Shown: positions 1 to 64,000 of the stretch, in pieces | Numbering within the stretch: position 1 is the stretch's first letter | Layout of the letters: each line of letters starts with the position of its first letter | DNA from: Actinosynnema sp. ALI-1.44 | GTDB taxonomy: Bacteria > Actinomycetota > Actinomycetes > Mycobacteriales > Pseudonocardiaceae | Direction of reading: 5' to 3' | DNA length: 64,000 nt | Assembly: GCF_001984155.1 (NCBI RefSeq) | Contig: NZ_MTQO01000045.1 | Location: 186,001 to 250,000 of the forward strand | Notes under the pieces: model-generated | What the model was told of the DNA's origin: nothing | Seen by the model: only the letters and a program-made list of their open reading frames with translations | The model's database searches: none | Made by a program: the position numbers and the translations under genes

Positions 1-75
1 CGCCTCCATCTGGCAGATCGCGTACCGCTCACAGCGGTCGTTGTCCACTTTGACCCGAAGCCGACGGCCTCTCAT
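1..75 (-). CDS. Ferredoxin, N-terminal part (runs off the left edge)
   Basis: The first 25 residues are visible. After a basic start they read VKVDNDRCERYAICQMEA, the opening of the small actinobacterial 3Fe-4S/4Fe-4S ferredoxins that usually serve cytochrome P450s or membrane reductases; C15 and C21 are the first cluster cysteines and the rest lies outside the window. The ATG overlaps the stop of the preceding haem-type membrane gene by four bases, so the two are co-translated. An electron-carrier role for that membrane protein is inferred from the pairing only. Confidence 0.75.
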   Translation of the reverse strand, partial: MRGRRLRVKVDNDRCERYAICQMEA

Positions 76-677
76 ACCTGTTCCTCCACCAGACCGATCT
101 GAACGAGCATCCGGGTGGGAACGAACCGCAGGACCGAAAGGGTCACTGTCGGGATCAGCAAAGTCAGTCCGGCGAGCCACAGTACCGCGAGGTGCCCGTT
201 GGCCATCGCGCCGAGTATCGAGTGCACCACCAAAAGCCCTAGTGCCGCGTACGCTATTCGGTGTACCCACTGCCAGCGGCGGTAGGAAGTCCAGCGGTAC
301 AGCCCGGCGGTGATGAAGATCGCGATCATCAGTTCCAGCCCGAGGATGGCGATCGCGTAGCGGAAGAAAACACCGTCTCCGAAGGGGATGCTGATCTGCG
401 CGAACGTGAACTTGCCCTCGGCGAGGAACAGGAAGCCCATCGCGTGCACGACGCCGAACGTGATCGTCAGCGTGGCGAGAACCATATGCCCCGCGCGCAA
501 GGTCTTGCGCTCACCGAATCTTCGCGCCCAGCCGGTCTTCGTGAGGATTCCCCAGCAGATCGTCAGGCACATCAACGCGTAGGCGGCACGTGCGGAGACC
601 GCCGCGACCCCGCGCAGACCATCGTCGGACGGGCCGCCGACCGCGAGAACCACCACGTCAGTCACTGTGCGGGTCAC
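72..677 (-). CDS. Ferric-reductase-like transmembrane (haem b) protein
   Basis: A 201-residue integral membrane protein with about five hydrophobic segments. Four histidines lie on neighbouring helices in the contexts RAGHMVL, VVHAMGF, WVHRIAY and VVHSILG, the arrangement that binds two haem b groups in ferric-reductase/NOX-like and cytochrome b membrane domains. No flavin or NADPH domain is attached, so electrons would come from a separate protein, plausibly the downstream ferredoxin. The GTG start overlaps the upstream DUF4142 stop (GTGA), which fixes the start. Substrate unknown. Confidence 0.75.
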   Translation of the reverse strand: MTRTVTDVVVLAVGGPSDDGLRGVAAVSARAAYALMCLTICWGILTKTGWARRFGERKTLRAGHMVLATLTITFGVVHAMGFLFLAEGKFTFAQISIPFGDGVFFRYAIAILGLELMIAIFITAGLYRWTSYRRWQWVHRIAYAALGLLVVHSILGAMANGHLAVLWLAGLTLLIPTVTLSVLRFVPTRMLVQIGLVEEQV

Positions 678-1471
678 CGTGCGAGTTCCTTGTCCACGAA
701 CAACCTGCTGCGCTTGCCGTTGCCGCGCCCGCGGCGATCGTCGCGGCGGTCGTCCTCGTCGTCCTCGTCGCCGTCCCGGCCGGACACGACGGACATCTGC
801 TTGCGACGGCGGTTGCGGCTGGAAGCGAGCCACAGCAGGAACACCGTCAGCGCGACCATCAGCGGCACCAGCGTGACCGCGACGACCATGTCGGTACCTT
901 CGGAGTCCGATGACAACGTCAGCGGAGTCGCGGCCGCCAACTGGGCGTAGTCCACGTTGTTCGTGCTTTCCAGGATCGTCATGTGCTTCATGACGACCGT
1001 GTTCGCCGTCGTCGCGAACTTCCGGATCTCGGCATCCGTTGTGGCCGCGCGGACCTTGGCGATAACGGGGAAGATCATCCCGTGCGCCGCGCGCAGCCGC
1101 ATCGCCCATACGGAGTCGAACTGGGCCCCGGTCGAAGTGGCCATCTCGGTGAGCCAGCTCTTCTGCGCGTCGTTGGGCTCACCGGGCAGCGGGCACGCGT
1201 ACGGCGCGGCGAGCTCGTTCACCGCCGTGTCGAGCATGGCGTGGTCCGTCTTGAGGGTGCGGCCGACCTCCTGCACCTTGGGATCTTCCGACCGGCTCTG
1301 GGCCATCTCGCCAGCGGGCATCTCCCACAGGCCGGCCAGCTTGACCTTGACGAGCAGTTCGCAGTCGATCTCGGTCAGCGGCTTGGACCCCGGCTGTGCG
1401 TGCGCGACGGACTGACCGGCCAGCAACAGCGTGGTCAACAGGAGCACCAACGACGCGAGGGATCGTTTCAC
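674..1471 (-). CDS. DUF4142-type exported, membrane-anchored protein
   Basis: A 265-residue protein with a signal peptide (residues 1 to about 25, ending VAHA), a helical extracytoplasmic region resembling the DUF4142/ferritin-like fold (about 30-165), one C-terminal membrane helix (about 193-216) and a highly charged cytoplasmic tail rich in Asp, Glu and Arg. GTG start with AAGGAAGGA nine bases upstream. It is the first gene of a tightly overlapping operon with the haem-type membrane protein and the ferredoxin, suggesting an envelope redox function. The biochemical role of DUF4142 is not established. Confidence 0.7.
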   Translation of the reverse strand: MKRSLASLVLLLTTLLLAGQSVAHAQPGSKPLTEIDCELLVKVKLAGLWEMPAGEMAQSRSEDPKVQEVGRTLKTDHAMLDTAVNELAAPYACPLPGEPNDAQKSWLTEMATSTGAQFDSVWAMRLRAAHGMIFPVIAKVRAATTDAEIRKFATTANTVVMKHMTILESTNNVDYAQLAAATPLTLSSDSEGTDMVVAVTLVPLMVALTVFLLWLASSRNRRRKQMSVVSGRDGDEDDEDDRRDDRRGRGNGKRSRLFVDKELAR

Positions 1472-1719
1472 GGCGTCCTTCCTTGTCTCTCCGGGCGTCC
1501 GCGATGGACGGACGAGTAAAGCGACGTTGCTGGAAAAGGCCGTGCTGGATCCACTATGGGCAGTTCTGCTGCCATAGCGGGCCCACTGGTGCGTCCTGGC
1601 GGGGCACCTGGTTTACGCCTTCACCGATGGATACGGGCGGGCCCGCCGGGCGGTTCAAACAAAAATTCCGCAACGATTTGACACTGGACGCGCAACGGCT
1701 GTCCCACCAGGATGTCACC

Positions 1720-2277
1720 GTGGGACGCCACAGCCATTCCGCAAGAGCCCTGTTGGGTGACGAGCTGCGTCGTCATGGACACACCGAGGAAGACCTGGCG
1801 ACAGCTCTGTACCGGGACTTCGGCACTCCATTGATGGCCTTCGCCCTCAGGCTGACCGGCAACGACCGGCACTGGGCAGAGGACGTCGTCCAGGAAACCC
1901 TGATCAGGGCTTGGCGCAACGCCGAGAAGCTGGACCGCAGCCCGGACATGCTGCGTGCCTGGCTGTACACGGTCGCCCGGCGCATCGTCATCGACGGCAG
2001 GCGCAGTCGCAAGGCCAGGCCGCAGGAGGTCGAGGAGCCGGACGCGAACTCCGTGGGTGTACCCGACGAATCGGACCGCACGCTGAGTGCGATGGTCGTG
2101 TACGACGCGTTGCGGGTGTTGTCGGAGGACCAACGCGAAGCGATCATGCAGACGTATCTGCGCGACCGCACAGTTAATGACGTGGCCGAGACACTGGGCG
2201 TTCCGCCAGGTACCGTCAAGTCGAGGCTGTACCACGCGGTCCGTGCACTGAGGCGCGCGCTGCGCGATCGGGGGTGA
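1720..2277 (+). CDS. ECF RNA polymerase sigma factor (SigL-like)
   Basis: A 185-residue ECF sigma factor. Region 2 contains WAEDVVQETLIRAWRN, and region 4 ends with the helix-turn-helix VAETLGVPPGTVKSRLYHAVRALR. From memory the closest match is mycobacterial SigL, including the paired zinc-finger anti-sigma factor immediately downstream. The frame is open further upstream (ATG at 1627), but GTG 1720 has AGGA seven bases before it and gives the family length, so it is preferred. The stop overlaps an alternative GTG of the next gene, indicating translational coupling. A TTGACA at 1678 has no convincing partner. Confidence 0.85.
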   Translation: MGRHSHSARALLGDELRRHGHTEEDLATALYRDFGTPLMAFALRLTGNDRHWAEDVVQETLIRAWRNAEKLDRSPDMLRAWLYTVARRIVIDGRRSRKARPQEVEEPDANSVGVPDESDRTLSAMVVYDALRVLSEDQREAIMQTYLRDRTVNDVAETLGVPPGTVKSRLYHAVRALRRALRDRG

Positions 2278-2285
2278 GGTCGGGG

Positions 2286-2987
2286 ATGGTTCACGCGTCT
2301 GCGCACGTTGACATAGCCGCGTACATTCTCGGCGCGCTCGACGAACCCGACAACACAGCGTTCGAACAACACCTGCTCGACTGTCCCAAGTGCCAGCTGG
2401 ACCTGGTCGAGTTGCAGGACGTGCCCGAACTGCTGGACAAGGTCAAGCACGACGCGCCCGCGCTGCTCGTCCCCGTTCCCGGCCCGCAGGTGCTGTCCTC
2501 CCTGCTGGAAGAGGCCACCAAATCGCGCGTGCAGCGCCGCCGCAGGCAGTGGTTCGCCGCCGCGGCGGCGGCGTTCCTGATCATCGCCGCGCCGGTGGTG
2601 ACGATCATCGCGACCAGCGGGGATCCCGCGCCCACCGTCGCCAGCCCGCCCGCGGGGCTGAAGCTGGACCCGCCGCCGTCGTCCGAGCAGCCGCAGACCC
2701 TCAACGGGGTCGGCGGCGAGATGGACGCCAACGTCACCATGCTGTCCCAGGACTGGGGTACGCAGGTGACCATCGAACTGCGCGGGGCGATCGGCCCGCG
2801 CAAGTGCGAGCTGGTGGCGGTGTCCACCCGTGGCGAGACGGAGACGGTGACGAACTGGGCGGTGCCCCCGGGTGGCCGCAACGAGCCGCTCAAGCTCAGC
2901 GGCGGCACGTCGTTCGCGCCGGGTGACATCGCTCGCATCGAGGTCAGGGACGACAAAGGTCAGGTCCTGCTGTCGGTCAAGAGCTGA
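2286..2987 (+). CDS. Zinc-finger anti-sigma factor (RslA-like)
   Basis: A 233-residue anti-sigma factor. The N-terminal ZAS domain has the zinc motif H29-x3-C33-x2-C36 (QHLLDCPKC) with H7 as a likely fourth ligand. One membrane helix follows a stretch of arginines (about 88-110), and the C-terminal 120 residues are outside the membrane. It should hold the adjacent ECF sigma factor until an envelope or redox signal releases it. ATG 2286 has GAGG six bases upstream; a GTG at 2274 overlapping the sigma stop is the alternative. Domain order matches mycobacterial RslA. Confidence 0.85.
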   Translation: MVHASAHVDIAAYILGALDEPDNTAFEQHLLDCPKCQLDLVELQDVPELLDKVKHDAPALLVPVPGPQVLSSLLEEATKSRVQRRRRQWFAAAAAAFLIIAAPVVTIIATSGDPAPTVASPPAGLKLDPPPSSEQPQTLNGVGGEMDANVTMLSQDWGTQVTIELRGAIGPRKCELVAVSTRGETETVTNWAVPPGGRNEPLKLSGGTSFAPGDIARIEVRDDKGQVLLSVKS

Positions 2988-3006
2988 ACCCGACCGGTAA
3001 CCTTTA

Positions 3007-3026
3007 CTGAGCAAGCGCTTAGTCAG
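3007..3026. promoter_or_regulatory. Palindrome overlapping the moxR-type gene's leader (candidate operator)
   Basis: CTGA-gc-AAGCGCTT-ag-TCAG is a 20-bp imperfect palindrome whose last two bases are the first two of the AGGAGG ribosome-binding site for the gene at 3037. The layout is typical of a TetR- or GntR-type operator near a transcription start. No regulator gene of that kind is adjacent. Confidence 0.45.
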
Positions 3027-3036
3027 GAGGTTGCCG

Positions 3037-3894
3037 GTGTTGTTCGACTCCGTTGACGAGGTGGCTCAGCGGCTGGCCAGTGCCGGCTACCTGACGTCGA
3101 CCGCGATCGCGACCACCGTGTTCCTCGCCGACCGGCTCGGCAAGCCGCTGCTGGTCGAAGGACCGGCCGGGGTGGGCAAGACCGAACTGGCGCGCGCGGT
3201 GGCCACGGCGACCGGGTCCCAGCTGGTGCGCCTGCAGTGCTACGAGGGCATCGACGAGGCCCGCGCGCTGTACGAGTGGAACCACGCCAAGCAGCTGCTG
3301 CGGATCACCGCGGGCCGCGACGAGAGCTGGCACGAGGCGCGCGCGGACATCTTCACCGAGGAGTTCCTGCTGCCCAGGCCGTTGCTGACGGCCATCCGCA
3401 ACCCGGACCCGACGGTCCTGCTGATCGACGAGACCGACAAGGCGGACGTCGAGGTGGAGGGCCTGCTGCTGGAGGTGCTCGGCGACTTCCAGGTCACCGT
3501 GCCCGAGCTGGGCACGATCACCGCGACGCGCAAACCGTTCGTGGTGCTGACGTCCAACGCGACCCGTGAGCTGTCCGAGGCGCTGAAGCGGCGGTGTCTG
3601 TTCCTGCACCTCGATTTTCCGGATTCGGAGCGTGAGCTGGAGATCGTGCGGTTGAAGGTGCCCGAGGTCTCCGGCACCCTCGCCGAGTCGCTCGTCCGGG
3701 TGGTCGGCGCGTTGCGAGCGCTGGAGCTGCGCAAGTCGCCGTCGATCGCGGAGACGATCGACTGGGCGCGGACGCTGCTGGCGCTCGGGGCGGACCACCT
3801 CGACGAGGCGGTCGTGCACGCCACGCTCGGTGTCGTGCTGAAGTACGAGGCCGACAAGAAGCGCGCGGTGAACGAGCTCAAGGTCCTCGGGTGA
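3037..3894 (+). CDS. MoxR-family AAA+ ATPase
   Basis: A 285-residue MoxR-type AAA+ ATPase. Walker A is GPAGVGKTEL, Walker B is TVLLIDETDKAD, and sensor 1 is VLTSNATRE. MoxR ATPases act as chaperones or metal-insertion factors for partner VWA-domain proteins, and such a partner overlaps its end by four bases. A TTG lies directly after AGGAGG, but GTG 3037 sits six bases from it, the usual spacing, so GTG is taken as the start. It is the first gene of a run of five tightly packed genes ending with a phosphatase. The client protein is unknown. Confidence 0.85.
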   Translation: MLFDSVDEVAQRLASAGYLTSTAIATTVFLADRLGKPLLVEGPAGVGKTELARAVATATGSQLVRLQCYEGIDEARALYEWNHAKQLLRITAGRDESWHEARADIFTEEFLLPRPLLTAIRNPDPTVLLIDETDKADVEVEGLLLEVLGDFQVTVPELGTITATRKPFVVLTSNATRELSEALKRRCLFLHLDFPDSERELEIVRLKVPEVSGTLAESLVRVVGALRALELRKSPSIAETIDWARTLLALGADHLDEAVVHATLGVVLKYEADKKRAVNELKVLG

Positions 3895-5234
3895 GCGTTC
3901 CGGAGCGTCTCGTGTCCTTCGTCGAGGCGCTGCGCGAGCATTCGATCCTCGCCGGTCCCGGCGAGACGATCGACGCCGCCAGGGTGCTCGCCGTGCTCGG
4001 GATGGACGACCGGGAGCGGGTCCGGGAAGGGCTCGCGGCCTCCTTGCTGCGCCGCTCTGGCCAGCGGACCGTGTTCGACCAGGTCTTCGACCTGTATTTC
4101 CCCGTTTCGGTGGGTGGCCGTTCTGATGAGCCCGCGGACCTGGAGTCGTTGCGTGAGCAGCTCGTCCAGGCACTGGCCGCCGGGACGGCGGGCGAGCAGC
4201 AAGCGCTTGCGCAGGCCGCGGTGGACGCGTTCGGCCGCTTCGGCGAGGGCTCGCAGGGTGCTGGCGGGTGGTCGGCGTACCAGACATTGCAGCGCCTGCG
4301 GCCGGAAACCCTGCTGGTCCGGGTGCTCGCGGCGCTCCGGGCCGACGATCCAGGGTTCATGGCCGACGTCCGCCGCGACGAGGTGCGCAGGCAGATCGCC
4401 GGGTTCCGGCGGATGGTCGAAACCGAGGCGCGGCGGCGGACGGCTGAGCTGCGCGGCCGGGAAACGGTCGCCCGCAACGCGGTGGCGCCGCCGTCGGACC
4501 GGGTCGATTTCCTCACCGCAGGTCGTGCGCAGCTCGCGGACATGCGCCGCGCGATCTATCCGTTGTCGAGGAAACTCGCCACACGACTGGCCGCCCGGCG
4601 GCGCCGGGCCAGACGCGGCGAGATCGACATCCGCCGGACATTGCGGCGTTCGATCGCGTTCGGCGGCGTGCCTGTGAAGCCTGCCTTCAAACGACGTCGG
4701 CCAGGTCGGCCGGAGCTGGTCCTGCTGTGCGACATGTCCGGGTCGGTCGCCGGGTTCGCCCACTTCACACTGCTGCTCACCCAGGCGCTGCGCGACCAGT
4801 TCAGCAAGGTCAGGGCGTTCGCGTTCGTCGAGACCACCGACGAGGTCACGCACCTGGTCAAGGCGGGCGCCGAGAACCCGGCGGGGCTGGCCGCCCGGAT
4901 CCACCGCGAGGCCAAGCTGACCCGCTGGGACGGCCACAGCGACTACACGCATTCCTTGCAGGTGTTCGTCGACCAGTGGCTGGACGCCGTCGGCCCGCGG
5001 ACGTCGGTGCTGATCCTCGGCGACGCGCGCAACAACGGCGGCGATCCGAACCTGCCCGCGTTGCGCCGGATCGTGGGCAATGCCCGCCGCGCATACTGGC
5101 TCAACCCCGAATCACCACGATTGTGGTCGACCGGGGACTCGCTGGCCAACGAGTACGCGACCGTGGTGGAGATGCACGAATGCCGGACCGTGCACCAACT
5201 GTCCGAGCTGATCACACGGCTGCTGCCGGTCTGA
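3891..5234 (+). CDS. VWA-domain protein, CoxE-like
   Basis: A 447-residue protein with a Glu/Arg-rich N-terminal half and a C-terminal von Willebrand A domain. The MIDAS motif appears as LLCDMSGSVAGF (DxSGS), with a later DARNNGG loop. CoxE-like VWA proteins work with MoxR ATPases in maturing metalloenzymes or assembling complexes. GTG start inside the end of the moxR-like gene (GTGA overlap); its stop overlaps the ATG of the following kinase. One dispersed TGTGAAG/CTTCA palindrome lies within it at 4673-4691. Confidence 0.8.
   Translation: MSVPERLVSFVEALREHSILAGPGETIDAARVLAVLGMDDRERVREGLAASLLRRSGQRTVFDQVFDLYFPVSVGGRSDEPADLESLREQLVQALAAGTAGEQQALAQAAVDAFGRFGEGSQGAGGWSAYQTLQRLRPETLLVRVLAALRADDPGFMADVRRDEVRRQIAGFRRMVETEARRRTAELRGRETVARNAVAPPSDRVDFLTAGRAQLADMRRAIYPLSRKLATRLAARRRRARRGEIDIRRTLRRSIAFGGVPVKPAFKRRRPGRPELVLLCDMSGSVAGFAHFTLLLTQALRDQFSKVRAFAFVETTDEVTHLVKAGAENPAGLAARIHREAKLTRWDGHSDYTHSLQVFVDQWLDAVGPRTSVLILGDARNNGGDPNLPALRRIVGNARRAYWLNPESPRLWSTGDSLANEYATVVEMHECRTVHQLSELITRLLPV
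4673..4691. repeat. Dispersed 19-bp palindrome, copy 1
   Basis: TGTGAAG-CCTGC-CTTCAAA, inside the VWA-protein gene; one arm is one base short of perfect. See the finding on this repeat. Confidence 0.6.
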
Positions 5235-6304
5235 TGGTCCGGCGTTGGGCACGTCTGATCACCGGGCTCGCGATCGGGGCGTGCCTGGCTGTCGCCGAGT
5301 TGGTGTACGTCGCGATCAGGTGGCCACGCAGGTGGGCCTTGGCGCTCACCGAGGTGGAACGCCGCAGGCTGGCGCGGTGGCACGACGTCGAAAGCTCATC
5401 GGACTACGACGACCGCGCCGCCGTGAAGTACCTGGCGCTGCGTTCGTTGGTGGGCCTGCTCGGCGGCGGGACACTGGTGTTGCAGGCGTACGGCCTCGTC
5501 ATCGGCGGGATCGCCGTGGGGCAACTCGCGACCGGGGTCATGCACCCGTCGGGTCTGGTGGTGGTCGCTCCGCTCGGCCTGGTCCTGCTGTACGGCAGCC
5601 TGCAGGGATTGCTCGGCGTGGCCAGCCTGGAACGGACTCTGGCACTGCGGTACCTGGGGCCGAGCGAACAGGAGTTGCTGCGGCGCCGGATCACCGAACT
5701 GGCCGAGAGCCGGGCCGGGGTGGTCGAGGCCGTCGACGCCGAACGCCGCCGGATCGAACGGGACCTGCACGACGGCGTCCAGCAGCGGCTCGTCGCGCTG
5801 TCCATGCTGCTTGGCCGGACCCGGCGCCGTGCGGTGCACGACCGGGACGACCTGCTGGCCCAGGCACACGACGAGGCCCAGCAGATCCTCAACGACCTGC
5901 GCGAGGTGGCGTGGCGCGTCTACCCGACCGTGCTGGACAACCTGGGTCTCGCGGACGTCCTCGCCGGGGTGGCCGAGCGCGCCGGAATCCCTGTGAAGCT
6001 GAGCTTCACGATCACCGGCCGCCTGCCGACCCCGCTGGAGACGGCCGCGTACTTCGTGGCGTCGGAGGCCGTCACCAACGCCGCCAAACACTCCCGCGCC
6101 GACCTGGTCACCGTCGAGATCGGCATGCGGGAGAACATGGTCACCGTGCGGATCACTGACAACGGGATCGGCGGGGCGGACCCGAGCGGCAGCGGCCTGT
6201 CCGGCCTGGCCCGCCGGGTGGCCGCGCTGGACGGCCACCTGACCGTGACCAGCCCCGACGGCGGCCCGACCGTCGTCACCGCGGAGCTGCCGTGCTCCGG
6301 ATAG
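5234..6304 (+). CDS. NarL-type sensor histidine kinase
   Basis: A 356-residue kinase. About three hydrophobic helices (roughly 8-28, 70-96, 105-125) form the sensor portion, with no sizeable outside domain. The HisKA_3 dimerisation segment has H179 in ERDLHDGVQQRL, and the ATP-binding domain shows SEAVTNAAKHS (N box) and DNGIGGADPSGSGLSGL (G boxes). The ATG overlaps the VWA gene stop by one base, and its 3' end overlaps the response regulator by 13 bases, so the pair is certainly co-translated. Signal unknown. Confidence 0.88.
   Translation: MVRRWARLITGLAIGACLAVAELVYVAIRWPRRWALALTEVERRRLARWHDVESSSDYDDRAAVKYLALRSLVGLLGGGTLVLQAYGLVIGGIAVGQLATGVMHPSGLVVVAPLGLVLLYGSLQGLLGVASLERTLALRYLGPSEQELLRRRITELAESRAGVVEAVDAERRRIERDLHDGVQQRLVALSMLLGRTRRRAVHDRDDLLAQAHDEAQQILNDLREVAWRVYPTVLDNLGLADVLAGVAERAGIPVKLSFTITGRLPTPLETAAYFVASEAVTNAAKHSRADLVTVEIGMRENMVTVRITDNGIGGADPSGSGLSGLARRVAALDGHLTVTSPDGGPTVVTAELPCSG
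5992..6010. repeat. Dispersed 19-bp palindrome, copy 2
   Basis: TGTGAAG-CTGAG-CTTCACG, inside the histidine-kinase gene; GTGAAG and CTTCAC arms perfect. Confidence 0.65.
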
Positions 6305-6939
6305 TGCTTGCCGAGGACTCCACCCTGCTGCGTGAAGGCCTGGTCCGCCTGCTGGCCGAAGAGGGCCATGACGTCGTCGCCGCGGTCGGTGACGGCACCG
6401 CGCTGGTGGACGCCGTCGCCGCCCACCAGCCCGACGTGTGCGTGGTGGACGTGCGCATGCCGCCGACCCACACCGACGAAGGCCTGCGGGCGGCGCTGGA
6501 GATCCGGGACCGCTGGCCGGAGATCGGGGTGCTGGTGCTGTCCCAGTACGTCGAGAAGCGCTACGCCACCCAGTTGATCACGTCCGACGCCGGAGCGGTC
6601 GGCTACCTGCTCAAGGACCGGGTCGGCCAGGTCGGCGAGTTCCTCGACGCGCTGGAGCGGGTCGGCGCGGGCAAGGCGGCCTTCGACCCGGAGGTCGTCC
6701 GGCAACTGCTGGCGCGCACCACCCACACCGATCCGCTGTCGCGGCTGACATCCCGCGAGGTGGAGGTCCTTGGACAAATGGCGCAGGGATGCACAAACGA
6801 CACAATCGCAGCCTCGCTGCACATCTCCCGCAGCGCCGTGGAGAAGCACGTGAACTCCATCTTCGACAAGCTCGACCTGCCGCGCAGCACCGGTTACAGC
6901 CGTCGCGTGCTGGCCGTGCTCCGGTATCTGGGCACGTAG
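6292..6939 (+). CDS. NarL/FixJ-family response regulator
   Basis: A 215-residue response regulator, cognate to the overlapping kinase. Receiver: acidic residues in LAEDS, phosphoacceptor D53 (VVDVRMP), and the conserved lysine in GYLLKD. C-terminal LuxR-type helix-turn-helix: LTSREVEVLGQMAQG followed by NDTIAASLHISRSAVEKHV. All phosphorylation residues are present, unlike the atypical regulator at 22.7 kb. GTG start; no separate promoter is seen. Confidence 0.9.
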   Translation: MLRIVLAEDSTLLREGLVRLLAEEGHDVVAAVGDGTALVDAVAAHQPDVCVVDVRMPPTHTDEGLRAALEIRDRWPEIGVLVLSQYVEKRYATQLITSDAGAVGYLLKDRVGQVGEFLDALERVGAGKAAFDPEVVRQLLARTTHTDPLSRLTSREVEVLGQMAQGCTNDTIAASLHISRSAVEKHVNSIFDKLDLPRSTGYSRRVLAVLRYLGT

Positions 6940-6942
6940 GTT

Positions 6943-7518
6943 GTGGTCGTGGCGATCTACCTCGCGCGGCATGGGCAGACCGCGTACAACCAGACCCGCC
7001 GGTTCCAGGGGCAGACGGAAGTCCCGCTGGACGAGACCGGGCAGCGTCAAGCCAAGGAGCTCGCGGTCACGGTCGCCGACCTGGGGCTGGTCGCGCTGTG
7101 GTCGAGCCCGTTGACCAGGGCGAGGCAGACGGCCGAGGCCGTGTCGGCGCACATCGGGGTGCCGATCCGGTTCGATCCTCGGCTGATGGAGACCGACACC
7201 GGGGTGTGGACCGACCGGCTGTACGACGAACTGGCCGCGGCGGATCCCGCCGCGTACCGGGGGTGGGTGTCGGGCGCGGGGGACTTCGGATTCGAGGGCG
7301 GCGAGACGTACGCCGAGCAGGGCGACCGCGTGATGGCCGCCCTGGTCGAGATCGAACAGGGCCCGCGCCCGGCTCTCGTGGTGTGCCACGGCATGGTGAT
7401 GCGCCTCGCGCTGAACCGCCGCGCCGGTTCGGCCGACGCGTGGTCGAGCAGCGAGACCATCCCCAACACCGCCGTGGTCGAGCTCCCGCCGCGCACCAAA
7501 TCTGACACCGGGAGCTGA
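6943..7518 (+). CDS. Histidine phosphatase superfamily protein (phosphoglycerate-mutase-like)
   Basis: A 191-residue protein with the family signature LARHGQTAYNQ near the N terminus (the histidine forms the phospho-enzyme), the arginine in SSPLTRARQTAEA, and the second histidine in VVCHGMVMR. The substrate cannot be told from sequence; relatives act on sugar phosphates, cobalamin precursors or phosphoproteins. The GTG start is three bases after the response-regulator stop, so it ends the MoxR-VWA-two-component operon. A second GTG at 6949 is an alternative start. Confidence 0.8.
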   Translation: MVVAIYLARHGQTAYNQTRRFQGQTEVPLDETGQRQAKELAVTVADLGLVALWSSPLTRARQTAEAVSAHIGVPIRFDPRLMETDTGVWTDRLYDELAAADPAAYRGWVSGAGDFGFEGGETYAEQGDRVMAALVEIEQGPRPALVVCHGMVMRLALNRRAGSADAWSSSETIPNTAVVELPPRTKSDTGS

Positions 7519-8064
7519 CGCGGGTCCGGCAGCCGTCGGCCGAACAGCGAAAACCGCTGCGGCGACGACCACCTGCACCGCCATGACGACGGCGAACGCG
7601 TTGCGCATCCCCAGTACGTCCGGCTCGCTGAGCCACAGGAACAGCGAGCCGAGCGTGGCCACGCCGAGCGCGAGGCTCGCTTGTTGGACCGTCACCAGCG
7701 AACCGCTGCCGACGCCCGCGCTCGCCGCGGGCACCTTCGACAAGGTCACCCGGAACAACGTCGTGACCATCAGTCCCTGGCCGAATCCGGTGACCGCCAT
7801 CGCAGGCGCGATGGTGAGGATGGTCACGCCCGGCCACGCCAGCAGCACAGTCACGATCGCGAGGAGAACACCTGTCCCCTGGATCGCCGCGTCGACCGTG
7901 ACCACGCTTCGCCCGTAGCTCGTCACCAGTCGGCTGGAGACCAGCGAGGCGATCAGGAACGTCAGGGCCATCGGCGCCACCACAACCAAGGCGGCGAACA
8001 GGATCGGGCTGGCCGCCAGCAACGACGACGGCACCTGGGCGAAGCTGCGCGACCAGTTCCCCGC
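7519..8064 (-). pseudogene. Remnant of a 14-TM (DHA2-type) MFS drug exporter
   Basis: Translation shows only the C-terminal third of an MFS antiporter: hydrophobic helices including VVVAPMALTFLIASLVSSRLV, then QGLMVTTLFRVTLSKVPAASAG and ASLALGVATLGSLFLWL. No start codon with an upstream transporter N terminus exists, the upstream sequence becomes the LysR gene leader, and the frame has no stop of its own, running antisense into the phosphatase gene. Both ends are therefore damaged. It lies divergent to a LysR gene, the usual arrangement for an exporter and its regulator, so the regulator may have lost its target. Confidence 0.7.
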
Positions 8065-8133
8065 ATGAGCAGTTGTCCACAGGCAGTGGACCGTTGTCTG
8101 CCGGGACACCGATCGAGGATGGACAATGACCGT

Positions 8134-9030
8134 GTGATCGACCCTCGACGGCTGCGGGTGCTGCGTGCTCTTGCTGACCACGGAACAGTGACAGCGGCAA
8201 GTGAGGCGCTGCACCTGACGCCGTCCGCGGTGTCGCAGCAGCTGGCCGCGCTCGAATCGGAGACCGGGCAGGAGCTGCTGCGGCGGCGGGGGCGGCGCGT
8301 CTCGTTGACCCCGGTCGGTGAAGGGCTCGTGAAACACGCCAACGCGGTCGCGGCCGAGCTCGAACGCGCGCAGGCCACGCTGGCCTCGTTCGCGACCGGC
8401 ACCAAGGGGCACGTCGAACTGGCCAGCTTCGCCTCGGGCATCACCCAGGTCGTGGCGCCGACGATCCCGAAGCTGCGGTTCTTCATGCCGGATGTCACCG
8501 TCGTGGTGCGGGACGCCGAGGGTCACGCCAGTGTGCCGTTGCTGCTCGACGGTGAGATCGACATGGCGATCACCGAGGAGAGCCGCCAGCTCCTCAGCAC
8601 CGACAACCCGCGGCTGAAGCTGTACCCGCTGTACACCGAGCCCTTCGACCTGGTCCTCCCGGAGAGCCACCCCCTCTCCGGCGGCAAGAAGATCCTCGCG
8701 ATCAAGGATCTCAGCGACACCGAGGACTGGATCGCGCCGCTGCCCGGCAACCCGTGCCGCGACTTGGTCGAGCAGGTGGTCGACCGCCCGCACATCACGC
8801 ACACGTCAGACGACTTCCGCGCGATCGTGGCGTTGGTCGCGGCTGGGGCGGGCGTCGCGCTGGTGCCGCGCAACGCCTTCGTCACGCCGCGCGGGGCCGT
8901 CCGGGTCCGGGTCGCGGACACGCCGCCTGTCCGCCGGGTGTTCGTCGCCGTGCGCACGGGCAGCGACGACCACCCGCTGTTCAAGAGGGTCCTCGGTGCC
9001 CTGATCGAAACGGGCCGCGCTGTGAAGTGA
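8134..9030 (+). CDS. LysR-family transcriptional regulator
   Basis: A 298-residue LysR regulator. The N-terminal winged helix reads LADHGTVTAASEALHLTPSA then SQQLAALESETG, followed by a linker helix and a periplasmic-binding-protein-like effector domain (about 90-290). ATG 8119 is in frame but touches the GAGG motif; GTG 8134, about 10 bases after GAGGATGGA, fits better. It diverges from the MFS remnant. The stop codon lies inside the stem of a strong hairpin shared with the convergent kbl gene, and one copy of the dispersed palindrome overlaps it. Confidence 0.85.
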   Translation: MIDPRRLRVLRALADHGTVTAASEALHLTPSAVSQQLAALESETGQELLRRRGRRVSLTPVGEGLVKHANAVAAELERAQATLASFATGTKGHVELASFASGITQVVAPTIPKLRFFMPDVTVVVRDAEGHASVPLLLDGEIDMAITEESRQLLSTDNPRLKLYPLYTEPFDLVLPESHPLSGGKKILAIKDLSDTEDWIAPLPGNPCRDLVEQVVDRPHITHTSDDFRAIVALVAAGAGVALVPRNAFVTPRGAVRVRVADTPPVRRVFVAVRTGSDDHPLFKRVLGALIETGRAVK

Positions 9031-9061
9031 ACCTTCACTGCACTGGAGCTTCACAGCGCGG
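9015..9061. terminator. Bidirectional hairpin between LysR gene and kbl
   Basis: CCGCGCTGTGAAG (9015-9027) pairs perfectly with CTTCACAGCGCGG (9049-9061): a 13-bp stem that starts within the LysR coding region. No U-tract follows on either strand. It serves two convergent genes. The loop contains half of the dispersed palindrome, so alternative folding is possible. Confidence 0.7.
9021..9039. repeat. Dispersed 19-bp palindrome, copy 3
   Basis: TGTGAAG-TGAAC-CTTCACT, spanning the stop codon of the LysR gene and overlapping the terminator stem. Confidence 0.65.
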
Positions 9062-9075
9062 TCTGGGGTTTGTGC

Positions 9076-10260
9076 TCAGGCGTCGAGCTTGGCCCGTGCC
9101 GCGACGAACGCGTCGACAGCGCGGTTGACGTCGTCGGCCGAGTGCGCGGCCGACATCTGGGTGCGGATTCGCGCCTTGCCGTGCGGGACGACCGGGTACG
9201 AGAAGCCGATGACGTAGATCCCCTGCTCCAGCAACAGGTCCGCGAGCCTGCCGGCCACCGCCGCGTCGCCGATCATCACCGGGATGATCGGGTGCTCGCC
9301 CGGCAGCAGGTCGAAGCCCTCCTCGGTCATCCTCGTCCGGAACAGGGCGGTGTTCTCACGCAGCCTGGTGAGCAACTCGCCTGACGTGCTGAGCAGTTCC
9401 AACGCGGCCAGCGACGCGGCCGTGATGGACGGCGCCAGCGAGTTGGAGAACAGGTACGGCCGGGACCGCTGCCGCAGCATCTCCACGATCTCCGCGCGGC
9501 CGGAGACGTACCCGCCGCTGGCGCCGCCGAGCGCCTTGCCGAGGGTACCGGTCATGACGTCCACCCGGTCGGTCACGCCGAACAGCTCGGGCGTGCCGCG
9601 GCCGGTCGGACCGGTGAAGCCGACGGCGTGCGAATCGTCGACCATCACCAGCGCGTCGTACCGCTCGGCCAGCTCGCAGATCTGGTCCAGCGGCGCGAGG
9701 TAACCGTCCATGGAGAACACGCCGTCGGTCGCGATCAGCCGGTAGCGCGCGTCGGCCGCGTCCTTGAGCTGGCGCTCCAGGTCGTCCATGTCGCGGTTCT
9801 TGTAGCGGTAGCGCTTGGCCTTGCACAGCCGGACGCCGTCGATGATCGACGCGTGGTTGAGCTCGTCGGAGATCACCGCGTCCTGGTCGGTCAGCAGTGT
9901 CTCGAACAGGCCGCCGTTGGCGTCGAAGCAGGAGCTGTAGAGGATCGTGTCGTCCGTGCCGAGGAACTCCGACAGCTTCGCTTCCAACTGCTTGTGCGGT
10001 TGTTGCGTGCCGCAGATGAACCGCACCGAGGCCATCCCGAAGCCCCACTCGTCCAGCGCGGCTTTCGCGGCGTCGACCAGCGCGGGGTGGTCGGCGAGAC
10101 CGAGGTAGTTGTTGGCGCAGAAGTTGAGCACCTCGTCACCGGAGCCGACCCGCACGGTCGCCCGCTGCGGCGTGCCGATCACGCGCTCCGCCTTGTAAAG
10201 GCCTGCTTCACGAATCTCGTCAAGGCCGGCCCGCAGGTTCTCGCGCATCGCGCCGTACAT
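9076..10260 (-). CDS. kbl: Glycine C-acetyltransferase (2-amino-3-ketobutyrate CoA ligase)
   Basis: A 394-residue PLP enzyme of the alpha-oxoamine synthase family that splits 2-amino-3-ketobutyrate with CoA into glycine and acetyl-CoA, the second step of threonine breakdown. Visible motifs: the N-terminal [13 protein letters not shown], the PLP-phosphate and ring contacts [10 protein letters not shown], and the Schiff-base lysine in [13 protein letters not shown]. The ATG overlaps the tdh stop by one base, so the two enzymes are co-translated and probably channel the unstable intermediate. Length is normal. Confidence 0.95.
10194..10212. repeat. Dispersed 19-bp palindrome, copy 4 (one base off)
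   Basis: TGTAAAG-GCCTG-CTTCACG, near the 5' end of kbl; a single G-to-A difference in the left arm. Confidence 0.45.
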
Positions 10261-11291
10261 CAGTTCTCCGTCCAATCGAGAATGATCTTGCCGCAGTTGC
10301 CTTCGCGCGCCGTGGCGAACGCGAGGTCGTACTCGGCGGCCTTGTACCGGTGGGTGATCACCGGGGTCAGATCGAGCCCGGCCTGCAGCAGCACCGACAT
10401 CGAGTACCAGGTCTCGAACATCTCCCGGCCGTAGATCCCTTTGATGTGCAGCATCTTCAGCACGACCGCGCTGAAGTCGACGGGGAACTCGGCCGCGGGC
10501 AGGCCCAGCATCGCGATGCGGCCGCCGTGCGCCATGTTGGCGATCATGTCGCGCATCGCCGTGGGCTGCCCGGACATCTCCATGCCGACGTCGAACCCCT
10601 CGGACATGCCCAGCACGGTCTGCGCGTCGGCGATCGAGGCGTGGCGCACGTTGAGCGCCAGGTCCACGCCGACTCGTTTGGCCAGCTCCAACCGGTGATC
10701 GCTGACGTCGGTGATGGCGATGTTGCGGGCGCCCGCGTGCCGGGCGACCGCCGCGGCCATGATCCCGATCGGCCCGGCGCCGGTGATCAGTACGTCCTCG
10801 CCGATGACCGGGAACGACAGCGCGGTGTGCACGGCGTTGCCGAACGGGTCGAAGATCGCGGCGACGTCGAGGTCGACGGGAGTGCGGTGGACCCAGACGT
10901 TCTGCTCGGGGAGCACGGCGTACTCGGCAAACGCGCCGTTGCTGTGCACGCCGAGGCCACGCGTGTTGGCGCATAGGTGACGCCTGCCCGCCTTGCAGTT
11001 GCGGCACGTGCCGCAGACCAGGTGGCCCTCTCCGCTGACCAGGTCGCCGACCTTGGTCGCGGTGACGGCCTGGCCGATCTCGACGACCTCACCCGCGAAC
11101 TCGTGGCCGACCACGAGTGGGGTGCGGATCGTCTTGGCCGCCCAGTCGTCCCAGGCGTCGATGTGCAGGTCCGTGCCGCAGATACCGGTGCGCAGGACGC
11201 GCACGACCACGTCGTTCGGGCCCGGTTGGGGGTCCGGGACGTCGGTGTACTCCAGGCCCGGGCCCTCGACCAGCTTGACGAGTGCCTTCAT
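10260..11291 (-). CDS. tdh: L-threonine 3-dehydrogenase
   Basis: A 343-residue zinc-dependent medium-chain dehydrogenase oxidising threonine to 2-amino-3-ketobutyrate with NAD. The catalytic zinc site lies in [10 protein letters not shown] and GHEFAGEV, the structural zinc site in [15 protein letters not shown], and the nucleotide fold in [19 protein letters not shown]. Length and the tdh-kbl order match the standard threonine-to-glycine operon. An inverted repeat at 11329-11346, 38 bases upstream of the ATG, is a likely control site. Confidence 0.95.
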
Positions 11292-11328
11292 GCGGGCAGT
11301 GTGGCCCGGGCCCGTAGTTCAGTCCATC

Positions 11329-11346
11329 AGGACTTTCTGAAGTCCT
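11329..11346. promoter_or_regulatory. Inverted repeat upstream of tdh-kbl (candidate operator)
   Basis: AGGACTT-TCTG-AAGTCCT is a perfect 7-bp inverted repeat with a 4-base centre, 38-55 bases upstream of the tdh ATG. A further GGACT half-site lies 11321-11325 (read on the minus strand), closer to tdh. The position suits a repressor or Lrp-type regulator. It could instead be a weak hairpin after the amidohydrolase gene. Confidence 0.45.
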
Positions 11347-11399
11347 TTATTAGCGCAGCTTGAATAGCCGCACCGGTTGGACACCTACCAGCGGTTCCT

Positions 11400-14300
11400 T
11401 CAGTGGTCGCAGCAGACGTGTGTCGCCCATTCGGGTTCGTGCCACCAGTGCCGTTGTATGGCCGACGGCAACGCGGGCAGCACCTCGTTGGCAGTCTGCT
11501 TGGCAGTCACGGGTGCCTGGCCACGGAAAGGCGCCATCAGTTCGTCGACAGTCCGCTGCACACCGCCGACGACCGTGCGCCGGACGGCCGCCGCGGCCTT
11601 GATGTCGGCCAGCGGATTGCCGTCGACCAGCACCAGGTCCGCGTACGCACCGGGCTTGAGCACGCCGATCCGGTTGTCCAGGCCGAGCCAGCGCGCCGGG
11701 TTGCGCGTCGCGGTGATCAACGCTTCGCGCGCTGTGAAGCCGAACTTCACCATTGCTCGCAGGTTCTGGTGCAACGAGACAGCCATGTTGTCCAGCGGCG
11801 CGTCCGTGCCTGTGATGACCAGGCCGCCACCCCGGTGCACCCGCAGCGCCATGTCGACGTTCGCCGCGAGCATCTTGGCCGTCGGCGCGCCCGGCGTGCC
11901 GATCGCCTCGACCTCGGCCTTGAGCCGGTCGTACTCCCACTGCGGGAACAGGACCCTGGTCCGCTCGTCGGTGAACAGCGACTTGTCCTCGCCGTACATG
12001 AACTTGGAGTTGAACAGGGTCGGGGTGAGCGACATCCCGGACTGGGTGAACAACGTGACGGCGTCCTGGTACGCGCGGCCGGTGCGGCTCACCGTGTGCG
12101 AGTAACCGAGCCGGTTGGTCGCGCCCGTGTGCTCCATCCCGTCCATCCCGACGTTGGCCGCCGGGTACAGGTAATGCGAGGACAGCGGGATGCCCGCGGC
12201 GTGTGCGGCACGGACCACCATCTGCTGGTACTCCACCGGCAGCCGGACGTAGGTCTTGATCATGTCGTAGTCGAGCGCGGTCGCCCGGGACATCTCCAGG
12301 TTCAACTGGCGGCGCGAAAGCGTTGGCCGCATGAAGTTGTAGTAGATCCGCGAACCGTCGACCGCTTCACCGGTGGCCAGGAAACGCGGCCCGACCCGGC
12401 TGCCGGATTCGAGCGCCTCACGCGTCTCCACCATCTGGTACACCGGGTCGCCCGGAGATCTGGTCGTGGTGACGCCGTACGCGAGCCACAGCCGGCCCTG
12501 CCTGTCTCCCCACGCGCGGCCGCGCAGGTGCCAGTGCACGTGGGCGTCCACCAACCCGGGCATCGCGACGAGCCCACTGGCGTCAACGGTTGGCGAGCCG
12601 CCTCTGTGCGGCCGGATCTCGGCGATCCGCCCGCCCTCGATCACGATGTCGACGTTGTGGCGCAGGCGTTCGGCCTCGCCGTCCCACACCGCGCCCGCGT
12701 GGATGATCGAACGGTCGGGCGGGGCAGGCCGCCGCCAGGTCGCCGTGAGCCGGATCGTGCGGGCCCGGCCGCCGCCGATGCCGACCGCCTTCAACTGGCC
12801 GTTGGACAGGTACACCAGCGTGTCGGAGCCCTTCCAGGCAAGGGAGTCCGTCACCTCATGGGTGACCTGCCTCGGCGCGCCGAGCATCTTGCCCGTGGCG
12901 TCGACCGGCGCCACCCACGCGGTGCTCTCCACGACGAACGCGAAGTGCTTCCCATCCGGCGACCACAGTGGACCGTCGTCACCCCTGGTCGCCAGCGAGC
13001 GGAACGGCATCGGCTCGGCGTACCTCAGTTCGCCACCGCGCAGGTCGACCGTGAGGATCTGACTGGTGCCCTCGCGGAAGCGCTTGGAGAACGGCTTCAC
13101 GGCCGCGAGCGCGATCACGTTCCCGTCCGGCGACCAGCTCGGCCTGCCCGGCATGAACAACGCCGGGGTGACCTGCTGGACCTTGCCCGTCGCCACCTCG
13201 AGCGTCCACAGTGCACCGTCCTGGTCGACGTAGGCGACCTTGCGGCCGTCCGGCGAGAACCGCGGCATCGTCTGCGCGCCGGGCAGCGAGGTCAGCACCG
13301 TGTCCTTGCCACTGGCCAGGTCCCGCGACCACAGGTCCGCGGTGCCCAGCCGGTCGCTGGCGTACAGCAGGTTCCTGCCGTCCGGTGAGAAGTCCGGGTC
13401 GGAGTTGAAGTACTGGTCGTCGACGACCCGCTTGGGCACACCGCCCGCGCTCGGCACGACGTAGATCGCGTTCAACGCGCGGTAGGCGATCCACGAGCCG
13501 TCCGGCGACACGACCGGGCTGGCGATCCCGCGCACCGGGCGCGGTGCGGGCGAATCGAGGTCGCGGACGCGGTGCCGGTAGTCACGCCGGGCCACCGAGA
13601 CCCGGGCTTCCAGCGGGATGTCCGTCGTCGCCGGGCCGGACCGGCGGCGGATGCGGCCGTCGGCGACGTACACGACGTCCTGGCCGGTCCAGTTCGCCGC
13701 GAACCCGAAGACGTCCTCGTCACGCGTGAGTTGCCGGTCGCCGAGCATCAACTGGGCGTCCGGCCCGCGCAACAGCATGTAACTGGGGGTTCGCCCGTCC
13801 GGCCCGAACGCCGGCCCGTACAGCCTGTCGATGCCGGTCGCCGTGATCAGCCGCGTGCGTTCGCCGGTGGCGACTGTGACGACGTCGATCGCGGTGTCGT
13901 TGACCGTGAACACCAGGCGCTCGCCGTCGGGCGACCACCTCGGGGTGGCCTCTTCGTCCGGCGTGGCGGTCACCGCGGTGACCGCGCCGGAGGCCACGTC
14001 GAGCAGCCAGATGCCGTAGCTGCCGTCCCGGTCGCTGCTGAACGCCAGGCGTTTGCCGTCCGGGGAGAAGGACGGTTCGCGGTGGTCGTGGGCGCCGCTG
14101 GTCAGTTTGCGCGGCACGCCGCCCGCGGGGTCGATCACGTACAGGTGGAAGTTGCCGTCACGGTACGACTGGAACGCGATGCGCCTGCCGTCCGGTGACC
14201 ACGCGGGCAGGGTCGCGTCCTGCAGGTCGTCGGTCAGCCTGGTCGCTCTGCCGCCGCTCGACGGCAGCACCCAGATCCCGGTCACCAGGTCGACCGCGAT

Positions 14301-14489
14301 CCGCTTGCCGTCCGGCGACAGCGCCGCGGACATGTTCGTGCCTTCGCGTAAGACCACCTGCCCGCCTGCGCCGGTGACGCCGCCGGGCTCCTGCGCGGCC
14401 GCCGTCGTGGCGCCCGTGATGGTCAGACCAGCGGCTATTTGCCCGCTTCGGTAAAGAAGTTCCCGCCTCGACAGTCCCTCTGGTGACAT
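11400..14489 (-). CDS. Tat-exported TolB-like beta-propeller / amidohydrolase fusion
   Basis: A 1029-residue protein. The N terminus has a twin-arginine motif (LSRRELLYRS) and a hydrophobic stretch, so folded export is likely. Residues about 50-620 contain many TolB/PD40 propeller blades of the form SPDGKRIAF or WSPDGR. The C-terminal part (about 640-1000) is a metal-dependent amidohydrolase with the HxH motif in GLVDAHVHWHL and a late aspartate in VITGTDAPLDNM. Such fusions occur in secreted peptidase-like or imidase-like enzymes; the substrate is unknown. GGGAGG stands eight bases before the ATG. A dispersed palindrome lies within it at 11733-11751. Confidence 0.85.
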   Translation of the reverse strand: MSPEGLSRRELLYRSGQIAAGLTITGATTAAAQEPGGVTGAGGQVVLREGTNMSAALSPDGKRIAVDLVTGIWVLPSSGGRATRLTDDLQDATLPAWSPDGRRIAFQSYRDGNFHLYVIDPAGGVPRKLTSGAHDHREPSFSPDGKRLAFSSDRDGSYGIWLLDVASGAVTAVTATPDEEATPRWSPDGERLVFTVNDTAIDVVTVATGERTRLITATGIDRLYGPAFGPDGRTPSYMLLRGPDAQLMLGDRQLTRDEDVFGFAANWTGQDVVYVADGRIRRRSGPATTDIPLEARVSVARRDYRHRVRDLDSPAPRPVRGIASPVVSPDGSWIAYRALNAIYVVPSAGGVPKRVVDDQYFNSDPDFSPDGRNLLYASDRLGTADLWSRDLASGKDTVLTSLPGAQTMPRFSPDGRKVAYVDQDGALWTLEVATGKVQQVTPALFMPGRPSWSPDGNVIALAAVKPFSKRFREGTSQILTVDLRGGELRYAEPMPFRSLATRGDDGPLWSPDGKHFAFVVESTAWVAPVDATGKMLGAPRQVTHEVTDSLAWKGSDTLVYLSNGQLKAVGIGGGRARTIRLTATWRRPAPPDRSIIHAGAVWDGEAERLRHNVDIVIEGGRIAEIRPHRGGSPTVDASGLVAMPGLVDAHVHWHLRGRAWGDRQGRLWLAYGVTTTRSPGDPVYQMVETREALESGSRVGPRFLATGEAVDGSRIYYNFMRPTLSRRQLNLEMSRATALDYDMIKTYVRLPVEYQQMVVRAAHAAGIPLSSHYLYPAANVGMDGMEHTGATNRLGYSHTVSRTGRAYQDAVTLFTQSGMSLTPTLFNSKFMYGEDKSLFTDERTRVLFPQWEYDRLKAEVEAIGTPGAPTAKMLAANVDMALRVHRGGGLVITGTDAPLDNMAVSLHQNLRAMVKFGFTAREALITATRNPARWLGLDNRIGVLKPGAYADLVLVDGNPLADIKAAAAVRRTVVGGVQRTVDELMAPFRGQAPVTAKQTANEVLPALPSAIQRHWWHEPEWATHVCCDH
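11733..11751. repeat. Dispersed 19-bp palindrome, copy 5
   Basis: TGTGAAG-CCGAA-CTTCACC, inside the amidohydrolase fusion gene; GTGAAG and CTTCAC arms perfect. Confidence 0.65.
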
Positions 14490-14660
14490 ATTTACCTCCC
14501 GGCAGGCAACTATGCCGTGCCCGACCATCCGCGTCCATCGCTCTTCGGCGCGTGGCGAGCACAGGCCGTGACCGTCCCGCTAAGCTCGAAGTCCCACAGG
14601 GAGGCAGGGATACACAGTGGACGGTGAGCGCTTTCGGATCGGCGCGGGCAGGATGGGCGG

Positions 14661-15317
14661 GTGACCCAGAAGGCCGCGGCGCGGCTGCTGATCGTGGCGG
14701 ACGACGAGGTGCTCGTCGAACGGCTCGGCGAACTGCTGGCCGAAGCCGGCTACGCCTACGACACCGATCCGACGATGGTCCGCGCGCTCGACGCGCACTA
14801 CGACGTGATGATCGTCGACCAGACCGGGGAGAACCTGGAAACGCTCGCCACGCTGCGCCGCAAGGCCCTGACCACCCGGGTGCTGGTGCTGTCGTCGATC
14901 GGCTCGGATGCCGACCAGGCAGGCGCGATGACCGCGGGCGCGGACGACTACCTGCCCAAGCCGTTCCTCCCGGCGCGGCTGCTGGCCAAGGTCCGCGGCC
15001 TCATGCGCAGGCACATCGACAACGCCGAGACGATTCCCTTCGGCCGTGCCCAACTGGACGTGCGCCGGTACGAGGTGGTGCTCCCCCGTGGCAAACGGGT
15101 GTCGCTGTCGGTGCGCGAGTTCGACCTGCTCCGGACGCTGGTGGCCAGGCCGACCGTGATCTACCCGAAGGCGGAACTGCGCACCCGCGTGTTCGGCACC
15201 GAGGCCAGTGAATCCACGGTGGATACGTACGTCTACTACCTGCGCAAGAAACTGGGCCAGGGCGTCGTCCGGTCGGTGTACCGGCTGGGCTACAAGGCGG
15301 GCTCCATCGCGCCGTGA
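14661..15317 (+). CDS. OmpR-family response regulator (orphan)
   Basis: A 218-residue two-domain regulator. Receiver: acidic pair D14/D15, phosphoacceptor D53 (MIVDQTGEN) and lysine K100 (DDYLPKPF). The C-terminal winged helix shows LSVREFDLLRTLVARP and TVDTYVYYLRKKLG, ending VYRLGYKAG. No histidine kinase is adjacent, so its partner is elsewhere. GTG start; divergent from the amidohydrolase gene across about 170 bases and convergent with lpd through a clean hairpin terminator. Confidence 0.88.
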   Translation: MTQKAAARLLIVADDEVLVERLGELLAEAGYAYDTDPTMVRALDAHYDVMIVDQTGENLETLATLRRKALTTRVLVLSSIGSDADQAGAMTAGADDYLPKPFLPARLLAKVRGLMRRHIDNAETIPFGRAQLDVRRYEVVLPRGKRVSLSVREFDLLRTLVARPTVIYPKAELRTRVFGTEASESTVDTYVYYLRKKLGQGVVRSVYRLGYKAGSIAP

Positions 15318-15320
15318 GCC

Positions 15321-15344
15321 GGTGCGGACCCGATGGTCCGCACC
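15321..15344. terminator. Bidirectional terminator hairpin between response regulator and lpd
   Basis: GGTGCGGACC-CGAT-GGTCCGCACC: a perfect 10-bp stem with a 4-base loop, three bases after one stop codon and 12 bases from the other. No U-tract, as is common in actinobacteria. Confidence 0.85.
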
Positions 15345-15355
15345 AGGCCCGCTGA

Positions 15356-16741
<1,386 letters not shown>

Positions 16742-16915
16742 GTCATCAGCCTATGCCGGGCCGATTCGAGTGGCCGAACCGACGAGAGTGTGCTCTCGGT
16801 GACTCCCCTGCCCGGCGGTGACCGGAGGAATTCCGCTCGCCGTGCGCTCACAGCCTGGAGGTGACGCGGCTGCCCCACCATCCCGAGCCGGAAGCCTCCT
16901 CGCTACGTTTCACTG

Positions 16916-19900
16916 ATGGGGCGGCCACAACTACCTGACCACCTGGGCGTACTGCTGACCGACGAGCCTGTCGTCGACTTGTACTCGCACGGCCCGTGGC
17001 GTGTGCCGGACGGGCTGTTCGAAGAGATCGCCGAACGGGCGCGTGTGCTTAACAGCGACCCGCGGGTGGCCGAACTGCCGTACTCCCTGACTGATTTCTA
17101 CGGTGGACCGGCCACTGTCGTCGGTGCCGAGCTGTGGTGCGTCATCCCTTATCTGTCCGGCGTCGCCGCCGTGCGCGGGGGCAACCGCGCGGATCTTGAA
17201 GCTGAGCTGTTGAGCGCGTTCCGCGCCGAGCAGATCCCGGTCAACCGCGAGCCGACGTGGTTCACCGCGCGCACCAACAAGTTCCGCCCGCCCGGCGACT
17301 GGCTCGTCGCGGCGGCCGGTGACGACCCCGGCAAGCGCGAGCTGGCGTTCCAGCTGGCTCGGGAGTGCCTGGACGTCTTCGCCGGGATCGAGCCGTTCGA
17401 ACGGCGCCGCCAGGCGGCCATCAAGCTGTACGAACTGCCGAAGCCCGAGGTCGACGGCCTCGTCCCGTACGCGAACCTGGTCACCACCTGGGCCCGCTCG
17501 GCCACCGACGAGATCCTGGCCGACCTGCCCGAACTGGCCGGCACGGTGAACCACCTGGAGTGGGTGGTCGGCGGGTTCGTCGCGGCGCACGACCGGCTGC
17601 GCGCGGCGATCTCCGGCTGGGAGGCCGCCGCCGGGATCGCGTGTGTGCTGCAGCAGGTGGGCATTTGGGAGAGCCCGGCCGAGTTCGCGGTGTTCACCGA
17701 CGCGGCGCTGTACGAGAACGTCAAGAAGTACATCGGCCAGCCGTTCGCCGAGAGCTGGGCGAACGAGGTCCGCGCCTGGCTGGCCCGTGGCCTGGTCGAG
17801 GGCGAGGCGGACGCGTGCCGGGCGTGGCTGGACATGGCCACGCGGCTGGAGGCCTGTTTCCGCGGCCTGCCCGAAGGGCCCAACTCCGCCGGGTCGCAGC
17901 TGCCGGTGACCAGTTTCCAGCGGACCGTCCGCGAGATGTTCGCCCGGCGCCCGCTGACGAACCCGCTGGAGAAGCGCTTCGGGGTGGTGGTCGCGCCACG
18001 GCGCCAGGAGCCCGCCGCACCGCAACGGCCGGAGTTCTCGCTGGTGGGACAGGCCGAGCTGGCCGCGGCCGTGCGGGATCTGATGGTGGACCGGCCGGGC
18101 GTGGAACGCCAGGTGCGGCTGATGGTGACCGGGCCGGACGCGTCCGGGCGCCGGACGGCCGTGAGCGCGCTGATCCAGAACCTCGTGGACAAGCGTGTCG
18201 TGGCGGCGTCGCGCTGGGTGTCCGACCCGATCTACACCACGCTCGACGCGAGCGGCGCGCTGCAGCAGCTGACCAGGGACGTCCGCGAGTGCCTCGCCGA
18301 GCGGACGCTGATGGTCATCGACGGGCTCGATCGGATCGTGGGCTTTGAGCGGTGCGGCACGGCGGTGGCCGAGGAGCTGCGCCGCAGCCTCAAACGGCAC
18401 CCGGAGCTCAACGTCATCGCCGTCTGCGGCCCCGGCGGCGACACCAGGTTGTTCGACACGAACCCGGCTTTGTATCAACTCTTCACAGTGGCGCGGACGA
18501 CCGAGTTCACCGACAAGCACTATGCGGAACTGCTTAAAAGGGCGGTGGCGCGGCGGGGTGCGACGATCAGCCGCGCGGTCGGCCTCGCCGCCGGTGTCCT
18601 GCTCACCCGGACTCCCCCGCTGCTGAACCTGCGCGGCGCCCGGCTGGTCGAGCACCTGGCCGAGCAGTCGGTCCTGGCCGCGCGCAAACGCGCCAAGGTC
18701 GGGCCGTCGCGGTCGGTCAGCGTGACCGAGGTTGACCTGCCGCGCCAGCTCGTGCCCGGTGACCTCGCCGGGTCCGACCCGCAGGCCGAGCTGGACTCGT
18801 GCATCGGCCTGGAGAACATCAAGCGTGAGCTGGCGCTGCTGGTGGCCGAGGAGAAGGCGCACCGGATGCGCCGCGAAGCCGGGATGGTGGTGGACGCGCG
18901 AGCCCGCCACATGGTGTTCACCGGCCCACCCGGGACGGGCAAAACGATGGTGGCGCGCATTCTCGGCCGCATGTTCGCGGCGACCGGCGTGCTGTCGTCC
19001 GGTCACATCGTGGTGGTCGACCGGGCGGACCTGGTGCACGGTGAAGGCTGGGAGATCGGGCCCCGGGTCCGGCGGCTGGTCGACCGGGCTGTCGGTGGGG
19101 TGCTGTGCGTCGAGTCGGCACACGAGCTGCAGCCGAGCGAGGACGACTGGCGCAACCGCGAGACGGTCAACGCCCTGGTGGCCGCCGTGCAGAGCCACGC
19201 GAAGGACCTCGTGGTCGTGCTGACCGGACCGGACGCGGGCGTCAACGGCCTGCTGAAGTCCGAGCCGGACCTGGCCGCGTACTTCCCGTCCGTCCTGCGG
19301 TTCCCGGCGCTGACCGAGGACAGCTTCGTGACGCTGTTCGAGGCCAGGGCCGCGGCCGCCGGGTTCACCCTGCACGACGGCGTGCTGCAGAAGGTCCGCA
19401 GTCTGGTGGCGTCCACGCCGACCGGCAACGCCCGGCTCGCGATCGGGCTGCTCGAACGCGCCATCGCCCGGCAGGCCCGGCGGGTGCTGGCCGACGGTGT
19501 GGTCGGCGCGGACGAGTCGCTGCACGAGATCCTCACCGACGACGTGCCCGACACGCTGGCCACCACGTCTTGGGTGGAGTTGCCCAACGACCCGCTGTCG
19601 GAGATCGACAAGTTGATCGGCCTCGACTCCGTCAAGCACGAGGTCCGGCTGCTGGTGTCGGAGGCCAAGGCCGACCGGATGCGCCGCGAGGCCGGGATCC
19701 CGCTGGCCTCCCCCACGCGCCACCTCGTCTTCACCGGCAGCCCGGGTACCGCGAAGACGACCATGGCCCGGCTGCTCGCGGCGGTCTACGCCAAACTCGG
19801 GCTGCTGTCGTCCGGGCACCTGGTCGAGGTCTCCCGCGGCGACCTGATCGGCGAGTACCTCGGTCAGACGGCGCCGAAGGTGCGCGCCGCGGTGGCCAAG

Positions 19901-20422
19901 GCACTCGGCGGGGTGCTGTTCATCGACGAGGCGTATTCGCTGACCGAGGCGTGGTACGACGACTACGGCTCGGAGGCGATCGCCGAGCTGATCAAGCTGA
20001 TGGAGGAGAACCGGGAGGACTTGGTGGTCATCGTGGCCGGCTACGACGGCAAGATGGCCAAGTTCATGGACAAGAACCCGGGCCTGGCGTCCCGGTTCCC
20101 GTCCAAGCTGCGGTTCCCGGACTACAGCGACGACGAGCTGGTCGCGATCTTCACGGCGATGACGTCGAAAGCGGGCTACGAGCTGCACCCCGACGTGGTC
20201 CCGGCGTTCCGGTCGTTGCTCAGGCGGACCCCGCGCGGCGAGTCGTTCGGCAACGGCCGGTTCGTGCGGAACGTGTTCGACCGGGCGGTGGCTCTCCAGG
20301 GCCACCGGATCACCAGCGACGACGAGTCGTCGCCGGAGCCGGAAGTGCGGCTGCTGCTGGCCGCCGACCTGCCCGAGTCGCAGGACACCGGCCACGATGT
20401 GCCAACTGGCCAATACCTCTGA
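16916..20422 (+). CDS. Multi-module CbxX/CfqX-type AAA+ ATPase
   Basis: A 1168-residue cytoplasmic protein. Residues 1 to about 370 are helical with no recognised domain. Three ATPase-like modules follow: about 375-600 with a degenerate P-loop (TGPDASGRRTA, about 404) and VIDGLDRI; about 640-890, CbxX-like, with a good Walker A (GPPGTGKT, about 670) but a ruined Walker B (VLCVESAHEL, about 728); and about 910-1150, CbxX-like, with a good Walker B (LFIDEAYSL, about 1000) but a slightly altered Walker A (GSPGTAKT, about 941). The paired CbxX domains resemble type VII secretion EccA or spore-associated ATPases. No SD precedes the ATG and no secretion genes are adjacent. Role unknown. Confidence 0.75.
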   Translation: MGRPQLPDHLGVLLTDEPVVDLYSHGPWRVPDGLFEEIAERARVLNSDPRVAELPYSLTDFYGGPATVVGAELWCVIPYLSGVAAVRGGNRADLEAELLSAFRAEQIPVNREPTWFTARTNKFRPPGDWLVAAAGDDPGKRELAFQLARECLDVFAGIEPFERRRQAAIKLYELPKPEVDGLVPYANLVTTWARSATDEILADLPELAGTVNHLEWVVGGFVAAHDRLRAAISGWEAAAGIACVLQQVGIWESPAEFAVFTDAALYENVKKYIGQPFAESWANEVRAWLARGLVEGEADACRAWLDMATRLEACFRGLPEGPNSAGSQLPVTSFQRTVREMFARRPLTNPLEKRFGVVVAPRRQEPAAPQRPEFSLVGQAELAAAVRDLMVDRPGVERQVRLMVTGPDASGRRTAVSALIQNLVDKRVVAASRWVSDPIYTTLDASGALQQLTRDVRECLAERTLMVIDGLDRIVGFERCGTAVAEELRRSLKRHPELNVIAVCGPGGDTRLFDTNPALYQLFTVARTTEFTDKHYAELLKRAVARRGATISRAVGLAAGVLLTRTPPLLNLRGARLVEHLAEQSVLAARKRAKVGPSRSVSVTEVDLPRQLVPGDLAGSDPQAELDSCIGLENIKRELALLVAEEKAHRMRREAGMVVDARARHMVFTGPPGTGKTMVARILGRMFAATGVLSSGHIVVVDRADLVHGEGWEIGPRVRRLVDRAVGGVLCVESAHELQPSEDDWRNRETVNALVAAVQSHAKDLVVVLTGPDAGVNGLLKSEPDLAAYFPSVLRFPALTEDSFVTLFEARAAAAGFTLHDGVLQKVRSLVASTPTGNARLAIGLLERAIARQARRVLADGVVGADESLHEILTDDVPDTLATTSWVELPNDPLSEIDKLIGLDSVKHEVRLLVSEAKADRMRREAGIPLASPTRHLVFTGSPGTAKTTMARLLAAVYAKLGLLSSGHLVEVSRGDLIGEYLGQTAPKVRAAVAKALGGVLFIDEAYSLTEAWYDDYGSEAIAELIKLMEENREDLVVIVAGYDGKMAKFMDKNPGLASRFPSKLRFPDYSDDELVAIFTAMTSKAGYELHPDVVPAFRSLLRRTPRGESFGNGRFVRNVFDRAVALQGHRITSDDESSPEPEVRLLLAADLPESQDTGHDVPTGQYL

Positions 20423-20427
20423 CATTT

Positions 20428-20473
20428 GTCGTACGCGGTGGCCGTGATGCTCCATCCGGCCACCGCGTATGAC
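20428..20473. terminator. Bidirectional terminator hairpin between the AAA gene and the GGDEF gene
   Basis: The 17 bases at 20428-20444 pair with those at 20457-20473 with one mismatch; the core CGCGGTGGCCG/CGGCCACCGCG is perfect. Lies between convergent genes. Confidence 0.8.
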
Positions 20474-20499
20474 ATCTGTACAAGCAAGGAGAGCCCTGG

Positions 20500-21846
20500 T
20501 CAGGACGGGATGTCGGTGCGGCGGCGCATCAAGTGCGCCTGCACCGGGATGGCGGGCGGGACGACCACGCCGTTGTCGCACGGGGTGGCCAGGCAGATCT
20601 GGTTGCGGCCCGCTTCCTTGGCCGCGAGCAGCGCGGCGTCCGCGGCGAGGACCAGCCGGTCGACGTCCACACCGGATTCCGGGTAGACGGCGGCGCCCAT
20701 GGACACCGTCACGCCCTCCAGCACGATGGTCTTGCCCGTCTTGGCGTGCGTGATGGACACGGGGGTGTTGGCCAGGCGCCGTCTGATCCGTTCGCCGACC
20801 ATCTGCAGTTCCGCACTGGTCGTGCCGGGCAGGACCACCGCGAGTTCGTCGCCGCCCCAGCGCGCGGCCAGGTCGCCGCGGCGGATCTCCGTGCGGACCA
20901 CCCGGACGACCGACTGGAGCGCCTGGTCCCCGGCGGGGTGGCCGTAGCTGTTGTTGATGTCGCTGAACTTGTCGACGTCCATCATCAGCACGCCGACGTT
21001 GCCGCCGACCAGCTTGGCCCGGCTCAGTTCGGCAACGACCACCTGGGACCAGAACGTCGGCGCGGCCAGGCCGGTCTTGTCGTCGGTCCGGGCCTGGCGC
21101 TGGTACTGCGGGAGCAGCAGGTCGCGGTGCAAGGCGAGCACGGTGACCATCAGCACCGGCACCACCCACGGGTTGGACGCCTCCAGCGCGGCGACCGCGA
21201 TCCCCAGGCCGAGCGCGGCGGCCACGACCAACTGTTCGGACAGGTCGCCCAGCGCGGTGCGGGCCGTGGTGTCCGGTGAGGACAGCAGGATCGCGCCGAC
21301 GACCAAGGCGTAGTTGATGAGCCACCACGTGGTGGCCGCGGCGACCACGATGACCAGGGACCACGGTCCCACCGGGACACGTGGCGCGTTGTCCAGGCCA
21401 CCGGCCCTGAGCACGGCCGCCGCGCACGCGCTGGCGATGACGAACGTGGCGGTGGAGAAGATCTTGCGGTGCCAGACGAAGGGGCCGTAGATCCGCACGC
21501 CGCAGTACGTGTACGCGATCACGATGAGAGCGATGACGAGCGGCAGCGGCAGCAACAGCACGCCGGTGAACACCCAGAGTGACTTCAGGTTGGTGTACGG
21601 GACGCCTTCGCCGGTCTGTTCCCGCCTGCGTTCGATACTCCGCGCCGCCTCCAAATGGAGCAGCGAGGCCGCGGCGAGGACCGCGAACCACACCCATTCG
21701 GTGCGACTTACGGTCACATGCAGGCTCGCCATCACTGTGACGAGGACGGCTACCACGTTCGTGACCAGCACATATGCCAACGACGCCGGTGGCAGCGCCC
21801 ACAGTCGCCACTTTCGGGGCGAGACCCAGCGCAGCCTGGGGTTCAC
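20500..21846 (-). CDS. Membrane-anchored diguanylate cyclase (GGDEF domain)
   Basis: A 448-residue protein with an N-terminal half of six or more membrane helices and a C-terminal GGDEF domain that would make cyclic di-GMP from GTP. The active loop is RWGGDELAVVLPG (GGDEL, catalytic Glu kept). The RRGD just before it fits the inhibitory I-site, and MMDVDKFSDINNSYGHPAGD is the usual metal and substrate segment. ATG 21852 immediately follows GGAG, whereas GTG 21846 is six bases away and is preferred. It diverges from the GNEWF-repeat peptide gene across 125 bases and could share its regulation. Confidence 0.85.
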   Translation of the reverse strand: MNPRLRWVSPRKWRLWALPPASLAYVLVTNVVAVLVTVMASLHVTVSRTEWVWFAVLAAASLLHLEAARSIERRREQTGEGVPYTNLKSLWVFTGVLLLPLPLVIALIVIAYTYCGVRIYGPFVWHRKIFSTATFVIASACAAAVLRAGGLDNAPRVPVGPWSLVIVVAAATTWWLINYALVVGAILLSSPDTTARTALGDLSEQLVVAAALGLGIAVAALEASNPWVVPVLMVTVLALHRDLLLPQYQRQARTDDKTGLAAPTFWSQVVVAELSRAKLVGGNVGVLMMDVDKFSDINNSYGHPAGDQALQSVVRVVRTEIRRGDLAARWGGDELAVVLPGTTSAELQMVGERIRRRLANTPVSITHAKTGKTIVLEGVTVSMGAAVYPESGVDVDRLVLAADAALLAAKEAGRNQICLATPCDNGVVVPPAIPVQAHLMRRRTDIPS

Positions 21847-21971
21847 ACTCATCTCCAGGCCCGTATCTCGAACGCGGGTCACCCGGTGAACGGTAATCGG
21901 CCAAGTCACCCGCTGTCTTTCGGCCAGTCGGGGGTCTTGTTCCGGTCCGATGTGTACAGAGAGGAACGACC

Positions 21972-22103
21972 GTGAACGGTAACGAGTGGGTGCGGCGCGG
22001 CAACGAATGGTTCACCGGCAACGAGTGGTTCGCCGGTAATGAGTGGTTCGCGGGTAACGAGTGGTTCACCGGCAACGAGTGGCTCTACCAGGCATCCTGC
22101 TGA
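21972..22103 (+). CDS. 43-residue peptide of GNEWF hexapeptide repeats
   Basis: A small gene missed by length cut-offs: GTG start with GAGGAA five bases upstream, 43 residues, TGA stop, then a 10-bp stem hairpin 13 bases on. The peptide has GNEW six times; from residue 10 it is a regular hexapeptide repeat GNEWF(T/A) ending GNEWLYQASC. Six tryptophans (14 percent), one C-terminal cysteine, no signal peptide. Repeat units use different synonymous codons (GGC/GGT, AAC/AAT, GAA/GAG) while the residues stay fixed, evidence of selection on protein. No family recognised. A repeat-type RiPP precursor or a structural microprotein are guesses; no RiPP enzyme is adjacent. Confidence 0.7.
   Translation: MNGNEWVRRGNEWFTGNEWFAGNEWFAGNEWFTGNEWLYQASC
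21999..22088 (+). repeat. Five tandem 18-bp units encoding GNEWF(T/A)
   Basis: Five consecutive 18-base units, each translating to GNEW plus two residues (FT, FA, FA, FT, LY). The units differ mainly at third codon positions. A shorter GNEW copy sits just before them at 21978-21989. Confidence 0.9.
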
Positions 22104-22116
22104 TGCGGCAAGGACA

Positions 22117-22150
22117 GGCGGCGGGCTTGGGAGTCGCTGCGCCCGCCGCC
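22117..22150 (+). terminator. Terminator of the GNEWF-repeat gene
   Basis: GGCGGCGGGC (22117-22126) and GCCCGCCGCC (22141-22150) form a perfect 10-bp G/C stem with a 14-base loop, 13 bases after the peptide stop codon. Confidence 0.75.
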
Positions 22151-22325
22151 TCGGCGCCGCCAGTCACGGCCGCCCGGTCCGGTCGTTGAGCCGTCCGGGC
22201 GAACGTCCGCGAATGCCACAGAACCCGAGTTCGCTCACTCCCCGTAGTTTTGTGGTGTGGCACACCCGGTGGTTCGTCGAGACACCGCGCAGCTTGCTGT
22301 CGTCATAGGACACGCTTTCCCGCGC

Positions 22326-22343
22326 CTACCCCAGCAGGGGTAG
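22326..22343. promoter_or_regulatory. Palindrome upstream of the 44-residue peptide gene
   Basis: CTACCCC-AGCA-GGGGTAG: perfect 7-bp arms, about 95 bases before the ATG of the small peptide. It could be an operator. Similar GGGTAG- and GGGTGAG-armed palindromes occur at 25829-25846 and 25885-25902, but their spacing differs. Confidence 0.4.
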
Positions 22344-22438
22344 ATCAGTAGCCGCCGGGCGGTAACGACCCGTGCACGGCTCGCTTCGCTCCGCGTGCGA
22401 CGCCCACTATCCGGTGTAGCGCGAGCGAAAGGAATTCC

Positions 22439-22573
22439 ATGCGTTCAACCATCGTGCGCAGGACCTTTGCCACCACGGGTGTCGTGACGATCGGACTCGC
22501 CATCACAGCAGGCCCGGCCATGGCAGCGGTCGGCTTCGGTCTGCTGCGTAACCGTCGCAAGAGCACGGTCTGA
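22439..22573 (+). CDS. 44-residue secreted or membrane peptide
   Basis: A small gene with AAGGA six bases before the ATG and a 13-bp stem hairpin just after the stop. The peptide has a basic N terminus (MRSTIVRRTF), a hydrophobic core TTGVVTIGLAITAGPAMAA, and a cationic tail LLRNRRKSTV. Read as a signal peptide with an AMA-A cleavage site it would release a cationic peptide of about 15 residues. Read as a membrane anchor it is a one-helix protein with a positive cytoplasmic tail. No family recognised. It faces the LuxR-type regulator gene across two hairpins. Confidence 0.65.
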   Translation: MRSTIVRRTFATTGVVTIGLAITAGPAMAAVGFGLLRNRRKSTV

Positions 22574-22581
22574 CAGTGCCC

Positions 22582-22620
22582 GGTGGGTGTGTGGGGACCG
22601 CCGTGCTCCACACACCCACC
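22582..22620 (+). terminator. Terminator of the 44-residue peptide gene
   Basis: GGTGGGTGTGTGG (22582-22594) pairs perfectly with CCACACACCCACC (22608-22620): 13 bp with a 13-base loop, starting nine bases after the stop codon. Confidence 0.8.
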
Positions 22621-22656
22621 GACCGCGGTTGCCGCCGGGGGCGACCGCGTGAGAAG

Positions 22657-22696
22657 ACCGGCCTGGCTGGCCACGGGGGCGTCCAGCCAGGCCGGT
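22657..22696 (-). terminator. Terminator of the LuxR-type regulator operon
   Basis: ACCGGCCTGGCTGG (22657-22670) pairs perfectly with CCAGCCAGGCCGGT (22683-22696), 14 bp with a 12-base loop, 20 bases beyond the regulator stop on the minus strand. Together with the hairpin at 22582-22620 it separates two convergent units. Confidence 0.8.
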
Positions 22697-22715
22697 TCTT
22701 CGTGCCAGGGGAAGG

Positions 22716-23345
22716 TCAGGAAGCGCGGCCCACGGACATGAAGCCCGACCGGTACGCGTAGGCGACGGCCTGGGCGCGGCACCGAACCCCCAGCTTGCGG
22801 GAGAGGTTCTTGGCATGCGTGCGGACCGTGTCGACCGACAGGTACAGCCGCTCGGCGATGGTCTCGTTGACCAGTCCCTCAGCCATCAGCTGCAGGATCT
22901 CCGACTCGCGTGGCGACAGGACGCCGCCGGGGCCGCGCAGCTCCACCACGGTCCGCGCTTTGAAGTTCTCCTGAACAACCGTGATCGCCGGGGTGGCACG
23001 GGCTGCTGCCCGCAACGAGTCGGCCAGCACGCGCAGGGGCGTCGTGGCCAACGCGACTCCGCTGGCGCCCGCCGTGACAGCGGCAGCCGATCCGGTGGTC
23101 GACTGGTTGAGCCTCAGCAGCACGAACACCCGCACGGCCGCCGACAGCTCGCGGACCAGTCGGAAGTCGGGGTCCATCTGGGCGTCCACCACGACCATGT
23201 CGACCGGGCGGTGCCGCAGGTGGTCGACGGCCGCGCCTGCCAGGCCGACGCCTGCGGTCACGCGGGCGTCCGGCATCCGCTCGACCAAGCGGGCGATGCC
23301 TTCCCGAAGCAGCGGGACGTCGCTGACAACCATCACATCCATCAT
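22716..23345 (-). CDS. LuxR-type regulator with an atypical receiver domain
   Basis: A 209-residue protein with NarL architecture. The C-terminal helix-turn-helix is canonical (LSPRESEILQLMAEG, then NETIAERLYLSVDTVRTHAKN). The receiver keeps an aspartate at the phosphorylation position (D54, VVVDAQMDPD), but the acidic pair is reduced to SD and the conserved lysine is missing (GVALATTPLRV where GYLLK is expected). It may therefore be phosphorylation-independent or bind a ligand. The start overlaps the upstream gene by four bases. No histidine kinase is near. Confidence 0.82.
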   Translation of the reverse strand: MMDVMVVSDVPLLREGIARLVERMPDARVTAGVGLAGAAVDHLRHRPVDMVVVDAQMDPDFRLVRELSAAVRVFVLLRLNQSTTGSAAAVTAGASGVALATTPLRVLADSLRAAARATPAITVVQENFKARTVVELRGPGGVLSPRESEILQLMAEGLVNETIAERLYLSVDTVRTHAKNLSRKLGVRCRAQAVAYAYRSGFMSVGRAS

Positions 23346-24085
23346 GTGTTCCGCCCTATCGAGCCGACGAGCCGGCAGGCTTCTTCATATCCATCCGGCA
23401 GTTGTTCGCACCGCGACCGGACAAGGCCCGCGGGTAGCCCGGACCGGGTGAACCGGTCGGTGATCAAGGCACCTGCGACACGCACGCGCGCGGACACCAT
23501 GGGCCCGCATGGCGACAGCACGGCCGCGGTGGACGGTGTGGCGAGCGCCCGTGTCTCGCCGTGGGCGAAGACCATCCCGAGTGAGTCGGCCGTGAGCACC
23601 ATCGCGGCCGTGCGGTCCAACCCGGTCAGCGTCCCCAGCGCGACCGATACGACGATCAGGCAGTACCGAGTGGACGCGTACACGCCCGCGGCCGCACACT
23701 GCTCGTACACTTCGAACAGCCGGGTACGCAGGTAGGCCGCGGTGGCCAGGCCCGTCACCCCGTCGTCGACGCGGGTGCTCGCCAGCTCCAACGCGGCCGC
23801 GTCGCTCCAGCCGATCGCGGTCGTCCGTGTCCAGTCCGGTGGGGGTTCGCCGACGAGCACGACCGAGTGCAGGGCGATCATGTCGCCGAGCACCTCACGC
23901 AGGCCGAACCCGGCACGTGCCCGGACGCCGGCCAGCGCGGCCAGCGGTCCGAGCATGTCCGAACCGGACAGGTGCGCCTCGGCGACCAGGTACGCCTCCG
24001 GCACCTCCCAGTCGTCCGGGTAGGCCCAGCCGTCTCGCAGGCTGCGGGTCCGCCAAGCCTTGACCACGTCGTCAAGCCGCATCAT
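23342..24085 (-). CDS. Uncharacterised protein with a degenerate GGDEF-like fold
   Basis: A 247-residue soluble protein, not assigned to a family with certainty. Its middle reads DDGVTGLATAAYLRTRLFEVYE, which resembles the DxLTGLxNRxxFxxxL opening of GGDEF domains. It is followed by a hydrophobic strand (YCLIVVSVAL) and by FAHGETRALATPS where the GGDEF loop would sit; HGETR cannot be catalytic. If the reading is right it is a pseudo-cyclase that senses nucleotides or binds partners. It overlaps wecB upstream by 14 bases and the atypical LuxR regulator downstream by four, so it probably works with that regulator. Confidence 0.55.
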   Translation of the reverse strand: MMRLDDVVKAWRTRSLRDGWAYPDDWEVPEAYLVAEAHLSGSDMLGPLAALAGVRARAGFGLREVLGDMIALHSVVLVGEPPPDWTRTTAIGWSDAAALELASTRVDDGVTGLATAAYLRTRLFEVYEQCAAAGVYASTRYCLIVVSVALGTLTGLDRTAAMVLTADSLGMVFAHGETRALATPSTAAVLSPCGPMVSARVRVAGALITDRFTRSGLPAGLVRSRCEQLPDGYEEACRLVGSIGRNT

Positions 24086-25232
24086 CAGGAGCCATCAGCA
24101 AAGGTGAACCGGCCAGTCCCAGCAGATCGGCCACCACCTGTTCCGTGCGTTCCCCCGCGTAGCCGTCGCCGAACGGGTTGCGTTGCGCGGTCATCCTCGC
24201 GACGACCGCAGGACGGCCGAGCAACCGGTGCGCCGTGGAGAGGATCTTGTGTTCGTCCGTGCCGACGAGCAACGCGCAGCCCGCGTCGACCGCCTCCTGT
24301 CGTTCGGTGGTGTCCCGCAGCACGAGCACGGGCACGCCGAACGTGGGCGCTTCCTCCTGGATGCCACCGGAGTCGGACAGCACCAAGGTGGCCGCACGCA
24401 ACACCCTGGCCATGTCCGGGTAGTCGAGCGGATCGGTGACCAGCACACGGTCACACCCGGCCAGTTCCTGGTAGACCTGAGCGCGTACAGCGGGGTTGGG
24501 GTGTGCGGGCAGCACGACCTCGATGTCCGGGTTGAGCCGCACCAGCCTGCGCACGGCACGCAGCACGGCCGCGATCGGCTCGCCCCACGATTCCCTGCGG
24601 TGCACGGTGACCAGCACGAGCCGCGTGTCGCCCCCCAGTGCACGGCGCTCCACCGCGACCAGGCGCTGTTCGGCGAACGGCCGCCCGGCCACGGACTGGA
24701 TCGCGTCCACGACCGTGTTGCCGACGACCTGGATCCGGTCGTCCGGCACGCCTTCGGCCAGCAGGTGGGCGCGGGCCAGCCCGGTCGGGGCGAGGTGCAC
24801 TGTGGACAGCACGCCGACCAGTCGCCGGTTGGCCTCCTCGGGGAACGGCGCTGTCATGTCGTGCGACCGGAGCCCTGCTTCCAGGTGCACCACGGGAATG
24901 CGGCACCAGAACGCCACGAGCGCCGCGGCCAGCGCGGTCGCCGTGTCCCCTTGCACGAGCACCGCGTCCGGGGTGCGGCGCGCCCACAGCGCGTCCAGTT
25001 CGGTCGACAGCTTGGCCATCAGCTCGGTCTGGTCACCGGCGACCCGGTCGATCTTGAGCTCCTCGTCCGGCGCCAGGTCGAAACTGGCCAGCGCCTGGCG
25101 GACCATGACAGGGTGCTGCCCGCTGGCGACCATGACCGGCCGCATCCGGCCGGAGCGCGTCATCGCCGTGTGGACCGGGGCGAGTTTGACCGCCTCCGGG
25201 CGCGTCCCGGCGACCAGGTGGACCTCAGCCAT
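24072..25232 (-). CDS. wecB: UDP-N-acetylglucosamine 2-epimerase (non-hydrolysing)
   Basis: A 386-residue WecB-type epimerase interconverting UDP-GlcNAc and UDP-ManNAc for surface polysaccharide. Recognisable segments: VAGTRPEAVKLAPV, VQGDTATALAAAL, HLEAGLRSHDMTAPFPEEANR, LVTVHRRESWGE, LSDSGGIQEEAPTFGVPVLVLRDTTERQEA. The ATG has AAGGAGG seven bases upstream, inside the end of a 47-residue membrane-protein gene (8-base overlap). Its neighbours are a broken glycosyltransferase and regulators rather than a full polysaccharide cluster. Confidence 0.92.
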   Translation of the reverse strand: MAEVHLVAGTRPEAVKLAPVHTAMTRSGRMRPVMVASGQHPVMVRQALASFDLAPDEELKIDRVAGDQTELMAKLSTELDALWARRTPDAVLVQGDTATALAAALVAFWCRIPVVHLEAGLRSHDMTAPFPEEANRRLVGVLSTVHLAPTGLARAHLLAEGVPDDRIQVVGNTVVDAIQSVAGRPFAEQRLVAVERRALGGDTRLVLVTVHRRESWGEPIAAVLRAVRRLVRLNPDIEVVLPAHPNPAVRAQVYQELAGCDRVLVTDPLDYPDMARVLRAATLVLSDSGGIQEEAPTFGVPVLVLRDTTERQEAVDAGCALLVGTDEHKILSTAHRLLGRPAVVARMTAQRNPFGDGYAGERTEQVVADLLGLAGSPLLMAPDDAA

Positions 25233-25368
25233 GGCCTGCCTCCTTGCGACGGCTCGCGACGCGGACCATGACCAGTCCGAGCACCACGAACAGCGGACCG
25301 AGCACGAACGGCCACGCAGCCGGGAATCCCCTGCCCGCGCCTGCGATACCTCCGCCTGTTGGGTACAT
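25225..25368 (-). CDS. 47-residue single-helix membrane protein
   Basis: A small gene: ATG with GGAAGGA five bases upstream, 47 residues. A glycine-rich start (MYPTGGGIAGAGRGFP) is followed by one membrane helix, WPFVLGPLFVVLGLVMVRVA, and a basic end (SRRKEAGHG). The start lies one base after the stop of the glycosyltransferase remnant, and its stop overlaps the wecB start, so it is translated within this operon. No family recognised. It may be a membrane adaptor for the glycosyltransferase/epimerase pathway, which is inference from position. Confidence 0.65.
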   Translation of the reverse strand: MYPTGGGIAGAGRGFPAAWPFVLGPLFVVLGLVMVRVASRRKEAGHG

Positions 25369-25369
25369 G

Positions 25370-25811
25370 TCATTCCTTCCTGGTAACGCGGGTGGCCAGC
25401 CACACCACGACGAGCACTCCCCCGCACGCGGTGACCAGGCTGATCACGCTGCCCAGCACCTGGTGGGAGAAGTCGAAACCGAAGCCGAGCCTCCTCCACC
25501 TGGTGGCGAAGTCGATCGCGGCGAGCCGCGCCTGGTTGCCGAGGAAGACCGTGGCGAGGCCGAGGGACTGCCAGATCTCCGGGGTCGGTTTCCCCGATGA
25601 CCTCGGCCTCATGGAGAGCGGCTACGAGAAAATAAATCTCACGCGTGGTTGAAAAAGTCGGTGCCGCGGTGGCCCTTTCTTGATCACGAAGTTTCGATCG
25701 CGACCTTCCGACCAGCCGGACACCATTGACCACCAGCGTGATGAAATAGGTGAGACTGAACGAGAGCACGACGACTGCCGCGACACCGACCACGTGGTTC
25801 ACGGTTTCCAT
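25370..25811 (-). pseudogene. Membrane glycosyltransferase (GT2-like) with the centre deleted
   Basis: Two pieces of one protein in different frames. 25811 to about 25600 encodes a membrane-anchored N terminus (VVVLSFSLTYFITLVVNGVR) followed by IYFLVAALHEAEVIGET, like the IYFLVPxLNE start of GT2 domains. From about 25600 to 25370 another frame encodes WQSLGLATVFLGNQARLAAI and a final membrane helix, VISLVTACGGVLVVVWLATRV. The catalytic domain (several hundred residues) is absent and the junction shifts frame. The alternative is two small membrane genes, the second starting at ATG 25612. Loss of activity looks certain if this was one gene. Confidence 0.55.
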
Positions 25812-25828
25812 GCGTTCTCCTCAGCTCC

Positions 25829-25846
25829 TCCTACTCGCGGGTAGGA
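25829..25846. promoter_or_regulatory. Palindrome 18 bases upstream of the glycosyltransferase remnant
   Basis: TCCTACTCG/CGGGTAGGA: an 18-bp palindrome with one mismatched pair, next to the first ATG of the leftward operon that ends with the atypical LuxR gene. Candidate operator for that operon. Confidence 0.45.
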
Positions 25847-25884
25847 TGAAGATCGAAAATAGGCGATGACACGGTTTTCGATTT

Positions 25885-25902
25885 CTCACCCGCGCGGGTG
25901 AG
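25885..25902. promoter_or_regulatory. Perfect 18-bp palindrome in the divergent promoter
   Basis: CTCACCCGC/GCGGGTGAG is a perfect 18-bp palindrome lying midway between the leftward operon (start 25811) and the rightward sigma/anti-sigma fusion gene (start 25988). Probably an operator; as a hairpin it would have no loop. Confidence 0.5.
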
Positions 25903-25987
25903 CACAGTTGAATGTGACCCACCTCATAACGGTTCGACGTCATAGAACTGGTCAGTCCGGTGTCGATGGTGTGGATGAGGAGCGCGC

Positions 25988-27547
25988 ATGACCACTGAGA
26001 ACGCGAGCGACTTCGACCTGATCCGTCAGGTCAGACAGGGTGACAACGCCGGTTACCAAATGCTTTACGAGCGGCACAGCGCGGCCGCTCGCAATCTCGC
26101 GCGCCACCTGACGAGGGACCCGAACATGGCCGACGACCTGGTGTCCGAGGCATTCATGAAGGTCCTCCAGGCGCTCAAGGGCAACGGCGGGCCGGATCAC
26201 GCATTCCGCACCTATTTGCTGACCACTCTGCGTAATACCGCCTATGAACACGGCCGCCGGGACAAGCGAGTCACGTTCGTCGACGACGACACAGTGTTCG
26301 AACAGGGCGAAACGGTGGCCGACTCGGCGAGCATCGCGCCCGAACGCACCCTCATCACCGAGGCGTACCGATTGCTGCCGGAACGCTGGCGCATGGTGCT
26401 CTGGTACACCGAGGTGGAGGGCTACCGACCCGCTGCGGTCGCGCAGCTCATGGGTATGACGCCCAACGGCGTCGCCGCGCTGTCCTACCGCGCCCGCGAA
26501 GGCCTGCGTCAGGCGTATCTACGCGCGCATGTGGCGACAGTGGACGCAGCGTTGTGCCGAGCGTCGGTCGATCGCCTCGGTGCGTGGACTCGGAACGCCT
26601 TGTCGCGGCGCGAGCGCACCCAACTCGAAGTGCACCTGGACAGCTGCGCGCGTTGCCGTGCGCTCGCCGCGGAACTGACGGAGATCAACACCGCGTTGCC
26701 CGCGCTGGTTGCCATCTCGGTGCTCGGGGTCGCCGGTGCCGGATACCTGGCCACCGCGCCAGCCGCGTCGGCAGCCGGGGCCCTCGCGGCTGTGTCGACT
26801 GGGGCGGGCGTCGTTGGTGGGGCGTCGAAGGGCGCCAGCACGCAACTGGTCGGTGCGTCGGTGTCAGGTCTCGCGATGGCTGTCACGACGATCGTCAGCC
26901 TGTCCGCCACCGGTGCCCCGCACGCGATCGCGGTGGCGGACGAGGAACCAGCGAACGTCCGCGTCACCCCGGGTCCGCCTCCGGTCGCCCCGGCCCCGAT
27001 CCCGGTCCCGACCCCGGCTTCGGTCCCGCAGCAGGAACCCGTGGACACGACACCCCAGCCGTCGTCCACGACACAACCCGGCAGAACCACACCGCCCACG
27101 ACGACGCAGGTGCTGCCGTCCCCGCCGACCACGGCTCCCCCACCCATCACGACACCACCCACAACGGCACCACTCACAACGGCACCGGTCACCACGCCGA
27201 AACCGCAGCCCTACAAGTGGTCGTTCGGCGTGACCACCGAGCGGAAGCTCATCAAGTGGGTGAAGCTGGCCATCACCGTGCCTGGCACCGCCGAGAAACT
27301 GACCCCGGTGGACGTCATGGTCGCCCTGCCCAAAGCCAGCATCGTGAAGAGCAGGACCTGTCAGACGGCCGGTGCCACGGCGCACTGCACCGGCAAGGCG
27401 GGCGCGGGCCAGGATCTGGTGGTCGACCTGGAGGTGGTCACGTGGCCGGGCCAGGACCGGACGGCGACCGTCAAACTGACGGCCGACGGCCAGGTCGTGA
27501 CCCGAACCGTGACCCTGCCGCCGTGGGGGTTCTCGCAGCAGCGGTAG
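25988..27547 (+). CDS. ECF sigma factor fused to a zinc-finger, membrane anti-sigma domain
   Basis: A single 519-residue protein. Residues 10-95 form sigma region 2 (NMADDLVSEAFMKVL) and 120-180 region 4 (AAVAQLMGMTPNGVAALSYRAREGLRQAY). Next come a ZAS-type zinc motif H216-x3-C220-x2-C223 (HLDSCARC), two hydrophobic segments (about 236-270 and 288-310), a Pro/Thr-rich spacer (about 325-405) and a C-terminal domain of about 110 residues with two cysteines, presumably outside the membrane. The polymerase subunit would be tethered to the membrane and need proteolysis or a signal through its own tail to act. ATG follows GAGGAG. It ends flush against paaE. Confidence 0.88.
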   Translation: MTTENASDFDLIRQVRQGDNAGYQMLYERHSAAARNLARHLTRDPNMADDLVSEAFMKVLQALKGNGGPDHAFRTYLLTTLRNTAYEHGRRDKRVTFVDDDTVFEQGETVADSASIAPERTLITEAYRLLPERWRMVLWYTEVEGYRPAAVAQLMGMTPNGVAALSYRAREGLRQAYLRAHVATVDAALCRASVDRLGAWTRNALSRRERTQLEVHLDSCARCRALAAELTEINTALPALVAISVLGVAGAGYLATAPAASAAGALAAVSTGAGVVGGASKGASTQLVGASVSGLAMAVTTIVSLSATGAPHAIAVADEEPANVRVTPGPPPVAPAPIPVPTPASVPQQEPVDTTPQPSSTTQPGRTTPPTTTQVLPSPPTTAPPPITTPPTTAPLTTAPVTTPKPQPYKWSFGVTTERKLIKWVKLAITVPGTAEKLTPVDVMVALPKASIVKSRTCQTAGATAHCTGKAGAGQDLVVDLEVVTWPGQDRTATVKLTADGQVVTRTVTLPPWGFSQQR

Positions 27548-28621
27548 TCACTGGTCGAAATCGATCTCCACGGCGTCCGAGGTGGGGACGGTCTGGCACG
27601 TGACCACGAACCCCGCGTCCACCTCGGCGTCCTCGAGTGCGAAGTTGCGGCGCATGTGGACCTTCCCGCTGACCACCTTGGCCCGGCAGGTGCCGCACAC
27701 CCCGCCTTTGCACGCGAACGGCAGGTCCGGGCGCACGCGCTGGGCGCCTTCCAGCAGGGTCGTGTCGCGGGGGACGACCGCCGTGGTGGTCCTTCCGTCG
27801 AGCCGGACCGTCACCTCCGCACTGGGTCCGGTCGACGCCTGGTCGACGTGGTGGACCTGCTCGGGCGGGGTGTCCTCCACGTAGAACAGCTCGAAGTGGA
27901 TCCGGTCACGGGGCACGCCGAGTTCCGCGAGGACCGCGCGGGCGTCGGTCACCATGCCGAACGGGCCGCACAGCCACCAGTGGTCCACCGTGGCCACCTC
28001 GAGCAGCAAGGGCAGCAGGGTCCGCAGTTTCTCGCCGTCGAGTCGTCCGGTGAACAGCTCGGCCTCCCGCGGTTCGCGGGACAGCACGTGCACCAGCTCC
28101 ATCCGCGCTGTGTAGCGATCCTTAAGATCCGCGAGTTCGTCGGCGAACATGACCGTATTGGTGCGGCGGTTGCCGTAGAGGACCACCGCTGTCGCCGCCG
28201 GGTCACGCAGGACCGTCGACAGGATCGACATCACCGGCGTGATTCCCGAGCCTGCCGCCAGCAGGACATGCCGGGCGGGCTCCGTGTCGGGGGTGAACGT
28301 GCCGGTCGGTGGGAGGACTTCGACGCGGTCGCCCGGCTTGACCTCGTGCACGAGCCACGGCGAGAACGCACCGCCGGGCACTTCGCGCACGCCGATCCGC
28401 GGCTGCGCGCCGACCATGGCGCAGATCGAGTACGACCTCCGCTCGTCCCGGCCGTCGATGACCTTCCGCAGCGTCAACGACTGCCCGGCACGGAACTCGT
28501 ATTCGGTCTGCAGCTCGGGCGGCACGTCGAACGTCACCGCGACGGCGTCGTCGCAGAGGCGCTCCACGTGCGCCACGGTCAGCTCGTGGAAATCAGTCCT
28601 GCGTCGCAAGGAGGTGGTCAC
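27548..28621 (-). CDS. paaE: Phenylacetyl-CoA 1,2-epoxidase reductase subunit PaaE
   Basis: A 357-residue reductase that passes electrons from NADPH to the PaaABC oxygenase. N-terminal flavin domain (RSYSIC), nucleotide domain (LLAAGSGITPVMSIL, then VVLYGNRRTNTVMF), and a C-terminal plant-type 2Fe-2S domain with CKGGVCGTCRAKV plus a distal cysteine (FVVTCQTVP). Last gene of the leftward paaZABCDE operon, three bases after paaD; its stop abuts that of the convergent sigma fusion. Confidence 0.95.
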   Translation of the reverse strand: MTTSLRRRTDFHELTVAHVERLCDDAVAVTFDVPPELQTEYEFRAGQSLTLRKVIDGRDERRSYSICAMVGAQPRIGVREVPGGAFSPWLVHEVKPGDRVEVLPPTGTFTPDTEPARHVLLAAGSGITPVMSILSTVLRDPAATAVVLYGNRRTNTVMFADELADLKDRYTARMELVHVLSREPREAELFTGRLDGEKLRTLLPLLLEVATVDHWWLCGPFGMVTDARAVLAELGVPRDRIHFELFYVEDTPPEQVHHVDQASTGPSAEVTVRLDGRTTTAVVPRDTTLLEGAQRVRPDLPFACKGGVCGTCRAKVVSGKVHMRRNFALEDAEVDAGFVVTCQTVPTSDAVEIDFDQ

Positions 28622-28624
28622 TTC

Positions 28625-29113
28625 TCAGATCTCCTTGACGTGTTCGAACGGTTCGGCGCACGCACGGCAGCGGCGGAGCGCTTTGCAGGCCGTCGCACTG
28701 AACTCCGAGAGCAACTCGGTGTCCGGCGAGCCGCATTGCGGGCACGCCACACGTTTCGGTGGCGCGGTGAGAGTCAACGGGATCGGGCCGTCGGTGCGCT
28801 GAGCCCGGCCGGGCGGCGCGATCCCGGCCTTGGCGAGCTTCGCCCGGCCGGCCGGGGTGATCCAGTCGGTGGTCCACGCGGGCGACAGGACCGTGCGGAC
28901 GTCGACCGCGTCGTACCCGGCGTTGTGAAGCGCGACTGAAAGATCGGCCCGCATCGCGTCCATCGCGGGACAGCCGGTGTACGTCGGCGTGATGGTCACG
29001 ACCACGCCGTTCTCGGTTTCCGTGACGTCACGCAGCACACCGAGGTCGGCCAGGGTCAGCATGGGCAGTTCGGGATCGGTGACCGTCTCGGCCACCGCAC
29101 GGGCGCTCACCAT
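28625..29113 (-). CDS. paaD: PaaD, Fe-S/maturation protein of the phenylacetyl-CoA epoxidase
   Basis: A 162-residue protein with an N-terminal MIP18/DUF59-type domain (DPELPMLTLADLGVL, TPTYTGCPAMDAM) and a C-terminal zinc-ribbon-like end (CPQCGS then CRAC). PaaD is needed for active PaaABCE complex, probably through iron-sulphur handling. ATG 29113 overlaps the paaC stop by seven bases; GTG 29110 is an alternative start with a 4-base overlap. Operon position is standard. Confidence 0.93.
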   Translation of the reverse strand: MVSARAVAETVTDPELPMLTLADLGVLRDVTETENGVVVTITPTYTGCPAMDAMRADLSVALHNAGYDAVDVRTVLSPAWTTDWITPAGRAKLAKAGIAPPGRAQRTDGPIPLTLTAPPKRVACPQCGSPDTELLSEFSATACKALRRCRACAEPFEHVKEI

Positions 29114-29940
29114 GTCGCGTCCGGGTGGGCGCGCGCGACGCTCTGCATCTCGGCCAGCAACGGCTCCAGGCTCCTGGTCTCCGCGGCCTCGCGCGCAGGT
29201 GGCCGACTGAGCGTGCCAGCCGTGATGACCTGCGACATCACAGCGTCGAACTCGGCGCGAAGCGCTGCGCCGTCTGAAGTGTCGCTGTCGAACAGCTCGT
29301 CGACGTATGGCCACACCGCGTTGAGCCCGGCCTGCATCCGCTCGTGCGACAGGTCCGTGCCGTCGCCGAGGCGGACCACCCAGCGGGCCGCGTAGTCGCG
29401 GTGGTAGGCCAGTTCCTTGATTCCCTTGGCCGCGATCGCCGTGACGACCTGGTCCGGTGAGTCGACCAGGCGCTGGAAAACGGCCAGCCGCCACGTGCTG
29501 AACACCAGCAGCCTGGCCATCAGGAACGCGAAGTCGCCGCCGCCCAGCTCGACCAGCCGGACGTTGTGGAAGTCCGCCGCGTCGCGGAAGAACGCCAGCG
29601 CGTCCTCATCGGACTGCTCGACCGCGGGCACGAGCGACGGATCCGCCTTGGCCGCGCGGGCGAGCAGCAGGCGTGCCTGCCCGAGCAGGTCGAGGCCGAT
29701 GTTGGCCAGCGCGACCTCGTCCTCCAGTTCCGGCGCCGCGGCGCACCACTCCTGCAGCCGGTGCGACATGATCAGCGCGTCGTCGCCGAGCCACAGGCAC
29801 GAGCGGGCCAGCTCGGCGGCGTCCACACCGGACGGAACGCTGGTGTCGATGCCCGCGAGCGGGTCCACGAAGCCGGTGCCGAACGCCCAGCGGGTGTCGT
29901 TGTCTTCGGTAAGCGCCTCGTAGGCGTTGTCAAAGGACAT
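29107..29940 (-). CDS. paaC: Phenylacetyl-CoA 1,2-epoxidase subunit PaaC
   Basis: A 277-residue structural partner of PaaA with a ferritin-like helical fold that lacks a full di-iron site. Characteristic segments: LWLGDDALIMSHRLQEWC, ALANIGLDLLGQAR, DFHNVRLVELGGGDFAFLMAR and IKELAYHRDYAARWVVRLGDG. The start is the internal ATG giving MSFDNAYEAL, the family N terminus. Upstream paaB ends eight bases before it; downstream paaD overlaps. Confidence 0.95.
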   Translation of the reverse strand: MSFDNAYEALTEDNDTRWAFGTGFVDPLAGIDTSVPSGVDAAELARSCLWLGDDALIMSHRLQEWCAAAPELEDEVALANIGLDLLGQARLLLARAAKADPSLVPAVEQSDEDALAFFRDAADFHNVRLVELGGGDFAFLMARLLVFSTWRLAVFQRLVDSPDQVVTAIAAKGIKELAYHRDYAARWVVRLGDGTDLSHERMQAGLNAVWPYVDELFDSDTSDGAALRAEFDAVMSQVITAGTLSRPPAREAAETRSLEPLLAEMQSVARAHPDATW

Positions 29941-29947
29941 GGCGCAC

Positions 29948-30229
29948 TCACATGTGGGGGACGTCGTCGGGGATGTCGTAGAACGTGGGGTGCCGGTAGA
30001 CCTTGTCACCGCTCGGCGCGAAGAACGGGTCCTTCTCGTCCGGGCTCGACGCCGTTATGAAGTCCGCCTTCACAACCCAGATGCTCACGCCTTCGTTGCG
30101 ACGCGTGTACAGGTCACGGGCGTTGCGCACGGCCATCTCGTCGTCGGCGGCGTGCAACGACCCGACGTGGACGTGGTTGAGGCCGCGCTTGCCGCGCACG
30201 AACACCTCGTACAAGGGCCAGTCGCTCAT
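29948..30229 (-). CDS. paaB: Phenylacetyl-CoA 1,2-epoxidase subunit PaaB
   Basis: A 93-residue small subunit that bridges PaaAC heterodimers. Typical features: [20 protein letters not shown] at the start, then [17 protein letters not shown] and a C terminus with [21 protein letters not shown]. Overlaps paaA by four bases. A dispersed palindrome copy lies inside at 30056-30074. Confidence 0.95.
30056..30074. repeat. Dispersed 19-bp palindrome, copy 6
   Basis: TATGAAG-TCCGC-CTTCACA, inside paaB; TGAAG/CTTCA core perfect. Confidence 0.55.
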
Positions 30230-31155
30230 GCCACAGCCTCCCTCTGCTGCTTCGCCGCGTACGCGGCGGCCGCGTCACGCACCCACTGGCCGTCCTCGTG
30301 CGCCTGGCGGCGGCGAGTCAGGCGGATCTCGTTGCAGGGGCCGTTGCCGCTGACCACTTCCTTGAAGTGCTCCCAGTCGATCTGCCCGAAGTCGTGGTGG
30401 CCGCGTTCGGCGTTCCACTTCAGGTCCGGGTCGGGCAGGGTCACGCCGAGCTTCTCGGCCTGCGGCACGCTCATGTCCACGAACCGCTGCCGCAGCTCGT
30501 CGTTGGTGTGCCGCTTGATCTTCCACGCCATGGACTGCGCGGTGTTGGTCGACTGCGCGTCCGGCGGGCCGAACATCATCAGCGACGGCCACCACCAGCG
30601 GTTGGTCGCGTCCTGCACCATGTTGCGCTGGGCCTGCGTGCCGCTCATCATGGTCATCAGCAGCTCGTAGCCCTGGCGCTGGTGGAATGACTCCTCCTTG
30701 CAGATCCGGATCATCGCCCGCGCGTACGGCCCGTAGGAGCTGCGGCACAACGGAACCTGGTTGCAGATGGCGGCGCCGTCGACGAGCCACCCGATCACGC
30801 CGACGTCGGCGAACGTCAGCGTCGGGTAGTTGAAGATCGACGAGTACTTCTGCCGCCCCTCGATCAACCGCTCGGTGAGGTCGTCGCGGTCCGCGCCCAG
30901 TGTCTCGGCCGCCGAGTACAGGTACAGCCCGTGTCCGGCCTCGTCCTGCACCTTGGCCAGCAGGATCGCCTTGCGGCGCAAGGACGGCGCGCGCGTGATC
31001 CAGTCGCCTTCCGGCTGCATGCCGATGATCTCGGAGTGCGCGTGCTGCGCGACCTGCCGGACCATCGTCCTGCGGTAGCCGTCCGGCATCCAGTCACGCG
31101 GCTCGATCCGCTGGTCACGCGCGATCGTCTCGTCGAAGTGGTCCTCGAGGTTCAC
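30226..31155 (-). CDS. paaA: Phenylacetyl-CoA 1,2-epoxidase catalytic subunit PaaA
   Basis: A 309-residue di-iron oxygenase subunit that epoxidises the ring of phenylacetyl-CoA. Iron-ligand segments visible: [30 protein letters not shown] (ExxH) and the later [17 protein letters not shown] start overlapping the paaZ stop (GTGA), giving [13 protein letters not shown] at the N terminus. Confidence 0.95.
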
Positions 31156-33185
31156 GACTGCTTCTCCCGTTTTTCCACGAGGGTCAGCACGTCGTACTTG
31201 GCGACGGACTCGCCCTTCTGGTTGGTCACGTCGGCGTCCCACCGGACTTCGCCGTATTCCTGGTCGTGGCGCGGGGTGATCTGCTTGGCGGTCAACGTGA
31301 CCGTCAACGAGTCGCCGGGGAAGGTCGGCGTCAGGAACCGCAGGTTCTCCAGGCCGTAGTTGGCCAGCACCGGGCCGGGGTCCGGTTGGACGAACAAGCC
31401 CGCGGCGAAGGACACCACCAGGTAGCCGTGCGCGACGCGGCCGCCGAAGAACGGGTTGGCCGCGGCGGCTTCCTCGTTCATGTGCGCGTAGAACGTGTCG
31501 CCGGTGAACTCCGCGAAGTGCTCGATGTCGGCCATGGTCACCTCACGCGGCCCGGCCACGACGGTGTCACCGGGGCGCAGGTCTTCGAGGTGCTTGCGGA
31601 ACGGGTGCTCGCCCTCGGTGCGTTCGGTTCCCGGGACCCACCGGTTGGTCACGGCGCTGAGCACACGGGGACTGCCCTGCACGGCCGTGCGTTGCATGTG
31701 GTGCAGCACGCCCCGGATACCGCCCATCTCCTCGCCGCCACCGGCGCGACCGGGACCGCCGTGCACCAGCGCGGGCAACGGTGAACCGTGGCCCGTGTTC
31801 TCTTTGGCGTTCTCGTTGTCGGTGACGAGTAGACGGCCGTGCCACGGCGCCACCCCGATGACGACGTCACGCGCGAACGCCGCGTCGCCGGTGACGACGG
31901 ACCCCACGAGGCTGCCTTGGCCGCGTGCGGCGAGTTCGATGACGTGCTGCGTGTCGCGGTACGGCATCAGTGTGCTGACCGGGCCGAACGCCTCGACCTC
32001 GTGCGGCTGCGCCTGGCTCGCGTCGTCGGCCACCAGCAGGACTGGCGAGATGAACGCGCCACGCTCGGCGTCGGCATCCACAACGGACACCTGGTCCGGG
32101 TCGCCGAACACGACCCTGCCCACTTCCAGCAGTGCTTTCAGCGACCGGCGGACTTCCTCGCGCTGTTCGAGGCTCGCCAGCGCGCCCATCCGCACGTCCG
32201 GGTTGGCCGGGTTGCCGACGGCGACCTTGGCGAGGCGTTCGCCCGCGGCCTGCGCGACGTCGTCCAGCAGCGCGGCCGGGACGAAGGCCCGGCGGATCGC
32301 GGTGCACTTCTGCCCGGCCTTGACGGTCATCTCGGTGACCAACTGCTTGACGAACAGGTCGAACTCGGGCGTGCCCGGCGTGGCGTCCGGGCCGAGGATG
32401 GAGCAGTTGAGCGAATCGGCCTCGGCGTTGAACCGGACCGACCGGCGGATCACGTTCTCGTGCGCGCGCAGGCGCTGCGCGGTGGACGCGGACCCGGTGA
32501 ACGACACCAGGTCCTGTTCGGTGAGGTGGTCGAGCAGGTCGCCCGCGCTGCCCGCGACGAGCTGCAGCGATCCTTCCGGCAGGATGCCGGACTCGATGAT
32601 CAGCTCGATCAGCCGGACGGTCAGGTACGCGGTCTGGCTCGCCGGCTTGACCAGGCTCGGCACCCCGGCGATGAACGCGGGCGCGAACTTCTCCATCGGG
32701 CCCCAGACCGGGAAGTTGAACGCGTTGATCTGCACCGCGACACCCCGCAGCGGCGTGCAGATGTGCTGCGCGAGGAACGTGCCGCCCTTGCTGAGCGGTT
32801 CGAGGTTGCCGTCCACGTAGACGGTGTCGTTGGGCAGCTCACGCCTGCCCTTGCTGGAGAACCCGAACAGCGTGCCGATGCCGCCGTCGACGTCGAACTT
32901 GTTGTCGCCCTTGGTCGCGCCTGTTCGGTGCGACAGCGCGTAGAGCTCGTCGCGGTGCTCCATCAGGTAGGAGGCCAACGTCTTGAGCAACGCGGCGCGC
33001 TGGTGGAACGTCAGCTCGCGCAGCTCGGCGCCCTTCTCGCGGCCGTAGGCCAGCGCGGCAGCCATGTCCACGCCCGCCGACGAGATCCGGGCGATCTCCT
33101 CGCCGGTGACTGCATCGTGCAGTGGCGCGCCTTCGGCGTCGGGCGTGTGCCATCGACCGGACACATAACTGCGCAGCGGAGCCAT
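31152..33185 (-). CDS. paaZ: Bifunctional oxepin-CoA hydrolase / semialdehyde dehydrogenase PaaZ
   Basis: A 677-residue two-domain enzyme that opens the oxepin-CoA ring and oxidises the resulting semialdehyde. Residues 1 to about 520 are aldehyde dehydrogenase ([44 protein letters not shown] with the catalytic Cys). About 535-677 form a MaoC-type hot-dog hydrolase ([32 protein letters not shown]). ATG 33185 has GGAGG ten bases upstream. First gene of paaZABCDE, facing a PaaR-like operator at 33223-33244. Confidence 0.95.
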
Positions 33186-33222
33186 CCTCGTCGACCTCCA
33201 TGGGTGCGTCAGGAGCCGAATT

Positions 33223-33244
33223 ACTAACCGTCCGTTCAGTAGGC
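33223..33244. promoter_or_regulatory. PaaR-type operator between paaZ and the PaaG-like gene
   Basis: ACTAACCGTCCGTTCAGTAG and two further bases match, at 13 of 16 fixed positions, the 22-bp PaaR palindrome of Corynebacterium as I recall it (half-sites ACT-N-ACCG and CGGT-N-AGT about a CG centre). A near-identical site lies at 36224-36245 beside the paaR gene. It is 17 bases from the PaaG-like ATG and 38 from the paaZ ATG, covering both promoters. Confidence 0.8.
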
Positions 33245-33260
33245 ATGGTAGCTTGGCGCC

Positions 33261-34031
33261 ATGGCCGATGAAAGCGGTGTGACGCTTGTCCGCGACGGTG
33301 CCGTAGCCACGATCACGATGACGTCGGCGGCGTTGACCACTCGGGTGAAGACCGATCTGGTCGACGCGGTCACCGAGGTCGGCGAGGATTCCAGCGTCCG
33401 CGCGGTCGTGCTGACCGGGACGGGGAAGGCCTTCAGCGTCGGCCAGGACCTCAAGGAGCACGCGCAGACCTTGCGCGCGGACGCGGCCACCGCGTTCAGC
33501 ACTGTGAAGCAGCACTACAACCCGATCGTGCTCGGCCTGGCGACCATGCCCAAGCCGGTCATCGCGTCCGTCAACGGCCTGTGCGTCGGCGCGGGGCTGG
33601 GTTTCGCGCTCGCCTGCGACCTGCGGATCGCGTCGGCGACCGCGAAGTTCGGCACCGCGTTCACCGCGATCGGGCTGACCACCGACTCCGGGTTGTCCGT
33701 CACGCTGGCCAGGGCCGTCGGCGCCGCGCGCGCCAGCGAACTGGTCTTGCGCGCGAACACGTTCTCCGCCCAGGACGCGCTTGCCTGGGGCATCGTCGGC
33801 CACCTGGCCGAACCGGACGACCTGGCGGCCGAGACCGCCGAACTCGCGGCGAAGTTCGCGGCGGGCCCGACCGTGGCGTACGCCGAGGCCAAGGCGGCCA
33901 TGGCCGCTTCACTGAGCCAGGCACTGGAGACCGAGTACGCCGGTCAGGCGCGCCTCGGCGTCACGGAGGACCACCGCAACGCCGTGGACGCGTTCCTGGC
34001 CAAAGAGGCCCCGAAGTTCGAAGGGCGTTAG
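33261..34031 (+). CDS. paaG: Enoyl-CoA hydratase/isomerase family, PaaG-like
   Basis: A 256-residue crotonase-fold protein. Compared from memory with Escherichia coli PaaG it shares the YNPxV segment (HYNPIVLGL), the oxyanion-hole loops FSVGQDLKEH and LCVGAGLGFALACD, an aspartate in the position used by PaaG (LTTDSGLS), and the ending AFLAKEAPKFEG. PaaG isomerises epoxy-phenylacetyl-CoA to oxepin-CoA; a PaaF-type hydratase is the alternative. A TAGCTT about six bases before the ATG could be a -10 giving a leaderless transcript. Divergent from paaZ under a shared operator. Confidence 0.75.
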   Translation: MADESGVTLVRDGAVATITMTSAALTTRVKTDLVDAVTEVGEDSSVRAVVLTGTGKAFSVGQDLKEHAQTLRADAATAFSTVKQHYNPIVLGLATMPKPVIASVNGLCVGAGLGFALACDLRIASATAKFGTAFTAIGLTTDSGLSVTLARAVGAARASELVLRANTFSAQDALAWGIVGHLAEPDDLAAETAELAAKFAAGPTVAYAEAKAAMAASLSQALETEYAGQARLGVTEDHRNAVDAFLAKEAPKFEGR

Positions 34032-34037
34032 CCGCGC

Positions 34038-34364
34038 CTAGGCGCGGCGGAAGGTGTGCGTTCGGGCGTCGAGCCACTGCGCCTTCAGGTTCTTCTGGTC
34101 GACCATCGGGTCGCCCCAGTAGACCCGGACGCTGTCCGGCCGGACCTCCTGCAGCCACACGTCGCGCCACTCGCCCTCGTACTCGACCTGCCAGCGGCCC
34201 ATCAGCGCCGACAGCCCGATGTTGCGGACTATCCGCTCGGCCTCGTCGTAGCTCGTCGGATCGCCCAGCGCGGCGTTGAAAACGGTGGTGGGCTGCCAGT
34301 GGTCGCCCACAGGCACCAGGTAGCCCATGAGCTCGTCGTCCTCGTCACGCCGGATGGTGTGCAT
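34038..34364 (-). CDS. Uncharacterised 108-residue protein
   Basis: A small soluble protein with no recognised family: MHTIRRDEDDELMGYLVPVG at the start, a tryptophan-containing strand-rich middle (GRWQVEYEGEWRDVWLQEV) and a basic end. AGGA stands before the ATG. Codon use matches its neighbours, so it looks like a real gene. It follows the VOC protein on the same strand with 114 bases between, and could be co-transcribed with it. Nothing ties it to phenylacetate metabolism except position. Confidence 0.6.
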   Translation of the reverse strand: MHTIRRDEDDELMGYLVPVGDHWQPTTVFNAALGDPTSYDEAERIVRNIGLSALMGRWQVEYEGEWRDVWLQEVRPDSVRVYWGDPMVDQKNLKAQWLDARTHTFRRA

Positions 34365-34478
34365 GTCCTACTTCCTATCGGCTGAACTGGGGAAAGCGCG
34401 CCTGAATTTCGGCGATCACCTGCCCAGCACCGGCACCATCGGTGCGTCCGGGAACCGTCGGAGCACCTCGGTGGTCGG

Positions 34479-34901
34479 TCAGCGCTGTTGGTTTGTGATG
34501 TTGACCATCCAACTGATGCCGAACCGGTCCACCAGCGAGCCCGCCTCGTCGCCCCATACCTGCTTCGCCAAGGGCAGCGTTACGGTGCCGCCAACGGACA
34601 GCTTCTCGAAGTAGTCGCGGAGTTCGTCATCGTCGCCGCCGAGGAAGACCGCCACGTTGTTGCCCGGTCGGTAAGGCGGGTGGCCTGGCCGGTCGTCCGG
34701 GAAGTCCCATGCCATCAGCGTGTACCCAGCGGCGGTGTCGAGCCGGGCGTGCATGACCTGGTCGCCGTTGGCCGAGTCCGGTGAGCCGAAGTCCGCGACC
34801 GTTGCCACCTGGAGATCGCCACCGAACACCTCCCGGTAGAACTCCAGCGCCTGCCGCGCGTTGCCGTTGAACGTGATGCATGGGTTGGCTTGGGATCCCA
34901 C
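34479..34901 (-). CDS. VOC-family protein (PhnB/glyoxalase-like)
   Basis: A 140-residue single-domain vicinal-oxygen-chelate protein of the PhnB-like type: CITFNGNARQALEFYREVFGG near the start, ARLDTAAGYTLMAWDFP in the middle, and VDRFGISWMVNI at the end. Members include metal-dependent enzymes and antibiotic-binding proteins; function cannot be assigned. GTG 34907 directly abuts GGGAGGA, so GTG 34901, six bases from it, is preferred. Leftward and between two paa transcription units, but probably unrelated to them. Confidence 0.8.
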   Translation of the reverse strand: MGSQANPCITFNGNARQALEFYREVFGGDLQVATVADFGSPDSANGDQVMHARLDTAAGYTLMAWDFPDDRPGHPPYRPGNNVAVFLGGDDDELRDYFEKLSVGGTVTLPLAKQVWGDEAGSLVDRFGISWMVNITNQQR

Positions 34902-34960
34902 TCGCACTCCTCCCTAGCGACCGTCGGACCGCCCGATGGTCACCGGTCACCCTGCCAAGG

Positions 34961-34985
34961 AATCACGACACCCTCTGTCGTGATT
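34961..34985 (-). terminator. Terminator after the PaaJ-like thiolase
   Basis: AATCACGACA-CCCTC-TGTCGTGATT is a perfect 10-bp stem with a 5-base loop, 54 bases past the thiolase stop on the minus strand and followed there by TTCC. Confidence 0.65.
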
Positions 34986-35038
34986 ACCGGTGCATTTCTC
35001 CCGTGCTCCGCCGGGGTGCGAAACCTACGCGCGCACGC

Positions 35039-36214
35039 TCAAGGGCGCTCGAAGGCGACCGTCACGCCCTGACCGACGCCGACGCACAGCGTGGCGATCC
35101 CCCGGTTGCTGTTCTCGCGCTCCATCCGGCCCAACAGAGTGACCACCAGGCGAGCACCGGAGCAGCCGAGGGGATGACCCAACGCGATGGCGCCGCCGTC
35201 TGCGTTGACGCGTTCCTCGTCGAGCTTCAGCCGACGGATCACCGCCAGGCTTTGCGCGGCGAACGCCTCGTTCAACTCGACGGTCAGGTCGTCACGCTGC
35301 CACCCTGTGCGCGCGAGCACTTTCTCGGTCGCGGGAACCGGACCCAATCCCATGATGTGAGGCTCGACACCTGCGCTCGCGCTGGCGACAACCCGTGCGC
35401 GGGGGTTGAGGCCCAGGCGCTCCACGGCGGCCTCGCTCGCGAGCACAAGGGCTGCGGCACCGTCGGACAACGGAGACGACGAACCGGCGGTCACGATGCC
35501 GTCCTTGCGGAAGACGGTCTTGAGTTGGCCGAGCTTCTCGAGCGTCGTCGCGCGCCGTGGTCCTTCGTCGACCGTGACGGTTCCGTCCTTGACAGGCACC
35601 GCGACGATCTCGCGCTCGAACCGTCGCGCGTCGATCGCGGCGAGCGCACGCGTGTGGCTGCGCAGAGCGAACGCGTCGGAGTCCTCGCGGGTGATGCCGT
35701 CCAGAGTGGCCACTTCCTCGGCCGTCTCGCCCATCGAAATGGTGCTCTTGGCCGGGAACTTCGGGTTGGTGAACCGCCAGCCCAACGACGTGTCGGCGAC
35801 TTCGCCCGGTTTGGCCCATGGGGTTCCTGGTTTGGCCATCACCCATGGCGCGCGCGTCATCGACTCCACACCGCCCGCGATGACGATGTCGGCATCACCG
35901 GATTTGATGGCCTGCGCGGCGGATGCGACGGCCGTCAACCCACTGGCGCACAAGCGGTTCACGGTGTACCCGGGAACCGTGTGCGGCAGCCCGCCCAGCA
36001 ACACCGCCATCCTGGCGACGTTGCGGTTGTCCTCACCGGACTGGTTCGCCGCGCCGAGAATCACCTCGTCGACCTCGTCGGCCGCCACCCCGGCCCGGCT
36101 CACCGCCTCGGCCACCACGAGGGCGGCGAGGTCATCCGGCCGTACCCCGGCGAGCATCCCGCCGTACCGGCCCTGCGCTGTCCGGACACCGTCAACAACA
36201 AACGCCTCACCCAT
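35039..36214 (-). CDS. paaJ: 3-oxoadipyl-CoA thiolase, PaaJ-like
   Basis: A 391-residue thiolase. Catalytic cysteine in [15 protein letters not shown], histidine in [17 protein letters not shown], second cysteine in LCVGVGQG. Compared from memory with E. coli PaaJ it shares [26 protein letters not shown] and [10 protein letters not shown], so a role in the last phenylacetate step (3-oxoadipyl-CoA to succinyl-CoA and acetyl-CoA) is well supported. On the minus strand GATAAT (36221-36226) lies about seven bases before the ATG, so the transcript may be leaderless. Its promoter overlaps a PaaR-type site. Confidence 0.88.
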
Positions 36215-36223
36215 ACCGCTATT

Positions 36224-36245
36224 ATCAACCGTCCGTTCGGTCAGT
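36224..36245. promoter_or_regulatory. PaaR-type operator between paaJ and paaI-paaR
   Basis: The 22 bases beginning ATCAACCGTCCGTTCGGTCA match the recalled Corynebacterium PaaR palindrome at 14 of 16 fixed positions. The core AACCGTCCGTTC is identical to that of the site at 33223-33244. It overlaps the putative -10 of paaJ and lies just upstream of paaI-paaR, so PaaR would control itself and the thiolase. Confidence 0.82.
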
Positions 36246-36265
36246 TGGCAAGGGTGGTGAATCCG

Positions 36266-36658
36266 GTGTCACACAATGCGGCGCACGACATGTTCGAGGC
36301 CGACGCGGCGTCACGGGCACTGGGCATCGAACTGATCGAAGCAGCCGAGGGTAGCGCCGTCACCAGGATGCTGGTCACAGAACAGATGGTGAACGGCCAC
36401 GACATCGCGCACGGCGGCTACGTTTTCCTGCTCGCGGACACGACTTTCGCTCTCGCGTGCAACAGCCACGGGCCGGTCACCGTCGCGGCGGGAGCCGATA
36501 TCACGTTCGTCGCCCCGGCGCGGGCGGGCGATGTTCTCATAGCGCACGCCGAGGAAAAGACACGCTACGGCCGGAGCGGGATTTACGACGTGACGGTGAA
36601 GCGCGACGGCGAAGTGATCGCCGAGTTCCGCGGCCGCAGCCGGGTGATCAACCGATGA
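36266..36658 (+). CDS. paaI: Hydroxyphenylacetyl-CoA thioesterase PaaI
   Basis: A 130-residue hot-dog thioesterase that rescues CoA from dead-end phenylacetate intermediates. Family features: DMFEADAASRALGIELIEA, the active-site segment VNGHDIAHGGYVFLLADTTFALACNSHG, and ITFVAPARAGDVLIAHA. GTG 36266 is about eight bases after GGTGG; GTG 36257 and 36254 are in frame but too near the SD-like sequence. Overlaps the TetR gene by four bases. Confidence 0.88.
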   Translation: MSHNAAHDMFEADAASRALGIELIEAAEGSAVTRMLVTEQMVNGHDIAHGGYVFLLADTTFALACNSHGPVTVAAGADITFVAPARAGDVLIAHAEEKTRYGRSGIYDVTVKRDGEVIAEFRGRSRVINR

Positions 36659-37239
36659 CCCGACGAGGACGCCCCGGATATGACCTCGAATCGCTGCTCG
36701 CGGTCGCGGTCAAACTGTTCAACGAACGCGGGTACGAGGCCACCAGCATGGAGGAGCTGTCCCGCAAACTGGGAATCACCAAATCGGCGATCTACTACCA
36801 CGTCGCCAGCAAGGACGAACTGCTGCGCCTGGCGGTCGACCGGGCGCTCGACGCCCTGTCCGCCGTCGCCGACGAGGCGAAAAGGCTCGACGGCCCGGCC
36901 ATCGACCGGCTGGAATTCCTGGTCCGGGGCAGTATCAAGGTGCTGGTCGAGCGGCTGCCGTTCGTCACACTGCTGCTGCGTGTGCGCGGGAACACCAAGG
37001 TGGAACGCGCCGCGCTGGCCCGCAGGCGCGAATTCGACCTGCTGGTCACCGAACTGGTGAAACAGGCCGAGGCCGAAGGCGACGTCCGGCCCGACGTCGA
37101 CCCGTCGGTGACGGCGCGGCTGCTGTTCGGGACCGTCAACTCACTCATCGAGTGGTACCGCCCCCGCGGGGGGCTCGATGACGGGGAGCTGGCCGACGCG
37201 GTCTGCGCGATCACCTTCGACGGCCTGCGGACCCGCTAG
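36655..37239 (+). CDS. paaR: TetR-family repressor, probable PaaR
   Basis: A 194-residue TetR regulator. N-terminal helix-turn-helix: AVKLFNERGYEATSMEELSRKLGITKSAIYYHVASKDELL. The C-terminal ligand domain ends GTVNSLIEWYRPRGG. Its place next to paaI and paaJ, with two matching palindromes in front of paa transcription units, makes it the likely phenylacetyl-CoA-responsive repressor. The ATG overlaps the paaI stop (ATGA). Confidence 0.85.
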   Translation: MTRRGRPGYDLESLLAVAVKLFNERGYEATSMEELSRKLGITKSAIYYHVASKDELLRLAVDRALDALSAVADEAKRLDGPAIDRLEFLVRGSIKVLVERLPFVTLLLRVRGNTKVERAALARRREFDLLVTELVKQAEAEGDVRPDVDPSVTARLLFGTVNSLIEWYRPRGGLDDGELADAVCAITFDGLRTR

Positions 37240-37275
37240 CGGAAAACCCCGCGGGCGGATGTCCTCCCGGCACGA

Positions 37276-37307
37276 CTGGAAGTGGCTCTCCCCATGGCCA
37301 CTTCCAG
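37276..37307. terminator. Bidirectional terminator between paaR and lsr2
   Basis: CTGGAAGTGGC (37276-37286) pairs perfectly with GCCACTTCCAG (37297-37307), an 11-bp stem with a 10-base loop, between two convergent genes. Confidence 0.8.
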
Positions 37308-37315
37308 CGTCCGCA

Positions 37316-37702
37316 TCACGATGAGAATGCCGGCTCAGCCTTCTTCTTGCCCTTGCCGGTGTGCGCGGCCTCGAACGCCTCGATGACGTTGGCCGGAATA
37401 CGACCGCGGTCGGAAAGCTCGAAGCCGTTCTGCCGGGCCCAGTCACGAATGGCCTTGGTCTGCTCCCGGCTCGCGGGCGATCCGGCGCGCTTGGTCGGGG
37501 CGGCGCCGCGCTTGACGCGACCGCCGGTGCGACGGGCGGAGTTCACGAACTCCTCGAGGCCGGAACGCAACTTGTCGGCGTTGGCCTCAGTGAGGTCGAT
37601 CTCGTAGCTCACGCCATCGAGTGCGAAGCTCACGGTGCTGATGTCGTCGGCGGCGGTGCCGTCGAGGTCATCAACCAACTGGACGGTGACCCTCTGAGCC
37701 AT
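37316..37702 (-). CDS. lsr2: Lsr2-type nucleoid-associated protein
   Basis: A 128-residue H-NS-like protein that silences AT-rich DNA. N-terminal dimerisation domain [15 protein letters not shown] with [20 protein letters not shown], a basic linker, and a C-terminal DNA-binding domain with [28 protein letters not shown]; the minor-groove RGR motif is intact. GAGG eight bases before the ATG. The gene has a leader of roughly 75 bases that begins with a hairpin. Transcribed away from a GH28 pseudogene. Confidence 0.93.
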
Positions 37703-37740
37703 TAAAGGTTACCTCGATTTGCGACAGTGGTGACAATGGG

Positions 37741-37790
37741 TAACTCCCGCCGATGGAATCTACCGGAGCGGGGAGTTAAGAGAGACTATA
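37741..37790 (-). promoter_or_regulatory. lsr2 promoter and leader hairpin
   Basis: On the minus strand a TATAGT hexamer (37785-37790) would place the transcript start near 37778. There TAACTCCC (37741-37748) and GGGAGTTA (37771-37778) form an 8-bp stem that continues with GC pairs across one bulge. The lsr2 mRNA would thus open with a hairpin. No clear -35 was found. Confidence 0.45.
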
Positions 37791-37850
37791 GTTTGTCACT
37801 ACCCGCACTTCGCAACTACCGGCGTTCCGGCGTGGCGCATCCCACCGCCA

Positions 37851-38900
37851 TCAGATAGGTTTTCCGTTGACCGCCACGTTTGTGAACTCTCGGCCGTCCA
37901 CGTTCTTGAGGTTGTTGCTCGTGTCCGACACGCCGGTGAACTTACAGTCGGCCGCCGTGCGCCCTTGCGTGAGCCGTTCGACAGGCCGCTGAGGTCGAAC
38001 ACAGGGCGAGTTGGTGATGGTAAACCGCCCGAACGCGGGCAGGAACTTCCTCGTCTGGCCGTTGTACGTCGCCGTGCGGAACAGGGAGGAACGCCGGAAG
38101 GGCGTCCGGGACTCGGCCGAGGTTGATGTTCTGCGAGAAACCGCCACGTTTGGTGTCGGACTTGACGCACCGGGCGCACTCGGTCCCGCCAATGACATTC
38201 GACTTGCGGGCGTGGGCGTTCCGGATACCGGCGGTCCACTCGCTGTCGCAGGTGATCGCGCGCCCGTCCTCGTCCTTGCCCGACTTGATGGCGATGTGCC
38301 CGGATCCGGGAAAGACCCGCTTGGCCGGATCGGTCACGATCCGGGATTCCAGCCAGGCGCGGTGGGGCCCACTTGTCCCACGACGAAGTGGCGTTCACGT
38401 CCAGGATGCCACTTCTGGTCACCCCGAAGTTCGGCTGGCCGTGCGCATCGACCATCGGCGAGCGGTTCACGAGGACGGCAGGCGAATTCCGACGCGTCGC
38501 GGCCCGAACTTCGGGGCAGCCCCGGATTCCAGGGTGAAGTCGACGTTGCTCGGGAGATGAATCGCCCGGTGACATAGTCGCCCTTCGGCACGATCACGGG
38601 CCCGCCGCCTGCGGCCGAGGCGGAGTCGATCGCCTTCCGGAACGCCTCCGTGTTGTCGGCCGAGTTGTCCCCTTTCGCCCCGTGCCACGGATCCGTGGCG
38701 AGAAAATTCACACCCGGGAAATTTGGCAGCCGGGCCGCCGCCCCGATGTCGTTGAGCGCGGGCCACGGCAGTGCCGGTATCCCGGCGGTCAATCCGGATC
38801 ACCCGGCGTGGGCCGTTCGGAGCAGCGCGGCCGACATTTCGCGGCGACCACGACTTTCGTCCAGGCCGCCCCGCCCGACGGCGGCGAATCAGGTACGTGC
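37851..38900 (-). pseudogene. Polygalacturonase (GH28) remnant with several frameshifts
   Basis: All pieces lie in order on the minus strand but in different frames: LATDPWHGAKGDNSADNTEA and AGGGPVIVPKGDYVTG (GH28 N terminus), then HLPSNVDFTLESGA, VDAHGQPNFGVTRSGILDVN, GSGHIAIKSGKDEDGRAI, NGQTRKFLPAFGRFTI, and VDGREFTNVAVNGKPI before a stop. At least four frame changes interrupt about 350 residues, so no active pectin-degrading enzyme can be made. The N terminus (about 38800-38900) is unclear and may have been a signal peptide. Confidence 0.8.
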
Positions 38901-38972
38901 GCTGTTGCCAGAGCCTGGTGACAACGCGTGTGTGGCGATTAGGGTGAGACGACGCGGATAAGGAGGCCCCGC

Positions 38973-39668
38973 ATGACCACCTCCGTGGCGATGCACATGA
39001 GCGACGGCCTGCTCAATGCCCCCACCTCGATCCTGTTCGGAGCGGTCGCCGTGCTTGGCCTGGTGTTCGCGACAATCGGCGCGCGGCGTGACCTCGACGA
39101 CCGCACCGCGCCGATGGCGGGGCTGGTCGCGGCGTTCATCTTCGCCGTGCAGATGTTGAACTTCCCCGTCCTGCCCGGCGTGAGCGGCCATCTGCTCGGC
39201 GGCGCGCTCGCCGCGATCCTCGTCGGACCGTGGGCCGGGGCGTTGTGCGTGACGATTGTGCTTGTCCTGCAGGCGTTGCTGTTCGCCGACGGCGGTTTGA
39301 CCGCTTTGGGGGCGAACATCACGAACATGGCGCTGATCGGCACCGCGTCCGGTTACCTGATCGCGGTGGTGTTGCGGAAACTCGCCACTCGGACCAGGTT
39401 CGGGCTCGTCGCGGTGGCGTTCGTGGCGGCGTTCTGCAACACGGTGATCGCGTCGCTCGGCTTCGTGCTCGAGTTCGCGATCGGCGGTGATCCGGCGTTC
39501 GCGTTGGGTGGCGTGGCCGCGACGGTGATCGGCGTGCACTGTCTCATCGGGATCGGTGAGGGCGTCATCACGGCGCTCACGGTCGGCGCGGTCGGTGCGG
39601 TCCGGCCCGACCTGGTGCACCTGCTGCGCGGCGCCGCCCGCCCACTGGTGATCAAGGAGGCGTCGTGA
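38973..39668 (+). CDS. cbiM: Energy-coupling-factor transporter membrane component CbiM/NikM
   Basis: A 231-residue membrane protein with six to seven helices. The N terminus MTTSVAMHMSDGLLNAP carries the MHxxDG metal-recognition motif of Co/Ni ECF transporters, and FPVLPGVSGHLLGGALAAILVGPWAG is a family signature. ATG with GGAGG ten bases upstream. First gene of a four-gene importer; cobalt or nickel cannot be distinguished, though a cobalamin-type phosphatase nearby leans to cobalt. No cobalamin riboswitch was recognised in the 70-base leader. Confidence 0.92.
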   Translation: MTTSVAMHMSDGLLNAPTSILFGAVAVLGLVFATIGARRDLDDRTAPMAGLVAAFIFAVQMLNFPVLPGVSGHLLGGALAAILVGPWAGALCVTIVLVLQALLFADGGLTALGANITNMALIGTASGYLIAVVLRKLATRTRFGLVAVAFVAAFCNTVIASLGFVLEFAIGGDPAFALGGVAATVIGVHCLIGIGEGVITALTVGAVGAVRPDLVHLLRGAARPLVIKEAS

Positions 39669-40000
39669 CCAGCCGTCGTAGCCTGTTCTTCGTCGGGTTC
39701 GCCCTTGTCGCGTTGATCCTCGCGGGTGGCGTGTCGTACTTCGCCGACTCCGATCCGGACGGTCTGGACCACTCGACGCTGCAAGGGTGCACCGTCGGGG
39801 AGAACGAGCAGCTGTCGGGCACCTGCATCGCGCAGGGGGCGAAGGAGCACGCGCTCAAGGACAGCCCGCTCGCGGACTACTCCGTCGGCGGCGACGACGC
39901 GTTGACCGGTCTCGCCGGGGTGATCGGGGTGATCGCGACCCTGGTGGTCGCCGGCGGCTTCTTCTGGTTGCTGCGCAAGCGTTCCACCAAGGACACGTAG
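39665..40000 (+). CDS. PDGLE-domain (CbiN-like) accessory membrane protein
   Basis: A 111-residue protein with two membrane helices (about 8-24 and 83-104) enclosing an outside loop that starts DSDPDGLDHS, the PDGLE signature. It replaces CbiN/NikN in many actinobacterial Co/Ni transporters. GTG start overlapping the cbiM stop by four bases; the next gene begins directly after its stop. Confidence 0.88.
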   Translation: MTSRRSLFFVGFALVALILAGGVSYFADSDPDGLDHSTLQGCTVGENEQLSGTCIAQGAKEHALKDSPLADYSVGGDDALTGLAGVIGVIATLVVAGGFFWLLRKRSTKDT

Positions 40001-40762
40001 ATGGGTGCGGGGCACAGTCACCTGTTGTACCGAGCGGGTGACTCGCCGGTGCACAGGATCGCACCGCACGTCAAGATCGTCGCGGCACTGGCGATGGTGC
40101 TGTGCGTGGTGGCGACGCCCCGCAGCGAGTTCGGCGCGTTCGCGGCATACCTCATCGTGCTGATCGCGGTCTGGAGCGTCGCCGGGGTGCCGCTGCGCTG
40201 GTTCGCGGCGCGTGCGGTGATCGAGATCCCGTTCGTGGTGCTCGCGGTGCTGCTGCCGTTCGTCGGCGGTGGGCGGCGGACGGACTTCCTCGGCCTTCCG
40301 GTGTCGGTCGAAGGGTCGTTGGCGGGGTGGAACATCCTGGTCAAGGGCACGTTGGGCGTACTGGTGTCGTTGACCATGGCCGCGACGACGAGCCAGCGCG
40401 ACCTGCTCGCCGGTCTGCAACGGCTGCGCGTGCCCAGCTTGTTCGTGACGATCGCGACGCTGATGATGCGGTACGTGGAGGTCATCGTCGAGGAAGCCCG
40501 CCGGATGCGGATCGCGCGCATCAGCCGTGGCCACGATCCCCGGTTCCTGTGGCAGTTCGGCGCGACGGCCAGGGGAATCGGCACACTGTTCATCCGCTCC
40601 TACGAACGCGGCGAACGCGTGCACATCGCGATGCTGTCCCGAGGCTGGTCAGGTGTGTTGCCTGACGTGAACCAGACGCGCCCCGCACCTGGTGTTTGGG
40701 TGGCCGGGCTGGTGCCCGCGGCCGCGTTCGCCGTCACGCTCGCGGTGTCGCTGTGGATGTGA
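40001..40762 (+). CDS. cbiQ: ECF transporter transmembrane protein CbiQ
   Basis: A 253-residue T component with about five helices. The cytoplasmic coupling segments that contact the ATPase are visible as EEARRMRIARISRGH and SYERGERVHIAMLSRGW. N-terminal HRIAPHVKIVAAL is typical of the family. ATG immediately follows the PDGLE gene stop; its own stop overlaps the cbiO GTG. Confidence 0.92.
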   Translation: MGAGHSHLLYRAGDSPVHRIAPHVKIVAALAMVLCVVATPRSEFGAFAAYLIVLIAVWSVAGVPLRWFAARAVIEIPFVVLAVLLPFVGGGRRTDFLGLPVSVEGSLAGWNILVKGTLGVLVSLTMAATTSQRDLLAGLQRLRVPSLFVTIATLMMRYVEVIVEEARRMRIARISRGHDPRFLWQFGATARGIGTLFIRSYERGERVHIAMLSRGWSGVLPDVNQTRPAPGVWVAGLVPAAAFAVTLAVSLWM

Positions 40763-41493
40763 CCCCCGCGCTGCTGGTCGAAGGACTCGCGTACGCGTAT
40801 CCGGACGGCACCCAGGCGCTCTACGGTGTGGACCTGCGGATCGAGCCCGGTGAACGGGTCGCGGTGCTCGGCCCGAACGGCGCCGGGAAGACGACGATGG
40901 TGATGCACCTCAACGGGGTGCTGCGGGCGGGCGCCGGGCGGATCGCGGTGGCGGGGCTGCCGGTGGAGAAGGCGAACCTGAAGGAGATCAGGCGGCGGGT
41001 CGGCGTGGTCTTCCAGGACCCGGACGACCAGTTGTTCATGCCGACTGTCGGCGAGGACGTCGCCTTCGGCCCCGCGAACTTCGGCGTGACCGGTACGGCG
41101 TTGACCGCGGCGATCGAAACGGCACTCGACGCCGTCGGCATGGCACATCTGCGCGACAAGTCCCCGCTGCACCTCTCGTTCGGCCAACGACGACGGGTCG
41201 CTGTGGCGACCGTGCTGGCGTGCGATCCGGAGATCCTGGTGCTGGACGAGCCGTCGGCGAACCTCGAACCGATCGCCCGGCGCGAACTGGCGGAGGTGCT
41301 GCTGTCGTTGAACCGCACGATGCTGATGGTCACGCACGACCTGCCGTACGCACTGCAGTTGTGCCCCCGCAGCATCCTGATCGACGGTGGGGTGATCGTG
41401 GCGGACGGCCCCACGGAGAAGATCCTGGCCGACACGGACCTGCTCGCGCAGCACAGGCTCGAACTGCCGTACGGATTCCGGATCGACCACTAG
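40759..41493 (+). CDS. cbiO: ECF transporter ATPase CbiO
   Basis: A 244-residue ABC ATPase. Walker A GPNGAGKTTMVM, Q-loop VVFQDPDDQLF, signature LSFGQRRRVAVA, Walker B ILVLDEPSANLEP, and H-loop MVTHDLPYAL. GTG 40759 overlaps the cbiQ stop (GTGA) and fixes the start. Together with CbiM, the PDGLE protein and CbiQ it makes a complete group I ECF importer driven by a single type of ATPase. Confidence 0.93.
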   Translation: MTPALLVEGLAYAYPDGTQALYGVDLRIEPGERVAVLGPNGAGKTTMVMHLNGVLRAGAGRIAVAGLPVEKANLKEIRRRVGVVFQDPDDQLFMPTVGEDVAFGPANFGVTGTALTAAIETALDAVGMAHLRDKSPLHLSFGQRRRVAVATVLACDPEILVLDEPSANLEPIARRELAEVLLSLNRTMLMVTHDLPYALQLCPRSILIDGGVIVADGPTEKILADTDLLAQHRLELPYGFRIDH

Positions 41494-41502
41494 TGTGTCG
41501 GC

Positions 41503-42177
41503 GTGGATGACAGTCCAGGCATGACAGTCTTGATGATCCGGCACGGGGAAAGCAGAGCGAACGCGGGCAGCCGCACCACCGGGTCCGCGACGAATCCGCT
41601 GACCCCGCTGGGCGAACGACAGGCGGCGCACGTGGCCCAGATCCTCGACCACACACCGGACCTGGTGGTCCACTCGCCCTACCTGCGAGCCCGCCGGACA
41701 GCCGAACCGACCATCGCCCGCTTCCCCACAGCGGAGGTGGCGGAATGGCGCATCGAGGAGTTCACGTACCTCGGTCGTTTCCACGGCACCCCGACGACGG
41801 CCGCACAGCGCTCGGAAACCGTGGACGACTACTGGGAAACGGCGGACCCCGACTACCGGGACGACCCCGCATCCGAGTCCTTCGTGGATGTTCACGCGCG
41901 TGCCCGGCGGTTCCTCACCGACCTGGTCGAGTCGGACCGCCGTCACGTAGTGGCCTTCACCCACGGCATGTTCATGCGCGTGGTCGTCTGGGCCATCATG
42001 ACCGGCGATGCCGTCCCGGACAGCGAGAACATGCGGTGGTTCTACCGGTTCCGGCTGCCGAGCACGGTGCCCAACTGCTCGATCCTGCCGCTGACGTACA
42101 GCGAGAAAACGGGCTTCCGGTTCCTGAGCGCGACAACCGCCCACCTGCCCGCGCGACTGCGGAGCGGCGGGTACTGA
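41503..42177 (+). CDS. Histidine phosphatase superfamily protein
   Basis: A 224-residue phosphatase-fold protein: LMIRHGESRANAGSR (phospho-histidine), VHSPYLRARRTAEPT, and the second histidine in VVAFTHGMFMRV. It lies nine bases after cbiO, so co-transcription is likely. In that setting a role like CobC (alpha-ribazole phosphatase) would make sense, but the family is broad and the sequence alone does not show it. GTG start. Confidence 0.75.
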   Translation: MDDSPGMTVLMIRHGESRANAGSRTTGSATNPLTPLGERQAAHVAQILDHTPDLVVHSPYLRARRTAEPTIARFPTAEVAEWRIEEFTYLGRFHGTPTTAAQRSETVDDYWETADPDYRDDPASESFVDVHARARRFLTDLVESDRRHVVAFTHGMFMRVVVWAIMTGDAVPDSENMRWFYRFRLPSTVPNCSILPLTYSEKTGFRFLSATTAHLPARLRSGGY

Positions 42178-42202
42178 CCGAAACCAGGAGCCGGCGCCGC
42201 CG

Positions 42203-43204
42203 TCAGAGTGTGAAGCCGGTGGGGAAGGGGTCCGTGGGGTCCAGTAGGTACTCCGCCATGCCGGTGATCCAGGCGCGACCGGTCACCGTGGGGACGACCG
42301 CGGTCAGCGCGCCGACGGTGGTCTCCTTGATGAGCCGCCCGGTGAACGCGGTGCCGAGCAGCGACTCGTTCACGAAGTCCTGCCCGATGCCGAGCTCACC
42401 GCGGGCGTGCAACTGGGCCATCCGGGCGGATGTTCCTGTGCCGCACGGGGATCGGTCGAACCAGCCGGGGTGGATGACCATGGCGTTGCGTGCGTCGCTG
42501 CCGTCACCGCCGGGTGCCACCAGTTGGACGTGTTTGCACCCGCTGATTCCCGGGTCCGCGGGGTGCACCGGTCGCCGGGAGGCGTTGATGGCGGCCATGA
42601 TCCGCAGACCCGCCGTGAGCATTCTGTCCTTTTCGGACTTGTCAAAGGGGATGCCGAGGTCCTTGATCGGCAGCACGGCGTAGAAGTTCCCGCCGTAGGC
42701 CATGTCGTAGCGGACCTCGCCGATTCCCGGCACGGTCACGGCCGCGTCGAGCTCCAGCGAGAACGACGGCACGTTCTCGATGGTGACCGACTCGGCACGG
42801 CCGTCGCGTACGCGCACCTGCGCGACGACAAGGCCCGCAGGGGTGTCCAACCGGACTGTGGTGACGGGCTCGACCACCTCGACCATGCCGGTCTCGACGA
42901 GCACGGTGGCCACGCCGATGGTGCCATGCCCGCACATCGGCAGGCAGCCGGAGACCTCGATGTAGAGCACTCCGGTGTCGGCGTCCGGCCTCGTCGGTGG
43001 CTGCAGGATCGCGCCACTCATGGCCGCGTGCCCGCGTGGCTCGTTGACCAGAAACTGGCGGATGTGGTCCAGGTACTCGACGAAGTACGCGCGCCTCTCG
43101 GCCATCGTCACACCGGGGATCACGCCGACCCCGCCGGTGATCACGCGGGTCGGCATGCCCTCGGTGTGCGAGTCGACCGCGGTGAAGTAGCGGCTGGCGC
43201 GCAC
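42203..43204 (-). CDS. 4-hydroxyproline 2-epimerase (proline racemase family)
   Basis: A 333-residue enzyme. Both catalytic cysteines are present, C91 in PMCGHGTIG and C254 in DRSPCGTGTSA. Members with two cysteines are racemases or epimerases, whereas the dehydratases have Thr at the first position. With the neighbouring dehydrogenase and DHDPS-like genes it should convert trans-4-hydroxy-L-proline to cis-4-hydroxy-D-proline. Last gene of the leftward operon, one base after its upstream neighbour. Confidence 0.9.
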   Translation of the reverse strand: MRASRYFTAVDSHTEGMPTRVITGGVGVIPGVTMAERRAYFVEYLDHIRQFLVNEPRGHAAMSGAILQPPTRPDADTGVLYIEVSGCLPMCGHGTIGVATVLVETGMVEVVEPVTTVRLDTPAGLVVAQVRVRDGRAESVTIENVPSFSLELDAAVTVPGIGEVRYDMAYGGNFYAVLPIKDLGIPFDKSEKDRMLTAGLRIMAAINASRRPVHPADPGISGCKHVQLVAPGGDGSDARNAMVIHPGWFDRSPCGTGTSARMAQLHARGELGIGQDFVNESLLGTAFTGRLIKETTVGALTAVVPTVTGRAWITGMAEYLLDPTDPFPTGFTL

Positions 43205-43205
43205 G

Positions 43206-44105
43206 TCAGGCCCCTACCGCTCGGCGCATGTCGGCCTCCAGCGCCGCGAGCTGCTCGGCGGACAGCGGTCCGCGGGGCGGTCGGCACGGGCCGCCGTACC
43301 GGCCGACGTAGTCCATCCCGTACTTGATCGCCTGGACGAACTCGGTCCTGGAGTCCCAGCGGAACGCGCCGATCACGGATTCGTACAGCGCGCGGGCGTC
43401 GGCCAGTTTTCCTTCCAGCGCGAGGGAGAACAGCCGCACGGACTCGGCCGGGAAGACGTTGGGGAATCCGGCGAACCAGCCCGTCGCGCCCATCAGCACG
43501 GACTCGACCAGCACGTCGTCGGCCCCGGCGACCAGGGTCAGGTTCGGTGCCGCCGCGCGGATCTCGGTCACGCGGCGCACGTCGCCGGAGAACTCCTTGA
43601 CCGCGACCACGTTGTCGATCTTGGCGATCTCGGCGAGCACGGCCGGTGTCAGGTCGACCTTGGTGTCGAACGGGTTGTTGTAGACCATCACCGGCAGACC
43701 GACCGACGCGACCTGCTCGAAGTGCTTGACCACCTCCGACGGGTTGGCCCGGTACAACGTGGGTGGCAGGCAGAGCACGCCGTCCGCGCCGTCCTCCGCC
43801 GCGACCTCGGTCCAGTGCCGTGCCTGGTGCGAGCCGACGCCGTGCACGCCGACCACGACGATGCCCCTGTCCCCCACGGCTTCGATCGCGGTCCGCGCCA
43901 CCGCGCGGCGCTCGTCGTCGGTCAGTGAGGAGTACTCGCCGAGCGAGCCGTTCGGGCCGACGCCGCGGCACCCGTTCTCGATCAGCCAACGGCAGTGGTC
44001 GGCGTAGCGGTCCAGGTCGACCCGCAGCCCGGCGGGGGCTTCCGGGTCTTCGGCGTACGGCAACGCGGTCGCGACGATGACGCCGTCGAGCTTCTCCTGT
44101 GTCAC
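43206..44105 (-). CDS. DHDPS/NAL-family enzyme, probable pyrroline-hydroxycarboxylate deaminase
   Basis: A 299-residue class I Schiff-base TIM-barrel protein with the imine lysine K170 (NVVAVKEFSGD) and the tyrosine of VYNNPFD. In hydroxyproline pathways a DHDPS-like deaminase converts pyrroline-4-hydroxy-2-carboxylate to 2-oxoglutarate semialdehyde, and the gene order here fits exactly. The GTG start overlaps the oxidoreductase stop and has GGAGG six bases upstream. A 2-oxoglutarate-semialdehyde dehydrogenase is not in the window. Confidence 0.85.
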   Translation of the reverse strand: MTQEKLDGVIVATALPYAEDPEAPAGLRVDLDRYADHCRWLIENGCRGVGPNGSLGEYSSLTDDERRAVARTAIEAVGDRGIVVVGVHGVGSHQARHWTEVAAEDGADGVLCLPPTLYRANPSEVVKHFEQVASVGLPVMVYNNPFDTKVDLTPAVLAEIAKIDNVVAVKEFSGDVRRVTEIRAAAPNLTLVAGADDVLVESVLMGATGWFAGFPNVFPAESVRLFSLALEGKLADARALYESVIGAFRWDSRTEFVQAIKYGMDYVGRYGGPCRPPRGPLSAEQLAALEADMRRAVGA

Positions 44106-45358
44106 TGATCCTCCTTGGCTGCGAGTTCGCCCAATCGCACCGGTGCCGCGATCGGACGTCGTTCGGTGAAAGCCACCCCGGTCAGGTCGGCGGCGTTGCG
44201 CAGGCAGGTCCGGCCTTGGCAGCGGCCGAGACCCACTCGGCTGACCAGCTTCACGGTCCGTGCGCCGGTCGCGGATCGATCCTGGACGGCGTCGCACAAC
44301 GCGCCGTACGTGACCCGCTCGCAGCGGCAGACAACGGTGTCGGTGGCCAACCAGTCACGCCATCCCGGCCGGATCGGGTACGCCCGGGCCAGTGCGGCGG
44401 CGAAGGCACGGCCCTGTCGCACTTTTCGCAGGGCGTCGTGTGGCACGTCGCCCTGCACCGCCGCGATCCCGGCGACGGTGCCTTCGGCGGCGGCGAGATC
44501 CGCGCCGCCGATGCCCGTGATCTCGCCTGCCGCGAACACGCCGGGGACCGAAGTCGCCTGTGTGAAGCCGACCTTCACAAACCCGTCCGCCAGTTCGCAG
44601 CCCGCCGCGATCGCGAGTTCGAGCTGGGGCGTGAATCCGTGGCCGACGCAGACCGCGTCGATCTCGACCTGCTCGGTCCGCAGGACGCGCCAGTTCTCGT
44701 CGAGCCTGGCGAGCGTCGCGCTGCGCACCTGGCCGTCTCCGCGGACCGCCACCACCGCCGTCCGTGACCGGTACGGAATGCGGTGGCGCGCCAGGAGAGC
44801 CATGTACTGGGCGGCCTCGCCCAGCTTGTGCCGGCCGCTGAACGGCATCCGCAGCCAGCGCGCCGGGGAGTTGGCCTCCAGCACACCCGTGACCTCGGCG
44901 CCCACGTCGACCAGGGATTTGGTGACGGCCAGCAGGAACGGCCCGGTCCCGGCGACGAGCACGCGGCGGCCGATCGGCAGGCGCTGCTCCTTGGCCAGGA
45001 TTTGCGCGGCGCCCGCGGTGTACACGCCGGGCATGTCCCAGCCGGGGAACGGGACGACCCTGTCGTGCGCGCCGGTCGCGAGCACGAGCGCGTCCGCGTC
45101 GACCGTCCTGGCTTTCCGGCCGGGTCCGTCGGCCGGTCCGGAGAGGAGGTGCACGCGGCGACCCTCGATCGCCCAGACCACTGTGGACGGCAGGTGTTCG
45201 ACGCCGGGGAGCGTGCGCGGGCGGTCGTGGGGCTGGCGGAAGAACTGGCCACCCACCGACGGCCCGGAGTCGACGAGGACGACGTCGGCACCGCGTGCGG
45301 CCGCTGCCCGCGCGGCGCTGATGCCCGCGGGTCCGGCGCCGATCACGACGACCTTCAT
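44102..45358 (-). CDS. FAD/NAD-binding oxidoreductase with BFD-like 2Fe-2S domain (hydroxyproline dehydrogenase subunit)
   Basis: A 418-residue flavoprotein. N-terminal dinucleotide fold VIGAGPAGISAARAAAARG, second fold VLVAGTGPFLLAV, and a C-terminal cluster-binding region with VVCRCERV and GLGRCQGRTC. This is the alpha-subunit type of HcnABC-like D-hydroxyproline or octopine dehydrogenases. The start is the internal ATG giving MKVVVIGAGPAG and overlaps the 2Fe-2S subunit gene by four bases. A perfect copy of the dispersed palindrome lies at 44561-44579. Confidence 0.88.
   Translation of the reverse strand: MKVVVIGAGPAGISAARAAAARGADVVLVDSGPSVGGQFFRQPHDRPRTLPGVEHLPSTVVWAIEGRRVHLLSGPADGPGRKARTVDADALVLATGAHDRVVPFPGWDMPGVYTAGAAQILAKEQRLPIGRRVLVAGTGPFLLAVTKSLVDVGAEVTGVLEANSPARWLRMPFSGRHKLGEAAQYMALLARHRIPYRSRTAVVAVRGDGQVRSATLARLDENWRVLRTEQVEIDAVCVGHGFTPQLELAIAAGCELADGFVKVGFTQATSVPGVFAAGEITGIGGADLAAAEGTVAGIAAVQGDVPHDALRKVRQGRAFAAALARAYPIRPGWRDWLATDTVVCRCERVTYGALCDAVQDRSATGARTVKLVSRVGLGRCQGRTCLRNAADLTGVAFTERRPIAAPVRLGELAAKEDQ
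44561..44579. repeat. Dispersed 19-bp palindrome, copy 7 (perfect)
   Basis: TGTGAAG-CCGAC-CTTCACA, inside the hydroxyproline oxidoreductase gene; both 7-bp arms perfect. Confidence 0.7.
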
Positions 45359-45558
45359 GGTCGGGTCCGCACGGTGTCGCCGTCGGCCGCTACTCGCTGG
45401 CACGAACGAACATCCGGCACATCGTTAAGGGTGACTACACAGTCGAAGCACACGCCGATCCCGCAGAACATCCGGGCTCGTCCCATGGTGTGCAGCAGCG
45501 CCGCGATGGTCTGGCCGGGTTTCGCGGGCACGGTCTCGCCGTCGACAGTCACGTGCAT
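45355..45558 (-). CDS. Small 2Fe-2S subunit (hydroxyproline dehydrogenase)
   Basis: A 67-residue ferredoxin-like protein. It begins MHVTVDGETVPAKPGQTIAA, and the cluster cysteines are in ARMFCGIGVCFDCVVT plus VRSCQRV (C-x4-C-x2-C ... C). It corresponds to the HcnA-type subunit that links the two flavoprotein subunits. The start lies inside the 3' end of the upstream oxidase gene (10-base overlap). Confidence 0.88.
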   Translation of the reverse strand: MHVTVDGETVPAKPGQTIAALLHTMGRARMFCGIGVCFDCVVTLNDVPDVRSCQRVAADGDTVRTRP

Positions 45559-46697
45559 TTCATCACCGCCGGTCGGTCTACGCGGAAAGGGAACGGGTCG
45601 ACCTCGGGCTGGCGTCCGAGGAACAGGTCGGCGAGGAGCTGGCCCGTCGCGGCGGCCAGGCCGATCCCGGCGCCTTCGTGACCGGTGGCGTGCCACAGGC
45701 CGGGCACGCGTGGGTCCGGGCCGATCACCGGCAGGTGGTCGGGCGCGTACGGCCGGAATCCGCCGTACGCGCGCATGACCGGGATCGTGGCCAACGTGGG
45801 GAACAACCTGACGGCTTTGCGCGCCAGTTCCCGCAGCACCGACACTCGTATGGTCTCGTCGAAGCCGACGCGCTCACGGCTCGACCCGATCAGGATCGTG
45901 CCCCCGCGCGTCGACTCGACCACTGTCGACGTCTGCAGGTCGGCCGCTCCGCTTTCCACCGCGCCCACGTAGTCGGCGTCGTACACCTTGTGCCGGACGG
46001 TGAACGAGGTGTGGCTCGTCACGAGGACCACTCCCCTGCGCGGCTGGATGTCGATCGGCGCACCGGCGAGTTCGCTGAACCGACCGGCCCACGGCCCGCA
46101 GGCGTTGACCACCGCGCCGCAGTGAAGAAAACCTTCAGAGGTCCGCAGCCCGCCCGGCCGCACCCCCAACGCGGTGACGCCACCCCGGACCTGTCCACCC
46201 CGGTGTCGCACCGCCGCCAGCAGAGTGGTCGCCGCGAGGACGGGCTGGAGCTGGGCGTCGTCGGGGTAGTGCACGGCGGCGACCACGTCCCGGGTGAGGT
46301 TCGGTTCGAGTGCCACCGCGTCCGCCGGTGTGATCAGCTCCGCCCGGACGCCCGCTTGGCGTTGGTGGCCGGCGAACTCGGCCAGGGCGTCGGCGTTCTC
46401 CAACGCGACCACCAGGCCGCCTTTGGAGTCCCATTCCACCTCGGCCAGCTCGGGTCCGAGCTGGTCAACGAGGGTGGCCAGCAATTCGGGCCACCGCGCG
46501 ACGGAGGCCTGGGCCAGGGTGAGCTCGGGGCCTGGCGGCTTGTCGGACAGCAGCACGTTGCCCTCGCCCGCCGCGGTCGTCCCGCCCGCTGGGGTGCCCT
46601 GGTCGATGACGGTGACCTGGACCCCGGCGGCGCTGAGCGCCTCGGCGCAGGCCGCGCCGACGATGCCCGCTCCGACGACCACGACGTCCGGTCGCAT
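45549..46697 (-). CDS. FAD-dependent D-amino-acid oxidase-like subunit (D-hydroxyproline dehydrogenase)
   Basis: A 382-residue DAO-family flavoprotein: VVVVGAGIVGAACAEALSAAG, AGEGNVLLSDKPPGPEL, and the C-terminal flavin contacts YGGFRPYAPDHLPVIGP and ATGHEGAGIGLAAATG. It is the catalytic beta-type subunit, presumably oxidising cis-4-hydroxy-D-proline. ATG 46697 is preferred to GTG 46706 because GGTGG precedes it. First gene of the operon; a TTCA-armed palindrome at 46708-46723 sits directly before it. A variant dispersed palindrome lies at 46121-46139. Confidence 0.88.
   Translation of the reverse strand: MRPDVVVVGAGIVGAACAEALSAAGVQVTVIDQGTPAGGTTAAGEGNVLLSDKPPGPELTLAQASVARWPELLATLVDQLGPELAEVEWDSKGGLVVALENADALAEFAGHQRQAGVRAELITPADAVALEPNLTRDVVAAVHYPDDAQLQPVLAATTLLAAVRHRGGQVRGGVTALGVRPGGLRTSEGFLHCGAVVNACGPWAGRFSELAGAPIDIQPRRGVVLVTSHTSFTVRHKVYDADYVGAVESGAADLQTSTVVESTRGGTILIGSSRERVGFDETIRVSVLRELARKAVRLFPTLATIPVMRAYGGFRPYAPDHLPVIGPDPRVPGLWHATGHEGAGIGLAAATGQLLADLFLGRQPEVDPFPFRVDRPAVMKCT
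46121..46139. repeat. Dispersed 19-bp palindrome, copy 8
   Basis: AGTGAAG-AAAAC-CTTCAGA, inside the D-amino-acid-oxidase-like gene; TGAAG/CTTCA core perfect. Confidence 0.5.
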
Positions 46698-46707
46698 GAC
46701 CACCACC

Positions 46708-46723
46708 GTTCATTAAAGTGAAC
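46708..46723. promoter_or_regulatory. Palindrome in front of the hydroxyproline operon
   Basis: GTTCA-TTAAAG-TGAAC: 5-bp inverted arms around an A/T-rich centre, ten bases before the operon's first ATG. It stands out in G/C-rich DNA. Likely operator for the adjacent XRE-cupin regulator, or part of the promoter. Confidence 0.5.
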
Positions 46724-46767
46724 GACAGCAGGGTAGCCCGAGAAGCGCGGCTCTTCCAATGGGCCGT

Positions 46768-46797
46768 TAGGAGTGCACAGGCTAGGAGTGCACTGGC
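46768..46797 (-). repeat. 15-bp tandem duplication at the 3' end of the XRE-cupin gene
   Basis: TAGGAGTGCAC occurs twice with a 15-base period (46768-46778 and 46783-46793). On the minus strand both copies read PVHS followed by a stop, so the last four codons and the stop codon were duplicated without changing the protein. Confidence 0.85.
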
Positions 46798-47360
46798 GCG
46801 GCCACCGCGCCCGCCGGGTACTGCAGCAGCAGGACCGACATCACCGGACCGTCGACGGCCTCGTAGATGTGCGGTCGGTGCGCCGGGAAGCAGATGTAGT
46901 CGCCCGGTTCGAGCACATACGGCTCCTCCGGCGGGCCGAATCGCAGCCGCCCGGCCGTGACCGTGACGTGCTCCAGCCCGGGATGACCATCGGAGTGCTG
47001 GATCGCGCCCGGCCGGACGCGTTGGTCGTAGATCTCGACCACCGTGTCGGTCAAGTCCATCCGGCGCAGCAGCCGCAGGTCGACCGCGTCGCTGCTGAGC
47101 ACGTCGAGGCCCGCCGACCGCACCAGCACCACGCCGGGATCGGTCCGTTCGGTCAGCAGGCTGGACACCGGGACGTTGAAGGCGTTCGACAAACTGAACA
47201 CGGTCTCGATCGTCGGGTTCCCCGTCCCCGACTCCAGCTGCGACAGCGTCCCCTTGGCTATCCCCGAGCGCCTCGCCAGTTCCGACAACGACAGACCGGC
47301 CTGCCCGCGCAGCGCCCTGAGGTTCGCGGCCAGCACCTGACCAGCCTGTTCCCTGACCAC
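46782..47360 (-). CDS. XRE-cupin transcriptional regulator
   Basis: A 192-residue protein. N-terminal Cro/C1 helix-turn-helix (LSLSELARRSGIAKGTLSQLESG, with PTIETVFSLSNAF) and a C-terminal cupin (LEHVTVTAGRLRFG, then LEPGDYICFPAHRPHIYEA). Such regulators often sense the substrate of an adjacent amino-acid pathway; here that is the hydroxyproline operon 84 bases downstream on the same strand. GTG start. It is divergent from metG with 88 bases between. Confidence 0.85.
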   Translation of the reverse strand: MVREQAGQVLAANLRALRGQAGLSLSELARRSGIAKGTLSQLESGTGNPTIETVFSLSNAFNVPVSSLLTERTDPGVVLVRSAGLDVLSSDAVDLRLLRRMDLTDTVVEIYDQRVRPGAIQHSDGHPGLEHVTVTAGRLRFGPPEEPYVLEPGDYICFPAHRPHIYEAVDGPVMSVLLLQYPAGAVAAPVHS

Positions 47361-47448
47361 ACCGGCCTCCTCGCGATCGCCCGGCGAAGGCTACCCAACC
47401 GCTGGTGGATAAGCTTGGCTATCCGGCATTCCAGAGGTTAGGAAGATC

Positions 47449-49002
47449 ATGGCCGAGGCCGCTTTCATCTCGACGACCATCCCGTACGTGAACGCGCAGC
47501 CGCACCTGGGGCACGCGTTCGAGTACAGCCAGGCCGACGCGTACGCCCGGCACATGGCGAGCCAGGGCATGGACGTCTACTTCCTGAGCGGCTCGGACGA
47601 GAACAGCCTCAAGAACGTGCTGGCCGCGGAGAAGGAAGGCATCACCGCGCGCGAACTGGTCGACCGCAACGTCGTCTTCTTCGAGCGGATGGCCACCGAC
47701 CTGCAGACCAAGCTGGCCCGGTTCATCCGCACCAGCGTCGACCAGGACCACATCGACGGCGCGATCGAGATCTGGCGCCGGATGGAGGCCAGCGGCGACA
47801 TCTACGCCAAGGACTACGAGGGCCTGTACTGCGTGGGCTGCGAGCAGTTCTACACGCCTGCCGAGCTGATCGACGGCAAGTGCCCCGAGCACCTCACCGT
47901 GCCGGACCTGGTCAGCGAGCGGAACTACTTCTTCCGGCTGTCGAACTACCAGGACAAGCTGCTGGCCGCCCTGGAGGCGGGCGAGCTGAAGGTGGTCCCG
48001 GAGTCGCGCCTCAACGAGGTCACCAGCTTCGTGCGGTCGGGCCTCGAGGACATCTCGATCTCCCGGTCGACTGGCCGCGCCCGCGGCTGGGGCATCCCGG
48101 TCCCCGGTGACGACAAGCAGGTCATGTACGTCTGGATCGACGCGCTGACCAACTACACCAACGCGCTGGGCTGGACGCGCGACGGCGAGGAGTACCAGAA
48201 GTACTGGGTGGACGCGGCCAAGCGGGTGCACGTGGTCGGCAAGGGTGTCACGCGGTTCCACGCGGTGTACTGGCCCGCGATGCTCATGTCGGCAGGTCTG
48301 CCGATGCCGACCGAGGTGGTCGTGCACGGCTACATCACCGCGTCCGGCCAGAAGCTGAGCAAGTCCACCGGCAACGTCATCGACCCGGCCGACCTGATCC
48401 AGCGGTTCGGCTCGCACGCGGTGCGCTACTTCCTGCTGGCCGAGTTCTCGCCGTTCATCGACGGGGACTTCAGCGAGGAGCGGCTGGTCGCGCGCTACAA
48501 CGCCGACCTGGCCAACGGGCTCGGCAACCTGTTGTCGCGGGCGACCAGCATGACCGTGCGCTACCGGGACGGCGTGATCCCCCAGCCCGCCGAGATCGGC
48601 GACCCGGAGCGCTCGCTGGCCGAGCAGCTGGCCACGAGCGAACAGGCGTCCGTCGCGGCGATGGCCGGGTACGACCACCGTGAGGCGCTGGCCCGGATCT
48701 GGGACCTGGTCCGGCGCACCAACGCGTACGTCGACGAGCGGGCCCCGTGGCACCTGGCCAAGGACCCGGCCCAGACCGAGGCCCTGGACACCACGTTGCA
48801 CCACCTGGTCGGCGCGGTGCGCCAGCTGGGCAGGCTGCTGCTGCCGTTCCTGCCGGAGGCCGCCGAGACGATCGTGCGCACGCTGGGCACCGAGCCCGAC
48901 AAGGTTCCCGGCGCGCGGAACTGGCTCGACTCGCTGGCCGGGGTGCAGGTGACCAAGTCGCCCGCGCTGTTCCCCCGGATCGAGGCTCCGGCGGCCGAGT
49001 GA
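47449..49002 (+). CDS. metG: Methionyl-tRNA synthetase, divergent type
   Basis: A 517-residue class I synthetase core with anticodon domain and no C-terminal tRNA-binding extension. HIGH motif HLGH (19-22), KMSKS as KLSKS (about 302), and VHVVGKGVTRFHAVYWPA is the standard catalytic segment. It departs from usual actinobacterial MetRS at GSDENSLKNV, where GTDEHG is normal. It keeps a zinc-knuckle-like CVGCEQF ... GKCPEH. It may be a second, specialised copy, or the only one; the window cannot tell. ATG 47449; no T-box-like leader in the 88-base gap. Confidence 0.88.
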   Translation: MAEAAFISTTIPYVNAQPHLGHAFEYSQADAYARHMASQGMDVYFLSGSDENSLKNVLAAEKEGITARELVDRNVVFFERMATDLQTKLARFIRTSVDQDHIDGAIEIWRRMEASGDIYAKDYEGLYCVGCEQFYTPAELIDGKCPEHLTVPDLVSERNYFFRLSNYQDKLLAALEAGELKVVPESRLNEVTSFVRSGLEDISISRSTGRARGWGIPVPGDDKQVMYVWIDALTNYTNALGWTRDGEEYQKYWVDAAKRVHVVGKGVTRFHAVYWPAMLMSAGLPMPTEVVVHGYITASGQKLSKSTGNVIDPADLIQRFGSHAVRYFLLAEFSPFIDGDFSEERLVARYNADLANGLGNLLSRATSMTVRYRDGVIPQPAEIGDPERSLAEQLATSEQASVAAMAGYDHREALARIWDLVRRTNAYVDERAPWHLAKDPAQTEALDTTLHHLVGAVRQLGRLLLPFLPEAAETIVRTLGTEPDKVPGARNWLDSLAGVQVTKSPALFPRIEAPAAE

Positions 49003-49073
49003 CGGGTTAAGGGCAAAACCCTGAATCCGGCTCGCCGGGAGAACTGACGCGCAAGGCCGTACGTTCTCCGGAT

Positions 49074-49613
49074 ATGGACATTACGGTCGAAAGCCGAGCG
49101 CTGGTCGTCGTGGCGGGCCTGCCGGGCTCCGGCAAGAGCACGCTCTTGCGACGTGCCCAGGCCAACGTGCCTATTCGGGTGCTCGACACCGACCACGTTC
49201 GGTCCGCGCTGGCGCGCTTGATGCCTCGTTCGGTCCCGTACGGCTGGTATCGGCCGCTGGTACACGTGGTGCATGCCGCGCGTGTGCTGGCGGTCGTGCT
49301 TTTCGCACAGCAACCGGTGCTGGTGCACGATCCCGCGACAGGCGCGGGGTCGCGGGCGGTGTTCGCGTTGATCGGCGCGTTGTCGCGGCGGGAACGGCAT
49401 TTCATCTGGATCGACTGCACTCCCGCCGAGGCGCTCGCCGGTCAGGTCGCGCGTGGCCGGGTGCTGCTGAAATGGTCTTTCGCCCGGCACATGCGGCGAT
49501 CTCCGGCGGTTCGGTCGCGGTTGTCGGCCGGGTGGCGCCCGCCGGGCTGGCACAGCGCGCGGTTGATCGACCGGGAGGAGACGAATTCCGGGCTGTACCT
49601 GAAGGTCGCCTGA
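49074..49613 (+). CDS. P-loop kinase/ATPase of the zeta-toxin/AAA_33 kind
   Basis: A 179-residue protein with a clear Walker A (VVVAGLPGSGKSTLLRRA, residues about 11-28), then LDTDHVRSAL (acceptor or magnesium Asp) and FIWIDCTPAEALAGQVARGR, typical of small-molecule or nucleotide kinases of this fold. Substrate unknown. It follows metG by 71 bases on the same strand; the gap contains AGGG-CAAAA-CCCT and a longer imperfect hairpin, so it may have its own control. Confidence 0.7.
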   Translation: MDITVESRALVVVAGLPGSGKSTLLRRAQANVPIRVLDTDHVRSALARLMPRSVPYGWYRPLVHVVHAARVLAVVLFAQQPVLVHDPATGAGSRAVFALIGALSRRERHFIWIDCTPAEALAGQVARGRVLLKWSFARHMRRSPAVRSRLSAGWRPPGWHSARLIDREETNSGLYLKVA

Positions 49614-49632
49614 TTTCTTCGATCCCTGTGTA

Positions 49633-49661
49633 CCGGGGAGCTGGGCATTCCCGCTCCCCGG
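49633..49661. terminator. Bidirectional terminator between kinase and acylase genes
   Basis: CCGGGGAGC (49633-49641) pairs perfectly with GCTCCCCGG (49653-49661): a 9-bp stem with an 11-base loop between convergent genes. Confidence 0.75.
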
Positions 49662-49680
49662 CACTATCCGTTCGGAACGA

Positions 49681-52002
49681 TTATCGCTGGAACAGGTGGA
49701 CGATCCGCAACGCCGGGGACGTCAGGATCTCGTGTTCGCAGAACCGGCCACGCACCCATTCACCGCGGGAGAACAGTTTCGTCTGGTCGGCGAAATGCGG
49801 CGATGTGGGATCCGTGGATTGGGAGTACGTCAGCAAGGTCCGCGCGTCCGGGCAATTGCCGCCGTCGAACGAAACGGCCTGGATGTAGCTGGATCCGTGC
49901 ACCAGTTCGGTGTTGCCCTTGGCCGGGTCCCACACCGGGACCTGCATGTTGAGCACGCCGAGGTTGTTGGGCGCGCCGTGGACCGGGATCTGCTCGCCGT
50001 TGCGGACGACGTACTGGTACTGGCCCAGTGGCGCGTCCACCGGGATCTTCGCGGCGCGCAGTTCGGCGACGGCGTCCATGAAGGCCTTGCGGACCGCCGG
50101 GCTGTCGGTGTTGAGCGTGTTCGGGGTGCGGACCGGGTCGGCGGCGTTGAACGGCACCTTCCACGAACCCGGCGGGACCTTCATCCAGAACCGCTCGAAC
50201 AGCAACGCACCCTTGCTCCACGTGGAGTACGACTTGTCCCATTGTCTGACCGCCGCGCAGGCGTCGGCGACATCCTGCAGCGTGTCGCACATCTTTGCCG
50301 TGTCGTCCGCCGCAATCTGACCGGTCAGGCTGCGGTCGCTGAACACCGTGTCCTGGATGGCCTGCCTGGAGAACCGCTTGCCGTCCAGCTCGGAGATCGC
50401 CATCCGGGTCCGTGGGCCGCGCTCGGTCGCCACGTCGCCGATGATCCGCGGGTAGTTGGTGATCGGCGCGGCCGGGTTGGTCAGCCAGGCGCTGTCGTTG
50501 GAGTTGGCCACGTAGTCGGACCTGGTCAGCACCGGCTGCCTGGACGGACCAAGCAGTCCGGGCACGGCCGCGTCCTGGTCGTTGCCCCAGGCGCAGCTGG
50601 TCTTGGCGCCGTCGAGCACGGCGACGCCGGTGGACGGGAACACCGCCGCGCCCAGTGGCGTGTTGCACTGCCGCGCCAGCTCGTCGGTGATGTGCGGGAC
50701 TACCTGCACGTCGGCGTAGGTCGCGTTGCCCGACCGGTCGGTGGCGATCGTGTTGACCCACGGCGAGCCGAGGGTGTCCGACAGCGCCTTGACCACGCCC
50801 TTGGTGTCACGGGCCCGCGCGATGTCCAGCCAGGTGTTGGCCGCGCGGATGTTGCCCCAGTTGGCGTCGCGCATGGCGTAGGCCGTCGTGTTCGTCCAGG
50901 TCAGTGGGAGGCCCAGGGCGGCGCCGATCACCGGGCCGTACCGGGTGGACCACAGCGTCCGCTCGACCTGGCCCAGGCTGCCGTCGGCGTTGCGGCTGGG
51001 CACGGTCACCTTGCGGCTGGTCATCTGCTCCGGTTTGCCGTCGACGAGGTAGGTCGTCGGCGATCCCGGCACCAGTTGCAGTTGGTACAGGCCGAACGTG
51101 CGCGGTGTGGCCACCGTGTGCGTCCAGGCGATGTCCTTGGTGTGGCCGATCTGAACGAACGGCAGGCCGAGCAGGCTCCCGCCGGACACGTCCAGCTTGC
51201 CGGGGATGGTCAGCTGGGACTGCCAGAACCGGCGGCCGCCCTGCCACGGGAAGTGCGGGTTGCCCAGCAGCAGCCCCTTGCCGTTGGCCGTGGCGTCACG
51301 GCCGAACGCGAAGCCGTTGCTGCCCATGTCCTTGGTGGTTTCCAGGGCGTCGGTGACCTTGCGGGCGGCGTCCCGCGGGATCGGCGGTTCGCTCACCGGG
51401 GCGGCCGGTGGCTGGGCCGACGAGATCTGGTCCACCAGCAGGGCCTGGCCGCTCATCGTGGCCAGGGCGTGCAGGTGCCGGTAGACGTCGATCTCCGCGA
51501 TCGGCCGGACCCACGGGGCGTCGCGGCACGCCGGGTCGGTGATCCGGCGCTCGCCGACGAACCGGTTGTACCCGGCGACGTAGCCGGAGATGACCTCCCG
51601 CGCCTCCTGGCGCGGGCCGAGCGGCGCGCGCTGCCTGACCGTCTCCTCGACCACTCGCGAGTCGTTGACCTGCTGGAAGTACAGGTCGCTCGCCAGGCTC
51701 GTCGACGCGCTGCCGAGCGCGGGGTTGCCCGGCTTGTCCGGGCCGTAGAACTCCGAGCGGCGCGCGCTCAGCGTCACGTACAGATCCGCGATCTGGCAGA
51801 TGTTGTCCTTCGCCGCGGCGTAACCGAACCCGTAGCCCAGGCTGGGGTAGTCGTTCGCCTTGATGTGCGGGACGCCGTTCTCGGTGTACCGGATGACGGC
51901 GGAGAAGCCTTGTTGTTCCGCCGCTGCGCCTGGCGACGCGGCCAGCGGGACAGCCACCGCGGCCGCGGCGGCGAGCGTGATCACTCTTCTCGATAGGGAC
52001 AC
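49681..52002 (-). CDS. Secreted penicillin-acylase-family amidase
   Basis: A 773-residue Ntn-hydrolase precursor. Signal peptide SRRVITLAAAAAVAVPLAAS up to about residue 28 (the leading RR might allow Tat export). The autoproteolysis site is at TKDMGSNGFAFG: the serine at about residue 227 becomes the N terminus and nucleophile of the beta chain. Asn and Arg segments of the family follow (GRRFWQSQL, GHTKDIAWTHT). The closest flavour is aculeacin/AHL-type acylases that cleave long acyl amides, possibly quorum signals or lipopeptides. GTG start with AGAAAG seven bases upstream. Confidence 0.88.
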   Translation of the reverse strand: MSLSRRVITLAAAAAVAVPLAASPGAAAEQQGFSAVIRYTENGVPHIKANDYPSLGYGFGYAAAKDNICQIADLYVTLSARRSEFYGPDKPGNPALGSASTSLASDLYFQQVNDSRVVEETVRQRAPLGPRQEAREVISGYVAGYNRFVGERRITDPACRDAPWVRPIAEIDVYRHLHALATMSGQALLVDQISSAQPPAAPVSEPPIPRDAARKVTDALETTKDMGSNGFAFGRDATANGKGLLLGNPHFPWQGGRRFWQSQLTIPGKLDVSGGSLLGLPFVQIGHTKDIAWTHTVATPRTFGLYQLQLVPGSPTTYLVDGKPEQMTSRKVTVPSRNADGSLGQVERTLWSTRYGPVIGAALGLPLTWTNTTAYAMRDANWGNIRAANTWLDIARARDTKGVVKALSDTLGSPWVNTIATDRSGNATYADVQVVPHITDELARQCNTPLGAAVFPSTGVAVLDGAKTSCAWGNDQDAAVPGLLGPSRQPVLTRSDYVANSNDSAWLTNPAAPITNYPRIIGDVATERGPRTRMAISELDGKRFSRQAIQDTVFSDRSLTGQIAADDTAKMCDTLQDVADACAAVRQWDKSYSTWSKGALLFERFWMKVPPGSWKVPFNAADPVRTPNTLNTDSPAVRKAFMDAVAELRAAKIPVDAPLGQYQYVVRNGEQIPVHGAPNNLGVLNMQVPVWDPAKGNTELVHGSSYIQAVSFDGGNCPDARTLLTYSQSTDPTSPHFADQTKLFSRGEWVRGRFCEHEILTSPALRIVHLFQR

Positions 52003-52109
52003 GTGGATCTTTCTACGTGACCCGATCGCGTCGGGCATCGGGGAACGCCCTGATCCGACAACGACTCGCCACCGGTGGCGCACCTGCGCGGCCACCGGCG
52101 GCGACCTGG

Positions 52110-52808
52110 TCAAACGAGGTGCCCGCGGAGGAAGTCGACGGTCAGCGCCCAGGCGCGCTCGGCGGGCTCGGGTTGGTGGAACATCGGCGCCACCCGGTTG
52201 TGGAAGGCGTGCCCGCCGTCCGGTTGGATGTGCAGTTCGACGTTCGGCCGTCCTTCGACCGCCGCCGCCACGTCGGCCACCTTCTCCGCCGGGATGTACG
52301 GGTCCTGCCCGCCGAAGTGCAACTGCAGCGGCGCCTTGATCCTGTCGAGCAGGTCCAGGTGGGCCGGAACTCCGGATCCGTAGAACGACGCCACGGCCGC
52401 CGGGGCCATCTCAGCGGCGGACGCGAACGCCACCGTGCCGCCGAAGCAGAAGCCGAGGAGCCCGACGCCCCCTGTCACCTCGGGCAGTCCCGTCAGGTGG
52501 TCGAACGCGGCGGCCACGTCCTTGATCCCGGTCGCGAAGTCGAACCGGCCTGCCAGGTCGATCGACTCGGCCAGGCCGTCTTCGTCGTGCCCGGCCCGCC
52601 ACCCCGGCCGCAGCCGCCAGAACATGTCCGGCGCCGCGGCGACGTATCCCAGTTCGACCAGATCAGCCGCCACCGCTTCGATGTAGTCGCCGACGCCGAA
52701 GATTTCCTGGATCACCAGTACCGCGGGACCACCACCCGACGGCGACCAGATCTTCAGGTCGAATTCACCATCCTGGGTACGCACGAATTCAGTACGCTGC
52801 GATGTCAC
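52110..52808 (-). CDS. Dienelactone hydrolase family protein
   Basis: A 232-residue alpha/beta hydrolase. Nucleophile cysteine in LLGFCFGGTVAFA, aspartate in FGGQDPYIPAEK, histidine in DGGHAFHN: the complete Cys-Asp-His triad of dienelactone hydrolases. The physiological substrate may be a dienelactone from chlorocatechol breakdown or another ester; no aromatic-ring cleavage genes adjoin. GTG start. Upstream of the acylase gene on the same strand with 107 bases between. Confidence 0.88.
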   Translation of the reverse strand: MTSQRTEFVRTQDGEFDLKIWSPSGGGPAVLVIQEIFGVGDYIEAVAADLVELGYVAAAPDMFWRLRPGWRAGHDEDGLAESIDLAGRFDFATGIKDVAAAFDHLTGLPEVTGGVGLLGFCFGGTVAFASAAEMAPAAVASFYGSGVPAHLDLLDRIKAPLQLHFGGQDPYIPAEKVADVAAAVEGRPNVELHIQPDGGHAFHNRVAPMFHQPEPAERAWALTVDFLRGHLV

Positions 52809-52847
52809 GCGAGCGAACCTACCCTTTCTGTTTGACTGGGAGGACGA

Positions 52848-53894
52848 ATGGTCGAGTTATTACCCAACCGCCGCCACAGGCCGAGAACGATCATCACGGT
52901 CATCTCGATCGTGGCGGTGGGCACCACTCTCGTCGCCTGCGAACCCACCGCCGCGCCACCGGCCGCGACCACGGCACCGACCGAGTGGTCGTCGGAATCA
53001 GCCCAGCCACTCGCGCCGCCGAATGCGCCGCAATCAGCGACGACCGCGCCGAGCAGCAATGGAACACCGAAACAAACAACTCCCCCACCACCACAACCGC
53101 CCGCGCAACGGAAGGTCAATTGCATCACGTCGTTACGGGTGTGCGGTTTTCCCGATGCCAGCAACACCGGGTGGCAGCCGACCGGCGTCAAACTGACCAC
53201 CGCGGGCGTGAACCTCACGTCCGAAGCGGAGTTCCAGATCACCGAACGCGGTGCGGTGATCGACGGGAAGGACATCCGCGGTTGCGTCAGCATCAAAGCC
53301 GACAACGTGAAGATCAAACGCAGCCGGATCCGCTGCGAGAGCTATTTCCCGATCCGGATCTACGAGGGCTTCCGCAACGCCGTCATCGAGGACACCGAGA
53401 TCGACGGGCTGAACTCGGCAACGACGAACGCGGCGGTCGGGTTCGAGTACTACACGCTGCGCCGGGTGAACATCCACAGCCTCGGCGAGGGACCGCACAT
53501 GGGCGCCGACGTGGTGATCGAGGACTCCTACGTGCACGACCTCGCCAGTTGCGACATCTGCCACAACGACGCCATCCAGTCGTCGGGGGCACGCAACGTC
53601 GTGCTGCGCCACAACACGTTCATCAACGACGCCATGGGCAAGAACGCCGTGGTCAGGATCGCGACCGAACAAGGCGACTCGCACAACTTCCTGGTGGAGG
53701 ACAACCTGCTTGCCGGTGGGAACTTCGCGGTGCAGGTCCGCAGCCAGGGCAACGGTTTCCCGGTCGGCGTCCGCGTGCTCAACAACCGGATCGTGCCGAC
53801 GTGGCGGTTCGGCCCGTTCGACGTGACCGACGGGCGGATCGAGGCGTCCGGCAACTTCCGCGACGACACACTCGCGCCGTTGCCGGCGGAATGA
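52848..53894 (+). CDS. Secreted lipoprotein with right-handed beta-helix
   Basis: A 348-residue protein. Lipoprotein signal with lipobox TTLVAC (C31), a Pro/Thr/Ser-rich linker (about 35-88), then a repetitive beta-strand region of the parallel beta-helix type (GAVIDGKDIRGCVSIKADN, RNAVIEDTEIDGL, HNTFINDAMG, LNNRIVPTW). Such folds are found in polysaccharide lyases and cell-wall-bound proteins; no catalytic residues are recognised. ATG after GGGAGGA. Confidence 0.8.
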   Translation: MVELLPNRRHRPRTIITVISIVAVGTTLVACEPTAAPPAATTAPTEWSSESAQPLAPPNAPQSATTAPSSNGTPKQTTPPPPQPPAQRKVNCITSLRVCGFPDASNTGWQPTGVKLTTAGVNLTSEAEFQITERGAVIDGKDIRGCVSIKADNVKIKRSRIRCESYFPIRIYEGFRNAVIEDTEIDGLNSATTNAAVGFEYYTLRRVNIHSLGEGPHMGADVVIEDSYVHDLASCDICHNDAIQSSGARNVVLRHNTFINDAMGKNAVVRIATEQGDSHNFLVEDNLLAGGNFAVQVRSQGNGFPVGVRVLNNRIVPTWRFGPFDVTDGRIEASGNFRDDTLAPLPAE

Positions 53895-53949
53895 GCATTG
53901 CCTGAAACTCTGTTTTATGCCCTTGCCCGGAGGTCCTTAGAGTCGAATC

Positions 53950-55398
53950 GTGGAGTGGAATTTCCAGACAGCCGAAGCGCTCACAGCTGCCCTGCGCGCC
54001 GGCGACGTGACCTCAGTGGACCTGACCGACGACGCGATCACCCGGATCGAACGGGATGACAAAGCGATCAACGCGATCTGCGTACCGGACTTCGACCGGG
54101 CGCGGGCCGCCGCACGCGAGGCCGACGAGGCCCGCGCCCGTGGCGAGGACCGCCCGCTGCTCGGCATTCCGGTGACAGTCAAGGAGTCCTACAACGTAGC
54201 CGGGCTGACAACGACGTGGGGCATGCCGGAGCACCGGGACTACATGCCTGCCGAAGACGCTCTGCAGGTGTCACGGCTGAAGGACGCGGGCGCGGTGATC
54301 CTCGGCAAGACCAACGTGCCGGTGGGGCTGCAGGACATCCAGAGCCGCAACGACATCTACGGCACCACCAACAACCCGTGGGATCACAGCCGGACACCGG
54401 GTGGTTCGTCGGGCGGGTCGTCGGCGGCGTTGGCTGCCGGGTTCGGCGCGCTGTCCATCGGCTCCGACATCGGCGGTTCGTTGCGTACGCCCGCGCACTT
54501 CTGCGGCATCTACGCACACAAGCCCACGCTCGGGCTGCTGCCCAGTCGCGGAATGGTCGCGCCGCCCGCGCCGGCGTTGCCCGTCGACCTCGACCTCGCC
54601 GTCGTCGGCCCGATGGCACGCTCGGCCCGTGACCTCACGCTGCTGTTCGACGTGATGGCCGGACCGGACCCGCTGACCTACGGCATGGCGCACAACCTGG
54701 CGCTGCCACCGGCACGCCGTGAACGGCTGAGTGACTTCCGGGTCCTGATCCTCGAGGATCACCCGTACATCCCGACCGGGTCCGCTGTGCGGGCGGGCCT
54801 GAACCGGGTGGCCGACGCACTGGTCGGGAGCGGCGCCCGCGTCGAACGCGACAGCACGCTGCTGCCCGACCTGACCGAAGCCGCGATCCTCTACGCGCAA
54901 CTGTGGTTCTCGGGCGTCACCGGACGTTTCCCGGCCGAGAGGTACGAGCAGCTGGTGCGGTATGCGGCCACGCTGAGCGAGGACGACCGGAGTCTCGACG
55001 CGGCGCGGATGCGGGGCGGGGCGTTCAGCCACCGCGACTGGATCCTGGCGAACGACCGCCGCGAGGCCCACCGCCACGGCTGGCGGCGGTTCTTCGCCGA
55101 GTTCGACGTCGTGGTCTGCCCGATCACGCCCACGCCCGCGTTCCCGCACAGCCGCGCCGATCTGGGGGAACGGCGGATCGACATCGACGGCGTCGAGCAC
55201 CGGTTCCTCGACCAGTTCGTCTGGGCCGGTCTGGCCACCATGCCCGGCCTGCCCGCCACCGCGGTACCGGCAGGCCGGTCCCCCGAAGGTCTGCCGGTGG
55301 GCGTGCAACTGGTCGGCCCGATGTTCGAGGACCGCACCCCGCTGAGACTGGCCGAACTGCTCGAGCAGGAGATCGGCGGCTTCCGGGCACCGGCATAG
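53950..55398 (+). CDS. Amidase signature family hydrolase
   Basis: A 482-residue amidase. The Ser-cisSer-Lys triad is complete: Lys in PVTVKESYNV, cis-Ser in TPGGSSGGSSAALAAGF, and nucleophile Ser in SDIGGSLRTPAHFCG. Related to GatA-like and fatty-acid or aryl-amide hydrolases; substrate unknown, and no GatB/GatC genes nearby. GTG start. A very strong hairpin follows the stop. The next gene is an organic-acid-type MFS importer, so uptake and hydrolysis of an amide are conceivable. Confidence 0.88.
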   Translation: MEWNFQTAEALTAALRAGDVTSVDLTDDAITRIERDDKAINAICVPDFDRARAAAREADEARARGEDRPLLGIPVTVKESYNVAGLTTTWGMPEHRDYMPAEDALQVSRLKDAGAVILGKTNVPVGLQDIQSRNDIYGTTNNPWDHSRTPGGSSGGSSAALAAGFGALSIGSDIGGSLRTPAHFCGIYAHKPTLGLLPSRGMVAPPAPALPVDLDLAVVGPMARSARDLTLLFDVMAGPDPLTYGMAHNLALPPARRERLSDFRVLILEDHPYIPTGSAVRAGLNRVADALVGSGARVERDSTLLPDLTEAAILYAQLWFSGVTGRFPAERYEQLVRYAATLSEDDRSLDAARMRGGAFSHRDWILANDRREAHRHGWRRFFAEFDVVVCPITPTPAFPHSRADLGERRIDIDGVEHRFLDQFVWAGLATMPGLPATAVPAGRSPEGLPVGVQLVGPMFEDRTPLRLAELLEQEIGGFRAPA

Positions 55399-55401
55399 CC
55401 G

Positions 55402-55442
55402 TCACACCTCCGGCTTCCGCCCAACGGAAGCCGGGGGTGTGA
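55402..55442 (+). terminator. Terminator of the amidase gene
   Basis: The 18 bases at 55402-55419 pair with those at 55425-55442 (arms beginning TCACACC and ending GGTGTGA, core CCGGCTTCCG) with a single G-T wobble and a 5-base loop. The most stable hairpin seen in the window. Confidence 0.88.
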
Positions 55443-55497
55443 TCCCGGCCATCCCCTCCTAGGGTCTCGGCAGTTCGACGACGCGATGGAGCGACAC

Positions 55498-56754
55498 ATG
55501 CCGAATGCCGCTGACCGCCGATGGGCCATTTCCCTTGCCTGGAGCGCTGTTCTGCTCGACGGGTTCGATCTGGTCGTGCTCGGCACGGTCATTCCCGTCC
55601 TTTTGGAACACAAGGTCTGGGGGCTGACGCCCACCAGCGCCGCGACTGTGTCCACGTTCGGGCTCGTCGGGATGATGATCGGCGCGTTGACGATCGGCGC
55701 ACTGACCGACACCCTGGGCAGGCGCAAGGCGATGATCCTTTCCGTCGCCAGTTTCTCGTTGCTCACCGCGCTCTGCGCCTTCGCGCCGTCTGTTTTCGTG
55801 TTCGGGTTGCTCCGGTTCCTCGCCGGGCTCGGGCTCGGCGGGTGTCTGCCCACCGCGATCGCCATCGTCAACGAGCACGCTCGCCGTGACCGGACTGGGA
55901 GTGCGACGACGACCGTGATGACCGGCTACCACGTCGGCGCCGTGCTCACCGCGTTGCTTGGCATCCTTGTCATCCCCGACCTGGGGTGGCGGGCGATGTT
56001 CGTCATCGGTGCGGCGCCCGCGCTTGTCCTCGTGCCGCTCATGGTCAAGTACTTGCCGGAGTCGGCGGCGTTCGAGCACAAGCGGACCGCACTCGGTGCG
56101 TTCGCCTCGCTGTTCAAGAGTGGGTACGCGCGGTCGACTGTGGCGTTCTGCGTGACGTCGTTCATGGGTCTGTTGTTGGTTTACGGGCTGAACACGTGGC
56201 TCCCGCAGATCATGCGGTCCGCCGGGTACGAGTTGGGCGCCGCGCTCGCGTTGCTGTTGACGCTCAACGTCGGCGCTGTGGTCGGGTTGCTGGTCGCGGG
56301 TGCTGTCGCCGACCGGGCAGGCATTCGGCGGCCCACGGTCCTGTGGTTCGCCGCCGCCGCTGTGTTCCTGGCGTTGCTGAGCGTCAGGATGCCGCAGTTC
56401 GGCGCTTACGTCGCGGTGTTCGTGACCGGGTGTTTCGTGTTCAGCGCCCAGGTCCTCGTGTACGCCTACATCGGACGAACCTATGTGGACGGCAACAGGG
56501 CCACCGCGCTGGGGATGGCCGCCGGGGTCGGCAGGCTCGGCGCCATCAGCGGACCTGTCGTCGGCGGGACTCTGCTGGACGCCGGGGTCGCGTACCCGTG
56601 GGGCTTCTACGTTTTCGCTCTGGTCGGGGCGTTCGGTGCGGTCGCGGTCTGGCTGGCCAAGTCACCGGCGCCGGAACTCGCGGCCCAGCAGCCAGGCGAG
56701 GTAGCCACCGCCGATGGTCGCCGTGGCGATCCCGACCGGGAGCTGCGACTCTGA
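55498..56754 (+). CDS. MFS transporter, aromatic/organic-acid symporter type
   Basis: A 418-residue 12-helix MFS protein of the AAHS group: VLLDGFDLVVLGTVIPVL (the DGxD of helix 1), GALTDTLGRRKAM between helices 2 and 3, RFLAGLGLGGCLPTAIAIVNE in helix 4. Probable proton symport of an aromatic or short organic acid. ATG 55486 contains the GGAG that serves ATG 55498, so the latter is taken. Its last 31 codons overlap the end of the convergent permease gene. Confidence 0.88.
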   Translation: MPNAADRRWAISLAWSAVLLDGFDLVVLGTVIPVLLEHKVWGLTPTSAATVSTFGLVGMMIGALTIGALTDTLGRRKAMILSVASFSLLTALCAFAPSVFVFGLLRFLAGLGLGGCLPTAIAIVNEHARRDRTGSATTTVMTGYHVGAVLTALLGILVIPDLGWRAMFVIGAAPALVLVPLMVKYLPESAAFEHKRTALGAFASLFKSGYARSTVAFCVTSFMGLLLVYGLNTWLPQIMRSAGYELGAALALLLTLNVGAVVGLLVAGAVADRAGIRRPTVLWFAAAAVFLALLSVRMPQFGAYVAVFVTGCFVFSAQVLVYAYIGRTYVDGNRATALGMAAGVGRLGAISGPVVGGTLLDAGVAYPWGFYVFALVGAFGAVAVWLAKSPAPELAAQQPGEVATADGRRGDPDRELRL

Positions 56755-57705
56755 GAACAGCCTCTGCACGGCGAAATCACTCAGGAGCAGCAGCAACGCG
56801 CCCGTCAGCCCGGCGGCGACCGGCCCGGCCACCGGTGCCCTGGTCAGCCTGCGGGCGATCTGCGGCGCCGCCAGCGCGACGAACGTGATCGGTCCGGCCG
56901 CGGCGGTCCCGACCGCCGCGAGGGCCACGCTCACCGCGATCAGCACGAACCTGGTGCTTTCCACCCGCACGCCCAGCGCTTTGGCCGCGTCGTCGCCCAT
57001 CTGCAGGATCGACAGCCGGTGGCTGAAGAACACCGCGAACGGCAGGAGCACGAGCATCGACCAGGCAACCGGTTCGACGTGCTCCCACCCGCGGCCGTTG
57101 AGCCCGCCGACCTGCCAAGCCACCGCGGCCATGGCGTCCTGCAACGAGGAATGGGTGATCAGGTAGTCGTTGGCGGCGAAGAGCATCGCGCTGACACCGA
57201 TGCCGATCAGCACCAGCCGGAAGCCCTGCACGCCGCCCTTGAACGCCAGCAGGTAGATCAGGACCGCCGTCACGACCCCACCGGTCAACGCGCCGCCCGC
57301 GACAGCCATCATCCCGCCGTCGGTCAGCACGATCACCGACAGCGCACCGGTCGCCGAACCCGCGGTGAACCCGATGATGTCCGGGCTGCCCAACGGGTTG
57401 TCGGTCAGCCGCTGCATCAGCGCGCCGCTGATCCCCAGCGCGCCGCCGACCAGCAGCGCGGTCAGCAGCCGGGGCAGTCGCAGTTCCAGCACGATGAACT
57501 CGGCGCCGGGCGGGCCGTGGCCGAGCACGGTGTCCACCACTTCGGACACCGACAGCGGGTAGTCGCCGGTGGTCATCGTCAGGAAGACGAGCACGACGAT
57601 CGACACGGCCAGGGCGACACACGCCACCAGGGCGCGGATGTCCAGCCGCACCGACAGCCGCGCGATCCGGATCGGGCGGCCCCGCACCGCCGTGCCGACG
57701 CTCAC
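56662..57705 (-). CDS. Siderophore ABC transporter permease (FecCD/FepG-like)
   Basis: A 347-residue FecCD permease with about nine to ten helices; family segments RLPRLLTALLVGGALGISGA, NPLGSPDIIGFTAGSATGA, LGVRVESTRF and AAAGPITFVALAAPQIARRL (the coupling region). GTG start overlapping the stop of the partner permease gene. Forms the membrane channel with that partner; no ATPase gene is in the window, so it must be shared or lie elsewhere. The 3' end overlaps the convergent MFS gene by 93 bases. Confidence 0.92.
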   Translation of the reverse strand: MSVGTAVRGRPIRIARLSVRLDIRALVACVALAVSIVVLVFLTMTTGDYPLSVSEVVDTVLGHGPPGAEFIVLELRLPRLLTALLVGGALGISGALMQRLTDNPLGSPDIIGFTAGSATGALSVIVLTDGGMMAVAGGALTGGVVTAVLIYLLAFKGGVQGFRLVLIGIGVSAMLFAANDYLITHSSLQDAMAAVAWQVGGLNGRGWEHVEPVAWSMLVLLPFAVFFSHRLSILQMGDDAAKALGVRVESTRFVLIAVSVALAAVGTAAAGPITFVALAAPQIARRLTRAPVAGPVAAGLTGALLLLLSDFAVQRLFSESQLPVGIATATIGGGYLAWLLGREFRRR

Positions 57706-58742
57706 AGCTTGACCACCCGGCGGCGACGGCACAGCCAGATGAACACCGGTGCGCCGAGGAACGCGGTCACAATGCCCACCTGCAGCTCCGATGGTTGGTT
57801 GAGCACACGGCCGACCACGTCCGACCCGATCATCAGGGTCGGCGCGACGACCAGTGTGTACGGCAGGATCCAGCGCTGGTCCGGGCCGGTGATCAACCGG
57901 ACGACGTACGGCACGGCCAGTCCGACGAACGTGATCGGCCCGACCGCGGCCGTGGCGGCGCCGCACAGCAGCGTCACGGCGATCACACCGAGGACGCGCG
58001 TCCGTCCGATGTGGGCACCCAGGGCCGACGCCGCCTGGTCTCCGAGAGCAAGTGCGTTCAGCGTACGGCTCAGCGCGAGCGCGAGCACGATACCGATCGT
58101 GAAGAACGGCAACAGCTGCAGCACGGTGTCGAGGTTGCGCCCGCTGAGCGAGCCGACGTTCCAGAAGCGGAACTCGTTGAACGCCAGCGGTTTCATCAGC
58201 AGGAAGGCGTGGATCAACGCGTACAGCACCGCGCTGACGGCGGCACCGGCCAGCACCAGCCGGTCCGGCGTCGGACCGCTGCGACCCGTCGAGCCGAGCA
58301 CGTAGACCATCACGGTCGCGACACCCGCGCCGAAGAAGGCGAACCACACGTACCCGGACACGCCGGAGACACCGAACGCGCCGATACCGAGCACCACGGC
58401 CGCCGAAGCTCCCGCGTTCACCCCGAGCAGACCCGGTTCGGCGAGCGGGTTGCGTGACAACGCCTGCATCAGCGCGCCCGCGAGGCCCAGCGCGGCCCCG
58501 ACCAGCAGACCGAGGATCGTGCGTGGGATCCGTACCGAATGGATGATCACCGCGTCGCGTGACCCGTCGTTGTGCCACAGCACGTTCCAGGTCGAAGCGA
58601 ACGGGATGTCCTTCGATCCGAACCAGATGCTCAGCAGGCACACCACGACGAGGGCGGCGAGCGCGACGACGAGGCCGATGGCCCTGGTCGTGCGTAGTGC
58701 CGCCTTCTTCTGGGTGGGCTCCGCGTGGTCCGTAACGCTCAC
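57702..58742 (-). CDS. Siderophore ABC transporter permease (FecCD/FepD-like)
   Basis: A 346-residue FecCD permease: SVRIPRTILGLLVGAALGLAGA, NPLAEPGLLGVNAGASAAVV, and AAVGPITFVGLAVPYVVRLI. GTG 58742 (SVTDHAEPTQKKAAL) is chosen because GGTGGTG precedes it; the frame is open further upstream but would run through the iron box. Divergent from a siderophore-binding lipoprotein, with an iron box 34 bases upstream of the start. Confidence 0.9.
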   Translation of the reverse strand: MSVTDHAEPTQKKAALRTTRAIGLVVALAALVVVCLLSIWFGSKDIPFASTWNVLWHNDGSRDAVIIHSVRIPRTILGLLVGAALGLAGALMQALSRNPLAEPGLLGVNAGASAAVVLGIGAFGVSGVSGYVWFAFFGAGVATVMVYVLGSTGRSGPTPDRLVLAGAAVSAVLYALIHAFLLMKPLAFNEFRFWNVGSLSGRNLDTVLQLLPFFTIGIVLALALSRTLNALALGDQAASALGAHIGRTRVLGVIAVTLLCGAATAAVGPITFVGLAVPYVVRLITGPDQRWILPYTLVVAPTLMIGSDVVGRVLNQPSELQVGIVTAFLGAPVFIWLCRRRRVVKL

Positions 58743-58775
58743 CACACGCACCACCAGGTCCAAGATTCCGACAAT

Positions 58776-58794
58776 TGAGGCTAGGCTAACCGAA
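58776..58794. promoter_or_regulatory. Iron box (IdeR/DmdR1-type) between permease and lipoprotein genes
   Basis: TGAGGCTAGGCTAACCGAA matches the 19-bp actinobacterial iron-box consensus TTAGGTTAGGCTAACCTAA at 16 positions. It lies in the divergent promoter of the FecCD operon and the binding-protein gene, so both should be repressed when iron is plentiful. Confidence 0.88.
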
Positions 58795-58888
58795 GTCCTC
58801 GGGTAGGGAAACACCAGGTGGCCGCCGTACTCGCTCCGCGGGGATCCGAACACCGCTTGGCCGGGCTGTCGATGAAGGGTTTGGTTCA

Positions 58889-59893
58889 ATGATTCGCTGT
58901 TTGCTGGCCGCGTGCCTGCTTCTGCTGGCCGCGTGCGGCTCGGGCTCGACCACGACGTCCCCGCAGGCGCCCCAGTCCGGCGCCCCAGGCGGCGGTACGC
59001 CCGAAGCCGCCGCGTTCCCCGTCACGATCGAGCACAAGTACGGCAGCACGACCATCAAGGCGGAGCCGAAACGGATCGTGCTCGTCGGCATGATGGAGCA
59101 GGACGCGCTGTTGGCGCTGGGCGTGGTCCCGGTCGCCACCACGGACTGGCTGAAGAAGCACGAAGGGGCCATCGCGCCGTGGGCGACCGCCAAACTCGGC
59201 AACGCGCCCAAACCGACCGTCCTGACTGACGAGGGAAGCGGTCCGCAGATGGAGAAGGTCGCGGCACTGCGTCCCGACGCGATCATCGGCCTGTACTCGG
59301 GGCTCACGCAGGAGCAGTACGACAAGCTCAGCAAGATCGCGCCGACGGTGGCGCAGCCCAAGGACGTGCCTGACTACGGCATCGGCTGGCAGGAGATGAC
59401 CAAGAAGGTCGGTCAGGTCGTCGGCAAGCCCGCGCAGGCGGACAAGCTCATCGCGGACTCCGAGGCGCTGATCGCCAAGGCCCGCAAGGACAACCCGAAG
59501 TTCGAGCAGTCGACGGCCGTGATCGCCACCACATGGGAGGGTTACTTCGTCTACGGCTCGAACGATCCCCGCACGCGCCTGCTGCACTCGCTGGGTTTCA
59601 AGTCGCCGCAGCAACTCGACAAGGTCATCGGTGACAAGTTCGGCATCTCGATCAGCAAGGAGCAGACCGAGATGCTCGACCAGAACGTGGTGATCTGGAT
59701 CGCCGGGCCGCAGACCAAGGAGGCGCTGGCGAAGGACCCGGTCTACAGCAGCCTCAAGGTGGCCAGGGAGAAGCGGGACATCCTGATCGACGAGGCCTCC
59801 GACTACGGCAGCGCCGTGTCGTTCATCTCCGTGCTCAGCCTGCCGTTCCTGCTGGAGAAGTACGTCCCGCAGTTGGCGGCGGCCGTCAAGTAG
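58889..59893 (+). CDS. Iron-siderophore-binding lipoprotein (FepB/FhuD-like)
   Basis: A 334-residue class III solute-binding protein. Signal peptide with lipobox LLAAC (C16), a Gly/Pro/Thr linker, then the binding fold: FPVTIEHKYGSTTIKAEPKR, LRPDAIIGLYSGLTQEQYDKLSKIAP, and a long bridging helix. Delivers ferric siderophore to the two FecCD permeases transcribed divergently. ATG 58889. A 10-bp stem terminator follows its stop. Confidence 0.92.
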   Translation: MIRCLLAACLLLLAACGSGSTTTSPQAPQSGAPGGGTPEAAAFPVTIEHKYGSTTIKAEPKRIVLVGMMEQDALLALGVVPVATTDWLKKHEGAIAPWATAKLGNAPKPTVLTDEGSGPQMEKVAALRPDAIIGLYSGLTQEQYDKLSKIAPTVAQPKDVPDYGIGWQEMTKKVGQVVGKPAQADKLIADSEALIAKARKDNPKFEQSTAVIATTWEGYFVYGSNDPRTRLLHSLGFKSPQQLDKVIGDKFGISISKEQTEMLDQNVVIWIAGPQTKEALAKDPVYSSLKVAREKRDILIDEASDYGSAVSFISVLSLPFLLEKYVPQLAAAVK

Positions 59894-59898
59894 AGCGT

Positions 59899-59925
59899 CG
59901 CCCGGCGGCCGCACACCGCCGGGCG
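59899..59925 (+). terminator. Terminator of the siderophore-binding lipoprotein gene
   Basis: CGCCCGGCGG (59899-59908) pairs perfectly with CCGCCGGGCG (59916-59925), a 10-bp stem with a 7-base loop, just after the stop and before the convergent yggT gene. Confidence 0.8.
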
Positions 59926-59938
59926 CTCGCGAGGTCTG

Positions 59939-60214
59939 TCACAACCAGCCCACCAGGCCACGCAGGATCACCGCGGCCACGAAGACCAGCGTGAACGCCA
60001 GGTCGAACGACACCGCTCCCATCCGGACCGGCCGGACCACGCGCCGGACCGGGCTGATCACCGGTTCGGTGATCCGGTAGACCACGCCGCGCGCCCGCGC
60101 CACACCGCCGCCGCCACCCGCGAGGACACCCGTCCAGTCCAGGACGGCGCGGATCACCAGCACGACGATGAACAGCGTCAGCACCAGGCTGAGCAAGGCT
60201 CCCACTGCACTCAT
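59939..60214 (-). CDS. YggT family membrane protein
   Basis: A 91-residue protein with two membrane helices (about 4-24 and 70-90) separated by a short basic loop with ITEPVISPVRRVVRPVRMG, the YggT signature (P-x-R-R-x-x-P). Usually linked to cell division or osmotic protection. Its ribosome-binding site, GAGAGGAG, is the 3' arm of a 12-bp hairpin that ends the siderophore operon. Confidence 0.85.
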   Translation of the reverse strand: MSAVGALLSLVLTLFIVVLVIRAVLDWTGVLAGGGGGVARARGVVYRITEPVISPVRRVVRPVRMGAVSFDLAFTLVFVAAVILRGLVGWL

Positions 60215-60221
60215 GGCAAAA

Positions 60222-60262
60222 CTCCTCTCACCACCCAGCTTGCGCCGCGATGGTGAGAGGAG
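60222..60262 (-). terminator. Intrinsic terminator whose stem holds the yggT ribosome-binding site
   Basis: On the minus strand CTCCTCTCACCA (60262-60251) pairs perfectly with TGGTGAGAGGAG (60233-60222), a 12-bp stem followed directly by TTTTGCC and the yggT ATG. The stem plus T-run is a classic terminator for the mbtH operon, and its 3' arm contains the GAGAGGAG that yggT needs, so readthrough mRNA would hide that site. Confidence 0.8.
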
Positions 60263-60278
60263 CCTGAGAAACACCTGT

Positions 60279-60485
60279 CTACATGGACTGGATGAGCGAA
60301 TTGGGGCGCATGTCCGTCCAGTTGCTCTCGACGTGGTCCAGGCACGCCTGGCGGGTGTCCGGGCCGTGCACGACAGTCCAGCCCGCGGGCACGTCGGCGA
60401 ATTCCGGCCACAGGCTGTGCTGGCCCTCGTCGTTGACGAGGACCTTGAAGGTGCCGTCCGGGTCGTCGAACGGGTTGGTCATCAC
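60279..60485 (-). CDS. mbtH: MbtH-like protein
   Basis: A 68-residue NRPS accessory protein that binds adenylation domains. Family signature: [50 protein letters not shown]. It lies eight bases after a siderophore-binding protein gene in the operon headed by ornithine hydroxylase, so it should assist a siderophore NRPS that is not in the window. Confidence 0.95.
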
Positions 60486-60492
60486 GCGCTCC

Positions 60493-61527
60493 TCAGAGTT
60501 TCTTCGCCGCGGCCGACAGCGACGGCACCACTTCGTCGATCATGTAGGGGATGCTGAGCACGGTCGCGAACGACAGCGCGGCACCGGTCGACGGTTTCTG
60601 GTAGGGCATGTAGATCACGCGGTCGGCCTTGGCCACCGCGAGGTTGGCGTACACCGGGTTCTGCTTGATCCGCGTGACGTCGTCCGCCTTTTCCGGCAGC
60701 ATCACCAGGACGTCGGTCTCCACCAGGTCGAGTCCCTCGTCACCGACCTCGATCGGGGTGCCGTCCTTGGTCTTGCCGTCGAGTTTCGGGTCCACCTGGA
60801 AGCCCAGTTCGGCCAGCAGGGTGACGCGCGGGTCCTTCGGCGAGAACACGCCCCACTTGCCCGGCGCCGAGCCGTCACCCACGATCAGCTTCCTGCCGCC
60901 GAACTCGGGGTGGTCCTTGCGGATCCGGTCGAACTTGGCCTCGACGTCGGTGACCATCCGCTGCGCCTCGGCCGGTTTGCCGAGCGCCTTGCCGATGGTG
61001 AGCGTGGTCTCCCGCCACGGCGCCGAATAGTCCTCGTACTTGCCGTTCTGCGCGACCGTCGGCGCGATCTTCGACAGCTTCTCGTACTGCTCCTTGGTGA
61101 TCCCGGCGTACTGGCCGATGATCAGGTCCGGCCGCAGCGCCGCGATCTTCTCCAGGTTCGGCTCGGAGCCGTTGCTGATCACCTCGGGGCGGGCGTCGCC
61201 CCACTTGCTGTCGATCCACGGCCAGTTGGCGAACGGCCGCTCACCGAACCAGTCCGTCGCACCCAGCGGTTTGACGCCGAAGGCGAGCACCACCTCGTGG
61301 TCGGTCTGGCCGACCGTCACGACCCGTTTCGGCTCGGCTTTGAGCGTGGTGCTGCCGAACTTGTGCTCGATGGCCACCGGGAACGCCGCGACCGCACCGG
61401 GCGTGGCCTGTCCCGCGGCCGGAGCCGGGGTGGTCTGGCCGCCCCCGCACGCGGCCACAGGGACGACCACGCTCACGGCCAGTGCCGCGGTGACGAGCTT
61501 GCGCCGCAAGGGCGAGAAGAACATCAT
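60493..61527 (-). CDS. Second iron-siderophore-binding lipoprotein
   Basis: A 344-residue FepB/FhuD-like protein with lipobox PVAAC (C27) and the same opening as its neighbour ([46 protein letters not shown]). The two lipoproteins are paralogues and probably arose by duplication, perhaps with different siderophore preference. ATG with AAGGA four bases upstream; ten bases after the ornithine-hydroxylase stop. Confidence 0.92.
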
Positions 61528-61537
61528 TGATCCTTAT

Positions 61538-62839
61538 TCATTCCGACCGAACTCCGCTCACGGCGAGCTCTGGTTGCGCTGTCTGGTCGCCCGCTTTCCC
61601 CGAAACGATCGCGTCGAGGATCTCCCCCACGCGGACGGCTGTGTTGGACAGCAACGACGACGTGATGCCGTGCGTGTGCTCGGTCCCGCCCTGCAGGTAG
61701 ATTCCGCAGCGCAGGTCGTCGACGGTCCAAACGCGATAGTCGCGGTCCACACGCAACCGCCCGCTGTCGTCGCGCAGGCAGTACCTGGCGACGTCGCCGA
61801 GCTGGCCGACCGGGTCGGCGGGCAGGTAGCCGGTCGCGAAGACCACGACGTCGGCGTCCAGCACGGTCCGCTCGCCCGTGGTGAGCGTCTCGACCGTGAC
61901 GCGTACACCGTCCTCGGTGCGCAGGACCTGGGCGGGCCTGGCGACGTTGAACAGCCGCAGCCGCCGCGCGCCGCGCACCTTCTCCTGATATTCGCGGCGG
62001 TAGAGCTCGTTGATGAGGTCGATGTCGACGACCGAGTAGTTGGTGTTGGCGTGGTAGCCCATCAGCCGCTGCTTGACGTGTTCCGGCGCGGCGTAGAACT
62101 CGTCGACCGCTTCGGGGTCGAAGATCCGGTTGGCGAAGGAGCTGTCGTCCGACGGGCTGTAGCCGTAGCGGGAGAAGACTCCGCACACCTCGGCTTCGGG
62201 GAAGCGCTCGTGCAGGAACGCGGTGACTTCGGCACCGCTCTGTCCCGCGCCGACCACGACGAGCCGCTTCGGTTCGGTGACGGTGTCGATCCGGTGGAGC
62301 AGTTGGCTGTTGTGCCAGATGTGGTCGTCGGGTTCGACACCTTCCGGCATCGCCGGGCGCAACCCCGTGCCGAGCACGATGTTGCGGGCCCGGAACACCT
62401 CGCCAGAGGAGTCGCGCACGTCGAAGAACTCGCCGCCGGGCACCGGCGTGACCGAGACGACGTCGCGCCCGTACGCGACCAGGTCGTCGACCTGGGACGC
62501 GGCCCATTCGAAGTACTCGTGGAACTCGATCCGCAGCGGGAAAAGGTTCTTGTGGTTGATGAAGTCGACGAGGCGTTCGCGTTCCTTCAGGTAACACAGG
62601 AAAGTGAACCGGCTCGTCGGGTTCCGCATGGTGACCAGGTCCTTGAGGAAGGACACCTGCATCGTGGCGTTGTCGATGAGCATTCCCCTGTGCCAGCCGA
62701 ATCGCGGCTGGCGCTCGAGGAACTGCGCGGTGACGGGTTCGTCGGCGTGCTCGTTGTACTCGGTGAGCGCGATGGCGAGGGCCAGATTCGACGGACCGAA
62801 GCCGACCCCGACGATGTCGTAGACCGCTGGCTCTGCCAT
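61538..62839 (-). CDS. L-ornithine N5-hydroxylase
   Basis: A 433-residue N-hydroxylating flavoprotein: FAD motif VGVGFGPSNLALAIAL, NADPH motif VVVGAGQSGAEV, ATGYLPADP near the C terminus, and the substrate segment GWHRGMLIDNATMQVSFLKD. It belongs to the PvdA/CchB-type ornithine (rather than lysine) hydroxylases, judging by the FGPSNLALAIA motif and the formyltransferase opposite. Supplies N5-hydroxyornithine for a hydroxamate siderophore. Starts at ATG 62839; promoter with two iron boxes. Confidence 0.9.
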   Translation of the reverse strand: MAEPAVYDIVGVGFGPSNLALAIALTEYNEHADEPVTAQFLERQPRFGWHRGMLIDNATMQVSFLKDLVTMRNPTSRFTFLCYLKERERLVDFINHKNLFPLRIEFHEYFEWAASQVDDLVAYGRDVVSVTPVPGGEFFDVRDSSGEVFRARNIVLGTGLRPAMPEGVEPDDHIWHNSQLLHRIDTVTEPKRLVVVGAGQSGAEVTAFLHERFPEAEVCGVFSRYGYSPSDDSSFANRIFDPEAVDEFYAAPEHVKQRLMGYHANTNYSVVDIDLINELYRREYQEKVRGARRLRLFNVARPAQVLRTEDGVRVTVETLTTGERTVLDADVVVFATGYLPADPVGQLGDVARYCLRDDSGRLRVDRDYRVWTVDDLRCGIYLQGGTEHTHGITSSLLSNTAVRVGEILDAIVSGKAGDQTAQPELAVSGVRSE

Positions 62840-62866
62840 ACCCGTCCCATCGTTGACCAACAGATG

Positions 62867-62885
62867 CAAGGTCACCCTAACCTAA
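62867..62885. promoter_or_regulatory. Iron box 1 between ornithine hydroxylase and formyltransferase
   Basis: CAAGGTCACCCTAACCTAA, read on the minus strand, matches the 19-bp iron-box consensus at 15 positions. It lies 28 bases upstream of the hydroxylase ATG. Confidence 0.82.
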
Positions 62886-62886
62886 C

Positions 62887-62905
62887 TAAGGTCAGCCTCA
62901 ACTAC
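62887..62905. promoter_or_regulatory. Iron box 2 (weaker), adjacent to box 1
   Basis: TAAGGTCAGCCTCAACTAC matches the consensus at about 14 of 19 positions and starts two bases after box 1. Two adjacent IdeR/DmdR1 sites would allow cooperative repression of both divergent siderophore genes. Confidence 0.6.
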
Positions 62906-62949
62906 TACATTCGAGGGTGACGCTCGTCGCTCCGACGAAGGAGGACCCT

Positions 62950-63894
62950 ATGCGGGTCGCGATGTTCGGGTACCAGACCTGGGGGCACCGCACCTTGCAG
63001 GCACTGATCGAATCCGAGCACGAGGTGGTGCTCGTGGTGACACACCCCAAAAGCGAGCACGCCTACGAGAAGATCTGGTCCGACTCGGTCGCCGATCTCG
63101 CCGAGGAAAACGGTGTTCCGGTACTGCTGCGCAACCGCCCGGACGACGATGAACTGCTGCAACGGCTCAAGGACGCGAACCCGGACATCATCGTCGCCAA
63201 CAACTGGCGCACCTGGTTGCCGCCGGAGGTCTACTCCCTGCCACCGCACGGCACACTGAACGTGCACGACTCGTTACTGCCCGCTTACGCCGGGTTCTCG
63301 CCGCTGATCTGGGCCCTGATCAACGGCGAGCCCGAGGTCGGCGTGACCGCGCACATGATGGACGAGACGCTGGACGCGGGCGACATCGTGCTGCAGCGCG
63401 CCATCCCGGTCGGTCCCACCGACACGACCACGGACCTGTTCCACCGAACGGTCGACCTGATCGGCCCGATCACCGTCGACGCGCTCGCTCTGCTCGCGTC
63501 CGGCGAGGCCCGACTGACCAAACAGGACCGTTCGAAGGCCAGCTTCTTCCACAAGCGGTCCCTTGAGGACAGCCGGATCGACTGGACGTGGCCTGCCGAG
63601 GACCTCGAGCGGTTCGTCCGGGCGCAGCCGGACCCGTATCCGAACGCCTTCACCTACCACAAGGGCGAGAAGATCCGCGTGCTCAAGGCGTCGGTGTCGA
63701 AAGCCTGCTACGGCGGCACTCCCGGCCGGATCTTCATCAAGGAAGGCGACGGCGTGGTGATCGTCGCGGGCGCCGACGCCCGCACCGGCCGCAACCGGGG
63801 CCTGGTCGTCGAACGAATCCGCACCGAGGACGGGACCGAGTACGCGGCGACCGACTACTTCAAGACCATGGGCGGTTACCTGAGGTCCTCATAG
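62950..63894 (+). CDS. N5-hydroxyornithine formyltransferase (Fmt-like)
   Basis: A 314-residue formyltransferase of the methionyl-tRNA formyltransferase fold: VAMFGYQTWGHRTLQALIES, catalytic region VANNWRTWLP, LNVHDSLLPAYAGFSP and MMDETLDAGDIVLQ (Asn-His-Asp), and a C-terminal OB-like domain. Opposite an ornithine hydroxylase and under iron boxes it should make formyl-hydroxyornithine, as CchA does for coelichelin. ATG after GAAGGAGG. Not the housekeeping fmt, given the context. Confidence 0.9.
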   Translation: MRVAMFGYQTWGHRTLQALIESEHEVVLVVTHPKSEHAYEKIWSDSVADLAEENGVPVLLRNRPDDDELLQRLKDANPDIIVANNWRTWLPPEVYSLPPHGTLNVHDSLLPAYAGFSPLIWALINGEPEVGVTAHMMDETLDAGDIVLQRAIPVGPTDTTTDLFHRTVDLIGPITVDALALLASGEARLTKQDRSKASFFHKRSLEDSRIDWTWPAEDLERFVRAQPDPYPNAFTYHKGEKIRVLKASVSKACYGGTPGRIFIKEGDGVVIVAGADARTGRNRGLVVERIRTEDGTEYAATDYFKTMGGYLRSS

Positions 63895-63904
63895 TCCTCG
63901 TAGG

Positions 63905-64000
63905 TCAAGAAAACAGTGCCCCTTGGGCGAAATCAGCTCCCGCGTTGCGCCACCACCGCGCGCGTTCCTCGGAGTAGACGCCGTCCACGATGACCTGCGC
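63905..64000 (-). CDS. C-terminal end of a probable EAL-domain protein (cut by the right edge)
   Basis: The last 31 residues are visible: VIVDGVYSEERARWWRNAGA then DFAQGALFS and a stop. The pattern (V-x-x-G-V ... AGADxAxGxxF) resembles the end of EAL phosphodiesterase domains, where an LGCDxxQGxLF motif closes the fold. If so it degrades cyclic di-GMP. It is convergent with the formyltransferase gene, ten bases apart. Confidence 0.5.
   Translation of the reverse strand, partial: AQVIVDGVYSEERARWWRNAGADFAQGALFS

Follow-up and report, generated by a model that had tools for sequence, protein, structure and literature searches.

Why would an actinomycete keep a 43-codon gene that repeats the tetrapeptide GNEW six times, set back to back with the gene for a membrane diguanylate cyclase? 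The gene lies in the window, by which we mean the whole 64,000-nucleotide stretch of Actinosynnema sp. ALI-1.44 DNA analysed here. The features on which the argument rests are the following.

21972 to 22103, plus strand: GNEW-repeat peptide gene of 43 codons, with a GTG start and six GNEW units, ending in ...QASC
21958 to 21964, plus strand: Shine-Dalgarno-like (SD) AGAGAGG, 7 nt 5' of the GTG and identical across seven loci of the genus
21893 to 21917, plus strand: promoter-like pair GTAAT ... TGTC, from an alignment of 16 loci and common to the GNEW genes of other genera
21853 to 21971, no strand: intergenic region from which the cyclase and GNEW genes diverge, strongly conserved within the genus
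22117 to 22150, plus strand: terminator-like 10-bp hairpin directly 3' of the GNEW stop, retained in orthologues
20500 to 21852, minus strand: divergent membrane diguanylate cyclase gene with a GGDEF domain; the ORF could extend to 21909

The plus-strand translation of 21972-22103 is VNGNEWVRRGNEWFTGNEWFAGNEWFAGNEWFTGNEWLYQASC, followed by a stop, and the GNEW units begin at 21978, 21999, 22017, 22035, 22053, and 22071. The first-pass annotation had described this arrangement of GTG start, SD, six units, stop, and hairpin, and every element of it was recovered. It had also described a regular 6-residue period, which holds for four spacings; the first is seven residues long. TRF scores for the array are 121-163. 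The hairpin arms (22117-22126 and 22141-22150) show at least one paired change among the orthologues, C-to-T with G-to-A. The peptide matched no known family in Pfam or NCBIfam, in keeping with the earlier failure to recognize one. Five Rfam matches in 21700-22700 were at chance level, none near the gathering score, and were discarded. Beyond the cyclase gene, 16916-20422 (plus strand) encodes a 1168-residue protein with two CbbX/SpoVK/EccA-like AAA modules, a gene seen in the same place in the window and in six orthologous loci of the genus. A 44-residue ORF at 22439-22573 (plus strand) has a signal-like segment and a basic C-terminus; a similar sequence occurs in L090 and none was seen in the other orthologous loci. 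Finally, 25988-27547 (plus strand) encodes a 519-residue protein in which an ECF-type sigma factor is joined to a zf-HC2 domain and to a long tail rich in Pro and Thr.

Is the repeat maintained as a protein? A profile search found the GNEW gene intact and without stops in seven of eight genomes of its genus, with few amino-acid changes; the genus is called Kibdelosporangium here after the locus records, which include K. persicum, K. aridum, K. philippinense, and K. banguiense. A record titled Rhodococcus rhodnii NRRL B-16535 (L029, JOAA01000003.1) carries a Kibdelosporangium-like locus and is probably a mislabelled strain. The genus orthologues have six or seven units and a start that alternates between GTG and ATG, behind an upstream block and SD that are nearly unchanged. 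The window gene and its nearest orthologue differ by six synonymous changes in 22.7 sites and one non-synonymous change in 103.3 sites. The other three equal-length pairs tested gave 3-4 synonymous differences in ~23 sites and 0-4 non-synonymous in ~106, and the pairs with four involve the C-terminal tail of L028. Across 88 GNEW units from 16 loci, gathered by the GNEW motif itself, Gly is written with four codons (61/14/7/6), Asn with two (83/5), and Glu with two (61/27). The synonymous variation on fixed residues that the first-pass annotation had read as selection on the protein is thus borne out, and the seven genus orthologues, inspected for stops and frameshifts, are all open. Together these substitutions point firmly to a gene conserved at the protein level. 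The C-terminal Cys, singled out in the same annotation, is kept in the seven genus members and in none of the nine GNEW proteins of other genera.

Beyond the genus, a DNA pattern of two neighboring G[N/S]EW units was scanned in 390 genomes of the family and matched 19, versus two for a backwards-read control pattern. Inspection left real GNEW genes in 16 genomes (seven of the genus, six of genus code g16, two of g22, and one of g8), and a GSEWH version was found in g68 (locus L041). The linkers vary, as does copy number (three to seven); what recurs is G, N, E, and W. Among the rejected pattern matches, G124 and G159 lack any frame containing two units, and the pair in G115 falls within a 293-residue low-complexity frame; the cyclase is not nearby in any of the three. 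Weak tblastn matches (L013-L025) lie in unrelated frames, and a NEWF...GNEW match in Rossellomorea is inside a long unrelated ORF. Of 13 distant profile matches (L038-L050), four were kept (L038, L041, L042, and L043) and nine were rejected at inspection, one of which, L049 (G185), was later reinstated through the DNA pattern.

The constant companion of the GNEW gene is the cyclase. The two genes diverge in 16 of 16 loci, with the GGDEF gene always of one subfamily (15 recognized by BLASTP and that of L088 by tblastn); the pairings span four genus codes, and the same partner adjoins the GSEW relative. The divergence reported for the window is a fixed pairing. The window protein matches Pfam GGDEF (PF00990, E 2e-37), and hydropathy places about seven hydrophobic segments N-terminal to this domain. 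Its signature is RRGD....RWGGDEL, in which GGDEL replaces GGDEF and is preceded by five residues by RxxD, the inhibition site (I-site) of diguanylate cyclases. By GGDEF signature and I-site the partner is a predicted diguanylate cyclase, and c-di-GMP synthesis is its predicted activity. It resembles MASE-type membrane diguanylate cyclases in joining a multi-helix N-terminal membrane domain to GGDEF, and differs from them in that its N-terminal domain has no Pfam match and a dedicated peptide gene lies alongside. Three of 11 cyclase N-terminal domains matched MASE9 (PF20972) weakly (best E 1.3e-4), and the one whole-protein match given with a cut-off, that of L091, scored 16.5, below the 24.3 required. 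A profile of the domain found no relative among PDB sequences, and modelling the window cyclase from six alignment rows gave a pLDDT of 35, too low to be of use. With the N-terminal membrane domain profile the subfamily was found in 55 of 90 relatives, and each of the eight genus genomes has five to eight copies.

What occupies the same slot beside other members of this subfamily? G005, the sole genus genome without GNEW, has three MFS-cyclase pairs with other tiny SD-led ORFs between them: one of 27 codons containing two PTDW units, one with about ten codons of DQNW repeat, and MRGIEF. Among 100 further cyclase loci curated by hand, 70 contain tiny peptide genes, on the strand that runs divergently to the cyclase; the 100 loci were picked from a longer match list before any sequence was seen, as the first 97 by rank not already in hand and three of the next 13 (L221-L223; ten were skipped). 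The typical gene has only six or seven codons and a strong ribosome-binding site, and often lies with an MFS-exporter-like gene on one side and the cyclase gene on the other. Examples are MRGQNW, MRGKDW, MREKIW, MRDSNW, MRDNNWT, MRGVEY, MGGIEY, MRSIEF, MRNRDT, MRTREH, MASTKEQ, and MSSRDF.

An automatic test, requiring a 6-7-codon ORF behind an SD that matches at five or more bases, was applied to 98 slots, L128 and L197 being too short for statistics. It found such ORFs in 61 slots (115 ORFs), versus two when these slots were read on the other strand and, in 30 dinucleotide shuffles, 2.1 on average and six at most. ORF lengths peak at six codons (94 observed, 1.0 expected) and seven (21 observed, 0.9 expected). 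As a control, the slots upstream of 176 genes taken from the window and from 11 fetched loci, called like the neighboring genes with a simple gene caller, gave one match. The excess is some thirty-fold, among related loci that are not independent. The hexapeptides belong to a large, unannotated family whose genes, far below the usual annotation limits and present in tandem copies, ordinary gene finders would miss. Thirty of the 100 loci, one of them a 318-base stub, have no recognized peptide, nor do four of the seven cyclase family members of the window genome, the GNEW locus being counted among the seven. Short ORFs like MCTTETCR in one paralogue group were judged to be due to chance.

Many of these peptides are multiplied. 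Tandem mini-genes, each with its own SD, encode ten copies of MSSRDF, eight of MRNRAW, eight of MRDNNWT, and 11 of M?NRDN. The longest array has 19 SKDL-type peptides of five or six residues (L203:460-1740), in which five-codon MSKDL and six-codon M[R/H/C/S]SKDL mostly alternate. Mini-genes are mostly spaced about 58-96 bases apart, with a few wider gaps of up to 167. Copies in an array encode the same peptide but differ in codons, SDs, and spacers; some adjoining units are near-identical, as recent duplicates. Elsewhere the units are joined in one frame, as dimers (MRGQNWRGQNW, MHDQNWRDQNW, MRDNNWTTRRDNNWT, and MRDTNWVLRDTNWSW) or as longer fusions (four SNNW, six PTDW, or six STDW units). 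Because these intermediates tie the hexapeptides to GNEW, the GNEW gene is best read as a fused multi-copy form. The Kibdelosporangium version has no Arg between most units, which makes it harder to see how a fused product would release them.

Do peptide and cyclase belong to each other? When the peptides were classed as ending in W, in F or Y, or in a polar residue and mapped on a tree built from the N-terminal part of the cyclase, nine class changes sufficed, versus a mean of 36.1 and a minimum of 30 in 200 shuffles of the 87 labelled rows; the tree has 117 rows and 102 columns, and 51 of its 114 inner branches are open. Peptide and cyclase thus appear to evolve together, as the two members of a peptide quorum-sensing pair do. 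The peptide gene likewise adjoins a candidate for its cognate receptor, a likeness to such pairs in adjacency.

The third element is the MFS gene, found in 58 of the 100 loci: it accompanies 56 of the 69 slots that contain a peptide and 2 of the 29 that are empty. The association is seen inside the genus (26 of 27 versus 1 of 19) and outside it (30 of 42 versus 1 of 10). All nine GNEW loci outside the genus have the MFS gene on the cyclase strand, on the other side of GNEW (L084 being the query itself, L083 partial at a contig end, and L082 in two pieces), so that the GNEW gene often lies antisense between the two. No MFS gene was found within the 16 kb examined around the seven Kibdelosporangium GNEW loci, nor in the stretch examined at the GSEW locus L041. 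The window genome has no close copy of it, the best match being 45% identical; given the seven loci without it, a neighboring exporter is not essential. An MFS gene elsewhere in the window genome (L244) has no such peptide array adjoining. Among domain models, the MFS proteins hit MFS_1 and, in three of four cases, MFS_3 above its cut-off; hits to an H+ antiporter model, EntS, Mef, and a ryptide exporter fall below curated cut-offs. The best matches are to antiporter and efflux models, an indirect hint that the peptides may be exported.

The upstream regions of GNEW genes align between genera around a GTAAY ... GTC pair, which may resemble the promoter pair of the developmental sigma factor BldN. 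Written as a regular expression, the motif was found in 14 of the 16 GNEW loci and also in 8 of the 27 remaining slots of the W type; shuffled sequence gave a mean of 0.12 and at most 1. It is also present in 11 of 29 empty slots, but in just 1 of 15 slots with FY peptides and 1 of 27 with polar ones, and so does not mark the whole family. A conserved GTAAC ... GTCAC-like block is nonetheless present at five loci with neither peptide nor MFS gene (L148, L150, L151, L169, and L175), although in L175 its start lies outside the stretch examined.

How, then, should the GNEW gene be understood? The first-pass annotation had offered a repeat-core RiPP precursor, a Trp-rich structural microprotein, and a signalling peptide. 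With the cyclase retained at every GNEW locus and tiny peptide genes beside most related cyclases, the signalling peptide fits best of the three; a structural microprotein leaves the one-unit relatives unexplained. The cyclase, earlier named merely as a neighbor, proved from these comparisons to be the key, since it was by way of the cyclase that the hexapeptides were reached. We propose, with a probability of roughly 0.6, that GNEW is a fused multi-copy member of the tiny-peptide family, each member being the cognate and probably exported signal of the adjacent cyclase. The basic unit would be one free-standing gene of six or seven codons, such as MRGQNW, multiplied as tandem mini-genes with their own SDs, by fusion into dimers, or in longer repeat ORFs like GNEW. 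Lacking a signal sequence, the peptide would be made in the cytoplasm and then leave the cell, probably through the neighboring MFS protein where there is one; a fused product like that of GNEW may be processed. The multi-helix N-terminal domain of the cyclase would bind and read the peptide at the membrane and so set c-di-GMP synthesis, up or down, making the cassette a self or population signal. Several observations weigh against this proposal: the cyclase slots with no recognized peptide, the promoter-like motif retained at some empty slots, the f31 loci with no peptide seen, and the GNEW loci of the genus and 12 of 42 peptide slots outside it that have no MFS neighbor.

Need the peptides leave the cell at all? 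They could be microproteins that stay inside the cell, bind the cyclase or else the MFS protein on its cytoplasmic side, and tune it, with repeats serving multivalency. No signal-like segment was seen in the GNEW proteins or hexapeptides, the seven genus loci lack a nearby MFS gene, and repeated units with variable linkers do resemble multivalent binding motifs. We nonetheless regard this as unlikely, if worth keeping in mind, given the concentration of MFS genes at peptide slots, the resemblance of their products to efflux proteins, and, by general reasoning, the unusually small size of a free hexapeptide for a stable intracellular regulator. The mini-ORFs might instead act as RNA, as ribosome loading sites on a transcript antisense to and between the MFS and cyclase genes, where they often lie between two co-oriented genes. 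Their strong SDs are constant, although SDs partly served to find them; amino acids, however, are kept within clades and arrays through synonymous changes and are matched to the cyclase clade, which makes this reading very improbable.

A similarly slight chance attaches to a leader peptide or attenuator of the trp type, in which translation of the Trp-rich ORF would govern the hairpin that follows. The many Trp codons and the terminator-like hairpin directly after them suit this idea, but at the GNEW loci examined no conserved same-strand gene follows the hairpin: the MFS gene is convergent in all nine loci outside the genus, and the next genes of the genus orthologues differ and are mostly convergent. 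Moreover, many relatives lack Trp (MSSRDF, MASTKEQ), and amino acids are kept across tandem copies while codons change. Could GNEW be a RiPP precursor, its units modified (for example at Trp) and released? Multi-core RiPP precursors do carry a repeated short core in one small ORF, as GNEW does, and a repeated core with Trp, Asn, and Glu and variable spacers, its four residues recurring in the 88 units collected by that motif, is what one might expect of them. RiPP precursors are also marked by a leader and a modifying enzyme in the cluster. Here most relatives are bare ORFs of 6-7 residues with no room for a leader, some of them single hexapeptides, and no modifying enzyme recurs among the neighboring gene calls, the flanks differing between genera save for the cyclase and MFS genes. 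With only these two seen to recur and the relatives leaderless, a RiPP precursor is improbable, and the signalling peptide remains the preferred reading.

Known peptide signals offer partial parallels to this reading. The yeast alpha-factor precursor contains several pheromone copies behind a secretory leader, with protease-site spacers between them. GNEW shares the several copies of one peptide in a single precursor; neither leader nor protease-site spacers were recognized here, and many members of the family are separate mini-genes. The RRNPP receptors of Firmicutes are intracellular proteins of the TPR type, and their peptides are cut from a propeptide, whereas the partner here is a multi-helix membrane domain joined to GGDEF and the peptide comes from a 6-7-codon gene or from tandem or fused copies of one. 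Both systems have a small linear peptide in matched peptide-receptor pairs, and in both the short-peptide gene adjoins that of its cognate receptor (for RRNPP systems, see PMC10075063).

We see an even chance that these loci represent an undescribed class of bacterial peptide signalling, in which leaderless, unprocessed hexapeptides from 6-7-codon genes, in tandem or fused, typically with a dedicated exporter, would each have their own membrane-cyclase receptor. No description of such genes was found in the open-access literature searched, a scope that leaves most subscription papers and all bioRxiv preprints outside. To our knowledge, most membrane diguanylate cyclases respond to signals that have yet to be identified. 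Development in Streptomyces is under the control of c-di-GMP acting through BldD, and the signals perceived by several of its c-di-GMP enzymes remain unknown, according to PMC6205966. Should the proposal be correct, one actinomycete would possess several private peptide-to-c-di-GMP channels, and its genome would spell out candidate ligands for many orphan receptors that could be synthesized and tested at once. The peptides might then be switches of development and antibiotic production. PMC4748050 gives gamma-butyrolactones and cyclic or modified peptides as the known cell signals of actinobacteria; bare hexapeptides encoded directly by genes would add a new kind to these.

The system also extends beyond the family. 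At E 1e-25 the cyclase subfamily is present in 37 of 246 genomes of the class, the window genome included, and 20 of the listed loci were examined. None of the three loci of family code f31 had a visible peptide gene; such genes were found at the single locus of family f46 and at 15 of 16 loci of family f34. Those of f34 again come in multiple copies: 12 of MRDTTWS with one MRDTTWR, eight of MRDNNWN, and up to six of MRGNSWD.
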